Shown: in pieces, positions 1-64,000 of the stretch
Layout: each line of letters opens with the position of its first letter
Position numbering within the stretch: position 1 is the stretch's first letter
Notes under the pieces: generated by a model
What the model was told of the DNA's origin: nothing
The model's database searches: none
What the model saw: the letters and a program-made list of their open reading frames with translations, nothing else
Assembly (NCBI RefSeq): GCF_016107395.1
Contig: NZ_JAAIKO010000005.1
Location: forward strand, 62,001 to 126,000
Reading direction: 5' to 3'
DNA length: 64,000 nucleotides
From: Streptomyces fildesensis
Lineage (GTDB): Bacteria; Actinomycetota; Actinomycetes; Streptomycetales; Streptomycetaceae
Translations under genes and position numbers: made by a program

Positions 1-1855
1 CCCTGGCGACCGCGATGCCGTCGGCGCCGAGGCCGGTGAGCGAACCGTCGACCGTACCGAGGTCGAGGACGGTAGCGAGCGCCGCCGGATCCGTGACGGT
101 CAGCGCGCGGCCGCCGCCGTCGACCTTCGCGACGCCCCTGCCGAGCCCGACCGCGGTCCGCACCTGTGGCAGCGCGGCCACGGCGGGGGCCAGTTTCGGG
201 CTGAGTCCGCTGCCGCCCGCCCCGAACACCGGGGCGCTGATGGCGACATCACCCGCGAAGGACCGCGACACCGTCCGGTCCATCGTCGCCTTGAGCGAGG
301 CGCCGAAGACCGTGAACAGGGAGACGACCGCCACCCCGATCATCAGCGCGGTCGCGGTGGCGGCCGTGCGCTTCGGGCTGCGCAGCGCGTTGCGCCGGGC
401 CAGTCCGCCGGTCACCCCGCGCAGCCGGGCCAGCGGGGCGCCCAGCAGCCGTACCGCGTACGAGGACGCGACCGGTCCGAGGACCACGAACGCGGCCAGG
501 GTGAGCACCGAGCCGCCGCCGGTGAGCCAGACGTCGGACGTGCCCGCCGCGCCCGTCACGGTCAGCGCGATGCCCGTCACCGCGGCGAGCGTGCCCAGCA
601 CGGCACGATTGCGCGAGGCACCGGAGGTGTCCACGGCGGTCTCCCGCAGTGCGGCCAGCGGCGCGGTGCGCCCGGCCCGTACGGCGGGCAGCAGCGCCGA
701 GCCGGTGCACACCAGCAGCCCGACCAGGAACGGCAGGACCAGGGCGGTCACGCCGATCACCAGGTCACCGTCGGGGAACGGGAAGCCGACCACCGGGAAC
801 AGCGCCTGGAGTCCGGCCGCGACCCCGATGCCGCCGAGGAGTCCGGCGGTCGAGGCGACGACCGCGACGACCGCGGACTCGACGAGCGTCGAGCCGAGCA
901 CCTGGCGGCGGGACGCGCCCAGCGCCCGCAGCAGCGCGTTCTCCCGGGTCCGCTGGGCCACCACGATCGCGAAGGTGTTGTGGATGCTGAAGGTCGCCAC
1001 CAGCAGGGCGATGCCCGCGAAGACCAGCAGCAGTGAGGTGAAGATCTTCAGGAATGTGCCGGAGATCATGGTGAGGCTCTCGTCCGTGGCCTGCTGCCCG
1101 GTGATCGCCTCGACGTTCGCGGGCAGCACGGGCGCGAGCCGCTCGGCGAGCTCCCGCTGGCCGACGCCGGGTCCCGCGCGCACCTGGATGGTCGACGCCA
1201 GGCCCGGCTTCGGGGTGAGGTAGCGCTCCGCGTCGGCCCGGGTGAGGCCGGTGAACGTGGTCTGCCCCATGCCGTCCTCGCCGCCGAAGGCGGCCACGCC
1301 GACGATCGTCACCCGGACCGGATCGGGCGTGCGCAGCACCGTCGTGTCACCGATCCGCAGCTTGCCGGACCTGGCCGCGCCGCGGTTGATCACGACCTCG
1401 CCGGGCACCTTCGGGGCCCGGCCCCCGGTGAGGGTGTACGGGTTGAGCTGCGCGTCCTCGATCCAGTTGCCGGCGAGGGTGGGCGGGCCCTTCCCGCCGA
1501 CGGCCTTGCCGTCGGCCCCGACGAGCTGGCCGGCGCCCGTGATGTTCGGGGCGGCCGCGGCCACTCCCGGCACCGCCTCGATCCGCTGGACGAGCGCGGT
1601 GTCGACGGGCTCGCGGGTGCCCTGGCCGCCGCCGGGGACGGTGATGACGTCGGAGCTGCGGACGACCGCGTCCGTACCCCGGTTGGCGTCCGTGAACAGG
1701 GTGTCGAAGCTGGCCTTGAGGGTGTCGCCCATGACCATCGTGCCGGCCAGGAACGACACCCCGAGGAAGACCGCCAGGAACGTGCCGGCGAAGCGCCGCT
1801 TGTGGGCGCGCAGCGAGGCGAGGCTGATCCGCAGTGAGGTGCGTGCGCCGCTCAT
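1..1855 (-). CDS. FtsX/MacB-type ABC transporter permease, 3' end outside the window
   Basis: This is the membrane subunit of an ABC exporter of the MacB/LolC type. The protein begins with a short basic stretch and a first membrane segment at about residues 17-38, followed by a long extracytoplasmic domain. A cluster of membrane segments follows in the usual FtsX arrangement, including one near VFAGIALLVATFSIHNTF. At least the start of a second half is visible before the left edge cuts the gene. Its ATG overlaps the stop of the ATPase gene upstream (ATGA), so the two are translationally coupled. The substrate is unknown; relatives export peptides, lipids or antibiotics. Confidence 0.9.
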   Translation of the reverse strand, partial: MSGARTSLRISLASLRAHKRRFAGTFLAVFLGVSFLAGTMVMGDTLKASFDTLFTDANRGTDAVVRSSDVITVPGGGQGTREPVDTALVQRIEAVPGVAAAAPNITGAGQLVGADGKAVGGKGPPTLAGNWIEDAQLNPYTLTGGRAPKVPGEVVINRGAARSGKLRIGDTTVLRTPDPVRVTIVGVAAFGGEDGMGQTTFTGLTRADAERYLTPKPGLASTIQVRAGPGVGQRELAERLAPVLPANVEAITGQQATDESLTMISGTFLKIFTSLLLVFAGIALLVATFSIHNTFAIVVAQRTRENALLRALGASRRQVLGSTLVESAVVAVVASTAGLLGGIGVAAGLQALFPVVGFPFPDGDLVIGVTALVLPFLVGLLVCTGSALLPAVRAGRTAPLAALRETAVDTSGASRNRAVLGTLAAVTGIALTVTGAAGTSDVWLTGGGSVLTLAAFVVLGPVASSYAVRLLGAPLARLRGVTGGLARRNALRSPKRTAATATALMIGVAVVSLFTVFGASLKATMDRTVSRSFAGDVAISAPVFGAGGSGLSPKLAPAVAALPQVRTAVGLGRGVAKVDGGGRALTVTDPAALATVLDLGTVDGSLTGLGADGIAVAR

Positions 1856-2634
1856 GACACCGTCCCCCGGCCCGCGCCCGCACCGGCGAGGCCGTCGAAG
1901 GCCTTCATCCGGTCGAGCACCTTCTCGGCGGTGGGGTCCGTCATCCGGTCCACCAGCCGGCCGTCGGCGAGGAAGACGACCTCGTCGGCGTGGGCGGCGG
2001 CGACCGGGTCGTGGGTGACCATGACGACGGTGCGGCCCATCTCGTGCACCGCGCGCCCCAGCAGGTTCAGCACCTCGGCGCCCGAGCGCGAGTCGAGGTT
2101 GCCGGTCGGCTCGTCGGCGAAGACCACGTCCGGGCGGCCGGCCAGCGCGCGGGCCACCGCCACCCGCTGCTGCTGGCCGCCGGACAGTTCCCTCGGGCGG
2201 TGCAGCAGCCGGTCGCCGAGGCCGACGACGTCGATGAGCGCGTCCACCCAGCCGGTGTCCGGCCGGGTGCCCGCCAGATCGAGGGGCAGGGTGATGTTCT
2301 CGGCGACGGTCAGCGTCCCCACCAGGTTGAACGACTGGAAGACGAAGCCGATCCGCTCGCGGCGCAGCAGCGTCAGATCCCGGTCCCCGAGCGTGCCCAG
2401 GTCCGTGCTGCCGATGAACGCGGAGCCGGAACTGAGCGTGTCCAGGCCTGCGGCGCAGTGCATCAGGGTGGATTTTCCGGAGCCGGACGGTCCCATGATC
2501 GCGGTGAAGCGCGCCGCCGGGAACCCGACGGTGACGCCGTCCAGCGCGCGGACCTCGGCGTCCCCCGCGCCGTAGACCTTGAAAGCGTCCACGACGCGGG
2601 CGGCGAAGGTGCCGACAGGGGTGAGGGTGGTCAT
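1852..2634 (-). CDS. ABC transporter ATP-binding protein, MacB/LolD family
   Basis: This 260-residue ATPase would energise the downstream FtsX-type permease. Walker A (GPSGSGKST) lies at residues 48-56, followed by a Q-loop (FVFQSFNL), the signature LSGGQQQRVAVARAL and Walker B (VVFADEPTGNLDS). The GNLDS after Walker B is typical of the MacB/LolD group. The ATG at 2634 was chosen over longer in-frame extensions because it forms an ATGA overlap with the stop of the SHOCT gene and gives the usual family length. The stop overlaps the permease start in the same way, so the three genes form one operon. Confidence 0.93.
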   Translation of the reverse strand: MTTLTPVGTFAARVVDAFKVYGAGDAEVRALDGVTVGFPAARFTAIMGPSGSGKSTLMHCAAGLDTLSSGSAFIGSTDLGTLGDRDLTLLRRERIGFVFQSFNLVGTLTVAENITLPLDLAGTRPDTGWVDALIDVVGLGDRLLHRPRELSGGQQQRVAVARALAGRPDVVFADEPTGNLDSRSGAEVLNLLGRAVHEMGRTVVMVTHDPVAAAHADEVVFLADGRLVDRMTDPTAEKVLDRMKAFDGLAGAGAGRGTVS

Positions 2635-2969
2635 CGGGGGCCGTCCTCGGTGCCGGACTTGTCGAACGTCCCGCGCGGTCCGTGCTCTTCGTACGGTCCG
2701 TGCTGCTCGTTCAGTACGGCGAGCCGGCTGCGGTACTCGTCCTCGTCGATCTCGCCCGACGCGTAGCGGCGGCCGAGCAGCGCCACCGGCGAGTGCTCGC
2801 CGCTCACCGCCCGCCACTGCCACGGTCCGCGGCCGCAGCCCCGGCCGCGCCACACGGTGCGGCGCAGCACCAGGACGATGCCGACCACGACGAGCGCCCA
2901 GACGAGCGGGAAGAACAGGATCCACGGGCCGGGCCCGCCGTCGTTCCATGCCATGACGTTCATCTGCAT
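2631..2969 (-). CDS. SHOCT-domain membrane protein
   Basis: This 112-residue protein has one membrane helix at about residues 15-36 (PWILFFPLVWALVVVGIVLV) and then a short C-terminal helical motif, LLGRRYASGEIDEDEYRSRL. That motif is the SHOCT (short C-terminal) signature often found next to membrane transporters. It is the first gene of the ABC exporter operon and its stop overlaps the ATPase start. The SD sequence GAGGAGACG directly precedes the ATG. A role in oligomerisation or control of the exporter is inference from context. Confidence 0.85.
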   Translation of the reverse strand: MQMNVMAWNDGGPGPWILFFPLVWALVVVGIVLVLRRTVWRGRGCGRGPWQWRAVSGEHSPVALLGRRYASGEIDEDEYRSRLAVLNEQHGPYEEHGPRGTFDKSGTEDGPR

Positions 2970-2975
2970 CGTCTC

Positions 2976-3016
2976 CTCGGTGATGGTGGGATGCGATGCA
3001 TCCCGACACCACCGAG
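2976..3016. promoter_or_regulatory. 41-bp imperfect palindrome before the SHOCT-ABC operon
   Basis: Inner arms GGGATGC (2988-2994) and GCATCCC (2998-3004) and outer arms CTCGGTG (2976-2982) and CACCGAG (3010-3016) share the same centre, 2996. The operon-proximal outer arm runs into the SD sequence of the SHOCT gene. It could be an operator for a dimeric repressor or an mRNA hairpin that limits SD access. No regulator gene is adjacent. Confidence 0.5.
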
Positions 3017-3115
3017 CCTGGTCCGGAACGGCCGCCGGGTCGTCGTACGGCCAGCGGCACTCCGCGTACCACGTGGGGAGTACGCACGCCGGCCGCGGCT
3101 ACGTCCGGCGGCCGG

Positions 3116-3496
3116 TCAGAAGGTGACGGCGATCCCCACGTGCGGCCGCTTGCCACGCCGGAGCAGCGCGCCGCCCACGTCCAGGACCCTGAAGCGCAGG
3201 CCGTACTTGCCGGCCATGGCCTTGCGGACCCGGTCGAGCTGCGACGCGTCCAGCAGCCGCGCGGTCCCCTCGGCGGTCGGCGCTCCGGCCGCGATCCTGC
3301 CCCGGGCGTCGCACGGGGCGACGGTCACCCGGCCGCTGTTGCGAATCCGCTTGACCTTGCCGGTGTCGTCCTTGGTCCAGACGAGCAGCTCGTCCCCGTC
3401 GCGGACCGACCACACCGGGGTGGCCACCGCGTCGCCGCTGCGGCGGTAGGTGGTCAGGCTGACGTAGGGGCTGCGGGCGAGCTCGTCGGACACCAT
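3116..3496 (-). CDS. PPOX-class F420/flavin-dependent oxidoreductase
   Basis: This 126-residue protein has the split-barrel flavin-binding fold. The N-terminus (SLTTYRRSGDAVATPVWSVRDGDELLVWT) and the segment KVKRIRNSGRVTVAPCDARGR follow the pattern of the pyridoxamine-5'-phosphate-oxidase-like proteins of actinobacteria, many of which use coenzyme F420. Substrate is unknown. It is read away from the DUF2797 gene with about 60 bp between the starts, and follows the ABC operon in the same direction after a gap that holds the ABC promoter region. Confidence 0.85.
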   Translation of the reverse strand: MVSDELARSPYVSLTTYRRSGDAVATPVWSVRDGDELLVWTKDDTGKVKRIRNSGRVTVAPCDARGRIAAGAPTAEGTARLLDASQLDRVRKAMAGKYGLRFRVLDVGGALLRRGKRPHVGIAVTF

Positions 3497-3555
3497 GGAA
3501 CCGGAGGGTACTCCGCGGGAACGGGGACCACCACGCTCCGCCTACCATCGGGCTG

Positions 3556-4455
3556 GTGGAGACGTGGCGATGCACCGGACTGCGCTGGAAGGGCGGCCCG
3601 GGCTCCTGGGAGCCGTGCTGGCAGTGGTCGCACCCCCGGCACGGCGAGCGGAGCAGCCCGGTCCCAGTCGGCCGCCCGCTGGCCCTGGCCGTGGGCCCGG
3701 ACGCGGTGCGGCGCTGTACCGGCGTACAGCGGCAAGGCCGTCACCTGGTGTGCCCGCGCGCGGCGGAGCTGGGCCCGACGGCCCGCCGGGACCTGTGCGA
3801 CGACTGCGCGGCGCTCGACCGGCTCTCGTCCGTCGCCGCCGACACCATGGCCGACGACCCCCGGCCGTACTCGGTGTACCTGGCCTACTTCGGTCCCGGT
3901 CTGACCAAGGTCGGCATCACCGCGGCCGAGCGCGGCGAGACCCGGCTGGTGGAGCAGGCGGCGGTCTGTTTCAGCTTCCTCGGACGCGGTCCGCTGATGG
4001 CGGCCCGTCGTACAGAGGCCTCGCTCGGCGCCGCGCTGGGCATTCCCGACCGCGTGACGGCCGGTGCCAAGCGGGCGGCGCGGTGGGCGCTGCCGCCCGC
4101 CGCCGAGCGGGCCGCCGAACTCCGAGCCCTGTACGAGGCGGTGACCGGACTGCCGGAAACCCTGGACCGGCTGCCCTACGCCCTGGTCGACCACGCGGCG
4201 CTGTTCGGGCTGGAGCCGGAGCCGCCGCGGCCGGCGGCCCGGATCACCGCGCTGGCGCCGGGAACCTCGGTCACCGGCACGGTGCGGGCGGCGGCCGGGA
4301 GCGATCTGTACCTCGATACGCCGGACGGCGGGCTGCTGCTCGATTCCCGGCTGGTCTCCGGCTGGCCGCTCACCACGCCCGCCCCCGGACCGCGCTCGAC
4401 GGCCCCCACCGCTCCCGTGCCCCGGCCGGAGGACGTTCCGGAGCCGCTCTTCTGA
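3556..4455 (+). CDS. DUF2797 family protein
   Basis: This 299-residue protein starts with a GTG and the motif WRCTGLRW. It has several cysteine positions in its first 85 residues (including CPRAAELGPT and LCDDCAALD) that could bind metal. It then has the core YSVYLAYFGPGLTKVGITAAERG, which is characteristic of DUF2797. That core resembles the GIY-YIG-like segment noted for this family. No biochemical role is established. The C-terminal third (after about residue 235) is a low-complexity Pro/Ala-rich tail. It stands alone between a divergent oxidoreductase and a convergent membrane protein. Confidence 0.8.
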   Translation: METWRCTGLRWKGGPGSWEPCWQWSHPRHGERSSPVPVGRPLALAVGPDAVRRCTGVQRQGRHLVCPRAAELGPTARRDLCDDCAALDRLSSVAADTMADDPRPYSVYLAYFGPGLTKVGITAAERGETRLVEQAAVCFSFLGRGPLMAARRTEASLGAALGIPDRVTAGAKRAARWALPPAAERAAELRALYEAVTGLPETLDRLPYALVDHAALFGLEPEPPRPAARITALAPGTSVTGTVRAAAGSDLYLDTPDGGLLLDSRLVSGWPLTTPAPGPRSTAPTAPVPRPEDVPEPLF

Positions 4456-4504
4456 ACTCCCGTTCCGAACTCCCGCGATCCCGGGGCCCGTCCGCCCGTC
4501 CGGG

Positions 4505-6142
4505 TCAGCCGCGGCTGGGTTCCTGCTCCCGGACGGCATGGTTCTCCGCCGACGGCCCGGCGGACGCGCGCGGCGCGGTCCCGGCCGGATCCGCGGCCAT
4601 CGGCCGCCCCGCCCTGATCGCCAGCAGCACCAGCAGGAAGCCCGACAGCGCCGGCAGGACGAGCGCGGCGGACCAGCCCACGACGGGCGGCGACCACTGC
4701 AGCGGGCCGCCGGAGAACTGGTTCGCCCGGCCGAACGCGTAGCGCAGCGCGGCCCAGACGAACGCGCCGCCCTGTGCCAGCGCCCAGCAGCCGATCAGCA
4801 GCAGGGGCAGCCGGGTCCGCAGCCGTTCGGGAAGGTCGCTCCAGCGCCGGCCGGCGACCACCGCCGCCAGCACCGGGATCCCGACGGCGACGGCCAGCAG
4901 ATAGCGGCCCTGCCAGATGAGTCCCAGGTGGGCGGCCTGCGGGGCCATCAGCACCAGCGGGCCGAAGGCGGTGCCCGCCATCAGCGCCGCCAGGACGAGG
5001 ATCTCGCGCGCCCGTCCCGTCGCCAGGGCGAGCATCACGAGGCAGCCGGCCATCACCCACCACAGCACGTAGGTGAGTTCGGGGGCCGCGACGTTCAACG
5101 AACCGAAGATCGCCACCATTTGGTGCAGGTAGTTCGGGAGAAGGTCGAAGACCGCCTTGAGGGCGGAGGTCAGCGGTGTGTACTGCTCCAGGGTCTGGGT
5201 GGGCAGCGCGAGCGTGTCGGCCGTCATCGTCCAGGCGACAGCGGCCAGCCCCGCGGCGGCCGCCACCCCCAGGCACACCCACACCGGGCGCAGCCGCGCC
5301 AGCTGCCGCAGCCGTCCCGGGCGCGCCAGGACCAGGCCTCCGGCCAGCACCAGCGCGATCCACAGCGGGCCCAGCGCCCGCATCGAGGCGAGCAGGACGC
5401 AGGCGGCGCCGAGCCGCACCAGCCGTCGGCGCAGCAGCGGCAGACCGTCCTCGTCGGTCACCAGGCGGACGACGACCGCCCAGGCCAGGACGGCCGCCGT
5501 GACCTCAGGACCGTTGGGATTGACGACGCCGCCGAGGTAGACGGCCGTCGGAGTGGCGGCGGTCAGCACGCCGATCAGCGCGACCCGTCCGCTGTATCCC
5601 TTGGCCGCGCCCTCCAGAACCGTCACCACGGCGCTCGCCAGCAGCGCGGCGCACAGCAGCGCGCTCAGCAGCCGCATCGCGTACAGGCCCGCCTCACCGG
5701 TGAGCAGCAGACTCGGCCAGCCGACCAGCAGGTAGTAGCCGGGGCCGTAGGTGCCGGCGCTGGTGATGACCGTCGCGGTGTCGCCGGAGGGGGCGACGGT
5801 GCCCCGGCAGGAGACGGAGAGCTTGTCGTCGTTGCGGAAACACCGGTAGACGCCGTCGGTGACATCCAGGTCGCGGTATCCGGCGGGCACGCGGACCGCC
5901 GTGAATCCGACCTCGACGTCGACCCCGACGTGATGCGCTTCGATGACCCGCTGCTCGCCGCCGAACTCACCGCGGACGACGGCGGCGGCCTTGACCATGT
6001 GGGCTGCCTCGTCCGGAGGCGCGGTGATGGGTGTGGCCAGCGACCACGCGGTCATGAGCGTGAGGAACGTGGCGAAGGCCAGCGTCCAGACCGTACCGGC
6101 GGCGGCCCACGCCGACACCCGCTTCCGCAGCCAACCGGCCAC
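4505..6142 (-). CDS. DUF2142 family polytopic membrane protein
   Basis: The protein has about ten to twelve hydrophobic segments and the signature SLATPITAPPDEAAHMVKAAAVVRGE just after the first helix, which is typical of DUF2142, a family of glycosyltransferase-C-like membrane proteins. The frame extends 23 codons further to a GTG at 6211, but that extension is very Arg-rich. The GTG at 6142 has GGAG seven bases upstream and places the first helix near the N-terminus, so it is preferred. The product is 545 residues. A role in cell-envelope glycan or lipid-linked sugar handling is inference from the fold class. Confidence 0.8.
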   Translation of the reverse strand: MAGWLRKRVSAWAAAGTVWTLAFATFLTLMTAWSLATPITAPPDEAAHMVKAAAVVRGEFGGEQRVIEAHHVGVDVEVGFTAVRVPAGYRDLDVTDGVYRCFRNDDKLSVSCRGTVAPSGDTATVITSAGTYGPGYYLLVGWPSLLLTGEAGLYAMRLLSALLCAALLASAVVTVLEGAAKGYSGRVALIGVLTAATPTAVYLGGVVNPNGPEVTAAVLAWAVVVRLVTDEDGLPLLRRRLVRLGAACVLLASMRALGPLWIALVLAGGLVLARPGRLRQLARLRPVWVCLGVAAAAGLAAVAWTMTADTLALPTQTLEQYTPLTSALKAVFDLLPNYLHQMVAIFGSLNVAAPELTYVLWWVMAGCLVMLALATGRAREILVLAALMAGTAFGPLVLMAPQAAHLGLIWQGRYLLAVAVGIPVLAAVVAGRRWSDLPERLRTRLPLLLIGCWALAQGGAFVWAALRYAFGRANQFSGGPLQWSPPVVGWSAALVLPALSGFLLVLLAIRAGRPMAADPAGTAPRASAGPSAENHAVREQEPSRG

Positions 6143-6576
6143 CGTATGGCTCCACTTCTTCCGCCGCCGACACCGCCGGCACCGCGCGGGGCGCGCCGCT
6201 GACGGGCGCACCTCGCTGACGGCCGCGCCGTCGATTGAGGCGCACCATATACGCGCGACCTGACGGCAGGGTTCCGCTCGCCCGGCACCCCGGATGCCCC
6301 CGGACGCACCCCTCGGCGGCGCCCCTCAGCAGGGGATATTCCCTGGTCACACGGGTAGTTCGGCGGCTCCGTGCGGTGCCGCGGGCGTCCACCGGGCGGC
6401 CTGGCGGGACGGTCGCGGGGCCCGACCGGACGGTGGCGCGGCGTCGGGAATTCCCCCGCCCGCCCCGCACTGTTCAGCGCCGGGTCACCGTTTCGCGGGT
6501 TGCCGCTCATCGGCGGCGGACCCGCGGTCAGCACGGGCAACCGCGCGCCGGCCCCGGGTGTCCGGCCCGCCGTGGC
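6143..6576. other. Non-coding stretch between DUF2142 and the ROK regulator
   Basis: No supported gene lies here. It should contain the promoter of the leftward DUF2142 gene. The one structured element I see is CAGGG-N6-CCCTG at 6329-6344 (CAGGGGATATTCCCTG), an AT-centred inverted repeat in GC-rich surroundings that could be an operator. No clear terminator for the ROK regulator gene is visible. Confidence 0.4.
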
Positions 6577-7800
6577 TCAGCCGCCGAGCGCCGTCAACGG
6601 GTCGTCGAGCACCGGCTGCCAGGCGAGCTCCGCGGCGCCGACCAGACTGTTGTGGTCCAGGGCGCAGGCGAGCAGCGGAACGCTGCCGCTGCGCCCCCAC
6701 AGGCTGCGGTCGGCGACGACCGCGCGCAGCCGCTCCGGGTCGGCGTCAAGGAGGTGGCGGTGCAGGCCACCGAGCAGGATGCGGTCGGGGTTGAGGACGT
6801 TGACGAGGCCGGCGAGCCCGAGGCCGAGCCGGTCGATGAGGGTGTGCGCGGCGGCGCGGACGGCGGGGTCCTCGTACTCGTCCCGGAGCAGGTCGCGGGC
6901 CTGTTCGAGGAGGGAGACCGCCGGTCCCGGCGGGCGTCCCGCCGCTTCGAGGAAGGCGAGCGGGTCGACCTCGACGTCGAGGCAGCCGCGGCTGCCGCAG
7001 TGGCAGGGCCGGCCCGCCGGATTGACGGTCAGATGGCCGACCTCGAGGGCCAGACCCGAACTCCCGGTGTGCAGCCGCCCGCCGAGCACCAGCGCTCCGC
7101 CGACGCCGCGGTGGCCGGTGGCGACGACCAGCAGCTGGCCGGCGCCGCGCCCGGCGCCGTGCCGGTGCTCGGCGAGGGCGGCGACGTTGACGTCGTTGCC
7201 CAGGAAGGAGGCCATCGGGGCGCCGCCGGGTCCGGTGATGCCGGCCCGGGCGATCTGCTCGGCGAAGACCTGGCGCACCGGGGAGCCCGCGGGCCAGGCG
7301 ACGTGCAGCGGGTTCAGAGCGGTGCCCTCGGGCTCCGCGACGGCGGACGGTACGGCCAGCCCCGCGCCCAGGCAGGTGCGCCCGGAGGCCCGCAGCAGCT
7401 CCGCGCCGGCTTCGACGACCGCGCCCAGGACGTGCGCCGGATCGGCGGGCACGGTCATACAGCCGGGAGCGGTGGCGACGATCCGCCCGCCGAGCCCGAC
7501 CAGTGCCGCGCGGAAGCCGTCGGAGTGCACCTGGGCGGCGAGGACCACCGGTCCCGCCGGATCGAGGTCCAGTCCGTGCGAGGGCCTGCCCTGCGCCCCG
7601 GAGGCACCGCCCGGCCGGGTGTCCACCCGGATGAACCCCAGTGCCTCCAGTTCCGCGGCGACCGCGCCCGCCGTGGCGCGGGTCACGCCGAGTTCCGAGG
7701 TGAGCAGGGCGCGGGTCGGCGCGCGGCCGGTGTGCACGAGTGCGAGCGCCGGGCCGAGTGCGCTCCGGCCTCGCTCGAGCCTTGTCCGAATCTGGGTCAC
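6577..7800 (-). CDS. ROK-family transcriptional regulator
   Basis: This 407-residue protein has an N-terminal winged-helix region at about residues 15-60 (TRALLTSELGVTRATAGAVAAELEA pattern) fused to a sugar-kinase-like ROK domain. The ROK core keeps GND at 201-203, EVGHLTV at 253-259 and the zinc motif CHCGSRGC at 266-273. It is like NagC/XylR, so it probably binds a sugar or sugar phosphate. It starts with GTG and is divergent from the MFS transporter, sharing a 41-bp gap that contains a palindrome. It most likely represses that transporter and itself. Confidence 0.88.
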   Translation of the reverse strand: MTQIRTRLERGRSALGPALALVHTGRAPTRALLTSELGVTRATAGAVAAELEALGFIRVDTRPGGASGAQGRPSHGLDLDPAGPVVLAAQVHSDGFRAALVGLGGRIVATAPGCMTVPADPAHVLGAVVEAGAELLRASGRTCLGAGLAVPSAVAEPEGTALNPLHVAWPAGSPVRQVFAEQIARAGITGPGGAPMASFLGNDVNVAALAEHRHGAGRGAGQLLVVATGHRGVGGALVLGGRLHTGSSGLALEVGHLTVNPAGRPCHCGSRGCLDVEVDPLAFLEAAGRPPGPAVSLLEQARDLLRDEYEDPAVRAAAHTLIDRLGLGLAGLVNVLNPDRILLGGLHRHLLDADPERLRAVVADRSLWGRSGSVPLLACALDHNSLVGAAELAWQPVLDDPLTALGG

Positions 7801-7802
7801 GC

Positions 7803-7841
7803 CCCTATTCTGACTTTGTGCCGACGCTAAACAAAATAGGG
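7803..7841. promoter_or_regulatory. Palindromic operator between ROK regulator and MFS gene
   Basis: The whole gap is bounded by CCCTATT (7803-7809) and AATAGGG (7835-7841), with inner elements TTTGT (7815-7819) and AACAAA (7830-7835). It covers essentially all of the space between the two start codons. Any regulator bound here would block both promoters. The ROK regulator next door is the obvious candidate. Confidence 0.55.
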
Positions 7842-9071
7842 ATGGCCCTTACGGCCTCCCGCCGCCCCCCGACCGACCCCTCTCTCACCCGGCTCCGCGT
7901 CGCCCTCACCACGTTCTTCGCCCTCGACGGCTTCATCTTCGCGGGCTGGGTGGTCCGCATTCCGGCCATCAAAGCGCAAGTGGGCGCCTCCTCCAGTGAG
8001 CTGGGCCTCGCCCTGCTCGGTGTCTCGGCGGGAGCCGTGGCCACGATGGTGCTGACCGGCGGGCTCTGCCGCCGCTTCGGCAGCCGCCGGATCACGGTCG
8101 TGACCGGCGTGCTGATGGCCCTGAGCATCGCGCTTCCCCCGCTCACCCATTCGGCGCTCGCCCTCGGCCTGGTGCTGCTGGCCTTCGGCGCCGCCTACGG
8201 CGGGATGAACGTCGCCATCAACAGCGTCGCCGTCGACCTGGTGGCGGCGCTGCGCCGTCCGGTGATATCCGGATTCCATGCCGCGTACAGCCTTGGCGGG
8301 CTGCTCGGCGCCGCCCTCGGCGGACTGCTGGCCCCGCATCTGTCGCCCACCACCCATCTGCTGCTGCTCACCCCGGTCGGTCTGCTGGTCGCCGCCGTCG
8401 CCGGCCGGACGCTCCTCACCCAGCGGATCACCCCGCCGGCTGACGACCGGCAGGACCGCAGCGGATCCGCGGGCTCCCCCGCTGAAGGGACGGCCGGCGC
8501 CGCGCCGGCCGTGCACCGGACCGGCCTGCTGGTGGCCGTGTTCGGCCTGATCGCGCTTTGCACCGCCTACGGCGAGGGCGCTCTCGCGGAGTGGGGGCCG
8601 CTGCACATCCAGGAGGACCTCGGCGGCGGCCAGGGCATCGCCGCGGCCGGATACGCGGCCGTCGCGCTCGCGATGGCGCTCGGCCGGCTGTCCGGGACGG
8701 CGCTGCTGGAACGGCTCGGCCAGACCCGGGCGCTGGTACTCGGCGGGCTGACCGCCGCCGCGGGCATGCTGCTCGGCGCGCTCGCCCCGTCCATCTGGCT
8801 CGCGCTCGCCGGCTTCGCCGTGACCGGCCTCGGCCTGGCCAATCTGTTCCCGGTCGCCATCGCCCGCGCGGGCGAGCTCGCCGGACCCAGCGGTGTCGCG
8901 GCGGCCTCCACCCTCGGCTACGGCGGGATGCTCCTCGGCCCGCCCTCCATCGGCTTCCTGGCCGACGCCTTCGGGCTGCCGACCGCGCTGACCACGGTGG
9001 CGCTGCTGGCCGCGACCGCGTCCGCCATCGCCTACGCCGTACGGAACCTGGGCACCCGTCCGGGCCCCTGA
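7842..9071 (+). CDS. MFS transporter
   Basis: This 409-residue protein has twelve predicted membrane segments with the MFS loop-2/3 motif GGLCRRFGSRRITVVTG and a repeated half later (GRLSGTALLERLGQTRALVLGG). The N-terminal FFALDGFIFAGWVVRIPAIKAQVG is typical of the YbjJ/FucP-like sugar-efflux branch. The ATG at 7842 abuts the palindrome and has no SD sequence, so the transcript may be leaderless. A GTG at 7818 in the same frame is an alternative start. The substrate is likely a sugar or related metabolite, judging from the divergent ROK regulator. Confidence 0.85.
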   Translation: MALTASRRPPTDPSLTRLRVALTTFFALDGFIFAGWVVRIPAIKAQVGASSSELGLALLGVSAGAVATMVLTGGLCRRFGSRRITVVTGVLMALSIALPPLTHSALALGLVLLAFGAAYGGMNVAINSVAVDLVAALRRPVISGFHAAYSLGGLLGAALGGLLAPHLSPTTHLLLLTPVGLLVAAVAGRTLLTQRITPPADDRQDRSGSAGSPAEGTAGAAPAVHRTGLLVAVFGLIALCTAYGEGALAEWGPLHIQEDLGGGQGIAAAGYAAVALAMALGRLSGTALLERLGQTRALVLGGLTAAAGMLLGALAPSIWLALAGFAVTGLGLANLFPVAIARAGELAGPSGVAAASTLGYGGMLLGPPSIGFLADAFGLPTALTTVALLAATASAIAYAVRNLGTRPGP

Positions 9072-9232
9072 CGGCCCGGCGTCCCGGCCCGGGGCCGGAC
9101 CCGGTGCCGGGTATACGATCCGCGCCGCGGTGGCACCGGTTCCGGCGCAGGTCAGCGCGGTACCGCCGGGCACCGCGAGGCCGGTGCCGTACGGGCGTAC
9201 CACGCGCCGTGACGGGATGTCACAATCCCGCC

Positions 9233-9976
9233 ATGGAGACGGTTGAGTTCATCGAGATCCTGCGCCACAACGGAACGCTGCTCGCCGATGCCGCCGAACA
9301 GGCCGGCCTGGACGCACCGGTGCCGCCCTGCCCCGACTGGCGGGTTCGCGACCTCGTACAGCACACCGGAATCGTCCACCGCTGGGCGACCGGATTCATC
9401 GTCGAAGGCCGGAAGGAACCCGCGCCGATAGAGGGCAAGGTGCCCGACGACGGCGCGCTGCTCGACTGGTACCGCGAGGCGCACGCCGACCTCGTGGCCG
9501 CGCTCACCGCCGCCCCGGCGGATCTGCGGTGCTGGCACTTCCTCACCGCCCCCTCGTCGCTGGAGTTCTGGGCGCGGCGCCAGGCGCACGAGACGGCCGT
9601 CCACCGGGTGGACGCCGAGGCCGCGCTCGGCGTTGCCCCTTCCCCCGTGACCACGGCCTTCGCCACCGACGGCGTGGACGAACTGCTGGCCGGATTCCAC
9701 ACCCGCCCCCGCAGCAGGGTGCGCAGCGAACTGCCGCGCACCCTGCGCGTCCGGGCGGTGGACGCGCCCGCCGGCACGGGCGACTGGCTGGTCCAGCTCT
9801 CCCAGGAGGCCCCGCGGGTCGAGCGCGGGGCGCCGGGCGCGCCCGACTGCACGGTGAGCGGACCCGCCGCCGACCTCTACCTCGCGCTGTGGAACCGCGG
9901 ACCGTACGACGGGCTCGACGTCTCCGGGGACAGGACACTCGTGGAGCTGTGGCAGCAGGCCTCCCCCATCATGTGA
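9233..9976 (+). CDS. Maleylpyruvate isomerase family mycothiol-dependent enzyme
   Basis: This 247-residue protein has the DinB-like/MDMPI N-terminal domain with the conserved segments VPPCPDWRVRDLVQHTG and FWARRQAHETAVHRVDAE. The histidines and glutamate there make up the metal site of mycothiol-dependent enzymes. The C-terminal SCP2-like part ends with YLALWNRGPYDGLDVSGD. Members act in mycothiol-dependent isomerisation or detoxification; the substrate cannot be told here. The ATG at 9233 follows a spacer of about 160 bases after the MFS gene. The gene converges on the photolyase gene. Confidence 0.88.
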   Translation: METVEFIEILRHNGTLLADAAEQAGLDAPVPPCPDWRVRDLVQHTGIVHRWATGFIVEGRKEPAPIEGKVPDDGALLDWYREAHADLVAALTAAPADLRCWHFLTAPSSLEFWARRQAHETAVHRVDAEAALGVAPSPVTTAFATDGVDELLAGFHTRPRSRVRSELPRTLRVRAVDAPAGTGDWLVQLSQEAPRVERGAPGAPDCTVSGPAADLYLALWNRGPYDGLDVSGDRTLVELWQQASPIM

Positions 9977-10004
9977 GGCGCTCCGGTGCGCGGGGCCCGG
10001 TGGT

Positions 10005-11375
10005 TCAGTCGTCGAGCCCCCGGGCCCGGCGGAAGCGCGCGGCGGCGACGTCGAGGTCGACGATCGGTTCCGGATACTCCAGGGCGGCGCGTTCGGCCGC
10101 GGGCAGCCGCCAGGGCCGGTGGACCGCACCGCCGGGGATGCCCGCCAGCTCCGGAACGTAGCGGCGTACGTAGCTGCCGTCCGGGTCGAAGCGCTGGGCC
10201 TGGGTGAGCGGGTTCAGCACACGGTTGGGGCGGGTGTCGGTGCCGGTGCCCGCCGCCCACTGCCAGTTGAGCTGGTTGTTCGCCATATCCGCGTCGACCA
10301 GCAGCTCCTGGAAGTGGCGGGCGCCGGTCCGCCAGTCGGCGTAGAGCGTCTTGGTGAGGAAGCTCGCGGCCAGCAGCCGTGCCCGGTTGTGCATCCAGCC
10401 CTCCTGCCGGAGCTGGCGCATCGCGGCGTCGACGATGGGATAGCCGGTGCGGCCCGCACGCCAGGCTTCGATCTCGTCCGCGTCGGCGCGCCAGTGGTCG
10501 CCCCGGCTCCGGTAGTCGCGGTGCGCGGCGGCGGGACGGGCGGCCAGCACCTGGTGGTGGAAGTCCCGCCAGGCCAGCTGCCGTACGAAGGCGTCCGCGC
10601 CCGCGCCGCCGCGGGCCGTCGCCCGGTGCACCAGCTCGGCGGCCGACAGACAGCCGAAGTGCAGATAGGGCGAGAGCCGCGAGGTGAGGTCCCCCGGCAG
10701 GTCGTCGTGGCCGTCGGCGTACCCCTCCAGCGGCCCGTCCAGCCAGCGGCCGAGCCGCCGGCGGGCCGCCGTCTCCCCGCCCTCGGGCAGCGTGGGAGAC
10801 GGTGTACCGCCGGCCAGCGACGAGGGGGACGGCAGCGATCCGTACCGGACCCGCGCGCCGGGAATCCGGCGCGGCGCGGGCAGCGGTTCGCGGACGCCCT
10901 GCTCCGCCCAGCGTCTGAAGTACGGGGTGAAGACGGCGTAGTGGTCCTTGCCCTGCGGTGTCACGGCGCCCGGGGCGACGGCGGTCACCACCGCCTCGTG
11001 CACCACCAGGAGGCGGCCGTCGAGTTCCAGGGCGCGGCGCAGCCGCTCCTCGCGGCGCTGAGCGTAGCCGCTGACGCCGGCCGCGAGGTGCACCTGCTCC
11101 GCGCCGGCCTCGGCGGCCACCGCGCGGACCTGTTCGGTGACGTCGCCGGTGCGCAGGGCCAGCCGGGCTCCGGTGCGGCGCAGCCGGGTGTCGAGATCGG
11201 CGAGGCAGCCGGCCAGGAAGGCGGCGCGGTTGGGGGAGGGAAAGCCGGCGTCGCGGATCGCGTGGTCCACGACGAAGAGCGGGACGACCTGGTCGGCCGA
11301 GCCCAACGCGCCGCGGAGCGAGGGGTTGTCGTGCAGCCGGAGGTCGCCGGTGAACAGCGCGATGGAGACGGACAT
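10005..11375 (-). CDS. phrB: Deoxyribodipyrimidine photolyase
   Basis: This is a light-driven DNA repair flavoprotein of 456 residues that splits cyclobutane pyrimidine dimers. The N-terminal alpha/beta domain begins SIALFTGDLRLHDNPSL. The C-terminal FAD domain contains QEGWMHNRARLLAASFLTKTL and DMANNQLNWQWAAGTGTD, both hallmark segments of CPD photolyases. A Pro/Ser-rich linker joins the two domains, as in related proteins. The ATG at 11375 is preferred over a site 15 codons upstream because it leaves a normal N-terminal strand. It converges on the mycothiol enzyme gene. Confidence 0.93.
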   Translation of the reverse strand: MSVSIALFTGDLRLHDNPSLRGALGSADQVVPLFVVDHAIRDAGFPSPNRAAFLAGCLADLDTRLRRTGARLALRTGDVTEQVRAVAAEAGAEQVHLAAGVSGYAQRREERLRRALELDGRLLVVHEAVVTAVAPGAVTPQGKDHYAVFTPYFRRWAEQGVREPLPAPRRIPGARVRYGSLPSPSSLAGGTPSPTLPEGGETAARRRLGRWLDGPLEGYADGHDDLPGDLTSRLSPYLHFGCLSAAELVHRATARGGAGADAFVRQLAWRDFHHQVLAARPAAAHRDYRSRGDHWRADADEIEAWRAGRTGYPIVDAAMRQLRQEGWMHNRARLLAASFLTKTLYADWRTGARHFQELLVDADMANNQLNWQWAAGTGTDTRPNRVLNPLTQAQRFDPDGSYVRRYVPELAGIPGGAVHRPWRLPAAERAALEYPEPIVDLDVAAARFRRARGLDD

Positions 11376-11475
11376 ACCGCCAACAGCTACCGACTCCGGC
11401 GGCCCGCGGCCGGGCGACACGCGGAGGGCACGGTCACGCCTACTCGAAGGAGCACGCGCTGCTCGAAGAAAGCGG

Positions 11476-11871
11476 TCACACCGTGCCGAGCATGCGCTCC
11501 AGTACGGCCCGCTGCCCTGGCCGGGCCACCTCGTACCGGGTGCGCCCCAGGTCGGTGATCCCGACCCGTACGCCGCGCCGGTCCTCGTCGCAGATCCCGC
11601 GGCTCACCAGGCCGTCCTTCTCCAGCCGGGCCACCAGCCGGGACAGCGCGCTCTGGCTCAGATGGACCCGGTCGGCCAGTTCCTGGACGCGGAAGGTGCA
11701 GCCGCCGTCCGCCGGATCCCCGCCGGCGAGTACGTCGAGGACCTCGAAATCGCTGGCCCCGAGACCGTGCTGATGCAGCTCACGGTCGAGTTCGCACGCC
11801 GTACGCGCGTGGACGGCGAGGATCGCCCGCCATTCCTCCACGAGCGCCCGCTCACCTTTGTCACCGGTCAT
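11476..11871 (-). CDS. MarR-family transcriptional regulator
   Basis: This 131-residue protein has the MarR winged helix: ASDFEVLDVLAGG, then RVQELADRVHLSQSALSRLVARLEKDGLVSR as the recognition region, then the wing GICDEDRRGVRVGITD. It is divergent from a DHA2 drug transporter, and the gap holds a long palindrome, so it is very probably the transporter's autoregulated repressor. A longer frame exists upstream but runs into the palindrome, so the ATG at 11871 is chosen. Confidence 0.9.
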   Translation of the reverse strand: MTGDKGERALVEEWRAILAVHARTACELDRELHQHGLGASDFEVLDVLAGGDPADGGCTFRVQELADRVHLSQSALSRLVARLEKDGLVSRGICDEDRRGVRVGITDLGRTRYEVARPGQRAVLERMLGTV

Positions 11872-11900
11872 CTCTGCACGGTAGCAGAAAAACGACGCTC

Positions 11901-11944
11901 CATGCGCAAGCATTAAATGCACTTGCATTGGATGCATGCGCATG
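11901..11944. promoter_or_regulatory. 44-bp palindrome, likely MarR operator
   Basis: Outer arms CATGCGCA (11901-11908) and TGCGCATG (11937-11944) and the inner palindrome AATGCA-CT-TGCATT (11916-11929) share the centre 11922.5. By eye 18 of 22 base pairs match. It lies between the MarR and MFS start codons and overlaps the proposed MFS promoter, so a bound MarR dimer or pair of dimers would block both genes. Confidence 0.65.
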
Positions 11945-11950
11945 TAGTCT
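11923..11950 (+). promoter_or_regulatory. Candidate promoter of the DHA2 transporter
   Basis: TTGCAT (11923-11928) and TAGTCT (11945-11950) are spaced by 16 bases. The expected start point falls at or next to the ATG at 11958, and no SD sequence precedes that ATG, so a leaderless transcript is likely. The -35 lies inside the palindrome. Confidence 0.45.
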
Positions 11951-11957
11951 GCTCCGC

Positions 11958-13475
11958 ATGACCTCTCCGTCCTCCACCGTCCGCGCTACCGAAGCGAGTT
12001 GGAACGCCCGCCAGTGGGGCACCCTGCTGGTGCTCTGCGCGGCGCTGTTCCTCGACGCGCTCGATGTATCGATGGTGGGCGTAGCCCTCCCCTCGATCGC
12101 CCACGACCTCGACCTCACCACCGCCTCGCTCCAGTGGATCGTCAGCGGCTACATCCTCGGCTACGGCGGTCTGCTGCTGCTCGGCGGCCGCGCCGCCGAC
12201 CTGCTCGGACGCCGCCGCGTCTTCCTGATCGCGCTCGGCGTCTTCGCCGCCGCCTCGCTGCTCGCCGGCGTCGTCGACTCCGGTGAGCTGCTCATCGCCA
12301 CCCGCTTCATCAAGGGTCTGAGCGCCGCGTTCACCGCACCCGCCGGACTGTCGATCATCACCACCTCGTTCGCCGAGGGCCCGGTCCGCAACCGGGCGCT
12401 CACCATCTACGCCTCCTGCGGCGCGACCGGCTTCTCGATGGGCCTGGTGCTCTCCGGGCTGCTCACCGAGGTGGGCTGGCGCTGGACCATGCTGCTGCCC
12501 GCACCGGTCGCCCTGATCGCCCTCGTCGTCGGCCTCAAGCTCATCCCCAGGAGCCCCCGCGAGAGCGGCGCGGGACGCGGCTACGACCTGCCCGGCGCGC
12601 TGACCGGTACCGCCGCGATGCTGCTGCTCGTCTACACCGTCGTCGAAGCCGGACAGACCGGCTGGGGCTCGGCCCGCACCCTGGTGTCGTTCGGCGTCGT
12701 CGCCGTACTGCTGGCCGGCTTCATCGCCATCGAACGGCGCTCCGCGCACCCGCTGATCCGGCTCGGCATCCTGCGCTCCCCCAACCAGATCCGCGCCAAC
12801 CTGGGCGGCGCCACCTTCATGGGGTCGTACATCGGCTTCCAGTTCCTCGTCACCCAGTACATGCAGTCCCTGCTCGGCTGGTCGGCACTGCACACCGCGC
12901 TCGCCTTCCTGCCGGCCGGCGCGCTGGTGGCCATCGCCTCGCCCCGGATGGGGCCGGTGGTCGACCGGTTCGGCACCCCGCGGGTGATCACGGCGGGCTT
13001 CGCCTCGCTCGTCCTCGGCTATGTGCTCTTCCTGCGGGTCGACCTGTCGCCCGCCTACGCCCTCGACATCCTGCCGTCGATGCTGCTGCTCGGCACCGCC
13101 TTCACCCTCGCCTACTCGTCGCTCAACATCCAGGCCACCAACGGCGTCAGCGACCATGAGCAGGGCATGGTCTCCGGCCTGCTCAACAGCTCGTTCCAGG
13201 TGGGCGGGGCGATCTTCCTGGCCATCGTGACCGCGGTGGTGACGTCGAGCGGCACCGGGTCGCCCAGCACGCCGCAGGCGGTCCTGGACACCTACCGGCC
13301 GGGGCTCGTGGTCGTCACCCTCATCGGGGTGGCGGGGCTGCTGATCACCGTCACCGGGCTGCGCAAGCGCCGTCCGGCCCACGAGATCGTCGTCGCGACC
13401 TCCGTACCGTCGGCCTCGTCCGCCGGTGTGGTGGCGGCGGAGGCCGAGGCGCAGCCGGTGGCGGTGCGCGACTGA
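11958..13475 (+). CDS. MFS transporter, DHA2 drug-efflux family
   Basis: This 505-residue protein has about 14 membrane segments. It carries the DHA2 motifs LFLDALDVSMVGVALPSIAHDL (motif D1 region), GGRAADLLGRRRVFL (motif A) and the motif-C-like stretch around GLVLSGLLTEVGWRWTM. It probably expels a toxic or secondary metabolite by proton antiport. It is controlled by the divergent MarR gene. The last 20 residues are a variable Ala/Val-rich tail. A hairpin terminator follows the gene. Confidence 0.92.
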   Translation: MTSPSSTVRATEASWNARQWGTLLVLCAALFLDALDVSMVGVALPSIAHDLDLTTASLQWIVSGYILGYGGLLLLGGRAADLLGRRRVFLIALGVFAAASLLAGVVDSGELLIATRFIKGLSAAFTAPAGLSIITTSFAEGPVRNRALTIYASCGATGFSMGLVLSGLLTEVGWRWTMLLPAPVALIALVVGLKLIPRSPRESGAGRGYDLPGALTGTAAMLLLVYTVVEAGQTGWGSARTLVSFGVVAVLLAGFIAIERRSAHPLIRLGILRSPNQIRANLGGATFMGSYIGFQFLVTQYMQSLLGWSALHTALAFLPAGALVAIASPRMGPVVDRFGTPRVITAGFASLVLGYVLFLRVDLSPAYALDILPSMLLLGTAFTLAYSSLNIQATNGVSDHEQGMVSGLLNSSFQVGGAIFLAIVTAVVTSSGTGSPSTPQAVLDTYRPGLVVVTLIGVAGLLITVTGLRKRRPAHEIVVATSVPSASSAGVVAAEAEAQPVAVRD

Positions 13476-13511
13476 CCGACCGGTCCGCCGTACCACCCGG
13501 GAACCGACCGT

Positions 13512-13552
13512 CGTCCGGTCCCGCGCCACGAGGGAGGGCGCGGGGCCGGACG
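13512..13552 (+). terminator. Hairpin terminator after the DHA2 transporter
   Basis: CGTCCGGTCCCGCGCC (13512-13527) pairs with GGCGCGGGGCCGGACG (13537-13552) over 16 bp with one G-T wobble and a 9-base loop. It starts 36 bases after the transporter stop. There is no U-run, as is usual for high-GC actinobacteria. Confidence 0.6.
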
Positions 13553-13578
13553 TCTCCCGTGGCGCGGGGCCGGGTGCC

Positions 13579-13604
13579 GGACCGGCGGATTGTGCCGCCG
13601 GTCC
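13579..13604 (+). promoter_or_regulatory. Perfect hairpin just upstream of a small gene's SD
   Basis: GGACCGGCGG (13579-13588) and CCGCCGGTCC (13595-13604) form a perfect 10-bp stem with a 6-base loop. The SD-like AGGGGAAGGG of the next gene begins one base later. If in the transcript, this stem could act as an mRNA stabiliser or a translation control element; alternatively it is a second terminator stem. Confidence 0.4.
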
Positions 13605-13622
13605 CAGGGGAAGGGTGTTCCT

Positions 13623-13901
13623 ATGCGTGGGACTCGTACACAGGCCGAGCGGGACGCCACCACGGTCGAGATGATGTACGCGGCGGCGGCCGGAACGGTC
13701 TTCGCCGCGATCGCCTTCGCCCTGGTGGTGAGCCCGGTGCTAGCCGGGCGGGTGCACGGCGACGCCCGGCACAGCTGGGTGACGGCGGCCGTCGCCGTGG
13801 CGGTGGTGACCTTCTGCGGCACGGTGGCCGGCGTCCTGCAGCGCCATGAGAACCGGACGCGCGAAGCGCGGGACGTACCGGGCCGCAGAGAATCCCGCTG
13901 A
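13623..13901 (+). CDS. Small two-helix membrane protein, DUF6332-like
   Basis: This 92-residue protein has a charged N-terminus (RGTRTQAERDATTVEMMY) and two hydrophobic segments, at about residues 20-43 and 53-72, then a basic tail. The TQAERDATTVE start resembles the small Streptomyces proteins filed as DUF6332; that assignment is from memory. The ATG is preceded by a strong SD (AGGGGAAGGG). The function is unknown. It converges on the response-regulator gene. Confidence 0.65.
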   Translation: MRGTRTQAERDATTVEMMYAAAAGTVFAAIAFALVVSPVLAGRVHGDARHSWVTAAVAVAVVTFCGTVAGVLQRHENRTREARDVPGRRESR

Positions 13902-13942
13902 GCCGGATCGATTCAACCCCGGTCGGGTGCCGGCCCCTTCGG

Positions 13943-14608
13943 TCAGCCGAGCCACCCAGGGCGTACCAGCCCGGACTCATAGGCCAGGACGACGAGTTGG
14001 GCCCGGTCGCGGGCACCGAGCTTGATCATGGCGCGGCTGACATGGGTCTTGGCGGTGAGCGGGCTGACAACGAGTCTGCGGGCGATCTCCTCGTTCGACA
14101 GGCCGATGCCCACCAGCGCCATCACCTCGCGCTCGCGGTCGGTGAGGTGCTCAAGGCCCGCGACGGTCGTCGGCTCCTTCGACCGGGCCGCGAACTCCGC
14201 GATCAGCCGGCGGGTCACCCCCGGCGAGAGGAGGGCGTCGCCCTCCACCACCGCCCGGACCGCCCGCAGCAGTTCCGCCGGCTCGGTGTCCTTGACCAGG
14301 AAGCCGGAGGCACCGGCGCGGATCGCCTCGAAGACGTACTCGTCCAGCTCGAACGTGGTCAGGATGACCACCTTGACGCCGGTCAGCGCCGGATCCGCGG
14401 TGATGTGCCGTGTGGCCACCAGACCGTCCATACGCGGCATGCGGATGTCCATCAGGACGGCGTCCGGGGTGAGTTCGCGCACCAGCCGCAGCGCCGCCTC
14501 CCCGTCGTCGGCCTCGCCGACCACCTCGATATCGCTCTGGACGTCGAGCAGCGCCCGGAAGCCGGCCCTCACCAGGACCTGGTCGTCGGCAAGCAGTACG
14601 CGGATCAT
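13943..14608 (-). CDS. NarL/LuxR-type response regulator
   Basis: This 221-residue protein has a receiver domain with the acidic pair DD at 8-9, the phosphorylation site Asp54 (VLMDIRMPRMDG) and a conserved Lys further on (FLVKDTEPAE). A LuxR-type helix-turn-helix follows at about 150-210 (LTDREREVMALVGIGLSNEEIARRL). Its start overlaps the stop of the histidine kinase gene (ATGA), so the two form a coupled two-component system. The target genes are unknown. Confidence 0.95.
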   Translation of the reverse strand: MIRVLLADDQVLVRAGFRALLDVQSDIEVVGEADDGEAALRLVRELTPDAVLMDIRMPRMDGLVATRHITADPALTGVKVVILTTFELDEYVFEAIRAGASGFLVKDTEPAELLRAVRAVVEGDALLSPGVTRRLIAEFAARSKEPTTVAGLEHLTDREREVMALVGIGLSNEEIARRLVVSPLTAKTHVSRAMIKLGARDRAQLVVLAYESGLVRPGWLG

Positions 14609-15822
14609 CGGCCCTCTTCCTCGGTGGCGCCCGCCACGGTACCGGCCGCGCCGGACGGCAGCCGTGCCAGCACGCGGAAGCCGCCGCCGGGGCGCGGTCC
14701 TGCCTCGACCGTGCCGCCCAGCGCCGCGGCCCGTTCGCGCATACCGATCAGGCCGTTGCCGCCGCCCCCGTCGCCCTCCTGCCGCTGCGCCGAGGGTCCG
14801 TCGTCGTCCACGCTCAGCTCGACCCCCTCCGGCCCGTATCCGAGGCGGACGCGCGCGGTGCGGGAGCCGGAGTGCCGGACGATGTTGGTCAGCGCCTCCT
14901 GGATGATGCGGAACGCCGCGAGGTCCGCGCCGGGCGGCAGCGGGAAGCGCGCTCCGGCGGTGGTGATGTCCACCGTCAGACCGGCGCCGGCCGCCTGTTC
15001 GGCGAGTTCGGGCAGCCGGTCCAGGCCGGGGGCGGGCGACCGCGGCGCGTCACCCGGTGCCCGCAGGGTGCTGAGCACCTGTCGGACCTCGCCGAGCGCC
15101 TCCTTGCTGGCGGCTTTGATGGTGGTCAGCGCCGTACGGGCCTGCTCGGGGTGGTCGTCCATGAGCGCGAGGGCGACACCCGCCTGCACATTGATCACCG
15201 AGATGCTGTGCGCGAGGACGTCGTGCAGCTCCCGGGCGATCCGCAGCCGCTCCTCGTCGGCGCGCCGGTTCTCCGCCTCCTCGCGCTCGCGCCGCTCGCG
15301 CGCGATCCGCTCACGGCGGGCCCGGAACAGCTCGGCGCCGGCCAGGACCGCCAGCAGCCAGGCGGCGATGCCGGACGCGGCCATCCAGGACGAGGGGCCG
15401 TCGCCCTCCGGCGGCAGCCAGCGGTACAGCCACTGGCCGACCAGCAGCTCCCCTGCGTAGACCACCCCCGCGATGATCAGCACGGCGCGGCGGCGGCCCG
15501 CTCCGATGGCGGCGAAGAAGGCCACGACCACGCTGAGGAAGACCGGCCCGTACGGGTAGCCGAGCGCGAGATAGCCGCCGGCCACGGCGGCGGTGCCGGC
15601 GGCGACGAACACCGGCAGGCGGTGGCGCAGCGGCAGCATCGCCGGTCCTGCCAGCAGCAGTACGTAGGCCAGCGAGTCCAGGGGCACGCGGCCCGTCTGG
15701 TTGCGCGCCGCTCCGTTGGAGCCGACGAGCTGCGCGACCGCCACGGCGATCGAGGAGATCCAGGGGTAGCGGGTGGCGATGCCACGGAACCGGGGTGCCC
15801 GGGGCGACTCCTGGTCTGTCAT
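14605..15822 (-). CDS. Sensor histidine kinase, HisKA_3 (DesK/NarX type)
   Basis: This 405-residue membrane kinase has about five N-terminal helices (residues 20-165), a charged coiled region, and the HisKA_3 phospho-acceptor His200 in ARELHDVLAHSISVINVQ. The HATPase domain shows the N box (QEALTNIVRHS), DDDGPS and the G box GNGLIGMRERA. No extracytoplasmic sensor domain is visible, so the signal is probably sensed in the membrane. It is the first gene of a two-gene operon with the response regulator. Confidence 0.94.
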   Translation of the reverse strand: MTDQESPRAPRFRGIATRYPWISSIAVAVAQLVGSNGAARNQTGRVPLDSLAYVLLLAGPAMLPLRHRLPVFVAAGTAAVAGGYLALGYPYGPVFLSVVVAFFAAIGAGRRRAVLIIAGVVYAGELLVGQWLYRWLPPEGDGPSSWMAASGIAAWLLAVLAGAELFRARRERIARERREREEAENRRADEERLRIARELHDVLAHSISVINVQAGVALALMDDHPEQARTALTTIKAASKEALGEVRQVLSTLRAPGDAPRSPAPGLDRLPELAEQAAGAGLTVDITTAGARFPLPPGADLAAFRIIQEALTNIVRHSGSRTARVRLGYGPEGVELSVDDDGPSAQRQEGDGGGGNGLIGMRERAAALGGTVEAGPRPGGGFRVLARLPSGAAGTVAGATEEEGR

Positions 15823-15880
15823 GCCGCAACGCTAGACCGGCGGACCGATGGCCGTCGTCCGCTGCCGGTGGTCATCGTGA

Positions 15881-16600
15881 CTACTCCGCTGGGAGTACGG
15901 CGGCGGGCGACAGCCCGACCTGGCCGGCCAGCGCGCCCACGGCCTGGTCGAAGAACGCACCGCGGGCCTCCACCACGCGGTTGAACTGGCCGAAGAGCTC
16001 GAAGCTCAGCAGTCCGAAGAGCTGGGCCCAGCTGCCGACCAGCGCGGCGACGACCGGGATGGGGAGCTCCGGGCCCAGCTCCGCCGCCAGCCGGGCGGCG
16101 TCCGCCCTGACCGGCGCGGCCAACGGCGATCCGGGGGGCGGGCCCAGGGTGCCGGCCGCATGCGCCTCCCGCACCACGGCGACCAGCGTGAGCGGTACGC
16201 GGGAGGCGGGGCCCACGGTGTCCATCGGCGCGATGTAGCCGGGCACCGGCGAGCCGTAGATGAGGGCGTACTCGTGCGGGCGTGCCAGGGCCCAGTCGCG
16301 CACCGAGCGGCAGACCGCCACCCAGCGCGCGTGCGGGGCGTCGCCGGCCGTGCGGGCGAGGGCGGCCTCGGCCTCCGCTCCCATGGCGTCGTACGCGTCG
16401 ATGATGAGCGCGGTCAGCAGCTCGTCCCGGCTCGGGAAGTAGCGGTAGAGGGCCGAGGAGACCATGCCCAGCTCGCGCGCCACCGCACGCAGGGAGAGGC
16501 GGGACGCGCCCTCGGCGGCCAGCTGCCGTCTCGCTTCTTCCTTTATGGCGGCGGTTACTTCGATTCGGGCCCGTTCCCTGGCTCCGCGGATCACACTCAT
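15881..16600 (-). CDS. TetR/AcrR-family regulator
   Basis: This 239-residue protein has a TetR HTH at about residues 12-55 (KEEARRQLAAEGASRLSLRAVARELGMVSSALYRYFPSRDELLTALI). The C-terminal domain contains WVAVCRSVRDWALARPHEYALIYGSPVPGY, typical of the TetR_C_13 group. It is divergent from a deazaflavin-type reductase, and the gap carries two copies of a 15-bp palindrome that is its likely operator. The ATG at 16600 is the only methionine before the HTH in a sensible place. Confidence 0.9.
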   Translation of the reverse strand: MSVIRGARERARIEVTAAIKEEARRQLAAEGASRLSLRAVARELGMVSSALYRYFPSRDELLTALIIDAYDAMGAEAEAALARTAGDAPHARWVAVCRSVRDWALARPHEYALIYGSPVPGYIAPMDTVGPASRVPLTLVAVVREAHAAGTLGPPPGSPLAAPVRADAARLAAELGPELPIPVVAALVGSWAQLFGLLSFELFGQFNRVVEARGAFFDQAVGALAGQVGLSPAAVLPAE

Positions 16601-16640
16601 GTCGTCCAGTCTGCCATCTTCCGGAGCATCGGCCAACAAT

Positions 16641-16707
16641 GAGAGCACCGCTCTTGTTTTTTCCGGACGACGGTGACAGGCTGAACTCAAGCGAGAGCAC
16701 CGCTCTC
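16641..16707. promoter_or_regulatory. Two 15-bp TetR operator candidates
   Basis: GAGAGCACCGCTCTT (16641-16655) and GAGAGCACCGCTCTC (16693-16707) are near-identical palindromes of the form GAGAGC-N3-GCTCTC. Their centres are 52 bp apart, about five helical turns, so they lie on the same DNA face. They sit between the divergent TetR and reductase genes. Confidence 0.65.
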
Positions 16708-16732
16708 CATTTCGCCTCAGGGAGCACCGATC

Positions 16733-17188
16733 ATGGCCGACCGCGACCACGTCAAGAAGCCCGGCTGGTTCACCGTCAACGTCTTCAACCGCACGGTCGC
16801 GTGGCTGACCCGGCGCGGGCTGAGCATCTGGGGATCGCGGGTGCTGGCCGTGAAGGGCCGCAAGAGCGGCGAATGGCGGCGCACCCCGGTCAACCTGCTG
16901 ACGGTCGGCGAGGAGCGCTACCTGGTGGCCCCGCGCGGGCACGTCCAGTGGACGCACAACATGCGGGCGGCCGGCGGCGGGCAGCTCATCCTCGGCCGGA
17001 GGACCGAGGAGTTCACCGCGACCGAGATCGCCGATGACGACAAGCCGGTGCTGCTGCGCGCCTACCTCAAACGCTGGAAGGCCGAGGTCGGCGTGTTCTT
17101 CGGCGGCGTCGGACCCGATTCGACCGACGAGGAGCTGCGCGCGATAGCGCACAAGCACCCCGTCTTCCTGGTCACCACCTCGGGCTGA
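16733..17188 (+). CDS. Deazaflavin (F420)-dependent nitroreductase family protein (Ddn-like)
   Basis: This 151-residue protein has the split-barrel features of the Ddn/nitroreductase family: VLAVKGRKSGEWRRTPVNLLTVGEERYLVAPRG, then WTHNMRAAGG. That family uses reduced F420 to reduce quinones, nitro compounds or unsaturated bonds. The substrate here is unknown. It is divergent from the TetR gene and lies next to the paired operators, so it is the probable repression target. Confidence 0.88.
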   Translation: MADRDHVKKPGWFTVNVFNRTVAWLTRRGLSIWGSRVLAVKGRKSGEWRRTPVNLLTVGEERYLVAPRGHVQWTHNMRAAGGGQLILGRRTEEFTATEIADDDKPVLLRAYLKRWKAEVGVFFGGVGPDSTDEELRAIAHKHPVFLVTTSG

Positions 17189-17195
17189 CGGCGAA

Positions 17196-17220
17196 CCGCC
17201 CGCGAACGGCCTGCGGGCGG
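17196..17220. terminator. Weak convergent hairpin terminator
   Basis: CCGCCCGC (17196-17203) and GCGGGCGG (17213-17220) form an 8-bp perfect stem with a 9-base loop, between the convergent Ddn-like and DUF4230 genes. Confidence 0.45.
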
Positions 17221-17269
17221 ACCGCCAGGAACAGGGGCCGACGGGCCACGGGACCACGGAGCCGTCGGA

Positions 17270-17926
17270 CTACGGGGCGAAGGTCACCTCGACCTTGGTG
17301 AACCCGAGCGAGGTGAGCAGCCGCTGCAGCATCGACTGGGTGTTGGCCTCCGCGCGCCGGCCCAGCTCGGTCGCCTTGGCCGCGTCCTGGATCTTCTGCG
17401 CGGCCAGTTCGTTCAGCTGCTTCTCGTTCCCGGGGTTGTTGCCCAGGAAGTCGCCGAGCCGGTCGAAGAAGCCCCGCTGCTGGGAGACCACATAGGAGTT
17501 CTTCGGGTCGAGGGCGGTGCGCTCCAGCTCCGCGTGGGGCAGCCGGATGGTCGCGGCGGTGCGGTCGGCGGAGACCGTGACCGCGTCCTTGCCGACCTTG
17601 CCCAGGTCCACATAGGAGTCGACGCTGCCCGCGCCGACGTACAGCGTCCGCTTGCCCTTCACGGAGTCGGGAAGGAAGGTCGCGTCCTTCTGCAGATCGA
17701 CGACGACCTGGAAGTTCCCGCTCGCGCCCTGGAAGCGGCTCATGTCCTGGATCGACTTCAGCACCACGGGACCGCTGCGGTCCTTGGTCTTCTCGCCGAA
17801 CGGATTGGGGATTCCGGGAAGCAGGTCTGCCTTGGCGAAGAGAAAGAAAAGCCCGGCCAGGACCACCACCGTGGCGGTCAGCCTGGCCCACCACGGCATT
17901 CGGCCCGCACTGTCGCGCAACACCAT
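17270..17926 (-). CDS. DUF4230 domain-containing membrane-anchored protein
   Basis: This 218-residue protein has one N-terminal membrane helix (about residues 12-30). Its extracytoplasmic domain contains GPVVLKSIQDMSRFQGASGNFQVVVDLQKDATFLP and LYVGAGSVDSYVDLGKV, the core of DUF4230. The C-terminal helix (NEKQLNELAAQKIQDAAKATELGRRAEANTQSML) is typical for the family. No function is established. It lies downstream of the geranylgeranyl-reductase-like gene in the same direction with a 58-bp gap. Confidence 0.85.
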   Translation of the reverse strand: MVLRDSAGRMPWWARLTATVVVLAGLFFLFAKADLLPGIPNPFGEKTKDRSGPVVLKSIQDMSRFQGASGNFQVVVDLQKDATFLPDSVKGKRTLYVGAGSVDSYVDLGKVGKDAVTVSADRTAATIRLPHAELERTALDPKNSYVVSQQRGFFDRLGDFLGNNPGNEKQLNELAAQKIQDAAKATELGRRAEANTQSMLQRLLTSLGFTKVEVTFAP

Positions 17927-17984
17927 GTTGACGGCACCTCCTGGGAAGTCGCCTTCCCCTCAAGTGCCGTTCCATGGGCCGCCG

Positions 17985-19214
17985 TTACGAACGGTCCAGC
18001 GCCCACAGCGCCCGGCGGGCGAGCGGATGGTTACGGACCAGGTCCGCGAGGGTGCCCTTGCCGCGGGTGATCCCCGCGAAAGCGTTCCAGGCCGGCGGGA
18101 AGGTGGTGAGAACGGCGTGCAGCAGACCGGGGCGCTTCTCGAACAGGGCCAGCATCCGCCGCCCCACCCCCATCTCCACACCGAGCCCGGCCTTCACGGC
18201 GAAGGCGTAGTTCAGCGCCTGCCGGCGGGCGTCGACCGCGTCGTGCGCCTCGGAGATCCGGACCGCCCACTCCCCCGCCAGCCGTCCGGAGCGCAGCGCG
18301 AACGAGATGCCCTCACGGGTCCACGGCTCCAGCAGCCCCGCCGCGTCACCGCACACCAGGACCCGGCCACGGGACAGCGGGGAGTCGTCGGAGCGGCAGC
18401 GGGTGAGGTGCCCGGAGGAGATGCTCGGTTCGAAGCCGGCCAGCCCGAGGCGGGCGATGAAGTCCTCCAGGTAGCGCTTGGTCGCGCTGCCGTCACCGCG
18501 CGCGGAGATCACGCCGACGGTGAGCGAGTCGCCCTTGGGGAACACCCAGCCGTAACTGCCGGGCAGCGGGCCCCAGTCGATGAGGACGCGGCCGGCCCAG
18601 TCCTCGGCCACCGACACCGGTACCGGGATCTCGGCCTCCAGGCCGAGGTCGACCTGGTCCAGCTTGACCCCGACGTGAGCTCCTATCCGGCTGGCGCTGC
18701 CGTCGGCGCCGACCACGGCGCGGGCCAGGACGGTCGCCCCGTCGTTGAGCACGACGGCGACCGTCCGCCGGTCGGGCACGGCCGGGCCGTGCTGCTCCAC
18801 GCGGGAGACGGTCACCCCGGTCCGCAGCACGGCCCCGGCCTCCTGCGCCGTCCGGACCAGGGCCTCGTCGAACTCGGGGCGGTTGATCAGGCCGAACAGC
18901 ATGTGCCGCGAGCGCTTGGTGCGGGTCAGCTTGCCGTTGAGACTGAAGGTGACCGCGTGCACACGGTCCCGCAGCGGAAGCTCGAAGCCGGGCGGCAGCG
19001 AGTCGCGGGAGGGGCCGATGATGCCGCCGCCGCATGTCTTGTAGCGCGGGAGTTCGGATTTCTCCAGCAGCAGCACCCTGCGGCCGGCGGCGGCCGCCGC
19101 ATGGGCTGCCGAGGCACCACCGGGGCCGGCACCGACCACCACGACATCCCAGACCGTGTCGTCCGCTCCGTCGTCCGCCGAACCGCTGCCCTGCGCCGCT
19201 TGCTCGCTGCTCAC
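17985..19214 (-). CDS. Geranylgeranyl reductase family FAD-dependent oxidoreductase
   Basis: This 409-residue flavoprotein has the FAD motif GAGPGG at residues 28-33, the family motif KSELPRYKTCGGGII and the second FAD motif LVCGDAAGLLEPWTREGISFALRSG. These are the signatures of geranylgeranyl reductase-type enzymes, which saturate isoprenoid chains such as that of menaquinone. The substrate (menaquinone, polyprenyl lipid or another) cannot be told from sequence alone. It starts divergent from the M20 peptidase gene. Confidence 0.9.
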   Translation of the reverse strand: MSSEQAAQGSGSADDGADDTVWDVVVVGAGPGGASAAHAAAAAGRRVLLLEKSELPRYKTCGGGIIGPSRDSLPPGFELPLRDRVHAVTFSLNGKLTRTKRSRHMLFGLINRPEFDEALVRTAQEAGAVLRTGVTVSRVEQHGPAVPDRRTVAVVLNDGATVLARAVVGADGSASRIGAHVGVKLDQVDLGLEAEIPVPVSVAEDWAGRVLIDWGPLPGSYGWVFPKGDSLTVGVISARGDGSATKRYLEDFIARLGLAGFEPSISSGHLTRCRSDDSPLSRGRVLVCGDAAGLLEPWTREGISFALRSGRLAGEWAVRISEAHDAVDARRQALNYAFAVKAGLGVEMGVGRRMLALFEKRPGLLHAVLTTFPPAWNAFAGITRGKGTLADLVRNHPLARRALWALDRS

Positions 19215-19363
19215 GTGTGATTCCGCTCCCGCTCGACCCGCCGACTCTCGTCGCCCCTGCTCAGCCGCATCCTATGGCGAGAACCCGGCTCCGACCGCTG
19301 TGGCACCATCGGCAACGTCCACTTGTGCGCACGAACACACCATCACACCCGCAAGGAGCGCCC

Positions 19364-20725
19364 ATGCAGGCCGTCCCGCTCTCCGAAACCGTCGCCTCCC
19401 TCATGCCGCGCGCCCGCGCGGAACTCGCCGAGCTCGTGTCGTTCGCGTCGGTCGCCGACGAACGCCAGTTCCCGAGGAGCGGCTGCGAGAAGGCCGCCGG
19501 CTGGGTCGCCGACGCACTGCGGGCCGACGGCTTCCAGGACGTGGCACTGCTGGACACCCCGGACGGCACCCAGTCGGTCTACGGATACCTCCCAGGACCG
19601 CAGGGCGCGCCGACCGTGCTGCTGTACGCGCACTACGACGTGCAGCCGCCGCTGGACGAAGCCGCCTGGATCTCCCCGCCGTTCGAGCTGACCGAGCGGG
19701 ACGGCCGCTGGTACGGGCGCGGCGCCGCCGACTGCAAGGGCGGCATCCTGATGCACCTCACGGCGCTGCGCGCGCTGCGCGAGCACGGCGGGTCCCCGGT
19801 GAGCATCAAGGTCATCGTCGAGGGTTCCGAGGAGCAGGGCACCGGCGGCCTGGAACGTTATGTCGAGGCGCACCCCGAGCTGCTGACGGCCGACGCGATC
19901 GTGATCGGTGACACGGGCAACTTCCGGGTCGGGCTGCCGACGGTCACCGCGACGCTGCGCGGCATGGCGATGGTCGAGGTGAAGGTCGAGACCCTCGGCG
20001 GCAATCTGCACTCGGGCCAGTTCGGCGGTGCGGCCCCGGACGCGCTCGCCGCGCTCATCCACATGCTCGGCACCCTGCGCGACGAGAACGGCGCCACCAC
20101 CGTCGACGGGCTGGCCGCGGACGGCCGGTGGAACGGGCTGCAGTACCCGGAGGACGACTTCCGCAAGGACGCCAAGGTGCTGGACGGTGTCGGCCTCGTC
20201 GGCACCGGCACGGTCTCGGACCGGGTCTGGGCCCGGCCGTCGGTGACCGTGCTGGGCATCGACTGCCCGCCGATGGTGGGCGCGACCCCGTCCGTCCAGG
20301 CGAGCGCGGGAGCGTTGGTCAGCCTCCGGGTGCCGCCGGGCATGGACGCGCAGGAGGCCGCCGACGCGCTCATCGCGCATCTGCGGGCGGCCGCCCCCTG
20401 GGGTGCCCGGGTCGAGGTCACCCAGCGCGGCAGCGGCCAGCCGTTCCGCGCCGACACCACCAGCCCGGCGTACACCGCGATGGCCGACGCCATGCGCACC
20501 GCGTACGGCCAGGAGCTGGAGATCGCCGGTCAGGGCGGGTCGATCCCGCTGTGCAACACCCTGGCCACGCTGTACCCCGAGGCGGAGATCCTGCTGATCG
20601 GCCTGAGCGAGCCGGACGCCCAGATCCACGCGGTGAACGAGAGCGTCTCCCCGCAGGAGCTGGAACGCCTGTCGCTGGCCGAGGCGCTGTTCCTGGGCCA
20701 GTTCGCCGCGTCCAAGTCCGTATGA
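19364..20725 (+). CDS. M20/M28-type dipeptidase
   Basis: This 453-residue metallo-hydrolase has the M20 zinc-site motifs: His90 and Asp92 in YAHYDVQP, Asp123 in GRGAADCKGG, the catalytic Glu156/Glu157 region in EGSEEQGTGG, and a late histidine in DAQIHAVNE. It most likely releases amino acids from dipeptides or N-acyl amino acids in the cytoplasm. The ATG at 19364 has the SD AAGGAG; the reading frame extends much further upstream without support. A strong shared terminator follows. Confidence 0.92.
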   Translation: MQAVPLSETVASLMPRARAELAELVSFASVADERQFPRSGCEKAAGWVADALRADGFQDVALLDTPDGTQSVYGYLPGPQGAPTVLLYAHYDVQPPLDEAAWISPPFELTERDGRWYGRGAADCKGGILMHLTALRALREHGGSPVSIKVIVEGSEEQGTGGLERYVEAHPELLTADAIVIGDTGNFRVGLPTVTATLRGMAMVEVKVETLGGNLHSGQFGGAAPDALAALIHMLGTLRDENGATTVDGLAADGRWNGLQYPEDDFRKDAKVLDGVGLVGTGTVSDRVWARPSVTVLGIDCPPMVGATPSVQASAGALVSLRVPPGMDAQEAADALIAHLRAAAPWGARVEVTQRGSGQPFRADTTSPAYTAMADAMRTAYGQELEIAGQGGSIPLCNTLATLYPEAEILLIGLSEPDAQIHAVNESVSPQELERLSLAEALFLGQFAASKSV

Positions 20726-20726
20726 G

Positions 20727-20765
20727 CTGACGGGGTCCCGCCGCTGAGCGGCGGGACCCCGTCAG
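20727..20765. terminator. Strong bidirectional terminator
   Basis: TGACGGGGTCCCGCCGC (20728-20744) and GCGGCGGGACCCCGTCA (20748-20764) form a perfect 17-bp stem, 18 bp with the flanking C-G pair, with a TGA loop. It separates the convergent M20 peptidase and kinase-Nudix genes. Confidence 0.85.
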
Positions 20766-20771
20766 GCCGGT

Positions 20772-21866
20772 TCACTCGACGGGCCGGCCGGCCTCCAGGT
20801 TCAGCGGGACGCCGCGCTCGCGGGCCCGCAGCGCCCAGTGCAGCCGGTCCAGCCGTACCGGGGGCAGCAGCCCCGCGGCCTCGTCCTCGGTGACGAACCG
20901 CCAGCCGCGCAGTTCGGCGCCGGGGAGCAGCAGCCGTTCGGCGTCGGCCGCGGGTATGCGTCCGCCGTCGAAGAGCAGCCGCATTCCGCCGAAGCCGGGT
21001 GGCGCCGGCGGTTCCCAGTCGACGACCAGCAGCCTCGGCACCACGGCGAGTTCGATGCCCAGTTCCTCGGAGACCTCGCGCAGTCCCGCCTGCGCCGGTG
21101 CCTCGCCCCGCTCGACGACCCCGCCGGGGAACTCCCAGCCCGGTTTGTAGGTCGGATCGACGAGCAGTACCCGGTCGTGCTCGTCGAAGAGCAGCACCCC
21201 GGAGGCGACGGTCTCCGCCGTGGGTTCCGGGGTCTGCACGATGTCGCAGCGCCCCACACCCTGGCGCAGCGCCTCGGCGATCCGCTCCGCGGTCTGGCGG
21301 GGTGTCAGCTTCGCCGTCCTGATGACATACGCGTCGGTGCTGAGCCAGGACAGCGCGTCCAGGTACTCCGGAAGGTGGTTCCCGGACCAGCGGCGCGCCG
21401 GCGCGCCGGCTCCGGGCGGCAGCGGCAGCCCGCCGACCGGTCCGCCGTCCAGTCCCTCGCCGGGGTCCGCCCGCAGCTCCTCCTCCGCCTCCTCCCGGCG
21501 GGCGAGACGCTCCCGCAGGATCGTTTCCCCTGGGTCGAGCAGCACATGTCGCACCACGATTCCGCGCGAGGCCAGACCGCCGAACAACTCGTCGCGGTAC
21601 TCCTGCCGCAGCAGAGTGGCCGGGACGACCAGCACTCCCCCGACCTCCTGGAGCAGCGCGGCGGCGGTGTCGACCACCAGCCGCCGCCAGATCTGCAGGT
21701 CCTGGAGGTCGGTCACCTCCTGGAGCCGCTTCTCGGACAACAGCTGGCCGAGTCCCGTACCGATGACCTCCGGATCGTAGAGAGTGCTGCCCGGCAGTAG
21801 GTCCAGCAGTTCGCGTGCGGCGCTGGTCTTGCCAGCGCCGACCGCCCCGTTCACCCAGACGATCAC
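20772..21866 (-). CDS. P-loop kinase-like domain fused to a Nudix hydrolase
   Basis: This 364-residue protein joins two nucleotide-handling domains. Residues 1-205 are an AAA_33-type P-loop domain with Walker A GAVGAGKT at 7-14 and an ATP-lid-like Arg-rich region. Residues 215-345 are a Nudix domain with a complete Nudix box at 249-271 (GVVERGE, then REVSEELGI). An Arg/Pro/Gly-rich insert lies near 125-165. The fusion suggests phosphorylation and diphosphate hydrolysis of related nucleotides, but the substrate is unknown. The GTG at 21866 has the SD GGAGAAGGGGG. Confidence 0.85.
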   Translation of the reverse strand: MIVWVNGAVGAGKTSAARELLDLLPGSTLYDPEVIGTGLGQLLSEKRLQEVTDLQDLQIWRRLVVDTAAALLQEVGGVLVVPATLLRQEYRDELFGGLASRGIVVRHVLLDPGETILRERLARREEAEEELRADPGEGLDGGPVGGLPLPPGAGAPARRWSGNHLPEYLDALSWLSTDAYVIRTAKLTPRQTAERIAEALRQGVGRCDIVQTPEPTAETVASGVLLFDEHDRVLLVDPTYKPGWEFPGGVVERGEAPAQAGLREVSEELGIELAVVPRLLVVDWEPPAPPGFGGMRLLFDGGRIPAADAERLLLPGAELRGWRFVTEDEAAGLLPPVRLDRLHWALRARERGVPLNLEAGRPVE

Positions 21867-22174
21867 GGTGCCCCCTTCTCCGTAGCCCCCTACGAATTGC
21901 CCGGATCATCGCTATCGGCAAACGCGCAGTACCGGCCATCGGCTCGTACCGGCCCCCACCGACGGCCTCCCGACGGCCTCCCCACGCCCCTCTCGGCGCC
22001 CAGCCTGCACCCGCCCGTCACCCGGCCCGGAAGAAAGTTCTCCCGCCGTGTCGATCCGGGGCGACCCCGTTCGACGCATGAGTAGAAGCCGTGAGCAGAA
22101 GCACGGTCCGGCCGGCGCGCAGCGCCGGAGCACCCGGCCCGGACGCCGTCCCTCCCCACCTCAGGAGCAGCATC
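21867..22174. other. Non-coding divergent region before a DUF6069-like gene
   Basis: No supported gene lies here. It should hold the promoters of the leftward kinase-Nudix gene and the rightward membrane protein. I see a short direct repeat GAGTAGAAG / GAGCAGAAG around 22080-22100 and the small inverted repeat CGGGG-cga-CCCCG near 22058-22070, but no convincing promoter pair. Confidence 0.35.
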
Positions 22175-22627
22175 ATGACCACGACCCACTCCGCGTCCCC
22201 GTCCGTGAACCGCCCCTCCGCGGCCCGCCAGCTGTCCGCCGCCGCATCGGGCCGGCGGCGGCGCGTCCGGGCCGCCGCCGTGGCCGGCGCCGTCGTGGCC
22301 ACCTGCGCGGTCCGGGCCGTGGGCCACGCCGCGGGTGCGGACTTCGCGCTCGCCGACTCCATGGGCAGGACCGTCATCAGCCTGCCGGTCGTGGCCGTCT
22401 TCAGCCTGCTGTTCGCACTCCTCGGCTGGGGCGGCCTGGCGCTGCTGGAGCACTTCACCCGGCACGCCCGCACCGCGTGGACCACGCTCGCCACGGCGGT
22501 GCTGCTGCTGTCGCTGCTGCCGGTCCTCGCCGAGGAGGCCACGACGGCGACCAAGGTCGCGCTGTGCCTGGTGCACGCCGCCGTGGCCGCGGTCCTCGTC
22601 CCGGCGCTGCGCCGGACCACCCGCTGA
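22175..22627 (+). CDS. DUF6069-like four-helix membrane protein
   Basis: This 150-residue protein has a basic, Ser-rich N-terminus and four hydrophobic segments at about residues 34-52, 65-88, 98-117 and 124-142. The pattern GADFALADSMGRTVISLPVVAVFSLLFALLGW followed by TATKVALCLVHAAVA resembles the DUF6069 family of actinobacterial membrane proteins; this is a recollection, not a search result. The ATG has the SD AGGAG. It converges on the sugar permease operon with only 20 bp between stops. Confidence 0.65.
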   Translation: MTTTHSASPSVNRPSAARQLSAAASGRRRRVRAAAVAGAVVATCAVRAVGHAAGADFALADSMGRTVISLPVVAVFSLLFALLGWGGLALLEHFTRHARTAWTTLATAVLLLSLLPVLAEEATTATKVALCLVHAAVAAVLVPALRRTTR

Positions 22628-22647
22628 CCGCCGGGCACTCTCCCGCT

Positions 22648-23577
22648 TCACCCCTTGTTCGCGCCGAGGGTGAGGCCCGCGATGAACTGCCGCTGCAGGA
22701 TCATGAAGACCAGGATCGTGGGCAGCGCGACCATGACCGACCCGGCCGCCAGCAGGTTGTAGTCGGTGAAGAACTGTCCGCGCAGGTTGTTCAGCGCCGA
22801 GGTGATCGGCAGTTTGTCGCCGGAGGACATGAAGACCAGCGCCCACAGGAAGTCGTTGTACATCCAGGTGAACTGCAGCGTGGCGAGCGCGGCGACAGCC
22901 GGCCGGCACAGCGGCAGCGTGATGCGCCAGTACTGGGTCCACACGCCCGCGCCGTCGACGATCGCCGCCTCGATGATCTCCATCGGCAGGGTGCGCATGA
23001 AATTGGCGAGAACGAATACGCAGAAGCCGGTCTGGAAGGCCACCTGGACGGCGATCACGGCCCAGTAGGAGTCGTACATCGTCATCGAGTCGGACATCCA
23101 GTACGGCAGCGGAATCCGGTTGAAGAGGGCGTACAGCGGGGTCACGATCACCTGCTGCGGCAGCAGGTTGCCCGCGGTGAACATGACCAGCAGGAAGACC
23201 CGGCCCCTGAGCTGGATCCGGGACACCGAGAAGGCGACGAAGGAGGCGAAGAACAGCGTGAGCAGCAGCGCGGGCACCGCGATGATCAGGGAGTTGACGA
23301 AGTACTTGCTCATCTCCCCCTCGGTGAACGCCTGCCGGTAGTAGTCGAACGACAGATGCCGCGGCAGGGAGAAGTACCCGTACTTCGCGGTCTCCTGGTA
23401 GGGCCGCAACGAGGCGTAGACCGCGAGCAGCAGCGGGGCGAGGAACGCCAGCGACACGGCCATCAGGAACGTGTGGAGTCCCAGACGCGCGGGCCGGACC
23501 CGGCGCCGGTCCCGCGAACCGCCGGTGGCGGCCTTCGCGTGCTGGTGGGAGGGCCGGGCGGCAACGGCGGATGTCAT
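22648..23577 (-). CDS. Carbohydrate ABC transporter permease (MalG/UgpE type)
   Basis: This 309-residue permease has six membrane segments and the cytoplasmic EAA loop EAAIVDGAGVWTQYWRITLP, typical of CUT1 sugar importers. Its start overlaps the stop of the preceding permease gene (ATGA), so it is translationally coupled. It is the last gene of the operon. No ATPase gene follows, so a shared ATPase of the MsiK kind is likely used; this is inference. Confidence 0.93.
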   Translation of the reverse strand: MTSAVAARPSHQHAKAATGGSRDRRRVRPARLGLHTFLMAVSLAFLAPLLLAVYASLRPYQETAKYGYFSLPRHLSFDYYRQAFTEGEMSKYFVNSLIIAVPALLLTLFFASFVAFSVSRIQLRGRVFLLVMFTAGNLLPQQVIVTPLYALFNRIPLPYWMSDSMTMYDSYWAVIAVQVAFQTGFCVFVLANFMRTLPMEIIEAAIVDGAGVWTQYWRITLPLCRPAVAALATLQFTWMYNDFLWALVFMSSGDKLPITSALNNLRGQFFTDYNLLAAGSVMVALPTILVFMILQRQFIAGLTLGANKG

Positions 23578-24488
23578 GGCTTCCTCTCCTCGCGCATCTC
23601 CTGGACCAGGTACGTCACGATGAATCCCAGCGAGATGGTGAGCAGCACCACCGCGATCGCCGATCCGAAACCGATCCGGCTCGCTTCGCCGATGATGTTG
23701 TCCGTGACGAGCACGCTGAGAAGTTCCAGACCGTTGCGCCCGTGGTTGACGGCGTAGACGATGTCGAACGCCCGGAGTGCCTCGATGACGGTGATCACCA
23801 CGACGATGACGTTCACCGGCCGCAGCGCCGGCAGCACGACCCGGAAGAACGCCTGCACCTCGCTGGCCCCGTCGATCGCCGCGGCCTCCTCGAGGGCCGG
23901 GTCCACCGACTTCAGCCCGGCCAGGAAGAGGATCATCACGTAGCCGGTGTGCCGCCAGGCCGCGGCGAGCAGGATCGCCCAGATGTTCAGCGAGGGATCG
24001 CCCAGCCAGTCGGTCGGGTTGTCGGTGTTCGCCAGGACGGCGTTGAGGGCGCCCTGGTCACGGGAGAAGACCAGCTGCGTGATGAAGCCGACGACCGCCA
24101 GTGAGAGCACGACCGGCATGTACAGGGTGCTCTGGTAGAAGCGGCTGAAGCGGATGTTCTTGTCCAGGAGCACCGCGAGCAGCAGCCCGAAGGGGGTGGC
24201 GATCAGGCCCAGGAACCCCAGCCAGAGCAGGTTGTTGCGGGCCGCCCGCCAGAACGGCGGATAGTTCGTGAACAGGTCGTGGTAGTTGCGGGTGCCGACC
24301 CAGTGGATGCTGCCGACGCCGTCCCAGCTGGTGAACGACAGCCCGATGGAGGCGAACGTGGGGCCCCAGACGAGGCCGATCTCCAGCAGGACGGGTATCC
24401 CGAGCAGCACACCGAGGACGGCGAGGTCGCGGGGGGAGAACCTCCGCGGACCCCGCCGTCCGGCGCGCCGCGTGATGATCTGCGGCAC
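23574..24488 (-). CDS. Carbohydrate ABC transporter permease (MalF/UgpA type)
   Basis: This 304-residue protein has six membrane segments after a basic N-terminus and the EAA loop EEAAAIDGASEVQAFFRVVLP. It is the partner of the following MalG-type permease. The frame is open further upstream, but the GTG at 24488 follows the binding-protein stop by 11 bases and has GGAG at a proper distance, so it is chosen. Confidence 0.93.
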   Translation of the reverse strand: MPQIITRRAGRRGPRRFSPRDLAVLGVLLGIPVLLEIGLVWGPTFASIGLSFTSWDGVGSIHWVGTRNYHDLFTNYPPFWRAARNNLLWLGFLGLIATPFGLLLAVLLDKNIRFSRFYQSTLYMPVVLSLAVVGFITQLVFSRDQGALNAVLANTDNPTDWLGDPSLNIWAILLAAAWRHTGYVMILFLAGLKSVDPALEEAAAIDGASEVQAFFRVVLPALRPVNVIVVVITVIEALRAFDIVYAVNHGRNGLELLSVLVTDNIIGEASRIGFGSAIAVVLLTISLGFIVTYLVQEMREERKP

Positions 24489-24499
24489 AGCCTGTACTC

Positions 24500-25828
24500 C
24501 TAGTCCGCGGCGGCGAAGATGGACTTCTTCTGCCTCTCGATGCTGTTGACCAGCCCGTCGATGTCGTCCGGCTTGTTGATGAACGTCTGCAGCGCGGGGA
24601 TCATGACGGTCGAGGCGAAGTCCGGACGGGTGTCGCGGTCCAGGTACTGGGATATGTGTTGGGCGCCGGCGACCAGTACCGCGGACTTCTTCTGCAGTTC
24701 GGTGTACTTGGCGGTGGAGGCACCGGAGTTGACACCGACGTTGTTCGGGTCGCTCGCGAGATAGGAGTCCTCGGCCGCCGGGGTGGCCAGGTACGTGAGG
24801 AAGTTCCGTGCCGCGTCCTTGTTCTTGGCCTTCTTCGACATCAGGAAGCCGTCGATGGGTGCTTCGACCGAGTCCTGCCCGTGCGCCGGATCGATCTCCG
24901 GGAAGGGGAAGAAGTCCAGGTCCGCGTGCTCGGCCTCGGGGAACTGGGTGCCGGGGTGCGGCAGTCCGAAGACCGCCATGCCGGTCTTGCGCTGCTGCAG
25001 GCTCTGCCCCGCCTCCTCCCAGGTCCGGCCGTTGGCGCCCTTCTGGTGGTAGGGCATCAGGCTGCGCCAGAGGTCGAAGACGTGCTTGACCTTGGGGTCG
25101 GTCCAGGACTCCTTGCCGGCCATGAGCGAGGCGTGGAAGTCGTAGCCGTTGGCCCGCAGGTTGATGTAGTCGAACGTGCCCATCGCGGGCCAGCCGTCCT
25201 TGTCGCCGAAGGCGATCGGCGTGAGCCCGTCCTTCTGCATCTGCCGGGCGAGCGCGGTGTACTGGTCGAACGTCTTCGGCGGCTGGTAACCGTGCTGCTG
25301 GAAGAGGCTTTTGCGGTGGAAGACGGCCCACGGGTAGTAGTAGTACGGCACGAAGTACTGCTTGCCGTCATGCCCGGTGGACTGCGCCTTGAGCGCGTCG
25401 GAGAAGCCCTTGAATCCCGACCACACATCGCTGATGTCGGACAGCAGGCCCTTTTCCGCGAAGAACTGCATCCGGTTGCCGGCGAACCACATGAAGACGT
25501 CGTCCGGGCTGCCCTGCAGATAGCGGTTGATGTTCTCCTGGAACGTGTTGTGGTCGACGGTGTTGACCTTCACCGTCCTGCCCGACTGCTGCTGATAGGC
25601 GTCAAAGGCCGACTGGAACGCCGTCTTCGGCACGGCGTCCGACGCGTTGGAACCGAGAGTGACCGTCTTGCCGTCCCCGGAGGGACCGCTGCCGCAGGCG
25701 GCGAGCAGCGAGGGAAGGGTGACCGCTCCCGCGCTGATCGCCGCGCCCCGTAACAGACTTCGGCGGGAGATCCGATGTCCGGACGCTTCCCCGACTGTGG
25801 GCCGACCACTGAACGATGACTGCGCCAT
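24500..25828 (-). CDS. Sugar-binding lipoprotein of an ABC importer (contains a TTA codon)
   Basis: This 442-residue protein captures sugar outside the cell for the two downstream permeases. The signal peptide has twin arginines at 22-23 (SRRSLLRGAA) and a lipobox ending LLAAC with Cys45 as the lipidation site. The mature part looks like a family-1 extracellular solute-binding protein (VFMWFAGNRMQFFAEKGLL). Leu26 is encoded by TTA (25751-25753), the only in-frame TTA codon I found in the window. In Streptomyces such codons need the bldA tRNA, so uptake may be tied to development. The SD GAGGAGGGGG precedes the ATG. Confidence 0.93.
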   Translation of the reverse strand: MAQSSFSGRPTVGEASGHRISRRSLLRGAAISAGAVTLPSLLAACGSGPSGDGKTVTLGSNASDAVPKTAFQSAFDAYQQQSGRTVKVNTVDHNTFQENINRYLQGSPDDVFMWFAGNRMQFFAEKGLLSDISDVWSGFKGFSDALKAQSTGHDGKQYFVPYYYYPWAVFHRKSLFQQHGYQPPKTFDQYTALARQMQKDGLTPIAFGDKDGWPAMGTFDYINLRANGYDFHASLMAGKESWTDPKVKHVFDLWRSLMPYHQKGANGRTWEEAGQSLQQRKTGMAVFGLPHPGTQFPEAEHADLDFFPFPEIDPAHGQDSVEAPIDGFLMSKKAKNKDAARNFLTYLATPAAEDSYLASDPNNVGVNSGASTAKYTELQKKSAVLVAGAQHISQYLDRDTRPDFASTVMIPALQTFINKPDDIDGLVNSIERQKKSIFAAAD

Positions 25829-25878
25829 GTCCCCCTCCTCGTGGGTGGAACTGAACACAACCGAACGCGAGCGGTGCG

Positions 25879-25907
25879 ATCCCATCGCCAAGAGGAGGCG
25901 GTGTCAA
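25879..25907 (-). promoter_or_regulatory. Candidate promoter of the sugar ABC operon
   Basis: On the minus strand TTGACA (25902-25907) and TGGGAT (25879-25884) are separated by 17 bases, about 50 bases upstream of the binding-protein ATG. The -35 is a perfect match to the common consensus; the -10 is poor. Confidence 0.4.
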
Positions 25908-25964
25908 GGTTTCTGACCGGATGACCGGCAACAGCTAGGGGATCTCGCCTCACCAATTTCCACC

Positions 25965-25983
25965 ATTGTTCAACGCAAACAAT
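25965..25983. promoter_or_regulatory. Inverted repeat upstream of the sugar operon
   Basis: ATTGTT (25965-25970) and AACAAT (25978-25983) flank CAACGCA. It lies in an unusually AT-rich patch about 60 bp upstream of the proposed -35. It could be an activator or repressor site for the operon. Confidence 0.35.
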
Positions 25984-26090
25984 CGCCATTTCCCGTGGAA
26001 TGACGCTGCGTCACTCCGGGCGGAGCCGAATCCGGGACGATATGTCCCTACTCCGCAGGCGCCGCGTACCGCCAGTCATCGGAGCGCTGG

Positions 26091-27074
26091 TCACCCTTCC
26101 AGGGCGAACTCCGGTGAGAACTCGGCCAGTCCGAGCACCTGGGCGGCGGCCGCCGCGGCGCCGACCAGACCCGCGTCGGTGCCCAGCAGCGCCGGAACCA
26201 CCTCGATCCCGGCGGCGAACGACAGAGTCGCGTAGCGCGCCAGATACGCGCGCAGCGGGCCGAAGAGCACGTCTCCCGCGCCGGCCACCCCGCCGCCGAT
26301 CACCACGACCCGCACCTCGACGAGCGTCGCGGTGGCGGCGATCCCGGCCGCGAGCGCCTGCGCGGCCCGGTCGAAGGAGGCCAGCGCGACCGGGTCGCCG
26401 GCGCGCGCGGACTGCGCCACGGCGGCGGCCGTCGGCTCGGCGCCGCCGGCCGGCACCCAGCCGTTCTCCAGGGCCCGGCGGACGATGTTCGGTCCACTGG
26501 CCAGCCGCTCCACACAGCCGCGCGATCCGCACGGGCAGGAGTCGCCGTCGAGGTCGACGCTGATGTGGCCGATGTGGCCCGCGTTCCCCGTGGGGCCGGG
26601 CAGCAGGGCGCCGCCGAGCACCAGCCCGCCCCCGACGCCGGTGGAGACGACCATGCAGAGCGCGTTGTCGTAGCCGCGGGCGGCGCCCAGCCAGTGCTCG
26701 GCCGCAGTCATCGCGACGCCGTCGCCCGTCAGGACGACCGGAAGCGCGTCGGCCGCCCGCGCCACCCGCTCGACCAGCGGGAAGTCACGCCAGCCGGGGA
26801 CGTTGACCGGGCTGACGGTGCCCCGCGAGGCGTCCACCGGGCCCGCGCTGCCGATGCCGACGGCCACCACCCGCCGCCATCCTCCGTCCAGGCGCAGCTC
26901 ACCGAGGACCTCCCCGACGGCGCGCATCACCGTCTCCCCGTCCTGCTTGGCGGGGGTCGGCCGCAGCGCGCGCACGAGCAGCCGGCCGCTCGCGTCGACC
27001 AGAGCGCCGGCGATCTTCGTTCCGCCGATGTCCAGTGCGGCAATCAGCGAGCCTGCGGCGCGGTCGGAGTGCAT
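26091..27074 (-). CDS. ROK-family sugar kinase
   Basis: This 327-residue kinase has the ATP motif DIGGTK at 15-20, the catalytic Asp118 in LTGDGVAM, GHIGHIS at 167-172 and the zinc site CPCGSRGC at 180-187. All residues expected of an active ROK kinase are present. It probably phosphorylates glucose, mannose or a related sugar brought in by the neighbouring ABC importer. It is divergent from the LacI gene. The promoter is likely under the LacI-type palindrome in the shared gap. Confidence 0.92.
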   Translation of the reverse strand: MHSDRAAGSLIAALDIGGTKIAGALVDASGRLLVRALRPTPAKQDGETVMRAVGEVLGELRLDGGWRRVVAVGIGSAGPVDASRGTVSPVNVPGWRDFPLVERVARAADALPVVLTGDGVAMTAAEHWLGAARGYDNALCMVVSTGVGGGLVLGGALLPGPTGNAGHIGHISVDLDGDSCPCGSRGCVERLASGPNIVRRALENGWVPAGGAEPTAAAVAQSARAGDPVALASFDRAAQALAAGIAATATLVEVRVVVIGGGVAGAGDVLFGPLRAYLARYATLSFAAGIEVVPALLGTDAGLVGAAAAAAQVLGLAEFSPEFALEG

Positions 27075-27148
27075 CGGGTTCCGTTCTCCCTCTCATTGGC
27101 CGGATACCCGCACGTGACGCGGGGTTAGGAGTAGTGTTTCCTTTCGCT

Positions 27149-27160
27149 GACAACGTTGTC
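27149..27160. promoter_or_regulatory. LacI-type operator
   Basis: GACAACGTTGTC is a perfect 12-bp palindrome with the central CG typical of LacI-family operators. It lies between the divergent ROK kinase and LacI-type regulator genes, 30 bases from the LacI start. Confidence 0.7.
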
Positions 27161-27189
27161 CATTCATTGCGGCAAGGAATATCGCGACA

Positions 27190-28212
27190 GTGACCCATAC
27201 CCCGGGGCATACCCCCCGCCCCACCATGAAGGACGTCGCGGCGCGGGCCGGAGTCGGGCTCAAGACGGTCTCCCGGGTGGTCAACGAGGAACCGGGGGTC
27301 ACCCCGGACACCATCCAGCGGGTACGGGAGGCGATCGACGCCCTCGGCTTCCGGCGTAACGACAGCGCACGGCTGCTCCGCACCGGACGCACGGCCAGCA
27401 TAGGGCTGGTGCTGGAGGATCTCGCCGACCCCTTCTACTCGCCGCTGAGCCGGGCCGTCGAAGAGGTGGCCCGCGCGCACTCGACCCTGCTGTTCACCGG
27501 TTCCAGCGCCGAGAACGCCGAACGCGAGCAGGAACTGGTCCTCGCGTTCTGCGCCCGCCGGGTGGACGGGCTGGTCGTGGTGCCCGCCAGCGACGACCAC
27601 CGCTATCTGGAACCGGAGATCGACGCCGGTGTCTCCACCGTCTTCGTGGACCGGCCGGCCGGCGGCATCGACGCCGATGTCGTCCTCAGCGACAGCGCGG
27701 GCGGCACCCGTGAGGGCGTCGCCCATCTGATCGCACACGGCCACCGCAGGATCGGCTTCATCGGCGACGAGCTGCGGATCCACACCGCGAACGAGCGGCT
27801 GCGCGGATACCGCGAGGCGATGGCCGCCGCGGGGCTGCCGGTGAGCGAGGAGTGGATCTCGATGGGCCCCACCGCGCCCGAGCGGGTACGCGCCGCGCTG
27901 ACGGCGATGCTGGCCGCTCCGGAACCGGTCACCGCGCTGTTCGCCGGCAACAACCGGGTCACCGTCACCGCGGTGCGGGTGCTCCTCGGCGAGGTGCGTC
28001 CGGTCGCCCTGGTGGGGTTCGACGACTTCGAGCTCGCCGACCTGCTGCGCCCCGCGGTCACCGTGATCGCGCAGGACGCCGTCGGACTGGGACGGGCGGC
28101 GGCCAAGCTGCTCTTCCGCCGGCTGGACGGCGGATCGGACAAGCCGCGCCGGATCGAGCTGCCCACCCGGCTGATCGTGCGCGGCTCGGGCGAGATCCCG
28201 CCGGCGCCGTAG
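27190..28212 (+). CDS. LacI-family transcriptional regulator
   Basis: This 340-residue protein has a LacI HTH at about residues 13-60 (TMKDVAARAGVGLKTVSRVVNEEPGVTPDTIQRVREAIDALGF) including the hinge region, then a periplasmic-binding-protein-like sensor domain (GLVLEDLADPFYSPLSRAVEEVA). It probably represses the ROK kinase and the sugar importer in the absence of sugar and itself binds the GACAACGTTGTC palindrome. It starts with GTG. Confidence 0.94.
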   Translation: MTHTPGHTPRPTMKDVAARAGVGLKTVSRVVNEEPGVTPDTIQRVREAIDALGFRRNDSARLLRTGRTASIGLVLEDLADPFYSPLSRAVEEVARAHSTLLFTGSSAENAEREQELVLAFCARRVDGLVVVPASDDHRYLEPEIDAGVSTVFVDRPAGGIDADVVLSDSAGGTREGVAHLIAHGHRRIGFIGDELRIHTANERLRGYREAMAAAGLPVSEEWISMGPTAPERVRAALTAMLAAPEPVTALFAGNNRVTVTAVRVLLGEVRPVALVGFDDFELADLLRPAVTVIAQDAVGLGRAAAKLLFRRLDGGSDKPRRIELPTRLIVRGSGEIPPAP

Positions 28213-28224
28213 CCGGCGGCCCCG

Positions 28225-28264
28225 GTGCCCGGCCCGGCGCCGTCAGGGCGCGCCGGCCGGGCAC
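28225..28264. terminator. Hairpin between LacI and DUF6986 genes
   Basis: GTGCCCGG (28225-28232) and CCGGGCAC (28257-28264) are the base of a long GC-rich imperfect stem. It lies between convergent stops and probably serves both genes. Confidence 0.5.
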
Positions 28265-28289
28265 GGTCGGTGGGAGGCTCCCCCGGGGC

Positions 28290-29558
28290 TCAGCGGCCGG
28301 CCAGGGCGTCCAGTTCCGCACGGCCGAGCCCGGTGCGGGCGGTGACCTCTTCGAGGTCGACGGCGCCGCAGTCCAGGCCGCGCAGCAGGTAGCCGCTGAG
28401 CGCCTTGGCGGTGGCGGGCTCGTCCATCACATCGCCGCCCGCCTTGGCCACGTACGCCGCAAGCCGGGCCGCGGCGGTGTCGAGGCCCTCGCGGTAGAAG
28501 GCGTAGACGGCGGCGTAGCGGGTGGGCAGGTGGCCGGGGTGCATGTCCCAGCCCTGGTAGTAGGCGCGGGCGAGCGAGCGGCGGACGAGGCCGTGGTGGA
28601 GCCGCCAGGCGTCGTGCACCTGGGCGGTCGGACCGACCGGCAACACGTTCGTGGAGCCGTCGGAGAGCCGGACGCCGGTGCCCGCCGCGGCGACCTGCAT
28701 GACCGCCTTGGCGTAGTCGGCGACCGGGTGGTCCATCGACTGGTAGGCGGCGCTGACCCCGCAGGAGGCGCTGTAGTCGAAGGTGCCGTAGTGCAGTCCG
28801 GTGGCGCGGCCCTCGGCGGCGTCGATGAGGCGCGGCACGGTGGCGGTGCCGTCGGGGCCCAGGATCGACTGGGTCGTCTCGATCTGGATCTCGAAGCCGA
28901 TGCGGCCGGGCGTCAGGCCGTGCGCCTTCTCGAACTCCTCGCAGAGCCGGACCATCGCGCTGACCTGCTGCGGGAAGGTCACCTTCGGCAGCGTCAGCAC
29001 CAGCCCGTCCGGCAGGCCGCCGGACCGCATCAGGGTGCTGAGGAAGATGTCCAGGGTGCGGATCCCGCGGTCGCGGACCGCCGCCTCCATGCACTTCATC
29101 CGGATGCCGATGTACGGGGGCGCGGTCCCGTCCTCAACCGCGGCCGAGACGATCCGGGCGGCGGCCACGGCCGCGGCGTCCTCCTCGGCGTCCGGGCGCT
29201 GGCCGTAGCCGTCCTCGAAGTCGATCCGCAGGTCCTCGACGGGCTCGCGCTCCAGCTTGGCGCGCACCCGGTCGTGGACCGGCCCGGCGAGCTCGTCGCT
29301 CAGGCCCAGCACCCGAGCGAGGGCCGCCGCGTCCGGGGCGTGCTCGTCGAGCGCGGCCAGCGCCTGCCGGCCCCAGCTGCGGACGGTGTCGGCGGTGAAG
29401 GCGTCGGCGGGGACGTAGACGGTGTGCACCGGCTGCCGGGTGCCCGGGTCCCCGGGGTAGCGGCGGGCCAGCTCCGCGTCGGTCGCGGCGAGAGAGGCAC
29501 CGATGCCCTCTCGTACCGCGTCCGCCAACGTCGTGCCGACCGTCTCACCCTGCGTCAT
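28290..29558 (-). CDS. DUF6986 / aldolase-citrate-lyase-like protein
   Basis: This 422-residue protein has a TIM-barrel-like core with DLRIDFEDGYGQRP, YIGIRMKCMEAAVRDRGIRTLDIF, GRIGFEIQIETTQSIL and ATGLHYGTFDYSASCGV. The acidic FEDG and EIQIETT segments resemble the metal-binding strands of HpcH/HpaI and citrate-lyase-beta-like enzymes. It may cleave or form a C-C bond in a 2-keto acid, but the reaction is unknown. A promoter with an operator overlapping the start point lies upstream. It converges on the LacI gene. Confidence 0.75.
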   Translation of the reverse strand: MTQGETVGTTLADAVREGIGASLAATDAELARRYPGDPGTRQPVHTVYVPADAFTADTVRSWGRQALAALDEHAPDAAALARVLGLSDELAGPVHDRVRAKLEREPVEDLRIDFEDGYGQRPDAEEDAAAVAAARIVSAAVEDGTAPPYIGIRMKCMEAAVRDRGIRTLDIFLSTLMRSGGLPDGLVLTLPKVTFPQQVSAMVRLCEEFEKAHGLTPGRIGFEIQIETTQSILGPDGTATVPRLIDAAEGRATGLHYGTFDYSASCGVSAAYQSMDHPVADYAKAVMQVAAAGTGVRLSDGSTNVLPVGPTAQVHDAWRLHHGLVRRSLARAYYQGWDMHPGHLPTRYAAVYAFYREGLDTAAARLAAYVAKAGGDVMDEPATAKALSGYLLRGLDCGAVDLEEVTARTGLGRAELDALAGR

Positions 29559-29574
29559 GTGCCAGCCTCCCGAA

Positions 29575-29593
29575 CTTCAACAAACCGTTGAAG
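29575..29593. promoter_or_regulatory. Operator-like inverted repeat at the DUF6986 promoter
   Basis: CTTCAAC (29575-29581) and GTTGAAG (29587-29593) are perfect 7-bp arms around AAACC. The repeat lies just downstream of the -10 box, over the expected transcription start, which is a classical repressor position. Confidence 0.6.
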
Positions 29594-29595
29594 GG

Positions 29596-29624
29596 AAGCT
29601 ATCCGCGCCGCAGGACCGGGTCAA
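29596..29624 (-). promoter_or_regulatory. Promoter of the DUF6986 gene
   Basis: On the minus strand TTGACC (29619-29624) and TAGCTT (29596-29601) are spaced exactly 17 bases. Together they match the housekeeping-sigma pattern well. Confidence 0.6.
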
Positions 29625-29700
29625 CACCCGGACCGGCCCGATGTCGGGGTAAAACGCGATTTCCTATTCTTTCCCGGCCCTGCGGACCTGGCGGAACGCA

Positions 29701-29739
29701 CGACGGCCCCCGCACGCGCCAGGCGTGCGGGGGCCGTCG
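29701..29739 (-). terminator. Strong terminator after etfA
   Basis: CGACGGCCCCCGCACGC (29701-29717) and GCGTGCGGGGGCCGTCG (29723-29739) form a perfect 17-bp stem with a 5-base loop, 16 bases past the etfA stop. Confidence 0.85.
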
Positions 29740-29755
29740 GAGGCGTTCCTCGGGA

Positions 29756-30718
29756 TCAGCCCTTACGGGCGGTGATCTCCTCGGTCAGCTGCGGGACGAC
29801 CTGGAACAGGTCGCCGACCACGCCGTAGTCGACCAGGTCGAAGATCGGCGCCTCGGCGTCCTTGTTGACCGCCACGATCGTCTTCGAGGTCTGCATGCCG
29901 GCCCGGTGCTGGATGGCGCCGGAGATGCCGTTGGCGATGTAGAGCTGCGGCGAGACCGACTTGCCGGTCTGGCCCACCTGGTTGGTGTGCGGGTACCAGC
30001 CGGCGTCCACCGCGGCACGGGACGCGCCGACGGCCGCACCGAGCGAGTCGGCGAGCGCCTCGATGACGTGGAAGTTCTCGGCGCCGTTCACACCGCGTCC
30101 ACCCGAGACCACGATCGCGGCCTCGGTCAGCTCCGGGCGGCCGGTGGACTCACGCGGGGTGCGCGTGAGGACCTTGGTGCCCGTGGCCAGCTCACCGAAG
30201 GAGACGGCGAGCTGCTCGACCGTGCCGGCGGCCGGGGCGGCCTCCGGCGCGGCGGAGTTCGGCTTGACGGTGATGACCGGCACGCCGGTGGTGATGCGCG
30301 ACTTGGTGGTGAACGACGCGGCGAACACCGCCTGCGTGGCGACCGGGCCACCCTCGCCCGGCTCGACGTCGGTGGCGTCGGTGATGATGCCGGAGCCGAG
30401 GCGCAGCGCGAGGCGGGCCGCGATCTCCTTGCCCTCCGCGGAGGACGGCACCAGGACGGCCACCGGCTCCACGGCCTGGGCGGCGGCCTGCAGCGCGTCC
30501 ACCTTCGGTACGACGAGGTAGTCGGCGAACTCGGCCGCGTCGGCGGCCAGCACCTTGACCGCGCCGTACTCGGCGAGCACGGGGGCGGCGGTGTCGACAC
30601 CGGCGCCGAGGAAGACGGCGACGGGCTCGCCGATCCGGCGGGCCAGGGTCAGCAGTTCGAGAGTCGGCTTGCGGACGGCACCGTCCACGTGGTCGACGAG
30701 GACGAGGACTTCACCCAT
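29756..30718 (-). CDS. etfA: Electron transfer flavoprotein alpha subunit
   Basis: This 320-residue subunit has the ETF alpha C-terminal FAD domain: [39 protein letters not shown], then [29 protein letters not shown] and [20 protein letters not shown]. It pairs with EtfB to carry electrons from acyl-CoA and other dehydrogenases to the quinone pool. The SD GGAGACC precedes the ATG. It is the second gene of the etfBA operon, 81 bp after etfB. Confidence 0.97.
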
Positions 30719-30769
30719 GGGTACGGTCTCCTGCGAAATCTGTAGGGGCGGGGGCGGATGGGTCGCGGA

Positions 30770-30812
30770 TCAGATGAACTTCAGCCTCGCGAGGCTGCTC
30801 TAGATGAACTTC
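30770..30812 (-). repeat. In-frame duplication of the etfB tail around a 16-bp palindrome
   Basis: AGATGAACTTC occurs at 30772-30782 and 30802-30812, exactly 30 bp apart. The second of these holds the last codons of etfB. Between them is the perfect palindrome CAGCCTCGCGAGGCTG (30782-30797). Reading past the etfB TAG in frame gives SSLARLKFI then TGA, so the KFI-stop end is repeated. Confidence 0.6.
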
Positions 30813-31585
30813 TGCTCCGCAAGGAAGGCGGCAAGCTGCTTGCCGCCCTCGCCCTCGTCCTTGACGATCGTGCCGGCGGTGCGCGCCGGGCGCTGCGTGG
30901 CCTCGTCCACCGTGGACCAGGAGCCGGAGAGGCCGACCGTGGCCTCGTCGATGTCCAGGTCGGACAGGTCCAGGGACTCCACCGGCTTCTTCTTGGCGGC
31001 CATGATGCCCTTGAACGACGGGTAGCGGGCCTCGCCCGACTGGTCGGTCACGGAGATCACGGCGGGGAGGGACGCCTCGAGCTGCTCGCTCGCCGCGTCG
31101 CCGTCACGGCGGCCGGTCACCTTGCCGTCGGCGACGGACACCTCGGACAGCTGGGTCACCTGCGGGACGCCGAGGCGCTCCGCGAGGATCGCCGGCAGCA
31201 CGCCCATGGTGCCGTCGGTGGAGGCCATACCGCACACGACCAGGTCGAACCCGGCGTGCTCCACGGCCTTGGCGAGCACCAGCGAGGTACCGAACACGTC
31301 GGTGCCGTGCAGTGCGTCGTCCTCGACGTGGATGGCCTTGTGGGCGCCCATCGACAGCGCCTTGCGCAGCGCGTCCTTGGCGTCCTCGGGACCGACGGTC
31401 AGTACCGTGATCTCGGCATCGTCGGCGGCGTCGGCGATCTGCAGCGCCTGCTCGACCGCGTACTCGTCGAGCTCGGACAGCAGACCGTCAACGGCGTCGC
31501 GGTCAGTGGTCAGGTCCTCGGCGAAGTGACGGTCGCCCGTGGCGTCGGGCACGTACTTCACACAGACAACGATCCTCAAGCTCAC
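30800..31585 (-). CDS. etfB: Electron transfer flavoprotein beta subunit
   Basis: This 261-residue protein has the ETF beta features: VVCVKYVPD at the start, an AMP-binding region with VCGMASTDGTMGVLPAILAERLGVPQ, and a C-terminus ending LAAFLAEQKFI. The length is standard for actinobacterial EtfB. The GTG at 31585 has the SD GGAGAG; the frame runs further upstream without support. It is the first gene of etfBA. Confidence 0.97.
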   Translation of the reverse strand: MSLRIVVCVKYVPDATGDRHFAEDLTTDRDAVDGLLSELDEYAVEQALQIADAADDAEITVLTVGPEDAKDALRKALSMGAHKAIHVEDDALHGTDVFGTSLVLAKAVEHAGFDLVVCGMASTDGTMGVLPAILAERLGVPQVTQLSEVSVADGKVTGRRDGDAASEQLEASLPAVISVTDQSGEARYPSFKGIMAAKKKPVESLDLSDLDIDEATVGLSGSWSTVDEATQRPARTAGTIVKDEGEGGKQLAAFLAEQKFI

Positions 31586-31771
31586 GCCTGCTCTCCTACT
31601 GCTTAGTCTCGTCAACTGCCCTTGCAGGCAGCATAGGCGCCTTAGCGGGGTGGCCCCCCACCGGCACGCACCAGCGTTCCAACAGAAGGTTACTCGCCAG
31701 TACACCCAGCTCCTCACCCGTAAGCAAGGGTGATGAACTGTGACGTTGCCGACGCCACGGCCCGGAACGGG

Positions 31772-32290
31772 TCAGTGGCGCAGCCCGTTGAAGCCGCCCT
31801 GGTGGTAGAGGAGCGGGCTGCCGGGGCCCGTCGGGTCGCCCGCGACGGCCTGTGCCACCACGATCCGGTGATCGCCCGCCGGGATACGGGCCAGCACGCG
31901 GCAGACCAGCCAGGCCGAGACCTCGCCGAGCACCGGCACACCGTGCGGCCCCTCGCGCCAGTCGGTGGCCGGGCCGAACCGGTCGGCGCCGCTGCGCGCG
32001 AAGGTCGCGGCCAGCGCTTCCTGGTGGTCGCCGAGCACATGGACGCCGACGAACGGGACCTCGGACAGCGTGGGCCAGCTGGAGGAACCGGTACTGATGC
32101 CGAACGAGAGCAGCGGGGGTTCGGCCGATACGGAGGTGAGCGAGGTGGCCGTGAAACCCACCGGCCGGTCGCCGGCCGCGGTGATGACGGCGACCCCGGC
32201 CGCGTGGCGGCGGAACACCGAGCGGAAGACGGCCGGGTCGAAGCCGGCGGCGGTGCCGGGAAGGGTGCCGAGGTCGGTCAGGGCAGTCAT
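31772..32290 (-). CDS. Flavin reductase family protein (FMN-binding split barrel)
   Basis: This 172-residue protein has the flavin-reductase pattern: FRRHAAGVAVITAAGDRPVGFTATSLTSVSAEPPLLSFGI, then FVGVHVLGDHQEALAATFA and GDHRIVVAQAVAG. It would supply reduced FMN or FAD to a partner oxygenase, or act as the small component of one. A leader peptide rich in C-terminal cysteines precedes it by 53 bases, which points to control by cysteine supply and hence to a role in sulfur metabolism, for example organosulfonate use; that is inference. Confidence 0.88.
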   Translation of the reverse strand: MTALTDLGTLPGTAAGFDPAVFRSVFRRHAAGVAVITAAGDRPVGFTATSLTSVSAEPPLLSFGISTGSSSWPTLSEVPFVGVHVLGDHQEALAATFARSGADRFGPATDWREGPHGVPVLGEVSAWLVCRVLARIPAGDHRIVVAQAVAGDPTGPGSPLLYHQGGFNGLRH

Positions 32291-32343
32291 GGAGTTGTCC
32301 TTCTGGAGCGGTCGGGCCGGAGGCGAATGGTCGTCTGGGGCGC

Positions 32344-32424
32344 TCAACAACTCGGACAGCGCGCACTCGAATGGCGACCGAGATCGACATCCGCGCGCGT
32401 GTGAAGAAGGGGGTCTCGCGACAT
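32344..32424 (-). CDS. Cysteine-containing leader peptide
   Basis: This 26-residue ORF reads MSRDPLLHTRADVDLGRHSS, then ARCPSC and a stop. It matches the pattern (R-x-HVDL-x-R-x-SSA-x-C) of the Streptomyces putative leader peptides that often precede sulfur-assimilation genes. Both Cys codons are TGT, the rarer codon in high-GC DNA, and lie at the end. There is no SD, and a -35/-10 pair would place the transcript start at the ATG. It probably couples ribosome progress on Cys codons to expression of the flavin reductase. Confidence 0.7.
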   Translation of the reverse strand: MSRDPLLHTRADVDLGRHSSARCPSC

Positions 32425-32430
32425 AACGTC

Positions 32431-32460
32431 AGAGTGACGATGGCAGGCGGGCTCCGTCAA
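32431..32460 (-). promoter_or_regulatory. Candidate promoter of the leader peptide-flavin reductase unit
   Basis: On the minus strand TTGACG (32455-32460) and a weak -10 CACTCT (32431-32436) are 18 bases apart. The expected start is at or within a base or two of the leader ATG, so the leader would be translated from a leaderless mRNA. Confidence 0.4.
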
Positions 32461-32530
32461 GAGCGGCCCGGGATTTGGGATCCCCATCACAAGATCACCG
32501 GTCCGGATGCGCCGGTCCGCGGGCCGGCCG

Positions 32531-32944
32531 TCACACCGCGGCGCCGAGCGCCGCGATCACGTCCACCTTGCGCGGCTGGCCCGCCGCCCGGCGCACCACC
32601 GCTCCGCTCGCGTCGAGCACGAGGACGGTCGGGGTCTTCAGGATCGCCAGCCTGCGGACGAGTTCCAGATGGGCCTCCGCGTCGATCTCGACGTGGGTCA
32701 CCCCTTCCACCATGGTGGCGATCTCGTCGAGCGTCCGCCGGGTGGCCCGGCACGGGGCGCAGAAGGAGCTGGAGAACTGCACCAGCGTGGCGCGCGCACC
32801 GAGCGGCCCGCCGATCTCGGCAGCCGTCAGCCGCTCCTGGCCGTCCTTCGTCCGCACCCGAATCCTCCCGTTCCGGCGCTGGTGCACCAGGCCGAACGCG
32901 CTCGCCGCCGCAAGGACAGCGAGGCACACCACCAATCCCGTCAT
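32531..32944 (-). CDS. Thioredoxin family protein, membrane-anchored
   Basis: This 137-residue protein has an N-terminal hydrophobic helix (residues 3-20) and a thioredoxin fold with the active site SSFCAPC (Cys62 and Cys65). The cis-Pro segment is KTPTVLVLD. The CAPC centre is between thioredoxin and TlpA types. It is divergent from the DUF4395 gene, and the pair is often seen together in actinobacteria. The SD GGAGG precedes the ATG. Confidence 0.9.
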   Translation of the reverse strand: MTGLVVCLAVLAAASAFGLVHQRRNGRIRVRTKDGQERLTAAEIGGPLGARATLVQFSSSFCAPCRATRRTLDEIATMVEGVTHVEIDAEAHLELVRRLAILKTPTVLVLDASGAVVRRAAGQPRKVDVIAALGAAV

Positions 32945-33031
32945 CTTTTCCTCCCGCAGCGGTGCAGCGTTCACGGGACCGCAATGATTCCCGTGGGGCC
33001 GGGTGCGCCCCGGTCCGGGATCATCGGCTCC

Positions 33032-33475
33032 ATGAACGCGATGAATGCCGCGAACGCCGCCCCCGCCTCGAGCCTCGATGTCCGCGGGCCCCGCTTCGGC
33101 GCCGTCCTCACCACCGTCGTCCTGGCCGCCGTCCTGGTCACCGGGAGTGGCTGGCTGCTGGCCGTACAGGCGGTGGTCTTCGCGACCGGCGCCGCGGCCG
33201 GCGTGCGGCGCTCCCCCTACGGCTGGCTGTTCGCCACCGTCGTACGGCCCCGGCTCGGGCCGACGCAGGAGACCGAGGACCCCGCGCCGCCGCGCTTCGC
33301 GCAGGCCGTGGGGCTCGTCTTCGCGCTCATCGGTCTGGTCGGCTACTTCGCCGGACCGCTGTGGCTGGGTATGGCCGCGACCGGCTGCGCGCTGGCCGCG
33401 GCGTTTCTCAACGCTGCCTTCGGGTACTGCTTGGGGTGCGAGATGTATCTCTTGTTCCGGCGTGCGACGGGGTGA
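33032..33475 (+). CDS. DUF4395 membrane protein
   Basis: This 147-residue protein has about four hydrophobic segments. It starts with LDVRGPRFGAVLTTVVLAAVLVTGSGWLLAVQAVVF and carries YGWLFATVVRPRLGP. It ends with a CxxC motif in GYCLGCEMYLL. The last motif and the adjacent thioredoxin gene suggest a thiol-redox partner; this is the usual context of DUF4395. Transport or redox function is not established. Confidence 0.85.
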   Translation: MNAMNAANAAPASSLDVRGPRFGAVLTTVVLAAVLVTGSGWLLAVQAVVFATGAAAGVRRSPYGWLFATVVRPRLGPTQETEDPAPPRFAQAVGLVFALIGLVGYFAGPLWLGMAATGCALAAAFLNAAFGYCLGCEMYLLFRRATG

Positions 33476-33616
33476 CGTGACGAGAATCTCGCGGGATCGT
33501 GGGCACGCAAGGTGACACGGGGCACGTTGTCGGTGCACGATCCATCAGCGACCGGAACCTACGGGCGCGTAACTTCCGCCGGGAGAGCCGCCCCCGGAGA
33601 GAGCAGGTACCCGGAC

Positions 33617-34372
33617 ATGGCTGAACTCGTCTATCCCCCGGTCATCGGCGTTGCCCGCACCATGTTCCGTGTGCAGGGGCTGCGCTTCGACATCGGCGGC
33701 ACGGAGAACGTACCGCGCAAGGGCGGAGCGCTGCTGGTCTCCAACCACATCGGCTACCTGGACTTCGTCTTCGCCGGTCTGACGGCGCTGCCGAACAAGC
33801 GGCTGGTCCGCTTCATGGCGAAGGACTCGGTCTTCCGGCACAAGGTGTCGGGTCCGCTGATGCGGGCGATGAAGCACATTCCGGTGGACCGCTCGGAAGG
33901 TATGCACGCGTACGCGCACGCGCTGGACGCGCTGCGGGCCGGCGAGATCATCGGGGTCTTCCCCGAGGCCACCATCTCGCAGTCGTTCACCCTGAAGTCG
34001 TTCAAGTCCGGCGCGGCGCGGCTCGCCGAGGAAGCCGGCGTACCGCTGCTCCCGATGGCCCTGTGGGGCACCCAGCGGCTGTGGACCAAGGGGCACCCGC
34101 GCCATCTCGGCCGCAACAAGTTCCCCATCACCATGCGGGTGGGCGAGCCGATGCGGGCGAACGAGGGCGAGAAGCCGGGCGCGCTCACCCGGCGGCTGCG
34201 GATGCGCGTCCAGGAGCTGCTGGAGGACGCGCAGCGCGCCTACCCGGGCAAGCCGAGCGGCCCCGACGACCGGTGGTGGCTGCCCAGCCACCTCGGCGGC
34301 ACCGCGCCCACCCCGGAAGAGGCCGCCGAGCTGGACCGTGCGGACCGCGACGAGCGGGCGGCCAGGCGCTGA
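33617..34372 (+). CDS. 1-acyl-sn-glycerol-3-phosphate acyltransferase-like (PlsC family)
   Basis: This 251-residue enzyme has the acyltransferase motif NHIGYLD at 43-49 (His-x4-Asp) and the FPEATIS motif near 121, followed by KSGAARLAEEAGVPLLPMALWG. It would transfer an acyl chain to lysophosphatidate or a similar lipid at the membrane. Length and motif spacing are normal. The ATG at 33617 is chosen over an open upstream extension. The C-terminus has an acidic tail. Confidence 0.9.
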   Translation: MAELVYPPVIGVARTMFRVQGLRFDIGGTENVPRKGGALLVSNHIGYLDFVFAGLTALPNKRLVRFMAKDSVFRHKVSGPLMRAMKHIPVDRSEGMHAYAHALDALRAGEIIGVFPEATISQSFTLKSFKSGAARLAEEAGVPLLPMALWGTQRLWTKGHPRHLGRNKFPITMRVGEPMRANEGEKPGALTRRLRMRVQELLEDAQRAYPGKPSGPDDRWWLPSHLGGTAPTPEEAAELDRADRDERAARR

Positions 34373-34400
34373 CCCACCGCGCCACGGCGCCCGGCCGGGC

Positions 34401-35114
34401 TCAGTCCGCCTCGCGGACCGTCACCTCGGCCGCGGGGCTCAGCAGACGCAGTCCCTCGGCGAGCTCGCCCGCGGCGGTGTGCAGCTCGTCGAGCGGCATC
34501 GGCGTGAGGCGTTCGAGCAGGAAGACGGCGTTGACGGAGTCCTCCGTCAGCCGGGTGCGGACGCCCTGACGCCAGTTCCAGCGGCGGCAGGTGACCCCGG
34601 TGTCGTCCTGCCAGACGACCTCGCCGGGCTCGGGGTGCTCCACGACCGGCTCGCCACCGGCCGCGGTCTCGAACTTCTCGTCGCCGCCGGCCCGCACCAG
34701 CCGCATCCCGCCGAGGATGTGGTCGGTGTCCTCGCCGCCGACCGGCACCAGATGGGCCACGCTGACGGCGTTGTAGAGGTCGACGAGGAGATTGATCCTC
34801 GGCAGCCCGCCGTCGGCGAGTGCGCGTCTGGCCAGCGCCTCGGCGGAGTTGCGGGTGCGGGACGGCTTGGCGCCGAAGGCGGTGTACGCGTCGCGCCAGG
34901 CCGCGATGTGCGGGTCCTCGTGCGGGGCGCGGCCGGCCAGCCGCGCGGTGAGCCGGCGCACGGCGTCGTCGAGCAGCGCGGAGCTCCGCTCGTCGCTCGG
35001 CCCGTTGGTCAGGCCCCGGGCCTCGACGATGAGCGGGACGAATCCGGGTACGAGCTCGTGCACCTCGGGGGCCACGGTGATGTTCAGGGGCTGAGCGGGG
35101 TTCGTCGGGGGCAT
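34401..35114 (-). CDS. Stand-alone B3/B4 domain protein
   Basis: This 237-residue protein matches the B3/B4 domain of the phenylalanyl-tRNA synthetase beta chain: DPHIAAWRDAYTAFGAKPSRTRNSAEALARRAL, LPRINLLVDLYNAVSVAHLVPVGGED and DDTGVTCRRWNWRQGVRTRLTEDS. In PheRS that domain edits misacylated tRNA; free-standing copies are of unproven function. It follows the transglutaminase-like gene by 32 bp in the same direction, so they form an operon. Confidence 0.85.
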   Translation of the reverse strand: MPPTNPAQPLNITVAPEVHELVPGFVPLIVEARGLTNGPSDERSSALLDDAVRRLTARLAGRAPHEDPHIAAWRDAYTAFGAKPSRTRNSAEALARRALADGGLPRINLLVDLYNAVSVAHLVPVGGEDTDHILGGMRLVRAGGDEKFETAAGGEPVVEHPEPGEVVWQDDTGVTCRRWNWRQGVRTRLTEDSVNAVFLLERLTPMPLDELHTAAGELAEGLRLLSPAAEVTVREAD

Positions 35115-35146
35115 CGCAGACCTTGGTTCCTTGACGGGGACGGCGT

Positions 35147-35746
35147 TCACAGCGCGGTGGGCAGCAGCTGCCACAGGTGCGGCCGGTCGGTGGCGCGCTG
35201 AAGAGATTCCAGCACGGCCGGCGGCGGAGCCGCGTACAGCACCGGGTAGTCGGCCTCGCCGAACTCGGGGCGGACCCGCCAGGCGAGCTGTTCCCGCTCC
35301 GCCGAGAACTGCGCGTCCACACCCGGCTTGTTCCCCCGCGCGTCCTGCCGCGCCCACTGCGTCCGCCCGGGCAGCAGGACGGCGACGAGGCCGTGCACCA
35401 GCGGATTGCCACCGGCTTCGTCGGTGAGGCGCTGGTAACAGAGCCCGGTGGGAATCCCCTCGGCCCGCAGCAGCGCGGCGAGGGCGTGCGACTTGGCGTG
35501 GCAGATACCGGTGCGCAGCCGCAGGACGTCCGAGGCGCGCCAGGTCACCCGGGGGTCGTCGGCGTCGCCGGAGTGCGGAACGGTGTCGCGGACGAACTCG
35601 AAGGCCGCCCGGGCGTAGTCGTACGCGCCGTCACTACCCGCGCGCAGCCGTTCCGCGGTCTCGCGCACCAGCGGATGGTCATGGTCGATGACGTCGGCGG
35701 CGGCGAGATACGCCGCGGGACCGGGTACGTCCTGGAGGAGTTCCAT
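35147..35746 (-). CDS. Transglutaminase-like cysteine protease-fold protein
   Basis: This 199-residue protein has the Cys-His-Asp triad of the transglutaminase fold: Cys in RTGICHAKSHALAALLRAEGIP, His in LVHGLVAVLLP and Asp in KPGVDAQFSAER. The fold hydrolyses or forms amide bonds. Its substrate is unknown. It is first in an operon with a B3/B4 protein. A TTG 12 codons upstream is in frame, but the ATG at 35746 gives a more typical N-terminus. The upstream DNA is unusually AT-rich. Confidence 0.83.
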   Translation of the reverse strand: MELLQDVPGPAAYLAAADVIDHDHPLVRETAERLRAGSDGAYDYARAAFEFVRDTVPHSGDADDPRVTWRASDVLRLRTGICHAKSHALAALLRAEGIPTGLCYQRLTDEAGGNPLVHGLVAVLLPGRTQWARQDARGNKPGVDAQFSAEREQLAWRVRPEFGEADYPVLYAAPPPAVLESLQRATDRPHLWQLLPTAL

Positions 35747-35798
35747 ATTCGGAACCCTAGGCAGGATCACACGTCCGATCAATCGAAATACGAATCAG

Positions 35799-35812
35799 TG
35801 CATACTTATTCA
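35799..35812. promoter_or_regulatory. ARG-box-like palindrome
   Basis: TGCATACTTATTCA fits the ArgR half-site pattern TGMATWWWWATKCA at 13 of 14 positions. It lies upstream of the transglutaminase-like gene in an AT-rich patch. Chance occurrence in such a patch is possible. Confidence 0.3.
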
Positions 35813-35820
35813 GGAGCGGG

Positions 35821-36216
35821 CTAGGCGATCGCACCGTTCGTGGCGCCCGGTCCGGCGTCGTCCGCGTGCCGGGCCAGCGCGGACGCCAGATCGGGATGGA
35901 TCTCGAAGACCCGCCCCAGCCGGGTGAGCCGCAGCAGCCTCGTGAAGGACGGATCGGCGCTGACGATCCGGATGCGGCCCCCGTTCTCGAGGGCGTGCAT
36001 CCGGAACCGGCAGAGCAGCGAAAGACCGCTGCAGTCGATGAACGTCACGGGCCGCAGATCGATGATGAAGTCCGAGTCGGCCACCCGGGCGAGTGCGTCG
36101 AGGAAAGGGGACAGCCCCGCCGCGGCGAGGACGTCCAGTTCTCCCCACAGCTCGACCACGGTGGTCCCGGCCACCGATCGCCGACTGGCGCCGAAGGCGG
36201 GCTGATCGTCGTACAT
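35821..36216 (-). CDS. STAS-domain anti-sigma factor antagonist
   Basis: This 131-residue protein is a single STAS domain: VVELWGELDVLAAAGLSPFLDAL, then the phosphorylation loop RPVTFIDCSGLSLLCRF with the serine expected to be modified by a partner anti-sigma kinase. Such proteins release sigma factors when unphosphorylated. No anti-sigma or sigma gene is adjacent. The ATG at 36216 is chosen because the longer start at 36273 would overlap the -10 of the promoter. Confidence 0.9.
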   Translation of the reverse strand: MYDDQPAFGASRRSVAGTTVVELWGELDVLAAAGLSPFLDALARVADSDFIIDLRPVTFIDCSGLSLLCRFRMHALENGGRIRIVSADPSFTRLLRLTRLGRVFEIHPDLASALARHADDAGPGATNGAIA

Positions 36217-36268
36217 GGCAGGCCCCCCACTCCTGGTGATGGGCGTGCGCCGATGCGCATGTGTACGT

Positions 36269-36298
36269 GTCATACCCGCCGGTCGGCGATGAAGTCAA
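36269..36298 (-). promoter_or_regulatory. Promoter of the STAS gene
   Basis: On the minus strand TTGACT (36293-36298) and TATGAC (36269-36274) are spaced by 18 bases. The predicted start point lies about 45 bases upstream of the ATG at 36216. Confidence 0.55.
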
Positions 36299-36367
36299 CG
36301 GTTGGGACAGCAGCGGAAGTTGGCTTGTTCCGGGCCGTGGCCGGGCCGTGGGACAGCGGTGGCGGGA

Positions 36368-37462
36368 CTAGTGTCCGGCCAGTTCCGCGGCGATGGCAGC
36401 CGCGAACGAGTCGACGTCGTCCTCCGTGGTGTCGAAGGAGCACATCCAGCGGACCTCACCGGTGTTCTCGTTCCAGAAATAGAAGCGGTAGCGCTTCTGC
36501 AGCCGCTCACTGACCTCGCGCGGCAGGATCGCGAAGACGGCGTTGGACTGCACCGGACGGACGATCGTCACACCGTCGACCCCCCGGACGGCCGCTTCCA
36601 GCCGCTGCGCCATCGCGTTGGCGTGCCGCGCGCCGCGCAGCCAGAGGTCGCCGGCGAGCAGCGCCTCGAACTGCACCGACACGAAGCGCATCTTGGAGGC
36701 GAGCTGCATCGACAGCTTGCGCAGATGCTTCATGGCGCGCACCCGCTCGGGGGTGAGCACGACGATGCACTCCCCCATCAGCAGGCCGTTCTTGGTGCCG
36801 CCGAAGGAGAGGATGTCGACCCCGGCGTCGGTGGTGAACGCCGCGAGCGGCACACCGAGCGTGGCGGCGGCGTTGGAGATCCGCGCCCCGTCCAGATGGA
36901 CGGCCATGCCGTGCTGGTGGGCGTGGTCGCAGATCGCCCGGATCTCGTCGGGGGTGTAGCAGGTGCCCAGTTCGGTGGTCTGGGTGATCGAGACGACCTG
37001 CGGCTGCGCCCGGTGCTCGTCCTCGAAGCCGAACGCCTGGAGGTCGATCAGCTCGGGGGTGAGCTTGCCGTCCGGCGTCGGGACGGTCAGCAGCTTGAGC
37101 CCGCCGACGCGCTCCGGAGCGCCGCACTCGTCCACGTTGATGTGCGCGGACTCCGCGCAGATCACCGCGCCCCAGCGCTCGGTGACAGACTGCAGCGCCG
37201 TGACGTTGGCGCCGGTGCCGTTGAAGACCGGGAAGACCTCCGCGCGCGGGCCGAAGTGGCCGCGGAAGATGTCCTGCAGATGGGCGGTGTAGTCGTCCTC
37301 GCCGTACGCGACCTGGTGGCCGCCGTTGGCGAGGGCGAGGGCGGTGAGCACCTCGGGGTGCACGCCGGCGTAGTTGTCGCTGGCGAAGCCCCGGACCTCG
37401 GGGTCGTGGCGCCGGACGGCGTCGGTGGCGAGCTGCTCGCTCACGGTTGGGGCGTCAGCCAC
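36368..37462 (-). CDS. ltaE: Low-specificity L-threonine aldolase
   Basis: This 364-residue PLP enzyme cleaves L-threonine or allo-threonine to glycine and acetaldehyde. The PLP lysine is Lys224 in SFGGTKNG, and the ring-binding Asp191 and Arg194 lie in HLDGARI. The N-terminal RGFASDNYAGVHPEVL is the family start motif. The GTG start overlaps the end of the SDR gene by 22 bp, so it is the third gene of the DUF6421-SDR-aldolase operon. Confidence 0.93.
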   Translation of the reverse strand: MADAPTVSEQLATDAVRRHDPEVRGFASDNYAGVHPEVLTALALANGGHQVAYGEDDYTAHLQDIFRGHFGPRAEVFPVFNGTGANVTALQSVTERWGAVICAESAHINVDECGAPERVGGLKLLTVPTPDGKLTPELIDLQAFGFEDEHRAQPQVVSITQTTELGTCYTPDEIRAICDHAHQHGMAVHLDGARISNAAATLGVPLAAFTTDAGVDILSFGGTKNGLLMGECIVVLTPERVRAMKHLRKLSMQLASKMRFVSVQFEALLAGDLWLRGARHANAMAQRLEAAVRGVDGVTIVRPVQSNAVFAILPREVSERLQKRYRFYFWNENTGEVRWMCSFDTTEDDVDSFAAAIAAELAGH

Positions 37463-38202
37463 AGTCGGGTTCCGTTCACTTCCTCGGCGGGCCGGTTCCA
37501 GATGTCCGTGACGGCCTCGGCGAGGTCCGTCACATCGGTGAAGCCGGCGAATTTGGCGTTCGGGCGCTGCGCCCGCATCTCATCGTGCACCAGCGCCTTG
37601 ATGACGACGACGCTGGCCGCCGCGGTGAGCGGGTCGGTGCCCGCCAGCTTGCGGAACGAGTCCCCCATGGCGAGCGTCCAGGCCTCGGCGGCGGCCTTCG
37701 ACGCGGCGTAGGCGGCGTTGCCGGCCGTCGGGCTGCTGGCACCGGCGGCGCTGATCAGCACATAGCGGCCGCGCGTGCTGCGCAGCAGCGGGTCGTGGAA
37801 CGCCAGCGAGGTGTGCTGGACGGTGCGGATCAGCAGCTTGTGCAGGAAGTCCCAGTCGGCGAGGTCGGTCTCGGTGAACGACGCGGAGCCGCGCCAGCCG
37901 CCGACCAGATGGACCAGACCGTCGACCGGACCGTGGTCCTTCTCGATCCGCTCGGCCCATTCACGGGTCGCGTCGGGGTCGAGCAGGTCCACGATCTCAC
38001 CGGTGATGTCCGCACCGCCGGCGTCGAAACGGGCCTGGTCGACGGCTTGCGCGAGCCGTTCGGGGTTCGCGTCTGCGGCGACCACATGAGCGCCCGCCTT
38101 GGCGAGCCGCTGGAGCATCGCGCGGCCGGCCGGACCGCCGGCTCCCGCCACCGCGATGACCGCTCCCTGGAGCGGTCCCTGGCTTTCGGTCCCGTTCGCC
38201 AT
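37441..38202 (-). CDS. SDR-family oxidoreductase
   Basis: This 253-residue short-chain dehydrogenase has the nucleotide motif GAGGPAG at 20-26 and the catalytic YAASK segment (NAAYAASKAAAEAW). An unusual LVHLVGGWRGSASF replaces the common NNAG region. The substrate is unknown. The ATG at 38202 has the strong SD GAGGAGGCGAAG and is preferred over a GTG at 38229 that would overlap the DUF6421 stop (GTGA). It lies between DUF6421 and threonine aldolase in one operon. Confidence 0.88.
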   Translation of the reverse strand: MANGTESQGPLQGAVIAVAGAGGPAGRAMLQRLAKAGAHVVAADANPERLAQAVDQARFDAGGADITGEIVDLLDPDATREWAERIEKDHGPVDGLVHLVGGWRGSASFTETDLADWDFLHKLLIRTVQHTSLAFHDPLLRSTRGRYVLISAAGASSPTAGNAAYAASKAAAEAWTLAMGDSFRKLAGTDPLTAAASVVVIKALVHDEMRAQRPNAKFAGFTDVTDLAEAVTDIWNRPAEEVNGTRLWLTPQP

Positions 38203-38225
38203 CTTCGCCTCCTCGGCCGCGTCGC

Positions 38226-39623
38226 TCACGCCGCCGTCCGTACGACGCCGCTCGCGGTGATCCCCTTGGTCGAGGCGATCACGTCGCGCAGCTTCTTCGC
38301 GAGTGCCTCATAGAACATGCTCAGCGGGAACTCGTCGACGAGCACCTCGTCCACGAGCTTGCGCGGCGGCAGCGACAGGTCGAGGGCGTCCGGGCCCTTG
38401 GCCCACACCGATCCCGGGTGGGGCGAGAGGTACGTCGCGACCAGGTCGTACGCGGCGAACCAGTGCACGAGCTTCGGGCGGTCGATGCCGTCGCGGTACA
38501 GCTTCTCGATGTCGGCGCAGAGCTGGTTGGTGACCTTGGGAGCCAGCTCCCAGTCGATGTGCAGGGTGTTGTCCGTCCAGCGTACGGCGTCGTGCTTGTG
38601 CAGGTAGGAGAAGAGCAGCTGGCCGCCCAGGCCGTCGTAGTTGCGGACCCGCTCGCCGGTGACGGGGAAGCGGAAGAGGCGGTCGAAGAGGATCGCGTAC
38701 TGCACGCCCAGGCCCATCGGGTGGCCCTCGGCCTGCAGCTTCACGGCCTCCTTGAAGGTCGTGAGGTCACAGCGCAGCTCTTCGAGGCCGTACATCCAGA
38801 ACGGCGCCCGCTGCTTGATCATGAAGGGGTCGAACGGCAGGTCGCCGTGGCTGTGGGTGCGGTCGTGGATCATGTCCCACAGCACGAACGTCTGCTGGGA
38901 GAGCTCCTGGTCCTCGATGAGCCGCGCGGCCTCACCGGGCAGTTCCAGGCCGAGGGTGTCCACGGCGGCGGCGGTCACGGCCCGGAAGCGGGCGGCCTCG
39001 CGGTCGCAGAAGATGCCGCCCCAGGTCCAGCGCTCGGGCGCCTGGCGGACGGCCACGGTCTCCGGGAAGAGCACCGCGGAGTTGGTGTCGTAGCCGGGCG
39101 TGAAGTCCTGGAACGTGATCGGCACGAACAGCGGGTTGTCGTAGCGGGTCCGCTCCAGCTCGGCGAGCCAGTCGGGCCACACGACGCGCAGGGCGACGGC
39201 TTCCAGGTTGCGGTCCGGGTTGCCGTTCTGCGTGTACATCGGGAAGACGACCAGGTGCTGCAGGCCGTCGCGCCGGTCGGCGGCGGGCTGGAAGGCCAGC
39301 AGCGAGTCCAGGAAGTCCGGGACGCCGAAGCCGCCGTCGGCCCAGCGGCGCAGGTCGGTGACGAGCGCCTGGTGGTACGCCGTGTCGTGCGGCACCAGCG
39401 GGGAGAGCTGCTCGATCGCGTCGATGACGCGCTCCAAGGTGCGCTCCACATCGGCCAGCGACGGGACGACCTCGGCGGAGAAGTCGATCGAGCCGTCCTT
39501 CTGCTGCCAGGGCCTGATGGCTTCCACGGCTTGCTTCAGTACGGCCCACGCCGGATGCGAGGCGATGCCCTCGCCGGATATCCCGGCCCCGTCAGCCACT
39601 ACAGCCGAAAGATTTTCACTCAT
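38226..39623 (-). CDS. DUF6421 family protein
   Basis: This 465-residue protein has no recognisable enzyme domain. A striking HDRTHSHGDLPFDPF at 253-267 carries three histidines and aspartates that could bind a metal. Other aromatic-rich segments are WTWGGIFCDREAARF and PFWMYGLEELRCDLTTF. The whole reads like a soluble helical enzyme. It is first in an operon with an SDR and threonine aldolase, so it may act on a beta-hydroxy amino acid or carbonyl compound, which is inference. The ATG has the SD AAGGAGGGG. Confidence 0.8.
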   Translation of the reverse strand: MSENLSAVVADGAGISGEGIASHPAWAVLKQAVEAIRPWQQKDGSIDFSAEVVPSLADVERTLERVIDAIEQLSPLVPHDTAYHQALVTDLRRWADGGFGVPDFLDSLLAFQPAADRRDGLQHLVVFPMYTQNGNPDRNLEAVALRVVWPDWLAELERTRYDNPLFVPITFQDFTPGYDTNSAVLFPETVAVRQAPERWTWGGIFCDREAARFRAVTAAAVDTLGLELPGEAARLIEDQELSQQTFVLWDMIHDRTHSHGDLPFDPFMIKQRAPFWMYGLEELRCDLTTFKEAVKLQAEGHPMGLGVQYAILFDRLFRFPVTGERVRNYDGLGGQLLFSYLHKHDAVRWTDNTLHIDWELAPKVTNQLCADIEKLYRDGIDRPKLVHWFAAYDLVATYLSPHPGSVWAKGPDALDLSLPPRKLVDEVLVDEFPLSMFYEALAKKLRDVIASTKGITASGVVRTAA

Positions 39624-39987
39624 GACCCCTCCTTCACAGAAGAAACGCGCTTGATCCGCCAAGGAAGCGTATCTATACGAGCTTCCTCCGTTCAAGGGGG
39701 GTCGGAGCAGATTATCCTGTGCGACCCCCCACAAGACCGGTCATTTTCCTGTCATGCGCCGTTCTCGCGATGAGTTCTGTTAGTTGCGTCATGATGGGGC
39801 GGCCGACCTTCGGAACATTGCTCCCTTATGACCGTAAAGCGACTTCGTTCCAGTCTCGCCCAGCTTCCCGGCGCGCGCGATCCCCGCGCCGGATCCCGGC
39901 GGCCCGGTGGCAGCCCGGCGGGCGGCACGCCCTCACACGAGTGACGGAACCGGCAGGCCGGGGTCCGGCGGCGGTAGGAGAGGGGTC
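39624..39987. other. Non-coding region with two inverted repeats upstream of DUF6421
   Basis: GGAAGC (39663-39668) and GCTTCC (39681-39686) enclose the palindromic GTATCTATAC. GGGGGGTCG (39696-39704) and CGACCCCCC (39722-39730) form perfect 9-bp arms around a 17-base AT-rich spacer. Either may be an operator or an RNA hairpin in the 5' region of DUF6421. The rest (39731-39987) shows no supported gene. Confidence 0.45.
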
Positions 39988-40113
39988 ATGAGTACCCGCG
40001 CTGTCCTCGTCGCCGCCCTGATCACCGGATTCGTCCTCGGCACGGCGGGTGTCCGCTCCTCGCACTCCGCGCCGTCACACCACGTTCCACCTGCCGTCAC
40101 CGCCCGTCCCTAG
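39988..40113 (+). CDS. Small predicted membrane or secreted peptide
   Basis: This 41-residue ORF has a short basic start, one hydrophobic segment (AVLVAALITGFVLGTAGV) and a His/Pro-rich tail (HSAPSHHVPPAVTARP). A strong SD (GGAGAGGGG) precedes the ATG. The stop is close to the start of the glycerophosphodiesterase gene, so they may be co-transcribed. No known family is recognised. Confidence 0.55.
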   Translation: MSTRAVLVAALITGFVLGTAGVRSSHSAPSHHVPPAVTARP

Positions 40114-40123
40114 GATGTCGGCC

Positions 40124-40819
40124 ATGAACTTCCTCACCGTCGGTCACCGGGGTGTCATGGGCGTGGAGCCCGAGAACACCCTGCGTTCCTTCGCCCGCGC
40201 CGAGCGCGAGGGGCTGGACCAGATCGAGCTCGATCTGCACCTGAGCAAGGACGGCGCGCTCGTCGTCATGCATGACGCGGAGGTGGACCGCACCACGGAC
40301 GGCACCGGCCGGATCGGCGACCTCACCCTCGACGAGCTGCGCGAGCTGGACGCGGGGCAGGGCGAACGGGTGCCCGTCCTCGAAGAGGTGCTGGACGCGG
40401 TCACCGGACCGATCCAGGCCGAGATCAAGGACGTGGCCGCCGCCCGGGTGCTCGCGAAGGTGCTGCGCGACCGCGACGAGGTGGGCCGGGTGAGCGTGCT
40501 GTCCTTCCACGACGAGGCGCTGCGCGAGATCCACGAACTGCTGCCGGAGTCGCACCGCGTGCTGGTCGCCAGCGAGCTCGGCCGGGACCTGGTGGCACGC
40601 GCGCGGGCCGTGGGTGCCCGGATGGTCAGTCTGGAACTGCCGCAGCTCAGCCTCGACGTGGTCCGCCGCTGCCGGGACGCCGGGCTCGCCGTGATCGCGT
40701 GGACGGTGAACACTCCGCAGGAGCTGGACCTGGCGCACGCACTCGGGCTGGACGGCATCGTGACCGACCTGCCGTCCATCGACGGTCGGGCGATGCCGCA
40801 GATCGCCGGACGGGCCTGA
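40124..40819 (+). CDS. Glycerophosphodiester phosphodiesterase
   Basis: This 231-residue enzyme hydrolyses glycerophosphodiesters to glycerol-3-phosphate and an alcohol. The GDPD motifs are HRG at 8-10 followed by EPENTLRSF, then IELDLHLSKDGALVVMHDAEVDRTTDG with the metal-binding Glu/Asp and catalytic His, and a late WTVNTPQEL. There is no signal peptide, so it is cytoplasmic. An ATG at 40115 is an alternative start. Confidence 0.93.
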   Translation: MNFLTVGHRGVMGVEPENTLRSFARAEREGLDQIELDLHLSKDGALVVMHDAEVDRTTDGTGRIGDLTLDELRELDAGQGERVPVLEEVLDAVTGPIQAEIKDVAAARVLAKVLRDRDEVGRVSVLSFHDEALREIHELLPESHRVLVASELGRDLVARARAVGARMVSLELPQLSLDVVRRCRDAGLAVIAWTVNTPQELDLAHALGLDGIVTDLPSIDGRAMPQIAGRA

Positions 40820-40864
40820 CAGGTAGGCCTCCTGGCGAGGCGCGGGGCAACACCCCGGACACAA

Positions 40865-40888
40865 ACGTCCGGCATTCGGACGTATGCT
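40865..40888 (+). promoter_or_regulatory. Inverted repeat over the -10 of the amino-acid ABC operon
   Basis: ACGTCCG (40865-40871) and CGGACGT (40877-40883) are perfect arms around GCATT, and TATGCT (40883-40888) follows as a possible -10. The -35 is weak. The position suits a repressor site for the importer operon. Confidence 0.4.
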
Positions 40889-40933
40889 CCCGCGGCCTGG
40901 ACAGATTCCCCCGGCCGATGTCAATGTCCGGCC

Positions 40934-41827
40934 ATGCGTTCCGCGAACCTGCTGTCCCCGCGCCTCGCCGCCATCGCCGCGGCCGCCCTGCTCACCCTCG
41001 CCGCCACCGGCTGCGCGCCCCAGGAGGACGACTCCGCGGGCAGCACCGCCGCGCCCTCGGGAACGTCCGCCGCGAGCTGTGCCCCGGCCGGTCTGTCCAC
41101 CCGCACCGCGGGCAAGCTGACCGTGGGCACGGACACGCCCGCGTACAACCCGTGGTTCACCGACGACAAGCCCGCCAACGGCAAGGGCTTCGAGTCGGCC
41201 GTCACCTACGCCGTCGCCAAGCAGCTCGGCTATGCCCAGGCCGATGTCGTCTGGCAGACCGTCGCCTTCAACAACGCCTTCGCGCCCGGCGCGAAGACCT
41301 TCGACTTCGACATCAACCAGGTCTCGATCAGCGACGACCGCAAGAAGGCCGTCGACTTCTCGTCCGGCTACTACGACGTGCGCCAGGCCGTCATCGCGCT
41401 CAAGACCTCGAAGATCGCGAACGCGAGGTCGATCGCCGACCTCAAGGGCGCCAAGCTCGGCGCCCAGGTCGGCACCACCAGCCTGGACGTGCTCAACGAC
41501 GTCATCAAGCCGACCCAGGCACCCGCCGTCTACCAGAAGAACGACCTCGCCAAGAGCGCGCTGAAGAACGGTCAGGTGGACGGCATCGTCGTCGATCTGC
41601 CCACCGCGTTCTACATCACCGGCGCCGAGGTGCCGGAGGCCAAGGTCGTCGGGCAGTTCGAGACCGGCGGCGCCCAGAAGGAGCAGTTCGGCCTCGTCCT
41701 GGACAAGGGCAGCAAGCTCACGGCGTGCGTCAGCAAGGCTGTCGACGCGCTGCGCAAGGACGGCACGCTGGCCGGGCTGGAGAAGCAGTGGCTGTCCGAG
41801 GCCGTCGACGCGCCGGTGCTGAAGTGA
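40934..41827 (+). CDS. Polar amino-acid ABC transporter substrate-binding lipoprotein
   Basis: This 297-residue protein has a signal peptide with a lipobox ending AATGC (Cys27) and a family-3 solute-binding domain: GKLTVGTDTPAYNPWFTDDKPANGKGFESAVTYAVAKQLGY, then FDFDINQVSISDDRKKAVDFS. It binds an amino acid or a related small polar compound outside the cell. Its stop overlaps the permease start (GTGA). Confidence 0.94.
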   Translation: MRSANLLSPRLAAIAAAALLTLAATGCAPQEDDSAGSTAAPSGTSAASCAPAGLSTRTAGKLTVGTDTPAYNPWFTDDKPANGKGFESAVTYAVAKQLGYAQADVVWQTVAFNNAFAPGAKTFDFDINQVSISDDRKKAVDFSSGYYDVRQAVIALKTSKIANARSIADLKGAKLGAQVGTTSLDVLNDVIKPTQAPAVYQKNDLAKSALKNGQVDGIVVDLPTAFYITGAEVPEAKVVGQFETGGAQKEQFGLVLDKGSKLTACVSKAVDALRKDGTLAGLEKQWLSEAVDAPVLK

Positions 41828-42696
41828 CGCTGGAGGACGTCCGGCCGGACACCTACCGGCCGTCCGAGCGGCGGATCGAACGGGAGCGCTTCCGGCGCGC
41901 CCGCACCCGCCGCGCGGTGATCATCGGTGCCGTCAGCACGCTCGCCACCGCCGGGTTGCTCATCGGGCTCGTCGTCAGCTCCCCCGGCTGGCAGCGCACC
42001 CGCGAGACCTTCTTCAACGCGCACGACGCGCGCGCGTCACTGCCGAAGATCCTCGACGGGCTCTGGCTCAACCTCCAGCTGATGGTGGTGTGCGGAGCTG
42101 TCGTCCTGGTCCTCGGGCTGCTGCTCGCCGTCACCCGCACCCTGCGCGGGCCGGTGTTCTTCCCGCTGCGGGCGCTCGCCACCGCCTATGTCGACTTCTT
42201 CCGCGGTCTGCCGCTGATCATCTGCCTGCTCGGCGTGGTCTTCGGCGTCCCCGCGCTGCGGCTGCAGGGCGTCACCACCGACCCGGTGGTGCTGGGCGGC
42301 ACGGCCCTGGTCCTCACCTACTCGGCGTACGTCGCCGAGGTCTTCCGGGCCGGGATCGACACCGTCCACCCCAGCCAGCGCGCCGCCGCCCGCTCGCTGG
42401 GGCTGAGCAGCGCGCAGACCATGCGCCACGTGGTGCTGCCGCAGGCCGTCCGGCGGGTCGTGCCCCCGCTGCTGAACGACCTGGTCTCGCTGCAGAAGGA
42501 CACCGGTCTGGTGTCGATCGCCGGCGCGGTCGACGCGGTGTACGCCGCGCAGATCTACGCGGGCAAGACCTTCAACTACACCTCGTACGTCGTCGCCGGC
42601 CTGATCTTCGTCGCGCTCACCATCCCGATGACGCGCTTCACCGACTGGATCACCGCCCGGATGAACCGCCGCCAGTCGCAGGGAGGAACCGTATGA
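41824..42696 (+). CDS. Polar amino-acid ABC transporter permease
   Basis: This 290-residue permease has a basic N-terminus, a first helix near 30-50 and then the HisM/GlnP core with LRALATAYVDFFRGLPLIICLLGVVFG and the EAA-like loop RAAARSLGLSSAQTMRHVVLPQAVRRVVPPLLND. The GTG at 41824 overlaps the binding-protein stop; its own stop overlaps the ATPase start. Only one permease is present, so it probably homodimerises. Confidence 0.94.
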   Translation: MTLEDVRPDTYRPSERRIERERFRRARTRRAVIIGAVSTLATAGLLIGLVVSSPGWQRTRETFFNAHDARASLPKILDGLWLNLQLMVVCGAVVLVLGLLLAVTRTLRGPVFFPLRALATAYVDFFRGLPLIICLLGVVFGVPALRLQGVTTDPVVLGGTALVLTYSAYVAEVFRAGIDTVHPSQRAAARSLGLSSAQTMRHVVLPQAVRRVVPPLLNDLVSLQKDTGLVSIAGAVDAVYAAQIYAGKTFNYTSYVVAGLIFVALTIPMTRFTDWITARMNRRQSQGGTV

Positions 42697-43457
42697 GTGA
42701 CGGCACGAGCACGACACCCGTGCTGCGGCTGGAGTCCGTACGCAAGACGTTCGGCTCCACGGTGGTGCTCCGCGACATCGATCTCAGCGTGCCCCCGCAC
42801 ACCGTCACCGCGCTGATCGGCGCCTCCGGCTCCGGCAAGTCGACGCTGCTGCGCTGCGCCAACCTGCTGGAGGACATCGACGACGGGGCGATCTTCCTGG
42901 ACGGCGAGGACATCACCGACCCGCGGGTCGACCCGGACACGGTGCGCCGCCGGATCGGGGTCGTCTTCCAGGCGTACAACCTGTTCCCGCACATGACCGT
43001 GCTCGACAACATCACCCTCGCGCCGCGCCGGGTGCACAAGGTCGCGCGCGCCGAGGCGGCCGAGCGGGCCCGTGAACTGCTCGCCCGGCTCGGCCTCGGC
43101 GACAAGGCCGGCGAGTACCCGGACCGGCTCAGCGGCGGCCAGCAGCAGCGCGTCGCGATCGTCCGGGCGCTGGCCGGGCAGCCGCGGCTGCTGCTCCTCG
43201 ACGAGATCACCGCGGCGCTCGACCCGGAGCTGGTCGGCGAGGTGCTGGGCGTCGTCCGCGATCTCAAGGACCAGGGCATGACGATGGTGATCGCCACGCA
43301 CGAGATGGGCTTCGCCCGCGAGGTCGCCGACCAGGTCTGCTTCCTCGACGCCGGGGTGGTGCTGGAGCGCGGCACCCCGAAGCAGGTGTTCGGGGCACCG
43401 GAGCAGGAGCGCACTCAGCGCTTCCTGCGGCGCTTCGCGGAGGCCGGGCGGCTGTAA
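42693..43457 (+). CDS. Polar amino-acid ABC transporter ATP-binding protein
   Basis: This 254-residue ATPase has Walker A GASGSGKST near 39-47, Q-loop VFQAYNLF, signature LSGGQQQRVAIVRAL and Walker B LLLLDEITAALDPE. The Ile after the catalytic Glu (DEI) departs from the usual DEP/DEV and is a minor oddity. It starts in an ATGA overlap with the permease and ends 4 bp from the convergent GNAT gene. Confidence 0.95.
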   Translation: MSDGTSTTPVLRLESVRKTFGSTVVLRDIDLSVPPHTVTALIGASGSGKSTLLRCANLLEDIDDGAIFLDGEDITDPRVDPDTVRRRIGVVFQAYNLFPHMTVLDNITLAPRRVHKVARAEAAERARELLARLGLGDKAGEYPDRLSGGQQQRVAIVRALAGQPRLLLLDEITAALDPELVGEVLGVVRDLKDQGMTMVIATHEMGFAREVADQVCFLDAGVVLERGTPKQVFGAPEQERTQRFLRRFAEAGRL

Positions 43458-43461
43458 CGGG

Positions 43462-44031
43462 TCAGCCGGTGGCCGCGGCCTTGAGGTCCTTGAGGTCCTT
43501 CACCAGCAGTTCGAACTCGAGGTCGTCACGCTGCGGCACCCCGAAGCGCTCGTCCCCGTAGGGGAAGGCGTGCGTCTCGCCGGTGCGGGTGTAGCCGCGG
43601 CGCTCGTACCAGGCGATGAGGTCGGCGCGCGCCGTGATCACCGTCATGTGCATCTGCGCCGCGTCCCACTCGGTCGCGGCGTAGCGCTCGGCCTCCGCGA
43701 GGACGGTCTTCCCGAGACCTCCGGCCTGGGCCGTGGGCCGGACCGCGAACATCCCGAAGTACGCGTTGTCCCCGCGGCGTTCGATGTGGCAGCACGCGAT
43801 CAGCTCTCCCGCGCGCTCCACCAGGACGAGCCGGCTGCCCGCCTTCTCGATCACCTCGACGACACCCTCGGGGTCCGTCCGCTGTCCCTGCAGGATGTCC
43901 GCCTCGGTCGTCCACCCGACCCGGCTCGAGTCCCCCCGGTACGCCGACTCGACGAGAGTCACGACGGCGGGAACATCGGCCGGCGTGGCCGTGCGGAAGG
44001 TCGGCTGCGCGGTGCGCTCGCTGATGTCCAT
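43462..44031 (-). CDS. GNAT-family N-acetyltransferase
   Basis: This 189-residue protein has the GNAT fold: FRTATPADVPAVVTLVESAYRG, then motif A in MFAVRPTAQAGGLGKTVLAEAERYA (acetyl-CoA pyrophosphate loop, QAGGLGK) and the late YERRGYTRTGETHAFPYGDERFG. The substrate is unknown. It is divergent from the VOC gene, and a 9-bp inverted repeat lies between the starts. Confidence 0.92.
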   Translation of the reverse strand: MDISERTAQPTFRTATPADVPAVVTLVESAYRGDSSRVGWTTEADILQGQRTDPEGVVEVIEKAGSRLVLVERAGELIACCHIERRGDNAYFGMFAVRPTAQAGGLGKTVLAEAERYAATEWDAAQMHMTVITARADLIAWYERRGYTRTGETHAFPYGDERFGVPQRDDLEFELLVKDLKDLKAAATG

Positions 44032-44040
44032 GGGGCCGAG

Positions 44041-44080
44041 GCTACCCGGGAGCACATCCGGGGCGCCGGGGCCGGGTAGC
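44041..44080. promoter_or_regulatory. Inverted repeat between GNAT and VOC genes
   Basis: GCTACCCGG (44041-44049) and CCGGGTAGC (44072-44080) are perfect 9-bp arms with a 22-bp spacer, filling the 57-bp gap between divergent starts. It is a plausible shared operator. Confidence 0.4.
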
Positions 44081-44088
44081 TTCACCGC

Positions 44089-44475
44089 ATGGTGAATGTG
44101 GTGAGCAGCCGGATCCTGTTGCAGCCGACCGACCTGGAACGATCCCGGGCCTTCTACCGTGACGATCTCGGGCTGGCGATCTACCGGGAGTTCGGCAGCG
44201 GTCCTGAGCGCGGCACGGTGTTCTTTCTCGGCGGCGGCTATCTGGAGGTCTCCGGGCGCTCCGGGGCGCCGATGAGTGCGGCGCTGCGCATCTGGCTGCA
44301 GGTCCCGGACGTCACGGCGGCGCACGCCGAACTGGCCGGTCGCGGGGTGACCGTGCTGCGGCCGCCGGTGAAGGAGCCCTGGGGGCTGGTCGAGATGTGG
44401 ATCGCGGATCCCGACGGGCTGGAGATCGTCGTGGTGGAGGTGCCGGCCGACCACCCGATCAGATACCGGCCCTGA
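44089..44475 (+). CDS. VOC-family (glyoxalase/bleomycin-resistance fold) protein
   Basis: This 128-residue protein has the paired beta-alpha-beta-beta-beta units of the VOC fold: SSRILLQPTDLERSRAFYRDDLGLAIYREFGSG and a second half ending WGLVEMWIADPDGLEIVVVEVP. The conserved Glu near the end is a likely metal ligand. The role could be binding, isomerisation or antibiotic sequestration. Its 3' end overlaps the convergent MocR gene by 17 bp. Confidence 0.9.
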   Translation: MVNVVSSRILLQPTDLERSRAFYRDDLGLAIYREFGSGPERGTVFFLGGGYLEVSGRSGAPMSAALRIWLQVPDVTAAHAELAGRGVTVLRPPVKEPWGLVEMWIADPDGLEIVVVEVPADHPIRYRP

Positions 44476-45892
44476 CCTCCGTGAAGGCGGCCGCGAGCCG
44501 CCGGATCCCCTCGTCGATCTCCTCCGTGCCGCTGGTGTCGGCGAAGCTGACGCGGATGTACGGCGCCGGGGCCTCGGCGGCGAAGTAGGCGCGCCCGGCC
44601 GCGACCGCGACCGAGGCGCGCAGGGCCGCAGTGCACAGCTCCGTCTCGTCGGTGCCGTCGGGCAGTCGCAGCCACAGCTGGTAGCCGCCGCTCGGGACCC
44701 GGTCGGGGACGAGGTCCGGCAGGTCGCGCCGCAGCGCCGCCAGCATCGCGTCGCGGCGCTCGCGCAGCCCCGTCGCGACGGCCCGCAGATGGCGCGGCCA
44801 GGCGGGTGCGCCGACCAGTTCCAGGGTCGCCTCCTGCAGGGGGCGGGGGACGAAGAAGCTGTCGACGACCTGGATGGCGCGCAGCCGTTCCACGACCGGG
44901 CCACGCGCGATGAGCGCGCCGACCCGCAGGCTGGGCGAGGTCGGCTTGGTCAGCGACGTGACATGGACGACGGTGCCGTGCGGGTCGTCGGCGACCAGCG
45001 GCGCGGGCAGCGGGCCGCCGTGGCCCAGCCGCCGGGCGAAGTCGTCCTCGATGACGAACGCCCCGGCCGCGCGGGCGATCCCGGTGATCTGCGCCCGCCG
45101 CGCCGGGGCGAGAACGGTGCCCGTCGGGTTCTGGAAGAGCGGCTGGCAGAAGAACACCCGTGCGCCCGTGGCGTCGAAGGCGTCGGCGAGCAGGTCCGGG
45201 CGTACGCCGTCGGCGTCGGTCGGCACCGGGACCGGCCGCAGTCCGGCCGCCCGGGCCACCGCGAGCACTCCGGGGTACGTCGGGGACTCGACGAGCAGCG
45301 CGGAGCCGGGCGGGGCGAGCGCGCGCAGCGCGGTGGTGAGCGCGGCCTGGCCGCCCGCCGTGATCAGCACCTGGGCGGGTCCGACGCCGGCCTCGCGCGC
45401 GAACCAGGTGCGCAGCGCCGTCAGCCCCTCCACCGGCGGCCGGTCCCACGCCCCGGGCCGGCGGGCCGCGCGGGCGAGCGCGGCGCCGAGGGCCTGCTGC
45501 GGCTGGAGATCCGGGTGCAGATAGCCGCCGTTGAGCGGGATCACACCGGGCGGCGGGGCGGCGAGCGTGGCGAGCACCCCGGAGGCGTCGACGACGCGGG
45601 GGGCGGGCTCGCCGTGCTGGTCCCCGGCGGTCAGGGCGACCTGCTGCCAGGAGGTGTCGACGGGGCCGGCGGGGTGCGCCGCCGGCTGCGACCGGTAGGT
45701 GCCCGAGCCGGGCCGGGTCTCCACCAGCCCCTCAGCGGCGAGCGCGGCCAGCGCCCGGGACACCGTCACGGGGCTGACGCCGAACCGGTCGACGAGGGAG
45801 CGGCTCGACGGCAGTTTCGCTCCGGGAGAGAAGCGCTTCAGCTCTCCTCGCAGCGAATCCGCCAGGGAATGCGAACTGCTACCGTCGTTCAT
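44459..45892 (-). CDS. MocR-type PLP-dependent transcriptional regulator
   Basis: This 477-residue protein fuses a GntR winged helix (residues 8-72: ADSLRGELKRFSPGAKLPSSRSLVDRFGVSPVTVSRALAALAAEGLV) to an aminotransferase fold-type I domain with the PLP lysine in TSLTKPTSPSLRVG and LITAGGQAALTTALRAL. MocR proteins use PLP or amino compounds as effectors. Its ATG overlaps the divergent EamA start by 2 bp. It most likely regulates that transporter and itself. Confidence 0.93.
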   Translation of the reverse strand: MNDGSSSHSLADSLRGELKRFSPGAKLPSSRSLVDRFGVSPVTVSRALAALAAEGLVETRPGSGTYRSQPAAHPAGPVDTSWQQVALTAGDQHGEPAPRVVDASGVLATLAAPPPGVIPLNGGYLHPDLQPQQALGAALARAARRPGAWDRPPVEGLTALRTWFAREAGVGPAQVLITAGGQAALTTALRALAPPGSALLVESPTYPGVLAVARAAGLRPVPVPTDADGVRPDLLADAFDATGARVFFCQPLFQNPTGTVLAPARRAQITGIARAAGAFVIEDDFARRLGHGGPLPAPLVADDPHGTVVHVTSLTKPTSPSLRVGALIARGPVVERLRAIQVVDSFFVPRPLQEATLELVGAPAWPRHLRAVATGLRERRDAMLAALRRDLPDLVPDRVPSGGYQLWLRLPDGTDETELCTAALRASVAVAAGRAYFAAEAPAPYIRVSFADTSGTEEIDEGIRRLAAAFTEVRAGI

Positions 45893-45915
45893 GACAGCAC
45901 ATAATAGCGCTACCG
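45878..45915. promoter_or_regulatory. Direct repeats and overlapping promoters at MocR/EamA
   Basis: GCTACCG occurs at 45878-45884 and 45909-45915, 31 bp apart (three helical turns), spanning both start codons. MocR regulators commonly bind direct repeats. ATAATA at 45901-45906 gives TATTAT on the minus strand, placed so that a MocR transcript would begin at its ATG. Confidence 0.5.
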
Positions 45916-46784
45916 CACTGCGGCCGATAGCGGTGAACGGCACCGCCCTCGCCGGGCTCGGCGTCGCGGTCTTCTCCTTCACCTTCCCCGCGACCCACTG
46001 GGCGCTCGGCGGCTTCGGGCCGTGGACCACCGTCGCCGTGCGCGGTGTGCTCGCCGCCGTCATCGCGGGTGTCTGCCTGGTCGCCGGGCGGGCGCCCCTT
46101 CCCGCCCGGGAGCACTGGCCGGGACTGCTGGTCGTCGGCCTCGGGGTGGTCGTGGGCTTCCCGCTGCTCACCACGCTGGCGCTGACGACCACCGACACGT
46201 CGCACGCCGCCGTCGTCATCGGCGCGCTGCCGCTGGCCACCGCCATCGTGGCCGCGGCCCGGGAGGGGAACCGTCCGTCGCGCACCTTCTGGGCCGCCGC
46301 GGTCGCGGGGGCCGGCGCCGTCACGGTGTTCACCCTCGCGCAGAGCGGCGGGGCGCCGACCACCGGCGACCTCTACCTCTTCGGCGCGCTCGCGGTGTGC
46401 GCGGCGGGCTACGCCGAGGGCGGCCGGCTGGCCAGGGTGATGCCGGGACTGCGGGTCATCTCGTGGGCGCTGATCGCGATGCTCCCGTTCACCCTGGCCG
46501 GCTCGCTCGTCGCGCTGGCCTTCGAGCCGGTGCACTTCGGCGGCCAGGCGCTGCTGGGGCTGGCGTATCTCGCGGCCGTCTCCCAGGTCCTCGGCCTCAT
46601 GGTCTGGTACCGGGGCATGGCCGCCATCGGCGTCGCGCGCGCCAGCCAGCTCCAGCTCGCGCAGCCGCTGCTGACGCTGGTGTGGTCCGCGGCGCTGCTC
46701 GGCGAGCACCTTGACGCCGCCACCCCGCTCGCGGCGCTCGCCGTCCTGGTCTGCGTGGCGGTCACCCAGCGCGCCAGGGCCTGA
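45891..46784 (+). CDS. EamA/DMT-family transporter
   Basis: This 297-residue protein has ten membrane segments in two EamA repeats: GVAVFSFTFPATHWALGGFGPWTTVAVRGVLAAVIAG near the start and LAYLAAVSQVLGLMVWYRGMAAIGVARASQLQLAQPLLTLVWSAALLGEHL in the second half. It is probably a metabolite exporter. The ATG at 45891 lacks an SD and shares two bases with the divergent MocR start; a GTG at 45933 is the alternative. Confidence 0.88.
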   Translation: MTAHNSATALRPIAVNGTALAGLGVAVFSFTFPATHWALGGFGPWTTVAVRGVLAAVIAGVCLVAGRAPLPAREHWPGLLVVGLGVVVGFPLLTTLALTTTDTSHAAVVIGALPLATAIVAAAREGNRPSRTFWAAAVAGAGAVTVFTLAQSGGAPTTGDLYLFGALAVCAAGYAEGGRLARVMPGLRVISWALIAMLPFTLAGSLVALAFEPVHFGGQALLGLAYLAAVSQVLGLMVWYRGMAAIGVARASQLQLAQPLLTLVWSAALLGEHLDAATPLAALAVLVCVAVTQRARA

Positions 46785-46937
46785 GCTCCCGCTCCTCGAG
46801 TCCTTCATCGCGCCCCCCGAGTACGTCCGTGCGCGTGAGTGTGCGCCCTCGTGCCTGGGCAGCTCTCCAGCGGACCGCCGTCGCCCGGGGACGCGGGGCG
46901 GCCGGTGGGCGGGAACGCCGCGAACGGGAGGCCGGTC

Positions 46938-47465
46938 ATGCACGGACCACCGCTGGTGGGGTGGCTGCTGGTCGTACTCAGCGCCGCGACGGGGCTCTCG
47001 TGCCTGCTGCGGCACGCCGCACGGCACGAGGCCCTGATGGGGGCCGGCATGGCGGTGATGGCCGTGCCCCTGTCCGTACTCGACCCCCGGCCCTGGGGGT
47101 CGCTGCTGCTCGCGCTGGTCTTCGCGGCGGCGGCGGTCCGGGCCCTGCTGCTCGCCCGGCGGCCTGGCCACCATCTGCACCACGCCCTGGGCGCCGCCGC
47201 GATGGTCTACATGGCGGCCGCCATGGGCACCGCCGCCCCGGCCGGCGGCCACGCCGGGCACGCCCCGGCGGGCGCTCCGCTGCTGACGGGGGCCCTGCTG
47301 GTGTACTTCGCCGGATACGTCCTGGCCGCCGGGGCCCGGCTGGTGACGGTGGCGGCCGTCGCCCCGGCCGGCGGTCCGCCGGCCGGGGTGGCGATCGCGC
47401 CGGAGCTGGCGGCCTGCCGGGTCTCCATGGCGCTGGGGATGTTCGCGATGCTGCTGACGCTGTGA
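46938..47465 (+). CDS. DUF5134 membrane protein
   Basis: This 175-residue protein has about five hydrophobic segments, a His-rich region (GHHLHHALGAAAMVYMAAAMG) and the conserved end ELAACRVSMALGMFAMLLTL, which are the marks of DUF5134. The histidines and methionines in membrane segments suggest metal or copper contact; this is speculation. The SD GGGAGG precedes the ATG. It converges on the secreted protein gene. Confidence 0.85.
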   Translation: MHGPPLVGWLLVVLSAATGLSCLLRHAARHEALMGAGMAVMAVPLSVLDPRPWGSLLLALVFAAAAVRALLLARRPGHHLHHALGAAAMVYMAAAMGTAAPAGGHAGHAPAGAPLLTGALLVYFAGYVLAAGARLVTVAAVAPAGGPPAGVAIAPELAACRVSMALGMFAMLLTL

Positions 47466-47493
47466 CCCGGGGTGCCGGCCGCCCCGGACGGCG

Positions 47494-48618
47494 TCAGCAG
47501 GCGAGGGCGAGCGGCGGCCGCCAGACCTGGCCGTCACCCGGGGTGCCGGAGGCCGGGCTGGAGTTGAGCGGCACGAACATCATCCGCGCGCCGGTCTGGT
47601 TCCGGTCGCCGGTCCACAGGTCGATGCCCTGCCAGGCCTGCCCGTCGACGACCGACACCGTGCGGGACTGTCCGCCACAGCTGTTGGCGGAGATGAGGCG
47701 GCGGCCGTTCGCGGGCTGGCCGAACCCGAGGTTGGGGGGCGCGACCCAGGTCCCGTACAGGTTCGTGGTGGTGGCGTAGCCGGTACCGGTGCCCGTGCAG
47801 TAACCGCAGCCCGGGTCCGAGTAGGTGAGGAAGTACTGCCCGCTGGCCCGGTCGTACCAGCCGCCCGGGCTCTCGATGTTCTTCAGTCCGGCGACGGTCA
47901 CCCCGCCCGATCCGGAACCGCCGACGCCCGCGGCGTTGAGCTCCTCGATGGACAGGGACAGCGCACCGGGCATCGTGCACACCAGAGCGGGCGCGGCACC
48001 CGGCGTGACGGAGTCGATGAAGCCCATGTCCCCGTTACCGGTACAGAACTTCAGGCTGGGCTTGGTGTACGAGCCGTTCGGCGCACCGGCGGTGGGACCG
48101 CAGGGGCCGGCCGGGCCGTTGCAGCCCATCGCGTTGTAGGCGTTGGACCGGTCACGGTTGAAGTCCGCCGGGGAGTTGAACCACAGGATCCACGCCCCGT
48201 CGCCGGCGCCCCAGCCGCTGCGCTGGATCATCCGCGCGTTGAAACAGCCCGCGCCGGTGCCGCCGCACTCCACCTGCCAGGTCTGCCCGGTGTACGGATC
48301 GATGTCGTTCGGGCCGAACAGCAGCTGGGGAGTGGACCAGGGTCCCAGGAGCGACGGAGCGGTGGACACCTTGAAGCCGCACCAAGGGGTGTTGGCCACC
48401 TGCCAGTGGAACCCGCAGGCGTACGCGGTTCCGTACGCGTAGTAGGTGCCGTTGAACTTCTGGACGGTGCCGTCGTGCAGGTCGAGCGAGGCGGGCAGGC
48501 TGAACGCCACGGGCTGCCCCTCAGGAGCCGAATCGGCCTGAGCGGTGGACGCACCCCCGAGGAACGTGACGAAGGAAAGAGCGAGGACGGCGAGCAGGGC
48601 ACCGATACGGCACACCAC
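47494..48618 (-). CDS. Secreted Cys-rich protein with a glycoside-hydrolase-like propeller
   Basis: The protein has a signal peptide (GALLAVLALSFVTFLGGASTAQA) and a mature part starting SLPASLDLHDGTVQKFNGTYYAYGT, as in GH43-like five-bladed propellers. Later segments include WILWFNSPADFNRDRSNAYN and YFLTYSDPGCGYCTGTGTGY. About a dozen cysteines are present, so several disulfides are likely. The substrate is unknown. The start is uncertain: GTG at 48618 (or 48615) follows GGAGGC closely; an ATG at 48696 is also in frame. Confidence 0.7.
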   Translation of the reverse strand: MVCRIGALLAVLALSFVTFLGGASTAQADSAPEGQPVAFSLPASLDLHDGTVQKFNGTYYAYGTAYACGFHWQVANTPWCGFKVSTAPSLLGPWSTPQLLFGPNDIDPYTGQTWQVECGGTGAGCFNARMIQRSGWGAGDGAWILWFNSPADFNRDRSNAYNAMGCNGPAGPCGPTAGAPNGSYTKPSLKFCTGNGDMGFIDSVTPGAAPALVCTMPGALSLSIEELNAAGVGGSGSGGVTVAGLKNIESPGGWYDRASGQYFLTYSDPGCGYCTGTGTGYATTTNLYGTWVAPPNLGFGQPANGRRLISANSCGGQSRTVSVVDGQAWQGIDLWTGDRNQTGARMMFVPLNSSPASGTPGDGQVWRPPLALAC

Positions 48619-48908
48619 GCCTCCAGTTCGATGAGGTCGTCGCGGACAGGGTCGTGGGCAAATCGAGGGCGAGCCGTTCCGATGATCGGCCCGCATGACG
48701 CACCGTAGTCGTGCGTTTCCGGTGCGTCGGACGACGCGACCGGCTGCCGCCCCACGTCACCCATAGCGACGAAGGCTCGTACGCCCGGCCGAGTCCCGCG
48801 CCGGCCGGGCACCGGCCGGCGGGCGAGGGGGCGGGACGGGGTGAGGCGTGCATCACTTCGGACGGCGGACCGTACCCGGGGCTCCCGGGGCCTCCTAGGG
48901 TGAGCGGC
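48619..48908. other. Divergent non-coding region with an inverted repeat
   Basis: The gap lies between a leftward secreted-protein gene and a rightward peptidase gene. GACGCACC (48697-48704) and GGTGCGTC (48721-48728) are perfect 8-bp arms with a 16-base spacer, a possible operator. If the secreted protein starts at 48696 this would sit just upstream of its ATG. No other feature is supported. Confidence 0.4.
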
Positions 48909-49847
48909 ATGACGGTCCCGTTCGTGCTGCTGGTGGTCGGCGCACTGGCGGCGGCGATGACGCCGCGCCTGCTGTCCCGTGCCGCCTGGCCGGAGCGCGA
49001 ACCCGTGCTGGCCCTGTGGGTCTGGCAGTGCGTCGTCGCCGCCGTCCTGCTGTGCTGCGTCCTGGCGATGGCGCTCAGCGCCGCCGCCGCTTCGGCCGCG
49101 GTCCGCTGGCACCTGTTCGGTTTCGCCCCGCACGGTGTCGTGGACGCGTACGGTCTGCCCGGCTACGGGCGCTGGGCCGGATCGCTGGCGGTCCTGCTGG
49201 CCTGCGGTGGTGTGTGGACCGCCGCGATGCTCACCCGCGAGGTGCGCGGGGCGCGGGGCCGGCGCCGTCAGCGGCGTGCCGACCTGCTCGTCCGCTCCCC
49301 CCGGCTGCCCGGCGAGGAGCCGCCGGCCGGTGACCGGCTGGTGGTGCTGGAGGGTGACCGGCCCGACGCCTGGTGGCTGTCGGGCGCGCAGCCGCAGCTG
49401 GTCGTCACCACGGCCGCGCTGCGCCGGCTCAAGGGCCGCCAGCTCGACGCCGTGCTCGCCCATGAACAGGGCCACGTCCGTGCCCGGCACGATGTGCTGC
49501 TGCACTGCGCGGGCGCGCTGGCCTCCGGCTTCCCGCAGGTCCCGGTCTTCGCCGGGTTCCGCGACCAGGTGCACCGGCTGATCGAGCTGTCCGCCGACGA
49601 CACCGCCTCCCGCCGCTTCGGCCGGCTCACCACGGCACTGGCCCTGGTCGAGCTCAACGAGGACCGCGGGGTGTTCGGCCCCTGCCCGACCCCGCTCGCC
49701 GAACTGCCGCGCCGGGTGCACCGGCTGCTGGACCCGGCGCCGCGGCTGGCTCCGGTACGCCGGGCCGGGCTGACCGCGACCGCGCTCCTCGTCCCGGCCG
49801 TTCCGCTCCTGATCGCGTTCGTTCCGGGGCTCAGCGCTCTCGCGTAG
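48909..49847 (+). CDS. M48/M56-family membrane metallopeptidase
   Basis: This 312-residue protein has membrane helices at about residues 3-20, 34-60, 88-108 and near the C-terminus. The zinc site HEQGH is at 185-189 and a further Glu lies in IELSADDTAS. It resembles the BlaR1/M56 and HtpX/M48 peptidases of Streptomyces. No BlaI-type repressor gene is adjacent, so its target is not known. Confidence 0.9.
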   Translation: MTVPFVLLVVGALAAAMTPRLLSRAAWPEREPVLALWVWQCVVAAVLLCCVLAMALSAAAASAAVRWHLFGFAPHGVVDAYGLPGYGRWAGSLAVLLACGGVWTAAMLTREVRGARGRRRQRRADLLVRSPRLPGEEPPAGDRLVVLEGDRPDAWWLSGAQPQLVVTTAALRRLKGRQLDAVLAHEQGHVRARHDVLLHCAGALASGFPQVPVFAGFRDQVHRLIELSADDTASRRFGRLTTALALVELNEDRGVFGPCPTPLAELPRRVHRLLDPAPRLAPVRRAGLTATALLVPAVPLLIAFVPGLSALA

Positions 49848-49914
49848 CCGACCGGAATCGCTCCTTCCGGGCCCCTGACGGCTCCTTCCCCGGCCCGTTC
49901 CGGAGAATGGCGCC

Positions 49915-50604
49915 ATGGTGATCAAGGGATGCATGTTCGACTTCTCCGGGACCTTGATGAGAATCGAACCGGCCGGGCGCTGGCTGGACGCGGTCCTCAC
50001 CGCGGCCGGGCACGACGTTCCCGCCGGACAGGCCGCGCGGTACGCGGAGCGGCTGGAGCGGGCCGGGGCGCTGCCCGGCGGCGCGCATCCGAGCGCGGTG
50101 CCCGAAGCGCTGCGGGAGGTCTGGCAGGAGCGGGACCGCAGCGCGGAACAGCACCGGGCCGCGTTCACCGGCATGGCCCGGCAGGCGGAGCTGCCGTGGG
50201 ACGTCTACGACGCCCTGTACGACCGCCACATGACGCCGGCGGCCTGGACGCCCTACCCCGACGCCGCCGAGGTGCTGGGGGAACTGCGCGGGCGCGGGAC
50301 CGCCGTGGCCGTGGTGAGCAACATCGGCTGGGACCTGCGGCCGGTCTTCCGCGCCCACGGACTCGACGCGTTCGTCGACGCGTATGTGCTGAGTTTCGAA
50401 CACGGCATCCAGAAGCCGGACCCCCGGCTGTTCACGATCGCCTGTGAGGCGCTGGGACTGCCTCCCGCGCAGGTCGCGATGGTGGGCGACGACCGGCGGG
50501 CCGACACGGGCGCCGCCGCGCTGGGCTCCCCGGTGCACCTCGTCGACCATCTGCCGGCCGATGAGCGGCCGGACGGTCTGCGGAAGATTCTCGATCTGCT
50601 GTAG
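49915..50604 (+). CDS. HAD-superfamily hydrolase
   Basis: This 229-residue protein has HAD motif I DFSGTL with nucleophile Asp9, motif II VVSNIG, motif III lysine in IQKPDPRLF and motif IV GDDRRADTGAA. The second Asp of the usual DxDGT is replaced by Ser, as in some phosphatase-like HADs; catalysis may be altered. The substrate is unknown. It lies 70 bp upstream of the lipid-modification operon in the same direction. Confidence 0.9.
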   Translation: MVIKGCMFDFSGTLMRIEPAGRWLDAVLTAAGHDVPAGQAARYAERLERAGALPGGAHPSAVPEALREVWQERDRSAEQHRAAFTGMARQAELPWDVYDALYDRHMTPAAWTPYPDAAEVLGELRGRGTAVAVVSNIGWDLRPVFRAHGLDAFVDAYVLSFEHGIQKPDPRLFTIACEALGLPPAQVAMVGDDRRADTGAAALGSPVHLVDHLPADERPDGLRKILDLL

Positions 50605-50676
50605 ATCCACCAATCCGCACCGGCCGCCGCTCCGAATACCTCACAGGACATGCGGGCGTGAGGAGGGCGGACTGTG

Positions 50677-51948
50677 ATGACGGAACGACGTCGGGTCGCG
50701 ATCATCGGGAGCGGGATCGCAGGACTCACGGCCGCATACGTCCTGCGCGGGACGCACGATGTCCTGCTGTTCGAGGCGGACGCCCGGCTCGGCGGCCACG
50801 CCGACACCCACGACGTCGTGGCCGCTGACGGCGGCCGGGCGTTCGCCGTCGACACCGGTTTCATCGTGCACAACCGCCGTACGTACCCGCTGTTGACGCG
50901 GCTCTTCGCCGAACTCGGCGTGGCCACCCAGGAGACCGACATGAGCATGTCGGTGCGCTGCGACGGCTGCGGTCTGGAGTACGCCGGAGCCCGCGGCGCG
51001 GCGGGGCTGTTCGCGCGCCCCGGCAACGCGGCGAACGTCCGCTATCTGCGGCTGCTCGCACAGGTGCCGCGCTTCCACCGGGCGGCCCGCGAACTGCTGG
51101 CACGGCCTGCGGACGGACCGGAGCCGACCCTCGGCGAGTTCCTCGCCGAACGGCGCTTCCCGCCGTACTTCGTCTCGCACTTCATGACGCCGCTGGTCTC
51201 CGCGGTGTGGTCCTGCGGCGCGGAGCAGGCCGCCGGCTATCCCGCCCGCTATCTCTTCCGCTTCCTGGACAACCACGGGATGCTCTCGGTGACCGGGGCG
51301 CCGGCCTGGCGGACCGTCAGCGGCGGCTCGCACGAATACGTCCGGCGGATCGCCAAGCAGGTCACCACGGTGCACACGTCGGCCCCGGTGCACGCGCTCA
51401 CCCGCCGTCCCGGCGGCGTGCGGCTGTGGACCGGCGACGGCGCCGAGCACACCGCGGACGCCGTGGTCGTCGCCGTCCACCCCGATCAGGCGCTGCGGCT
51501 GCTCGCCGACCCGACGCCCGCGGAGTCCGAGGTGCTGGGCGCGTTCTCCTACTCCCGCAATCCGGCGCTGCTGCACACCGACGCCTCCGTGCTGCCCCGG
51601 GCGAGCGGCGCCCGCGGCTGCTGGAACTATCTGCTGCCCTCGTGCGGCGCCACCCCCGACCGGGTCCTGGTGAGCTACGACATGACGCGGCTGCAGCGGC
51701 TCGACACCCCACAGGAGTACGTCGTGACCCTGGGGGGCGAGCGGCTCGTCGACCCGGCCCGGGTCCTGGACCGCATGGACTACGCGCACCCGGTCTTCAC
51801 CACCCGCTCGGTCGCCGCCCAGCGGCGGCTTCCGGAGCTCAACGGCCCGGTCACCACCTTCGCCGGGGCCTACCACGGCTGGGGATTCCACGAGGACGGC
51901 TGCCGCTCGGGAGTCGCGGCGGCCGCGGCGCTGGGGGTCCGGTGGTGA
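50677..51948 (+). CDS. FAD-dependent oxidoreductase of a lipid-modification operon
   Basis: This protein of about 423 residues has the FAD motif GSGIAG near its start and FEADARLGGHADTHDV (amine-oxidase-like/NAD(P)-binding 8). A mid segment PPYFVSHFMTPLVSAVWSC and the end YHGWGFHEDGCRSGVAAA are typical of the protein that accompanies DUF1365 and CFA synthase genes. It is the first gene of four. The ATG at 50677 is preferred over GTG 50674, with the SD GAGGAGGG upstream. Its stop overlaps the DUF1365 start. Confidence 0.9.
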   Translation: MTERRRVAIIGSGIAGLTAAYVLRGTHDVLLFEADARLGGHADTHDVVAADGGRAFAVDTGFIVHNRRTYPLLTRLFAELGVATQETDMSMSVRCDGCGLEYAGARGAAGLFARPGNAANVRYLRLLAQVPRFHRAARELLARPADGPEPTLGEFLAERRFPPYFVSHFMTPLVSAVWSCGAEQAAGYPARYLFRFLDNHGMLSVTGAPAWRTVSGGSHEYVRRIAKQVTTVHTSAPVHALTRRPGGVRLWTGDGAEHTADAVVVAVHPDQALRLLADPTPAESEVLGAFSYSRNPALLHTDASVLPRASGARGCWNYLLPSCGATPDRVLVSYDMTRLQRLDTPQEYVVTLGGERLVDPARVLDRMDYAHPVFTTRSVAAQRRLPELNGPVTTFAGAYHGWGFHEDGCRSGVAAAAALGVRW

Positions 51949-52670
51949 CCGCGGCGCTGTACGAGTGCGTGGTGTCGCACGTGCGCACCGCCCCGCTGCG
52001 GTACTCCTTCCGGCACCGTACGTATCTCTGGCTGGTGGACCTGGACGCGCTGCCCCGGCTGCCGCGCCCGCTGCGCCCGCTGGCCCGTTTCGAGGCCCGT
52101 GACCACTTCGGCGGCACGGCACCGGACATCCGCGCGGGACTCGACCGCTTCCTCGCGGCGGAAGGGGTGGAGCCGCCCGGCGGGCGGGTGCTGATGCTCA
52201 CCGCGGCCCGGGTGTTCGGCCATGTCTTCAACCCGCTGACCGTCTACTGGTGCCACCGCTCCGACGGTTCGACGGCCTGTGTCGTCGCCGAGGTGCACAA
52301 CACCTACGGCGAACGGCACTGCTACCTGCTGCGCCCGGACACCGCGGGCCGGGCCGGTACCGCGAAGGACTTCTACGTCTCGCCGTTCTTCCCGGTGGAC
52401 GGCGAGTACCGCATGCAGCTGCCGGAACCCGGCGCGCGACTCGCTCTGACGGTCCATCTGGAGCGGGCCGGCACCCGGCCGTTCACCGCGACGCTGCGGG
52501 GCGAACGGCGCCCCGCGACCACCGCGGGCCTGCTGCGGACCACCGTGCGGCACCCGTGGTCGACGGCCACCGTGTCCGCGCTCATCCGGATGCACGGCGT
52601 CCTGTTGTACCTGCGCGGCCTGCCCGTGCGGCCCCGTCCCCCGCACCGACCCCAGGAGGGTGTGCAGTGA
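51945..52670 (+). CDS. DUF1365 domain-containing protein
   Basis: This 241-residue protein has the DUF1365 hallmarks: YECVVSHVRTAPLRYSFRHRTYLWLVDLD, VFGHVFNPLTVYWCHRSDG and KDFYVSPFFPVDGEY. Its function is not proven; it is almost always next to a CFA-type synthase and an FAD oxidoreductase. The start is GTG overlapping the previous stop, and its stop overlaps the next start, so translation is coupled. Confidence 0.93.
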   Translation: MTAALYECVVSHVRTAPLRYSFRHRTYLWLVDLDALPRLPRPLRPLARFEARDHFGGTAPDIRAGLDRFLAAEGVEPPGGRVLMLTAARVFGHVFNPLTVYWCHRSDGSTACVVAEVHNTYGERHCYLLRPDTAGRAGTAKDFYVSPFFPVDGEYRMQLPEPGARLALTVHLERAGTRPFTATLRGERRPATTAGLLRTTVRHPWSTATVSALIRMHGVLLYLRGLPVRPRPPHRPQEGVQ

Positions 52671-54028
52671 CTGCCCCCGTTTCCCGTCCGATCCTCTCCC
52701 GTCCGGTCCTTTCCCGTCCGTCGGCGGCCGGTCCGCCGGAGTCCCGTCAGCCCCTGGCCCGCGGCCTGCCGGTGAACCCGGAACTCTGGCCGGACGTCGT
52801 CCGGGTACCCGGCGCTCCGGTCCGCGCGGCCGTCGCCGAGCACCTGGTGCGGCGGGCCGTGGCCCGTCTGCCGCTGCGTCTCGCTCTGCCGGGCCGCGCA
52901 CCGGCCGGGTCGGCGGACCCGGACGCCCCGCTGCTGCGGGTGCACCGGCCCGACGCCTTCTTCGCCCGGATCGCCACGTCGGGACTCGTCGGCTTCGGCG
53001 AGTCGTACATGGCGGGCGAATGGGACTCCGACGACCTGGTGGGGGTGCTGACCGTGCTCGCCTCGCAGGTCGGGTCGCTCGTCCCGGCTCCGCTGCAGCG
53101 GCTGCGCGGCGCGTGGGCACTGCGGCAGCCGTCGGCCCAGCGCAACACGGTCGTGGGGGCGCGTGGCAACATCAGCCGCCACTACGACCTGTCGAACGAC
53201 CTGTTCTCGCTCTTCCTGGACGAGTCGATGACGTATTCGGCGGCTCTGTTCCCGCCGGACGGCGAGCCCGCCGACGTCCGCTCCCCCACCGGGGCCGAGC
53301 CGCTGACCGTCGCCCAGCACCGCAAGATCGACCGGCTGCTGGACCTCGCCGCCGTGCGGCCCGGCACCCGGCTGCTGGAGATCGGCACCGGCTGGGGCGA
53401 GCTGGCGCTGCGGGCCGCGGAACGCGGCGCGGAGGTGGTGACGGTGACCCTGTCGCGGGAGCAGCGCGAGCTGGCCCGGCTGCGGATCCGCGAGGCTGGG
53501 TATGAGGACCGGGTGACGGTGCTGCTGCGGGACTACCGGCAGATCCGCGGTGCGTACGACGCCGTGGTCAGTGTGGAGATGGTCGAGGCGGTCGGCGAGG
53601 AGTTCTGGCCGGTGTACTTCCGTGCGCTGGAGCGGTTCCTGGCGCCCGGCGGACGGATCGCCCTGCAGGCCATCACCATGCCGCACGACCGGCTGCTGGC
53701 CTCCAGGCGCACCTTCACCTGGATCCAGAAGTACATCTTCCCCGGCGGCCTGCTGCCGTCGGTGACCGCCGTCGAGCAGGTCCTGGCCCGCCACACGGGG
53801 TTGCGGATCGCGGAGGACACCGGGTTCGGGCCGCACTACGCCCGGACGCTGGAGCTGTGGCGCGAGCGCTTCACCGAGCGGGCCGCGGAGGTGGCGGAGC
53901 TGGGGTTCGACGAGACCTTCCGCCGGATGTGGACCTTCTACCTGGCCTACTCCGAGGCCGGATTCCGATCCGGTTACCTGGATGTGCGCCAGCTGCTGCT
54001 GGTGCGCGGCGCGGCGGGCACCCTGTGA
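52667..54028 (+). CDS. Cyclopropane-fatty-acyl-phospholipid synthase family methyltransferase
   Basis: This 453-residue SAM-dependent enzyme modifies double bonds of membrane lipid acyl chains. The N-terminal domain has FFARIATSGLVGFGESYMAGEWDSDDL. The core has HYDLSNDLFSLFLDESMTYSAALF, the SAM loop LLEIGTGWGELALRA and YFRALERFLAPGGRIALQAITMP. The first 40 residues are a Pro/Ser-rich tail with three repeats of SRP. It is coupled to the DUF1365 and DUF1295 genes. The exact product (cyclopropane, methyl-branched or furan type) is unknown. Confidence 0.92.
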   Translation: MTAPVSRPILSRPVLSRPSAAGPPESRQPLARGLPVNPELWPDVVRVPGAPVRAAVAEHLVRRAVARLPLRLALPGRAPAGSADPDAPLLRVHRPDAFFARIATSGLVGFGESYMAGEWDSDDLVGVLTVLASQVGSLVPAPLQRLRGAWALRQPSAQRNTVVGARGNISRHYDLSNDLFSLFLDESMTYSAALFPPDGEPADVRSPTGAEPLTVAQHRKIDRLLDLAAVRPGTRLLEIGTGWGELALRAAERGAEVVTVTLSREQRELARLRIREAGYEDRVTVLLRDYRQIRGAYDAVVSVEMVEAVGEEFWPVYFRALERFLAPGGRIALQAITMPHDRLLASRRTFTWIQKYIFPGGLLPSVTAVEQVLARHTGLRIAEDTGFGPHYARTLELWRERFTERAAEVAELGFDETFRRMWTFYLAYSEAGFRSGYLDVRQLLLVRGAAGTL

Positions 54029-54828
54029 ACGATTTTCCGTGGGGCGACTTCGCCACCTGTCTCGCGGCCTCGGCCGGCGCGGCCCTGGCGGTGCTCCTCG
54101 CAGCCTTCGCCGCCGGCGCGGCGAAGGGCCTGCACCGGGTCGTGGACGTGGCCTGGGGAACGGCCTTCGCCGGGGTGGCGGCGGTGTCGTACGCACTGTC
54201 CGCGGGCCACGGCGACGAGGGCCGGCGGCTGTTGGTCCTGATCGCGACGGCGGCATGGGGACTGCGGCTGTCCGTGCACATCGGCCTGCGCGGCTGGGGC
54301 CACGGCGAGGATCCGCGCTACGACCGGCTGCTGTCGCGCGCGCCCGGCAGCCGGAACCTCTACGCGCTGCGCATGGTCTACCTGCTGCAGGCGGTCCTGG
54401 TGTGGGTGGTGTCGCTTCCCGTCCAGTTCGCCATGTACGTGCCCGGCGCGCTCAACGGGTTCGCGTCGGCCGGGGTGGCGCTGTGGCTGGTGGGGTTCTT
54501 CTTCGAGTCCGTCGGCGACTTCCAGCTCGCCCGCTTCAAGCGGGATCCGGCGCACCGCGGCGCGATCATGGACCGGGGGCTGTGGAGCTGGACCCGGCAC
54601 CCCAACTACTTCGGTGACTTCTGCGTCTGGTGGGGGCTGTTCCTGCTCGCCTGCTCGACCCCGCTGGTGGTCGTCACTCTGGTGTCGCCGCTGGTCATGA
54701 GCTTTCTGCTGCTTCGCGGGAGCGGTAAGCCGATGCTGGAACGGCATATGGAGCGCCGCCCGGGATTCGCCGAGTACACCGCTCGTACCAGCGGTTTCTT
54801 CCCCAGGCCGCCACGGCACCGGTCCTGA
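54025..54828 (+). CDS. DUF1295 / steroid 5-alpha-reductase-like membrane protein
   Basis: This 267-residue protein has about six hydrophobic segments and the motif GLWSWTRHPNYFGDFCVWWGLFLLA, the conserved end region of DUF1295 and 5-alpha-reductase/ICMT-like proteins. It likely acts on a membrane lipid, possibly reducing or methylating the product of the preceding synthase; that is inference. The GTG start overlaps the CFA gene stop. Confidence 0.92.
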   Translation: MNDFPWGDFATCLAASAGAALAVLLAAFAAGAAKGLHRVVDVAWGTAFAGVAAVSYALSAGHGDEGRRLLVLIATAAWGLRLSVHIGLRGWGHGEDPRYDRLLSRAPGSRNLYALRMVYLLQAVLVWVVSLPVQFAMYVPGALNGFASAGVALWLVGFFFESVGDFQLARFKRDPAHRGAIMDRGLWSWTRHPNYFGDFCVWWGLFLLACSTPLVVVTLVSPLVMSFLLLRGSGKPMLERHMERRPGFAEYTARTSGFFPRPPRHRS

Positions 54829-54958
54829 CCGGCGACCGGTTCTCCGGCGCCGACACGCTGTGACCGGGTCGACGCCCGGCGGTCCCCCGCGCCGCCGGGC
54901 GCCGATCCAGGCCCCCGTTCCCCGCATGGCCGTGTAGGCCCGGCGGGGGTGCGTTGAG

Positions 54959-54976
54959 TATATTGGCTGAGAGCCA
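54959..54976 (+). promoter_or_regulatory. -10 box and operator-like repeat of a TetR gene
   Basis: TATATT (54959-54964) is a good -10 and is followed by TGGCT-GAG-AGCCA (54964-54976), a perfect 5-bp inverted repeat. The ATG of the TetR gene lies 20 bases downstream with the SD AGGAG. Autoregulation is likely. Confidence 0.5.
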
Positions 54977-54995
54977 GTCAACGCAGGAGTAAAGC

Positions 54996-55649
54996 ATGTC
55001 TCCCCGAAGCGCATCGGTCAATGAAGAGATGCGGCGGCGTTCCCGGGAACGGCTCCTCCAGGCGACGGTGGAACTGATCGAGGAACGCGGCTACGAGGCC
55101 ACCACCCTCGCCGACATCGCCGACCGGGCGGGCACCGCGCGTGGCCTGGTGTCGTACTACTTTCCGGGAAAACGCCAGCTCGTGCAGTCCGCGGTGCACC
55201 GCCTGATGCATCTGGAGCTGGCGGCGGCACTGGAACGGGAGCCGCAGACCGAGGACGGCCAGGAGCGGATGGCGCGGGCCATCGACGCGATTCTGGGCCT
55301 GACCCAGACGCACACGAAATTGATGCGCACGCATATGGCGTCGATCTTGCAGGCCGAGGGTTTCATCCAGTGTTCCGAGCAGCAGCGGCTCGCCGCACTG
55401 CTGCAGGACACGGTCGTGCGGTGGGGCGCGGAGGATCCCGGGACGGAGTACCCGATGATGCGCGCGCTCCTGATGGGCGCGGTGGTCGCGCTCCTGGTGC
55501 CCGGCGTCCCGATGCCGCTGCCGCGGCTGCGGGCCGAGCTGTTCACCAGGTACGGCCTGGACTGGGAACTGGGCGTTCCGCCGCCCGCCGACGCCGGACC
55601 CTTGGCCGCGGCGGACACCCGCCGCCCGGCGCGCTCGCCACTGCCCTGA
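54996..55649 (+). CDS. TetR-family regulator
   Basis: This 217-residue protein has the TetR HTH at about residues 18-62 (RLLQATVELIEERGYEATTLADIADRAGTARGLVSYYFPGKRQLVQSAV) and a helical ligand domain. The target is unknown; the gene follows the lipid operon in the same direction after 167 bp but has its own promoter. The C-terminus is a short Pro/Arg-rich tail. Confidence 0.92.
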   Translation: MSPRSASVNEEMRRRSRERLLQATVELIEERGYEATTLADIADRAGTARGLVSYYFPGKRQLVQSAVHRLMHLELAAALEREPQTEDGQERMARAIDAILGLTQTHTKLMRTHMASILQAEGFIQCSEQQRLAALLQDTVVRWGAEDPGTEYPMMRALLMGAVVALLVPGVPMPLPRLRAELFTRYGLDWELGVPPPADAGPLAAADTRRPARSPLP

Positions 55650-55831
55650 GGGTCCGCCCCTGAGCGGCGAGCTGCGCGCGCCACTCCCGCAACGCACGGG
55701 GATGGCGCATGCTGGGCTTACGACCTGGCGCGCGATGGAGGGCGGATCAGCGAGCGGCGTCATGCGGCTCCGGATCCAAGGCGGAGGAGGGAGGCGACGC
55801 GGAGCGTCGTCGACCGACGACAACGCCTGGG

Positions 55832-55862
55832 GGCCCCTCCCAGCGCTGCTGGGGGAGGGGCC
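55832..55862 (+). repeat. Strong GC-rich hairpin upstream of the ferredoxin reductase gene
   Basis: GGCCCCTCCCAGC (55832-55844) pairs with GCTGGGGGAGGGGCC (55848-55862) with a two-base bulge. It resembles the CTCCCCCAGC-type hairpins scattered between genes in Streptomyces genomes. It lies about 65 bases before the next gene. It may be a terminator or an intergenic palindromic repeat. Confidence 0.5.
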
Positions 55863-55926
55863 GCAGGGCGTCGGGAGCCCGCTCTCCATCGCGCGCCAGG
55901 TCGTCCACGGCGGAAGGAGCCAGCTC

Positions 55927-57267
55927 GTGCTTCGTGTCGCAGTAGTCGGTTCAGGTCCCAGCGGCGTGTATGTGGCCGAGGCGCTGACCCGTCAGACCAC
56001 CGTGCCGGACGTGGCGGTGGATGTCCTCGACCGGCTGCCGTGCCCGTACGGCCTGGTGCGCTACGGAGTGGCGCCGGACCACGAGAAGATCAAGTCCCTG
56101 CAGGGCAATCTGCGGCAGGTGCTGGAGGACCCGCGGGTGCGTTTCCTCGGCAATGTCGAGGTGGGGCCGGCGCTCGGCCCCGAGCAGCTCGGCGAGCTCT
56201 ACCACGCGGTGGTCTACTGCTTCGGCGCCGCCGCCGACCGGCGGCTGGGCGTACCGGGCGAGGATCTGCCCGGCAGTTACTCCGCCACCCGGTTCGTCTC
56301 CTGGTACAGCGCCCACCCGGACGAACCGCCGGAGGAGTTCGCGCTGCTGGCCCGGTCGGCGGTGGTGATCGGGGTCGGCAATGTCGCGGTCGACGTGGCC
56401 CGGGTACTGGCGCGCGGTGCGGACGAGTTGCGGCACACCGACATCCCGCAGTCGGCGCTCACCGCGCTGGACGCCAGCCAGGTCACCGATGTGCACATGG
56501 TGGGGCGGCGTGGTCCTTCACAGGCGAAGTTCACCACCAAGGAGCTGCGCGAGCTGGGCGGGCTGTCCGGCGCCGATGTCATCGTGCACGCCGACGAGTT
56601 GGCGCTCGATCCCGGGTACGCCGACCCTTCCGCGCTGCCCGCCGTGGCCCGTCGCAATGTCGAGGTGCTGCGCGAATGGACCACGCGGGTCCCGGAGGGC
56701 CGGCCGCGCCGGATCCATCTGCGGTTCTTCCTGCGTCCGGCCGGACTCCTCGGTGACGGGCGGGTGTCGGGCGTCCGTTTCGAGCGGACGCTGCCCGACG
56801 GGCTGGGCGGAGTGCGCGGGACGGGGCAGTCGGAGGAGATCGAAGCGCAGCTCGTGCTGCGCTCGGTGGGATATCAGGGCGTGCCGCTGCCCGGTCTGCC
56901 GTTCGACGAACGGCACGCGGTGGTGCCGAACGACGGCGGCCGCGTGCTGCGGGACGGTGTGCCCTCGCCCGGGGAGTACGTCGCCGGCTGGATCAAGCGC
57001 GGGCCGACCGGGGTGATAGGCACCAACCGGCCCTGTGCCAAGCAGACGGTGGCGGCGCTGCTCGAGGACGTACCGCGGTTGCTGGCCAGGTCGCTCCCCC
57101 GCGATCCGCTGGAGGCGCTGCGGTCGGGCGGCGGCGATCCGGTGGCGTGGCCGGGCTGGCTGTCGATCGAGGCCGCGGAGATGGCGCTGGGCCGGTCGCT
57201 CGACCGGGGCACCGTCAAGATCCAGGACTGGGCGGGGCTGCTGGCCGCCGCGCGACTGGCCGCCTGA
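55927..57267 (+). CDS. fprA: FprA-type ferredoxin/adrenodoxin-NADP+ reductase
   Basis: This 446-residue flavoprotein passes electrons between NADPH and ferredoxin. The FAD motif GSGPSG is at 8-13, followed by DRLPCPYGLVRYGVAPDHEKIKSLQ. The NADP site is VIGVGNVAVDVARVLAR, then RRGPSQAKFTTKELREL. The end GWIKRGPTGVIGTNRPCAKQTV is diagnostic. The likely partner is a ferredoxin and P450 located elsewhere. The GTG at 55927 has the SD AAGGAG; an open upstream extension lacks support. Confidence 0.93.
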   Translation: MLRVAVVGSGPSGVYVAEALTRQTTVPDVAVDVLDRLPCPYGLVRYGVAPDHEKIKSLQGNLRQVLEDPRVRFLGNVEVGPALGPEQLGELYHAVVYCFGAAADRRLGVPGEDLPGSYSATRFVSWYSAHPDEPPEEFALLARSAVVIGVGNVAVDVARVLARGADELRHTDIPQSALTALDASQVTDVHMVGRRGPSQAKFTTKELRELGGLSGADVIVHADELALDPGYADPSALPAVARRNVEVLREWTTRVPEGRPRRIHLRFFLRPAGLLGDGRVSGVRFERTLPDGLGGVRGTGQSEEIEAQLVLRSVGYQGVPLPGLPFDERHAVVPNDGGRVLRDGVPSPGEYVAGWIKRGPTGVIGTNRPCAKQTVAALLEDVPRLLARSLPRDPLEALRSGGGDPVAWPGWLSIEAAEMALGRSLDRGTVKIQDWAGLLAAARLAA

Positions 57268-57286
57268 CCCGAACCGGGAGGCGGCC

Positions 57287-57658
57287 TCAACGGGCGGCGG
57301 TCGCTCCTGGGTGGATCCGTTCGCACTGCCCCTCGGCCGCCGCCAGCACCGAGTCCAGGAGGTTGGGGAACAGCGCGTCCAGATCCTCGCGGCGCAGGCC
57401 GCTCATCTTGGACGTGCCCCGGTAGTTCTGCTCGATGACCCCGGCCTCGCGCAGCACCCGGAAGTGGTGCGTGGTGGTGGACTTGCTGACCGGCAGTTCG
57501 ACATCGGAGCAGGCCAGCTCGGTCTCGGCGGCGGCCAGGGTGCGCACCACATGCAGCCGCATGGGGTCGGACAGCGCATGGAGCACGCCTTCGAGGCGGA
57601 TGGCCGTGCGCTCCGGGTGCTCCAGCGCACGGGCGGCGGGGGCGGTCTGCGGTGTCAT
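57287..57658 (-). CDS. ArsR-type winged-helix regulator
   Basis: This 123-residue protein has the ArsR fold: RLEGVLHALSDPMRLHVVRTLAAAE, then VSKSTTTHHFRVLREAGVIEQNYRGTSKMSGL as recognition helix and wing. The only Cys residues are at ELACSD and EGQCERI, so it is not clearly a metal sensor. It is divergent from an old-yellow-enzyme gene with two matching operators between them and is probably its repressor. Confidence 0.92.
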   Translation of the reverse strand: MTPQTAPAARALEHPERTAIRLEGVLHALSDPMRLHVVRTLAAAETELACSDVELPVSKSTTTHHFRVLREAGVIEQNYRGTSKMSGLRREDLDALFPNLLDSVLAAAEGQCERIHPGATAAR

Positions 57659-57668
57659 GCGTCCATAG

Positions 57669-57718
57669 TACGAGTTCTCTCGTAGTTTGACATCCGCCGT
57701 ATTACGATGGCTATCGTA
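57669..57718. promoter_or_regulatory. Two perfect ArsR-type operators
   Basis: TACGAG-TTCT-CTCGTA (57669-57684) and TACGAT-GGCT-ATCGTA (57703-57718) are perfect 6-4-6 palindromes with centres 34 bp apart. The first lies just upstream of the ArsR start and the second over the -10 of the old-yellow-enzyme promoter, so one regulator can shut both genes. Confidence 0.75.
57687..57717 (+). promoter_or_regulatory. Candidate promoter of the old-yellow-enzyme gene
   Basis: TTGACA (57687-57692) and TATCGT (57712-57717) are spaced by 19 bases, slightly long. The -10 lies in the second palindrome. Confidence 0.45.
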
Positions 57719-57768
57719 GAAGGCGTCCGGTGAGTCGATCCGGTGAGCCCTATGACGAGGAGAGCGCC

Positions 57769-58860
57769 ATGAGCGCACTGTTCGAGCCCTACACCTTGCG
57801 GTCCCTGACGATCCCCAACCGCGTCTGGATGGCACCGATGTGCCAGTACAGCGCGGCGGTCGACGGTCCGGAGCAGGGCGTACCGCAGGACTGGCACTTC
57901 GCGCACCTCGCCGCCCGGGCGACCGGTGGCACGGGCCTGATCCTCACCGAGGCGACGGCGGTGAGCCCGGAGGGCCGCATCAGCCCGGCCGACCTCGGGC
58001 TGTGGAACGACCGGCAGCAGGCGGCGTTCGGCCGGATCACCAGCTTCCTCAAGGAGCGGGGCACCGTTCCGGGCATCCAGCTCGCCCACGCCGGACGCAA
58101 GGCGTCGACGGACCGGCCCTGGCGCGGCGGCGGCCCGGTGGGCGCGGAGAACCACGGCTGGCAGCCCGCGGGCCCGAGCCCGGCGCCGTTCGCCGACGGC
58201 CACCCCGTACCGCGGGAGCTGACCGTCGAACAGATCCGGGAGATCACCGAGCGGTTCGCGGACTCGGCCCGGCGGGCGCTCGCGGCCGGCTTCCAGGTCG
58301 TCGAGGTGCACGGCGCGCACGGCTACCTGATCCACGAGTTCCTCTCCCCGCACAGCAACCACCGCACCGACGAGTACGGCGGCAGCTTCGAGAACCGGAT
58401 CCGCCTCGCGCTGGAGGTCGTCGACGCGGTGCGCGCGGTGTGGCCCGCGGAGCTGCCGGTGTTCTTCCGGGTGTCCGCGACTGACTGGCTGACGGAGAAC
58501 GGCACCGGCGAGGGCTGGACCGCGGACGAGACCGTCCGGCTGGCGAAGGAACTGCGCGCCCACGGCGTCGACCTGCTCGACGTCTCGACCGGCGGCAACG
58601 TCCCCAAGGTCCGGATCCCGACCGGCCCCGGCTACCAGGTGTCCTTCGCCGAGCGGGTCAGGACGGAGACCGATCTGCCGGTGGCGGCGGTCGGCATGAT
58701 CACCGATGTCCGGCAGGCCGAGGAGATCATCGCCTCCGGCCGCGCCGACGCCGTCCTGCTCGGCCGCGAACTGCTGCGCGACCCCCACTGGGCGCTGCGC
58801 GCGGCGCGCGAACTGGGCGCGGAATCCCGCGTTCCCGACCAGTACGGATGGGCCATCTGA
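57769..58860 (+). CDS. Old yellow enzyme family NADH:flavin oxidoreductase (YqjM-type)
   Basis: This 363-residue FMN enzyme reduces activated C=C bonds. The N-terminus has MAPMCQYSA with Cys25, the redox-tuning cysteine of the YqjM class. The FMN region is PGIQLAHAGRKAS. The substrate-side motif is VVEVHGAHGYLIHEFLSPHSNHRTDEYGGS. The end is LGRELLRDPHWALRAA. It is controlled by the divergent ArsR gene and probably responds to electrophiles. The SD GAGGAG precedes the ATG. Confidence 0.95.
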   Translation: MSALFEPYTLRSLTIPNRVWMAPMCQYSAAVDGPEQGVPQDWHFAHLAARATGGTGLILTEATAVSPEGRISPADLGLWNDRQQAAFGRITSFLKERGTVPGIQLAHAGRKASTDRPWRGGGPVGAENHGWQPAGPSPAPFADGHPVPRELTVEQIREITERFADSARRALAAGFQVVEVHGAHGYLIHEFLSPHSNHRTDEYGGSFENRIRLALEVVDAVRAVWPAELPVFFRVSATDWLTENGTGEGWTADETVRLAKELRAHGVDLLDVSTGGNVPKVRIPTGPGYQVSFAERVRTETDLPVAAVGMITDVRQAEEIIASGRADAVLLGRELLRDPHWALRAARELGAESRVPDQYGWAI

Positions 58861-58867
58861 GACCCGC

Positions 58868-58903
58868 CCTCCGTCCCCGGTCCGGCCGGTCCGGGGGCGG
58901 AGG
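58868..58903 (+). terminator. Terminator after the old-yellow-enzyme gene
   Basis: CCTCCGTCCCCGG (58868-58880) and CCGGGGGCGGAGG (58891-58903) form a 13-bp stem with one G-T wobble and a 10-base loop, 8 bases past the stop. Confidence 0.7.
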
Positions 58904-58909
58904 ACGGCG

Positions 58910-59155
58910 CTACGGGACGATCGAGTCCACGTATCCACCGTCGACCCGGACCGCGCCGCCGGCGCTGCTCGCGGTCTCCCGGGGCTTCGCGAAGGAGGCG
59001 GCCGGCACCGGTGTCACCGTCAACTCCGTGATCGCCGGCCCCACCCACACCAGGGCCCCCAGGAACGTTCCACCATGCCGGGCAGACAGCCGCGGGTCAT
59101 CCGGACCGCGGTCAGCACGTTGACCTCGAAGTAGCGCCGCCACTCGGCGGCGGTC
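58910..59155 (-). pseudogene. SDR dehydrogenase remnant with an inverted middle segment
   Basis: Three pieces of one SDR protein lie here. On the minus strand about 59050-59151 encode AEWRRYFEVNVLTAVRMTRG followed by CLPGMVERSWG, the part before the catalytic Tyr. On the plus strand 58962-59050 encode ALLAVSRGFAKEAAGTGVTV then NSVIAGPTHT, the part after the Tyr-x3-Lys. On the minus strand 58910-58957 encode AVRVDGGYVDSIVP and a stop, the C-terminus. The order is that of an intact SDR but the middle is reversed. The N-terminus, the catalytic Tyr segment and about 60 residues before the C-terminus are missing. It cannot make an enzyme. Confidence 0.8.
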
Positions 59156-59271
59156 GAACGGGGCGGAGGACGCGGCACCGACCTGCGGGAACTCCGTGCG
59201 GCGAGCCATTGTCAGTGGCGGGGTGGAGACTCTGTGATGTCGGACACATTCCATCCTGGAGGCGACGTGCC

Positions 59272-60360
59272 ATGAACGACGTATTGCTCGCAGTGGGCAC
59301 CCAGAAGGGTCTCTTCCTCGGCCGCAGGAACAGCGCCGGGGAGTGGGGCTTCGGCGGCCCGCACTTCCCGATGCAGGCGGTGTACTCCATCGGGATCGAC
59401 ACGCGCCGCGATACGCCCAGACTGCTGGTGGGGGCGGACAGCTCGCACTGGGGGCCGTCGGTGTTCCGCTCCGACGACCTGGGGGCGAACTGGCACGAAC
59501 CCGCCCGGCCCGCCGTGAAGTTCCCCGAGGACACCGGCACCTCGCTGGAGCGCGTGTGGCAGCTGCATCCGGCCGGACCCGCCGCACCGGACGTGGTGTA
59601 CGCGGGTACCCAGCCGGGCGCGCTGTTCCGCTCGGAGGACGGCGGTGAGAGCTTCGCGTTCGTCCGCAGCCTGTGGGAGCACCCGCAACGGGCGGAGTGG
59701 AACGCCGGGTTCGGCGGCCAGGCCGTGCACACCGTGGTGACCGACCCCCGCAACGCCGACGCGGTGACCGTCGCGGTGTCCACCGGCGGGGTCTACCGCT
59801 CGCTGGACGGCGGGGCGAGCTGGACACCGTCCAACACCGGGGTGCAGTGCACCTTCCAGCCCGAGCGGTTCCCGGAGTTCGGCCAGTGCGTGCACAAGAT
59901 CGCGCAGGACGCCGAGGACCCGGACCGGCTGTATCTGCAGAACCACGGCGGGGTCTACCGCAGTGACGACGCGGGGGCGAAGTGGTCGGAGATCGGCGCC
60001 GGCCTGCCCGCCGACTTCGGCTTCACCATCGCCACCCATCCGCGCCGCGGCGGTGTCGCCTATGTCTTCCCGATCACCGCGGACGCCCACCGGCTGCCGC
60101 CGGACCTGCGCTGCCGGGTCTTCAGGACCGAGGACGCCGGGGGGACCTGGGCTCCGCTCTCCCAGGGGCTGCCGCAGGAGCCGCACTACGGCGCCGTCCT
60201 GCGGGACGCGCTGTGCCTGGACGACGCGGATCCGGCCGGGGTGTACTTCGGCAACCGCAACGGCGAGGTGTACGCGAGCGCGGACGAGGGCGACAGCTGG
60301 CAGCTCGCCGTCTCCCATCTCCCCGACGTGCTGTGCGTGCGTGCGGCCGTCATCGACTGA
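59272..60360 (+). CDS. BNR/Asp-box repeat propeller protein
   Basis: This 362-residue protein contains six Asp-box motifs (FRSDDLGANW, FRSEDGGESF, YRSLDGGASW, YRSDDAGAKW, FRTEDAGGTW and YASADEGDSW), spaced as in a sialidase-like or Vps10-like beta-propeller. There is no signal peptide, so it is probably cytoplasmic. An exo-glycosidase name is often given to such proteins, but no catalytic residues can be assigned. The ATG has the SD GGAGG. It precedes the uracil-DNA glycosylase gene by 19 bp. Confidence 0.88.
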   Translation: MNDVLLAVGTQKGLFLGRRNSAGEWGFGGPHFPMQAVYSIGIDTRRDTPRLLVGADSSHWGPSVFRSDDLGANWHEPARPAVKFPEDTGTSLERVWQLHPAGPAAPDVVYAGTQPGALFRSEDGGESFAFVRSLWEHPQRAEWNAGFGGQAVHTVVTDPRNADAVTVAVSTGGVYRSLDGGASWTPSNTGVQCTFQPERFPEFGQCVHKIAQDAEDPDRLYLQNHGGVYRSDDAGAKWSEIGAGLPADFGFTIATHPRRGGVAYVFPITADAHRLPPDLRCRVFRTEDAGGTWAPLSQGLPQEPHYGAVLRDALCLDDADPAGVYFGNRNGEVYASADEGDSWQLAVSHLPDVLCVRAAVID

Positions 60361-60379
60361 GCCACTAGAGTGACGGATC

Positions 60380-61057
60380 GTGACAGCGCGACCGTTGAAC
60401 GAAATCGTCGAGGCCGGCTGGGCGAAGGCCCTGGAGCCGGTCGCCGGGCAGATCGGCGCGATGGGAGATTTCCTGCGCGCCGAGATCGCCCAGGGCCGCA
60501 CCTACCTTCCGTCCGGGCCGAATGTGCTGCGCGCGTTCCAGCAGCCGTTCGACGAGGTGCGGGTGCTGATCGTGGGTCAGGACCCGTACCCCACGCCCGG
60601 CCACGCGGTGGGGCTGAGCTTCTCGGTGGCCCCGGAGGTGCGCCCGCTGCCCGGCAGCCTGGAGAACATCTACCGGGAGCTCGGCACCGACCTCGGCGTT
60701 CCCCGGCCGGCCACCGGGGACCTGACGCCGTGGACGCGGCAGGGCGTGCTGCTGCTCAACAGGGCGCTCACCACGGCGCCCCGCAAGCCCGCGGCCCACC
60801 GGGGCAAGGGCTGGGAAGAGGTCACCGAACAGGCGATCCGGGCGCTGGTGGCGCGCGGCACCCCGCTGGTGTCGATCCTCTGGGGGCGCGACGCCCGCAA
60901 TCTGCGTCCGCTGCTCGGCGACCTGCCGGCGCTCGAAGCGGCGCACCCGTCACCCATGTCCGCGGACCGCGGCTTCTTCGGCTCCCGGCCGTTCAGCCGG
61001 GCCAACGCCCTGTTGACAGGACTCGGGGCCAATCCCGTGGACTGGCGCCTGCCCTGA
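60380..61057 (+). CDS. ung: Uracil-DNA glycosylase, family 1
   Basis: This 225-residue repair enzyme removes uracil from DNA. The catalytic motif GQDPYP is at 66-71 with Asp68 as the general base. The second motif HPSPMSA near residue 189 carries the catalytic His. It starts with GTG and is part of a row of closely spaced genes on the plus strand. The family-1 length is normal. Confidence 0.96.
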
Positions 61058-61082
61058 CGGAGCCGGACTGTACGCTGCCCGG

Positions 61083-61925
61083 GTGACGACGCATTCGAAT
61101 ACTCCTGCGGGCTGGTACGCGGACCCGCAAGGCACCCCTGACCTGCTCCGCTACTGGGACGGATCCCAGTGGACCGAGCACACGAACACCGGCCGGCCGG
61201 GCCAGGTGCCCCAGCAGCAGACGAGCAACGCCTGGGAGCTGAACGTCGACGGCGGCCACGACCCGTCGAAGGTGCAGCGCCAGGTGCAGCACCAGGCAGG
61301 TGTCGCGCCGGCCGGCGGTGGCGGCGGCACGCTGTTCAACGAGCCGATCCTGGTGGTGAACCAGAAGGCCAAGCTGATCGAGCTGAACAACGAGTACAGC
61401 GTGTTCGACCAGCAGGGCCGCTCGCTCGGTTCGGTGAGCCAGGTCGGCCAGAGCACGGCCCGCAAGGTGCTGCGCTTCGTCTCCAGCGTCGACCAGTTCC
61501 TCTCGGTCAAGCTGGAGGTGCGGGACGCCCACGGGCAGCCGCAGCTGCTGCTCACCCGCCCGGCGAAGTTCATCAAGTCCAAGGTGATCGTGCAGCGCCC
61601 GGACGGCCAGACGCTCGGCGAGATCGTCCAGCAGAACGCCATCGGCAAGATCAACTTCTCGTTCGAGGTCAACGGCCAGAAGATCGGCGCCATCAAGGCC
61701 GAGAACTGGCGCGCCTGGAACTTCGCGATCGTCGACCACACCGACACCGAGGTCGCCCGCATCACCAAGACGTGGGAGGGCCTGGCCAAGACCATGTTCA
61801 CCACGGCGGACAACTACGTGCTGCAGATCCACCGGCAGCTCTCCGAGCCACTGCTGAGCATGGTGGTCGCCTCCGCACTCACGGTGGACACCGCGCTCAA
61901 GCAGGACTCCCGCGGGCTCGGCTGA
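61083..61925 (+). CDS. DUF2510 plus LURP-one/scramblase-like protein
   Basis: This 280-residue protein has an N-terminal DUF2510 motif (AGWYADPQGTPDLLRYWDGSQWTEHT), a Gln/Gly-rich linker and a LURP-one-related/phospholipid-scramblase-like domain from about residue 83 (LFNEPILVVNQKAKLIELNNEYSVFDQQGRSLG), ending with a membrane-proximal helix (LSEPLLSMVVASALTVDTALKQ). The function in bacteria is unknown. It begins with GTG and stops 4 bp before the BadF-type kinase start. Confidence 0.88.
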   Translation: MTTHSNTPAGWYADPQGTPDLLRYWDGSQWTEHTNTGRPGQVPQQQTSNAWELNVDGGHDPSKVQRQVQHQAGVAPAGGGGGTLFNEPILVVNQKAKLIELNNEYSVFDQQGRSLGSVSQVGQSTARKVLRFVSSVDQFLSVKLEVRDAHGQPQLLLTRPAKFIKSKVIVQRPDGQTLGEIVQQNAIGKINFSFEVNGQKIGAIKAENWRAWNFAIVDHTDTEVARITKTWEGLAKTMFTTADNYVLQIHRQLSEPLLSMVVASALTVDTALKQDSRGLG

Positions 61926-61929
61926 CCCG

Positions 61930-62943
61930 ATGGCCGGTTCCGGCGGCTGGGTCCTCGGTGTGGACTCCGGCGGCTCCGGGGTGCGGGTGTCCCTTGCCCG
62001 TGCCGACGGCACCGCCAGGTCCGCGACCGTCTCCTCCAAGCGGCCCGCCGTGGTCGCCGACCGGGGGATCGACGCCGACAGCCTGCTCGACGAAGTGCTC
62101 CCCGCCGCGCGGGAACTGATGCGGGCGGCGGGCGCGGAGACGCTGATCGCGGCCGCGGTCGGCGCCGCCGGCATGGCCACCCTCGGCGACGATCTGCGCG
62201 CCGTACTGCCCGGGGCGCTGCGCGAGGCCTTCGGCGTGCGCGCGCTCGCCCTCGCCGCGGACGCGGTGACCGCGTACGCGGGCGCCCTCGGCATGCGCCC
62301 CGGCGTCGTGGTCGCGGCGGGCACCGGCATGATCGCCCTCGGCACCGGACTCGACGACTCCGGCTGGCGCCGTGCCGACGGCTGGGGCCATCTGCTCGGC
62401 GACTCCGGCGGCGGCGCCTGGATCGGCCGCGCGGGGCTGGACGCCGCGCTGCGCGCCCACGACGGGCGGGCGGGGGGCTCTACCGCGCTCCTGGAGCGTG
62501 CGGAAGCGCTCTTCGGCCCGGTCGACTGCCTGCCGGGGCAGCTGTACCCGCGGCCCGACCGGCCGGCCGTACTCGCCTCGTTCGCCCCGGCGGTGGCCCG
62601 CTGCGCGGCCGCCGATCCGGTGGCGGCGGACATCCTGCGGCAGGCAGCCCGGCACATCCTGGAGACGGCCGCCGCCGTACGTCCGATCACCGCCACCGCC
62701 AACGGCTCGTGCCGCACGGCGCTGACCGGCGGTCTGTTCAAGATGGGCGAGCCGCTGCTCGGCCCGCTGCGTGAGCTGGCGCCCGAGGTGTTCCCCGCGG
62801 CGGAGTTCGTGCCCGCCGACGGAGATCCGCTGCTCGGCGCCCTGCGCATCGCGGGCGCGCTCGCCTCGGGCACGCTGTCGCTGCCGGAGGACCCCGCCCT
62901 GCTGCACGTCCCGATGCACGTGCATCGGGACAGCCAAATGTGA
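61930..62943 (+). CDS. BadF/BadG-type kinase, N-acetylglucosamine kinase-like
   Basis: This 337-residue ASKHA-fold protein has the phosphate-1 motif GVDSGGSGVRVSLARADG, the GAAGMATLGDD region, AADAVTAYAGALG and the ATP-binding VVAAGTGMIALG. This is the pattern of the eukaryotic-type GlcNAc kinase/BadF family. It probably phosphorylates GlcNAc or a muramic sugar recovered from cell-wall turnover. It is 4 bp from the previous stop, so co-transcribed. Confidence 0.88.
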   Translation: MAGSGGWVLGVDSGGSGVRVSLARADGTARSATVSSKRPAVVADRGIDADSLLDEVLPAARELMRAAGAETLIAAAVGAAGMATLGDDLRAVLPGALREAFGVRALALAADAVTAYAGALGMRPGVVVAAGTGMIALGTGLDDSGWRRADGWGHLLGDSGGGAWIGRAGLDAALRAHDGRAGGSTALLERAEALFGPVDCLPGQLYPRPDRPAVLASFAPAVARCAAADPVAADILRQAARHILETAAAVRPITATANGSCRTALTGGLFKMGEPLLGPLRELAPEVFPAAEFVPADGDPLLGALRIAGALASGTLSLPEDPALLHVPMHVHRDSQM

Positions 62944-63040
62944 CCGAACGTGAAGGAAATTCGGACGGAACGGGACAGGTCCCCCCTAGGACGTACCCAC
63001 CCGAACACCCGCGCACCACGAGGCATTAACATGCGACGCC

Positions 63041-63910
63041 ATGAGCACTGCCACTGGCCCCGCACCCGGCCTCCCCGTTCGAATGCCGCGTCCCCGCCAG
63101 CCGGGACGCCACCGCCGACCGGAGCCCCTGGCCGCGCCCGAGGGCGCGCCGGTGCTGGTTCTCGCTGTTCCCGGCACCCCGACCCCCGCCGTTCGCAGTC
63201 TGGCGGAAGAGGTCATGAGCATCGCCCGTTCCGAGCTGTCGGGCCTGGACCCGCGGATCGGCTACCTCGAAGGGGACGACGCCGAGTTCCCCGCGCTGGA
63301 GGCCGTGCTCACGCAGGCCGCCTCCGAGCGCCCTGACGGCTCCCCCGCCGCCGTCGTGGTCCCGCTGCTGGCCGGGCCCGACGCGTCGGTGGTCCGCCGG
63401 ATCCGCCAGGCGGTGACCGACAGCCGCTGCGGCGCCGAGGTGACCGACGTACTCGGCCCGCACCCGCTGCTCGCCGAGGCGCTGCACGTGCGCCTCTCCG
63501 AGGCCGGTCTGGCCCGCGCGGACCGCGCCCGGCTGTTCACCGTCGCGACGGCCGCCGACGGCATCATCCTGGCCACCGTGGGCGGCGAGGAGGCCGTACA
63601 GGCGGCCGGTGTCACCGGTCTGCTGCTCGCGGCCCGGCTCGCGGTTCCGGTGCTGGCCGCCGCGCTGGACGTGGACGGGTCGATCGCCCGCGCCGCCGAG
63701 CAGCTGCGGTCCTCCGGTTCCACCAACCTCGCCCTCGCACCGTGCCTGATCGGTCCCGAGGTCGCCGCCCAGCTGCTGCACTCCGCCGCCGAGGAGGCGG
63801 GCTGCTCCGGCGCCGACGCGCTCGGCCCCTACCCGGCGGTGGGCAAGCTCGTGGTCGCCCAGTACACGACCGCGCTCGGTATCGCCCCGCAGGGCGCCCC
63901 GGTGCACTGA
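63041..63910 (+). CDS. CbiX/sirohydrochlorin chelatase-like protein lacking the HGS motif
   Basis: This 289-residue protein has two repeats of the CbiX-type chelatase fold: LVLAVPGTPTPAVRSLAEEV, VVVPLLAGPDASVVRRI and VLGPHPLLAEALHVRL in the first, and a degenerate second half. The usual (V/A)HGS metal-ligand motif is replaced by VPGT. The later histidine in LGPHP is kept. It may therefore not chelate cobalt or iron as in the classical enzyme. A hairpin terminator follows the gene. Confidence 0.85.
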   Translation: MSTATGPAPGLPVRMPRPRQPGRHRRPEPLAAPEGAPVLVLAVPGTPTPAVRSLAEEVMSIARSELSGLDPRIGYLEGDDAEFPALEAVLTQAASERPDGSPAAVVVPLLAGPDASVVRRIRQAVTDSRCGAEVTDVLGPHPLLAEALHVRLSEAGLARADRARLFTVATAADGIILATVGGEEAVQAAGVTGLLLAARLAVPVLAAALDVDGSIARAAEQLRSSGSTNLALAPCLIGPEVAAQLLHSAAEEAGCSGADALGPYPAVGKLVVAQYTTALGIAPQGAPVH

Positions 63911-63922
63911 CGTTCCACCAAG

Positions 63923-63955
63923 AGTGCGGGCGACGCGTTCAGCGCCGCCCGCACT
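63923..63955 (+). terminator. Terminator after the CbiX-like gene
   Basis: AGTGCGGGCG (63923-63932) and CGCCCGCACT (63946-63955) form a perfect 10-bp stem with a 13-base loop, 13 bases past the stop. Confidence 0.65.
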
Positions 63956-63982
63956 GCTGTGTCCGCTGTCCCTGTGCCGGGT

Positions 63983-64000
63983 TCAGCGCGGCAGGACGCC
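63983..64000 (-). CDS. Possible C-terminus of a leftward gene
   Basis: On the minus strand the last bases read GVLPR followed by TGA, in a position just past the terminator. Five codons are too few to identify a product; it is listed only because the edge may cut a gene here. Confidence 0.25.
   Translation of the reverse strand, partial: GVLPR

Follow-up and report, generated by a model that had tools for sequence, protein, structure and literature searches.

A conserved leader peptide with an invariant UGU codon and its predicted role upstream of a flavin reductase gene in Streptomyces fildesensis

A small leader ORF at flavin reductase loci

The window analyzed here is a 64,000-nucleotide stretch of the Streptomyces fildesensis genome. 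At positions 31772..32290, its minus strand carries a gene for a 172-amino-acid flavin reductase (FR), assigned to Pfam family PF01613. The best match among solved structures is the flavin reductase domain protein 2qck (E 7.8e-36). The NCBIfam models that FR matches describe reductase components of two-component monooxygenases and other flavin reductases, and none is reached at its cut-off. At all 80 homologous FR loci a thioredoxin-like gene lies upstream and a lysophospholipid acyltransferase-like gene is present, and EtfB is encoded downstream of FR in 53 of the 55 full-length loci. Downstream of the etf genes, the window encodes a DUF6986 protein (28290-29558, minus strand), which also matches the HpcH/HpaI aldolase family.

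The leader is a 26-codon ORF on the minus strand (32424-32344, stop included) that encodes MSRDPLLHTRADVDLGRHSSARCPSC. The ATG occupies 32424-32422 and the stop codon 32346-32344, 53 nucleotides before the FR ATG at 32290. The peptide ends with R-C-P-S-C, and both Cys codons are TGT (Cys23 at 32358-32356, Cys26 at 32349-32347). A first-pass annotation of the window had described this ORF, its ending, the two TGT codons and the spacing to FR, and the sequence and translation agree with it on each. No Rfam family matches the window at its gathering score.

The leader is intact at 69 of the 80 homologous FR loci. Our first script recognized 67 of these, and the remaining two (L004, L032) have D-V-D-F in place of D-V-D-L. 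At the other 11 loci the leader is lost or decayed: leader and promoter are both missing at L029, L033, L038 and L069, promoter remnants are kept at L045, L070 and L071, and decayed leaders are found at L044, L063, L064 and L081. The four complete losses (near 3900-4001 in these loci) put the reductase close behind the thioredoxin-like gene and are useful natural mutants. A dN/dS of 0.295 across 60 leaders indicates selection at the protein level, and codons for invariant residues vary synonymously (four codons for R10, two for D14 and two for S20) while the peptide is unchanged. Together, the intact leaders, the synonymous variation and the dN/dS confirm that the small ORF is real and beyond chance. 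The earlier proposal of a leader peptide, which a lack of conservation of the small ORF in relatives would have overturned, is therefore supported by the homologous FR loci. The 69-leader set used below consists of the window and 68 other loci, and one intact leader (L079) was missed by the regular expression. Because the FR sequences are related, counts from them are not independent, and kinship inflates all of them.

The second Cys position is occupied by Cys in 20 of the 69 leaders and elsewhere by Val, Ala, Arg, Gly, Thr or other residues. The two-Cys ending stressed by the first-pass annotation is thus retained in its first Cys, which is conserved, and not in its second (32347..32349, minus strand). 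Since the second Cys has been dispensable in evolution, the sensor would be a single TGT codon behind the conserved peptide.

Predicted leader promoter and sequestration of the ribosome-binding site

Upstream of the leader ATG on the minus strand are a -35-like TTGACG (32455..32460) and, 6 nucleotides before the ATG, a -10-like CACTCT of the form nAnnnT (32431..32436). TTGAC lies exactly 36 nucleotides upstream of the leader start in 65 of the 69 leaders, and the A and T of the -10 are likewise kept in 65 of 69. This geometry fits a leaderless transcript in those 65 leaders, and we infer that transcription starts at the leader ATG; the same start had been suggested from the window alone, and the computational comparison is consistent with it. 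Leaderless promoters are reported for S. lividans in the portion of PMC8079986 covered, from which our promoter rules were taken and with which the leader promoters fit. A generic sigma-70 scan found no leader promoter, and CACTCT shares only two bases with TATAAT. The FR promoter pattern occurs once in its own genome, at the FR locus, and so marks no wider regulon. An inverted repeat, CGTCA-CTC-TGACG (32427..32439, minus strand), covers the -10 and is a possible operator. Similar CGTCA-N3-TGACG repeats are seen in the FR promoters, with all five arm positions complementary in 46 of the 69 and four of them in 18; they may be a repressor site. In one promoter (L053) both arms are changed, to CGCCA/TGGCG.

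The FR Shine-Dalgarno (SD) region, recognized from sequence and alignment, is AGAAGGACA (32296..32304, minus strand), and two leader segments are complementary to it. The first, anti-SD 1, is CCCTTCT (32405..32411, minus strand) in codons 5-7, which includes the rare Leu codon CTT; codon counts, alignment and folding point to it, and its CCTTCT complements AGAAGG. The second, anti-SD 2, is TGTCC (32354..32358, minus strand), made up of the Cys23 codon and the CC of Pro24; it complements GGACA of the ribosome-binding region and is suggested by alignment and codon counts. CTT makes up 2.5% of Leu codons, yet 67 of the 69 FR leaders use it. In a hand-picked alignment of 40 sequences (39 of 56 listed references plus the window), several stretches do not vary at all, among them CTTCT in codons 6-7, TGTCC in codons 23-24, the TGA stop codon and, within the ribosome-binding site, GAAGGA. 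The complementarity extends to TCCTTCT with AGAAGGA, and from the same 40 sequences RNAalifold chose the 7-bp helix UCCUUCU:AGAAGGA. AAGGA is followed by C in 19 of 20 distinct FR sites, versus 4 of 30 sites of other genes.

Folding was evaluated for 64 of the 69 leaders. The anti-SD helix is part of the minimum-energy fold at 50 of these 64 loci, with a mean pair probability of 0.72. In the window, a 6-bp version (CCUUCU:AGAAGG) closes a multi-branched structure; taken as a whole, the leader RNA of the window has an unremarkable stability (z -1.06). When the best leader:SD helix is compared with those of synonymous leaders, the fraction of nulls that are as good has a median of 0.020 and a mean of 0.081 over the 64 loci. 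The SD is unpaired with a probability of 0.10 in natural leaders versus 0.39 in synonymous ones, and the natural value is lower at 56 of 64 loci. For the window the corresponding values are 0.036 and 0.341, and none of 25 nulls is as low. It is thus predicted that the rare Leu codon of the FR family builds an anti-SD that hides the FR ribosome-binding site. Such sequestration by leader codons 5-7, which is absent from the first-pass annotation, is the likely lever of control.

Because both arms hardly vary, covariation lends the anti-SD helix no support: two cells are changed on both sides, a value reached in 162 of 500 shuffles, and both lie in the outer extension of the helix rather than in its 7-bp core. 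Anti-SD 2 shows no covariation. The anti-SD test did not reach significance in the other multi-member leader families, where a mean fraction of 0.39-0.87 of the nulls did equally well. The mechanism cannot be generalized on this basis, and an anti-SD inside the leader was rejected as a general rule. These families mostly have longer gaps between leader and gene, and they may use other structures.

A simple footprint model, applied to the same 64 leaders, suggests how the site could be opened. Blocking of the first 18 nucleotides, as by a ribosome at the start, would raise SD accessibility to 0.43, and a queue of ribosomes reaching back to the start would raise it to 0.46. A lone ribosome stalled at Cys23 leaves the site closed in this model (0.064 versus 0.10). 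Opening would thus require a queue or an initiating ribosome, and stalling should act by ribosome crowding on the 26-codon leader.

The wider leader family and its TGT codon

Leader peptides of this kind are already known as NCBIfam family NF042934 (cis_reg_atten, 'putative leader peptide'), which has the same core peptide. A homologous FR-locus leader, MPPELLLHGRVHVDLARYASARCPGV, scores 30.4 bits against a cut-off of 27. The cut-off is reached at six places in the window's own genome and by 7 of 10 relatives scanned; two mycobacterial families give weaker matches to several of them, in one case at the family's cut-off. The model misses the window peptide, which falls short of the 27 bits, matches no family at E<=10 and does not appear among the own-genome matches at E<=1. 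As far as it was covered, the NF042934 entry gives neither a target gene nor a codon rule nor a mechanism.

Profile A2 was built from 12 leaders, one of which is the window peptide, with its R-x3-D-x2-R-x5-C core and TGT-encoded Cys. The profile has 13 matches at E<=0.5 in the window's own genome. Within the genus, 35 of 35 genomes are matched, with 4-16 matches each at E<=0.01 among the matches listed, and in a class sample 133 of 197 genomes are matched at E<=0.001 among the matches listed. A loose DNA pattern for own-genome leaders was discarded as too loose, with 40 matches versus 19 in a reversed control. Regions were fetched for 80 of the genus and class matches listed; as these were mostly the best-scoring and not a random draw, the gene tally covers a selected part.

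In the window's own genome, the genes preceded by a leader include those for nitrite/sulfite reductase, an SsuC-like permease, cysteine dioxygenase, a luciferase-like monooxygenase and rhodanese, a ThiS-family cysO-like gene with a cysteine synthase-like gene, and an acetyltransferase gene with no clear sulfur link. The finer names cysO and SsuC are our own assignments, and the list leaves out C182:13659, C182:6290 and C128:66099. Of 97 genus leaders, mostly best-scoring, 96 received a script-assigned gene, and these genes form 13 clusters: sulfite reductase (33), flavin reductase (15), luciferase-like (12 and 8), cysO (7), SsuC (7), cysteine dioxygenase (6), ABC permease (3) and five singles, among them an arylsulfotransferase and an NADPH-dependent FMN reductase. 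Downstream start codons were set by a crude script, with L204 and L136 among the doubtful cases, and cluster member L222 is doubtful by eye. The fetched leader relatives mostly precede sulfur-type genes. Relatives before sulfite reductase, cysO, SsuC-like, cysteine dioxygenase, rhodanese and luciferase-like genes support the tie to sulfur metabolism that had been proposed for FR.

Several individual leaders have features of their own. In L255 (near 1000-2200), the leader precedes a gene for an NADPH-dependent FMN reductase of PF03358, unrelated to PF01613, which is suggestive of convergent use for flavin supply. In L246, the leader precedes an arylsulfotransferase-like protein and contains TCCTTC, which complements GAAGGA in the ribosome-binding site that follows. 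One leader-like peptide of the window's own genome (L142/L310, C182 near 6290, minus strand) carries Gly where the motif Cys would be and lies outside the counts; it is back to back with a Cys-bearing leader at C182:7328 and is perhaps a lost or rewired sensor. Most of the listed sulfite reductase leaders of the L129 family keep the uncommon codons TTG-GTA-GGT, and most have two or three copies of TGTCC, perhaps as an RNA read-out of their own.

The motif Cys is encoded by TGT in 97 of 97 genus, 69 of 69 FR and 49 of 49 class-wide leaders, and in all 184 distinct leaders when the sets are pooled. The regular expression behind the genus and pooled counts demanded Cys at the motif position, so Cys is conserved by construction, but the codon is not, and since the leader searches were made at the protein level, codon choice was not selected for. 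For the genus count, 106 loci gave 97 leaders from 96 loci (L163, L166, L220 and L252 are without a match, and L157-L162 repeat own-genome loci already counted). For the class-wide count of 49 loci, any residue was allowed at the motif position and Cys was required nearby; L267, L271 and L272 are without a new match, and some of the 49 leaders belong to the window's own family.

Among the remaining Cys codons of the genus leaders, TGC occurs 73 times and TGT 13 times, and where the FR leaders have the second Cys, it is TGT in 16 and TGC in 4. In large ORFs, TGC versus TGT is 93 versus 22 in the window and 268 versus 33 in the family loci; the TGT background is 11.7% in FR loci and 11-19% overall, against about 81-89% TGC. 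Elsewhere in the same leaders, two-codon residues with C or T in third place take T in 39 of 184 cases for Asp, 45 of 181 for His/Asp and 34 of 147 for Ser (AGY). If each of the 13 gene clusters is taken as one unit against a background of 11.7%, the chance of TGT throughout is about 8e-13, although the clusters are related by descent and the background could reach 19%. The base after the motif TGT is C in 159 leaders, T in 20, A in 5 and never G, whereas G follows 324 of 774 background Cys codons; this absence may partly reflect the favored next residues Pro, Arg and Cys. In the portion of the literature covered, the TGT rule is not described and no flavin reductase is placed under such a leader; the rule therefore seems new, with a prior mention possible in the primary mycobacterial paper, which lay outside the scope of the search.

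Proposed cysteine-sensitive attenuation and alternative readings

Computation establishes a conserved protein-coding leader, its promoter geometry, a predicted sequestration of the FR site, an invariant UGU and the company of sulfur genes, and we consider cysteine-sensitive translational attenuation their best reading, and a fairly probable one. The leaderless transcript would begin at the leader ATG. In the resting mRNA, CCUUCU of codons 5-7 would pair with AGAAGGACA and hide the FR ribosome-binding site, with UGUCC at the first Cys codon assisting. When charged Cys-tRNA is scarce, ribosomes would slow at the single conserved UGU (codon 23), possibly helped by the conserved nascent peptide R-x3-D-x2-R-x5-C. 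Ribosomes would then queue back to the start codon and cover CCUUCU, and the FR site would be freed, so that low cysteine would raise expression. FR would be a source of reduced flavin for FMNH2-dependent monooxygenases that liberate sulfur from organic sulfur compounds, and some genes annotated as such monooxygenases appear to bear the same leader. The first-pass reading is partly supported by computation, for its leader, its predicted leaderless promoter and its sulfur tie, and not for the role that it gave to the second Cys.

Alternatively, the peptide itself may be the main agent, in that the conserved sequence, while in the exit tunnel, would halt the ribosome at UGU, the state of cysteine or Cys-tRNA would tune the stall, and RNA pairing would serve only as the read-out. 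Among 117 leaders outside the FR-locus set, located before many kinds of genes, D at -9 and R at -6 are found in all 117 (the regular expression required D at -9 and R or Y at -6), R at -13 in 116, and H at -11 in 107. A peptide so conserved would be needless for a plain codon attenuator, and three leaders (L275, L284, L301) terminate at the motif Cys itself. The spacing of key residues before the stall site in TnaC and other arrest peptides looks similar. Peptide conservation could equally reflect descent and later spread, or a role of the RNA, and we regard arrest as a tentative possibility. It is also conceivable that UGU is kept for its third base, which would pair within a local leader hairpin (Asp GAY with GUC), and not for decoding. 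RNAalifold draws GAC:GUC in the FR set, G never follows TGT in the 184 leaders, and TGC variants of FR leaders fold less stably in 34 of 57 cases and more stably in 19. Yet natural leaders gain no stability over synonymous ones, as a median fraction of 0.42-0.57 of the nulls is equally stable. Outside the FR set, a change to TGC lowers stability about as often as it raises it (30 versus 25 of 61, and 18 versus 18 of 42). The hairpin was rejected on this folding as a general reason for TGT, and we consider it unlikely as the explanation.

Transcription attenuation within the leader, by Rho or an intrinsic terminator as in classical amino acid operons, is somewhat more doubtful still. Rho-dependent control has been proposed for mycobacterial cys leaders, and called weak, in the portion of PMC1262725 covered. 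Against it, the region 31700-32700 has no terminator-like site (shuffles average 0.4), so the intrinsic terminator that follows classical attenuator leaders is missing there. The gap from leader to gene is also short, at 42-86 nucleotides where assigned (leaving out two doubtful assignments of 19 and three loci with none), and the bases that are conserved correspond to the ribosome-binding site. Finally, FR could be under ordinary promoter-level control through the inverted repeat at the -10, and the leader could be a vestige; the five-pair repeats in 46 of the 69 promoters and the double change in L053 speak for this. A vestige would decay, whereas this leader is under protein-level selection and its codon choice hides the ribosome-binding site, and such control seems very improbable.

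Translational attenuation has parallels in other bacteria. In mycobacterial polycysteine leaders the ribosome-binding site of the next gene is reportedly sequestered, and this feature of mycobacterial attenuators is predicted here as well. The mycobacterial polycysteine sORFs (NF042936 Ms4527A, NF042933 Ms5788A) are leaderless, as the FR leader is predicted to be, and likewise have Cys near the end and a sulfur-related gene downstream. They have contiguous Cys codons, in contrast to the C-P-S-C of the window, in which one Cys is conserved, always as TGT, behind a conserved peptide; contiguous Cys codons are not found in the FR leader, and nothing in the window's own genome exceeds the NF042936 cut-off. 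For these mycobacterial leaders, described by Canestrari et al. 2020, cysteine availability is reported in PMC9031893 to control downstream translation, and this control has been called translation attenuation (PMC13236596). The cys-operon leaders of Mycobacterium and P. acnes and the cbs leader of B. longum (PMC1262725) are also short ORFs with Cys codons near the stop and no obvious terminator, but they have runs of Cys codons, and the part of that paper covered does not name Streptomyces or flavin reductase for cysteine. uORFC-8-2, found before cysS in Rhodobacterales, is likewise a Cys-codon leader for a Cys-related gene, and differs from the FR leader in its tandem Cys codons, dominant UGC and a U run as for an intrinsic terminator, as described in the part of PMC8632094 covered. 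Eight S. lividans leader peptides are listed in the covered part of PMC8079986, with none assigned to cysteine. One of them there, metL (Table 4), ends with GARCMCRRMCAF and has three Cys, and it may answer to cysteine too.

More broadly, and as a tentative proposal, one UGU behind an arrest-type peptide, L-x2-R-x-H-[VI]-D-[LF]-x-R-x-[AS]-[SG]-A-x-C, might form a class-wide actinomycete cysteine sensor. The wobble-read codon would do the sensing, each target would evolve its own RNA read-out (such as the FR anti-SD in codons 5-7), and one reductase would serve scattered FMNH2-dependent monooxygenases that scavenge sulfur.

UGU and UGC are generally read by a single Cys tRNA, and selective charging among several tRNAs would then not explain a preference for one of them. 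The retention of one synonymous codon in 184 of 184 leaders raises the testable question of whether wobble decoding of a single codon can serve as an amino acid sensor. An otherwise generic flavin reductase also gains a likely job in sulfur scavenging and a control switch that can be tested.
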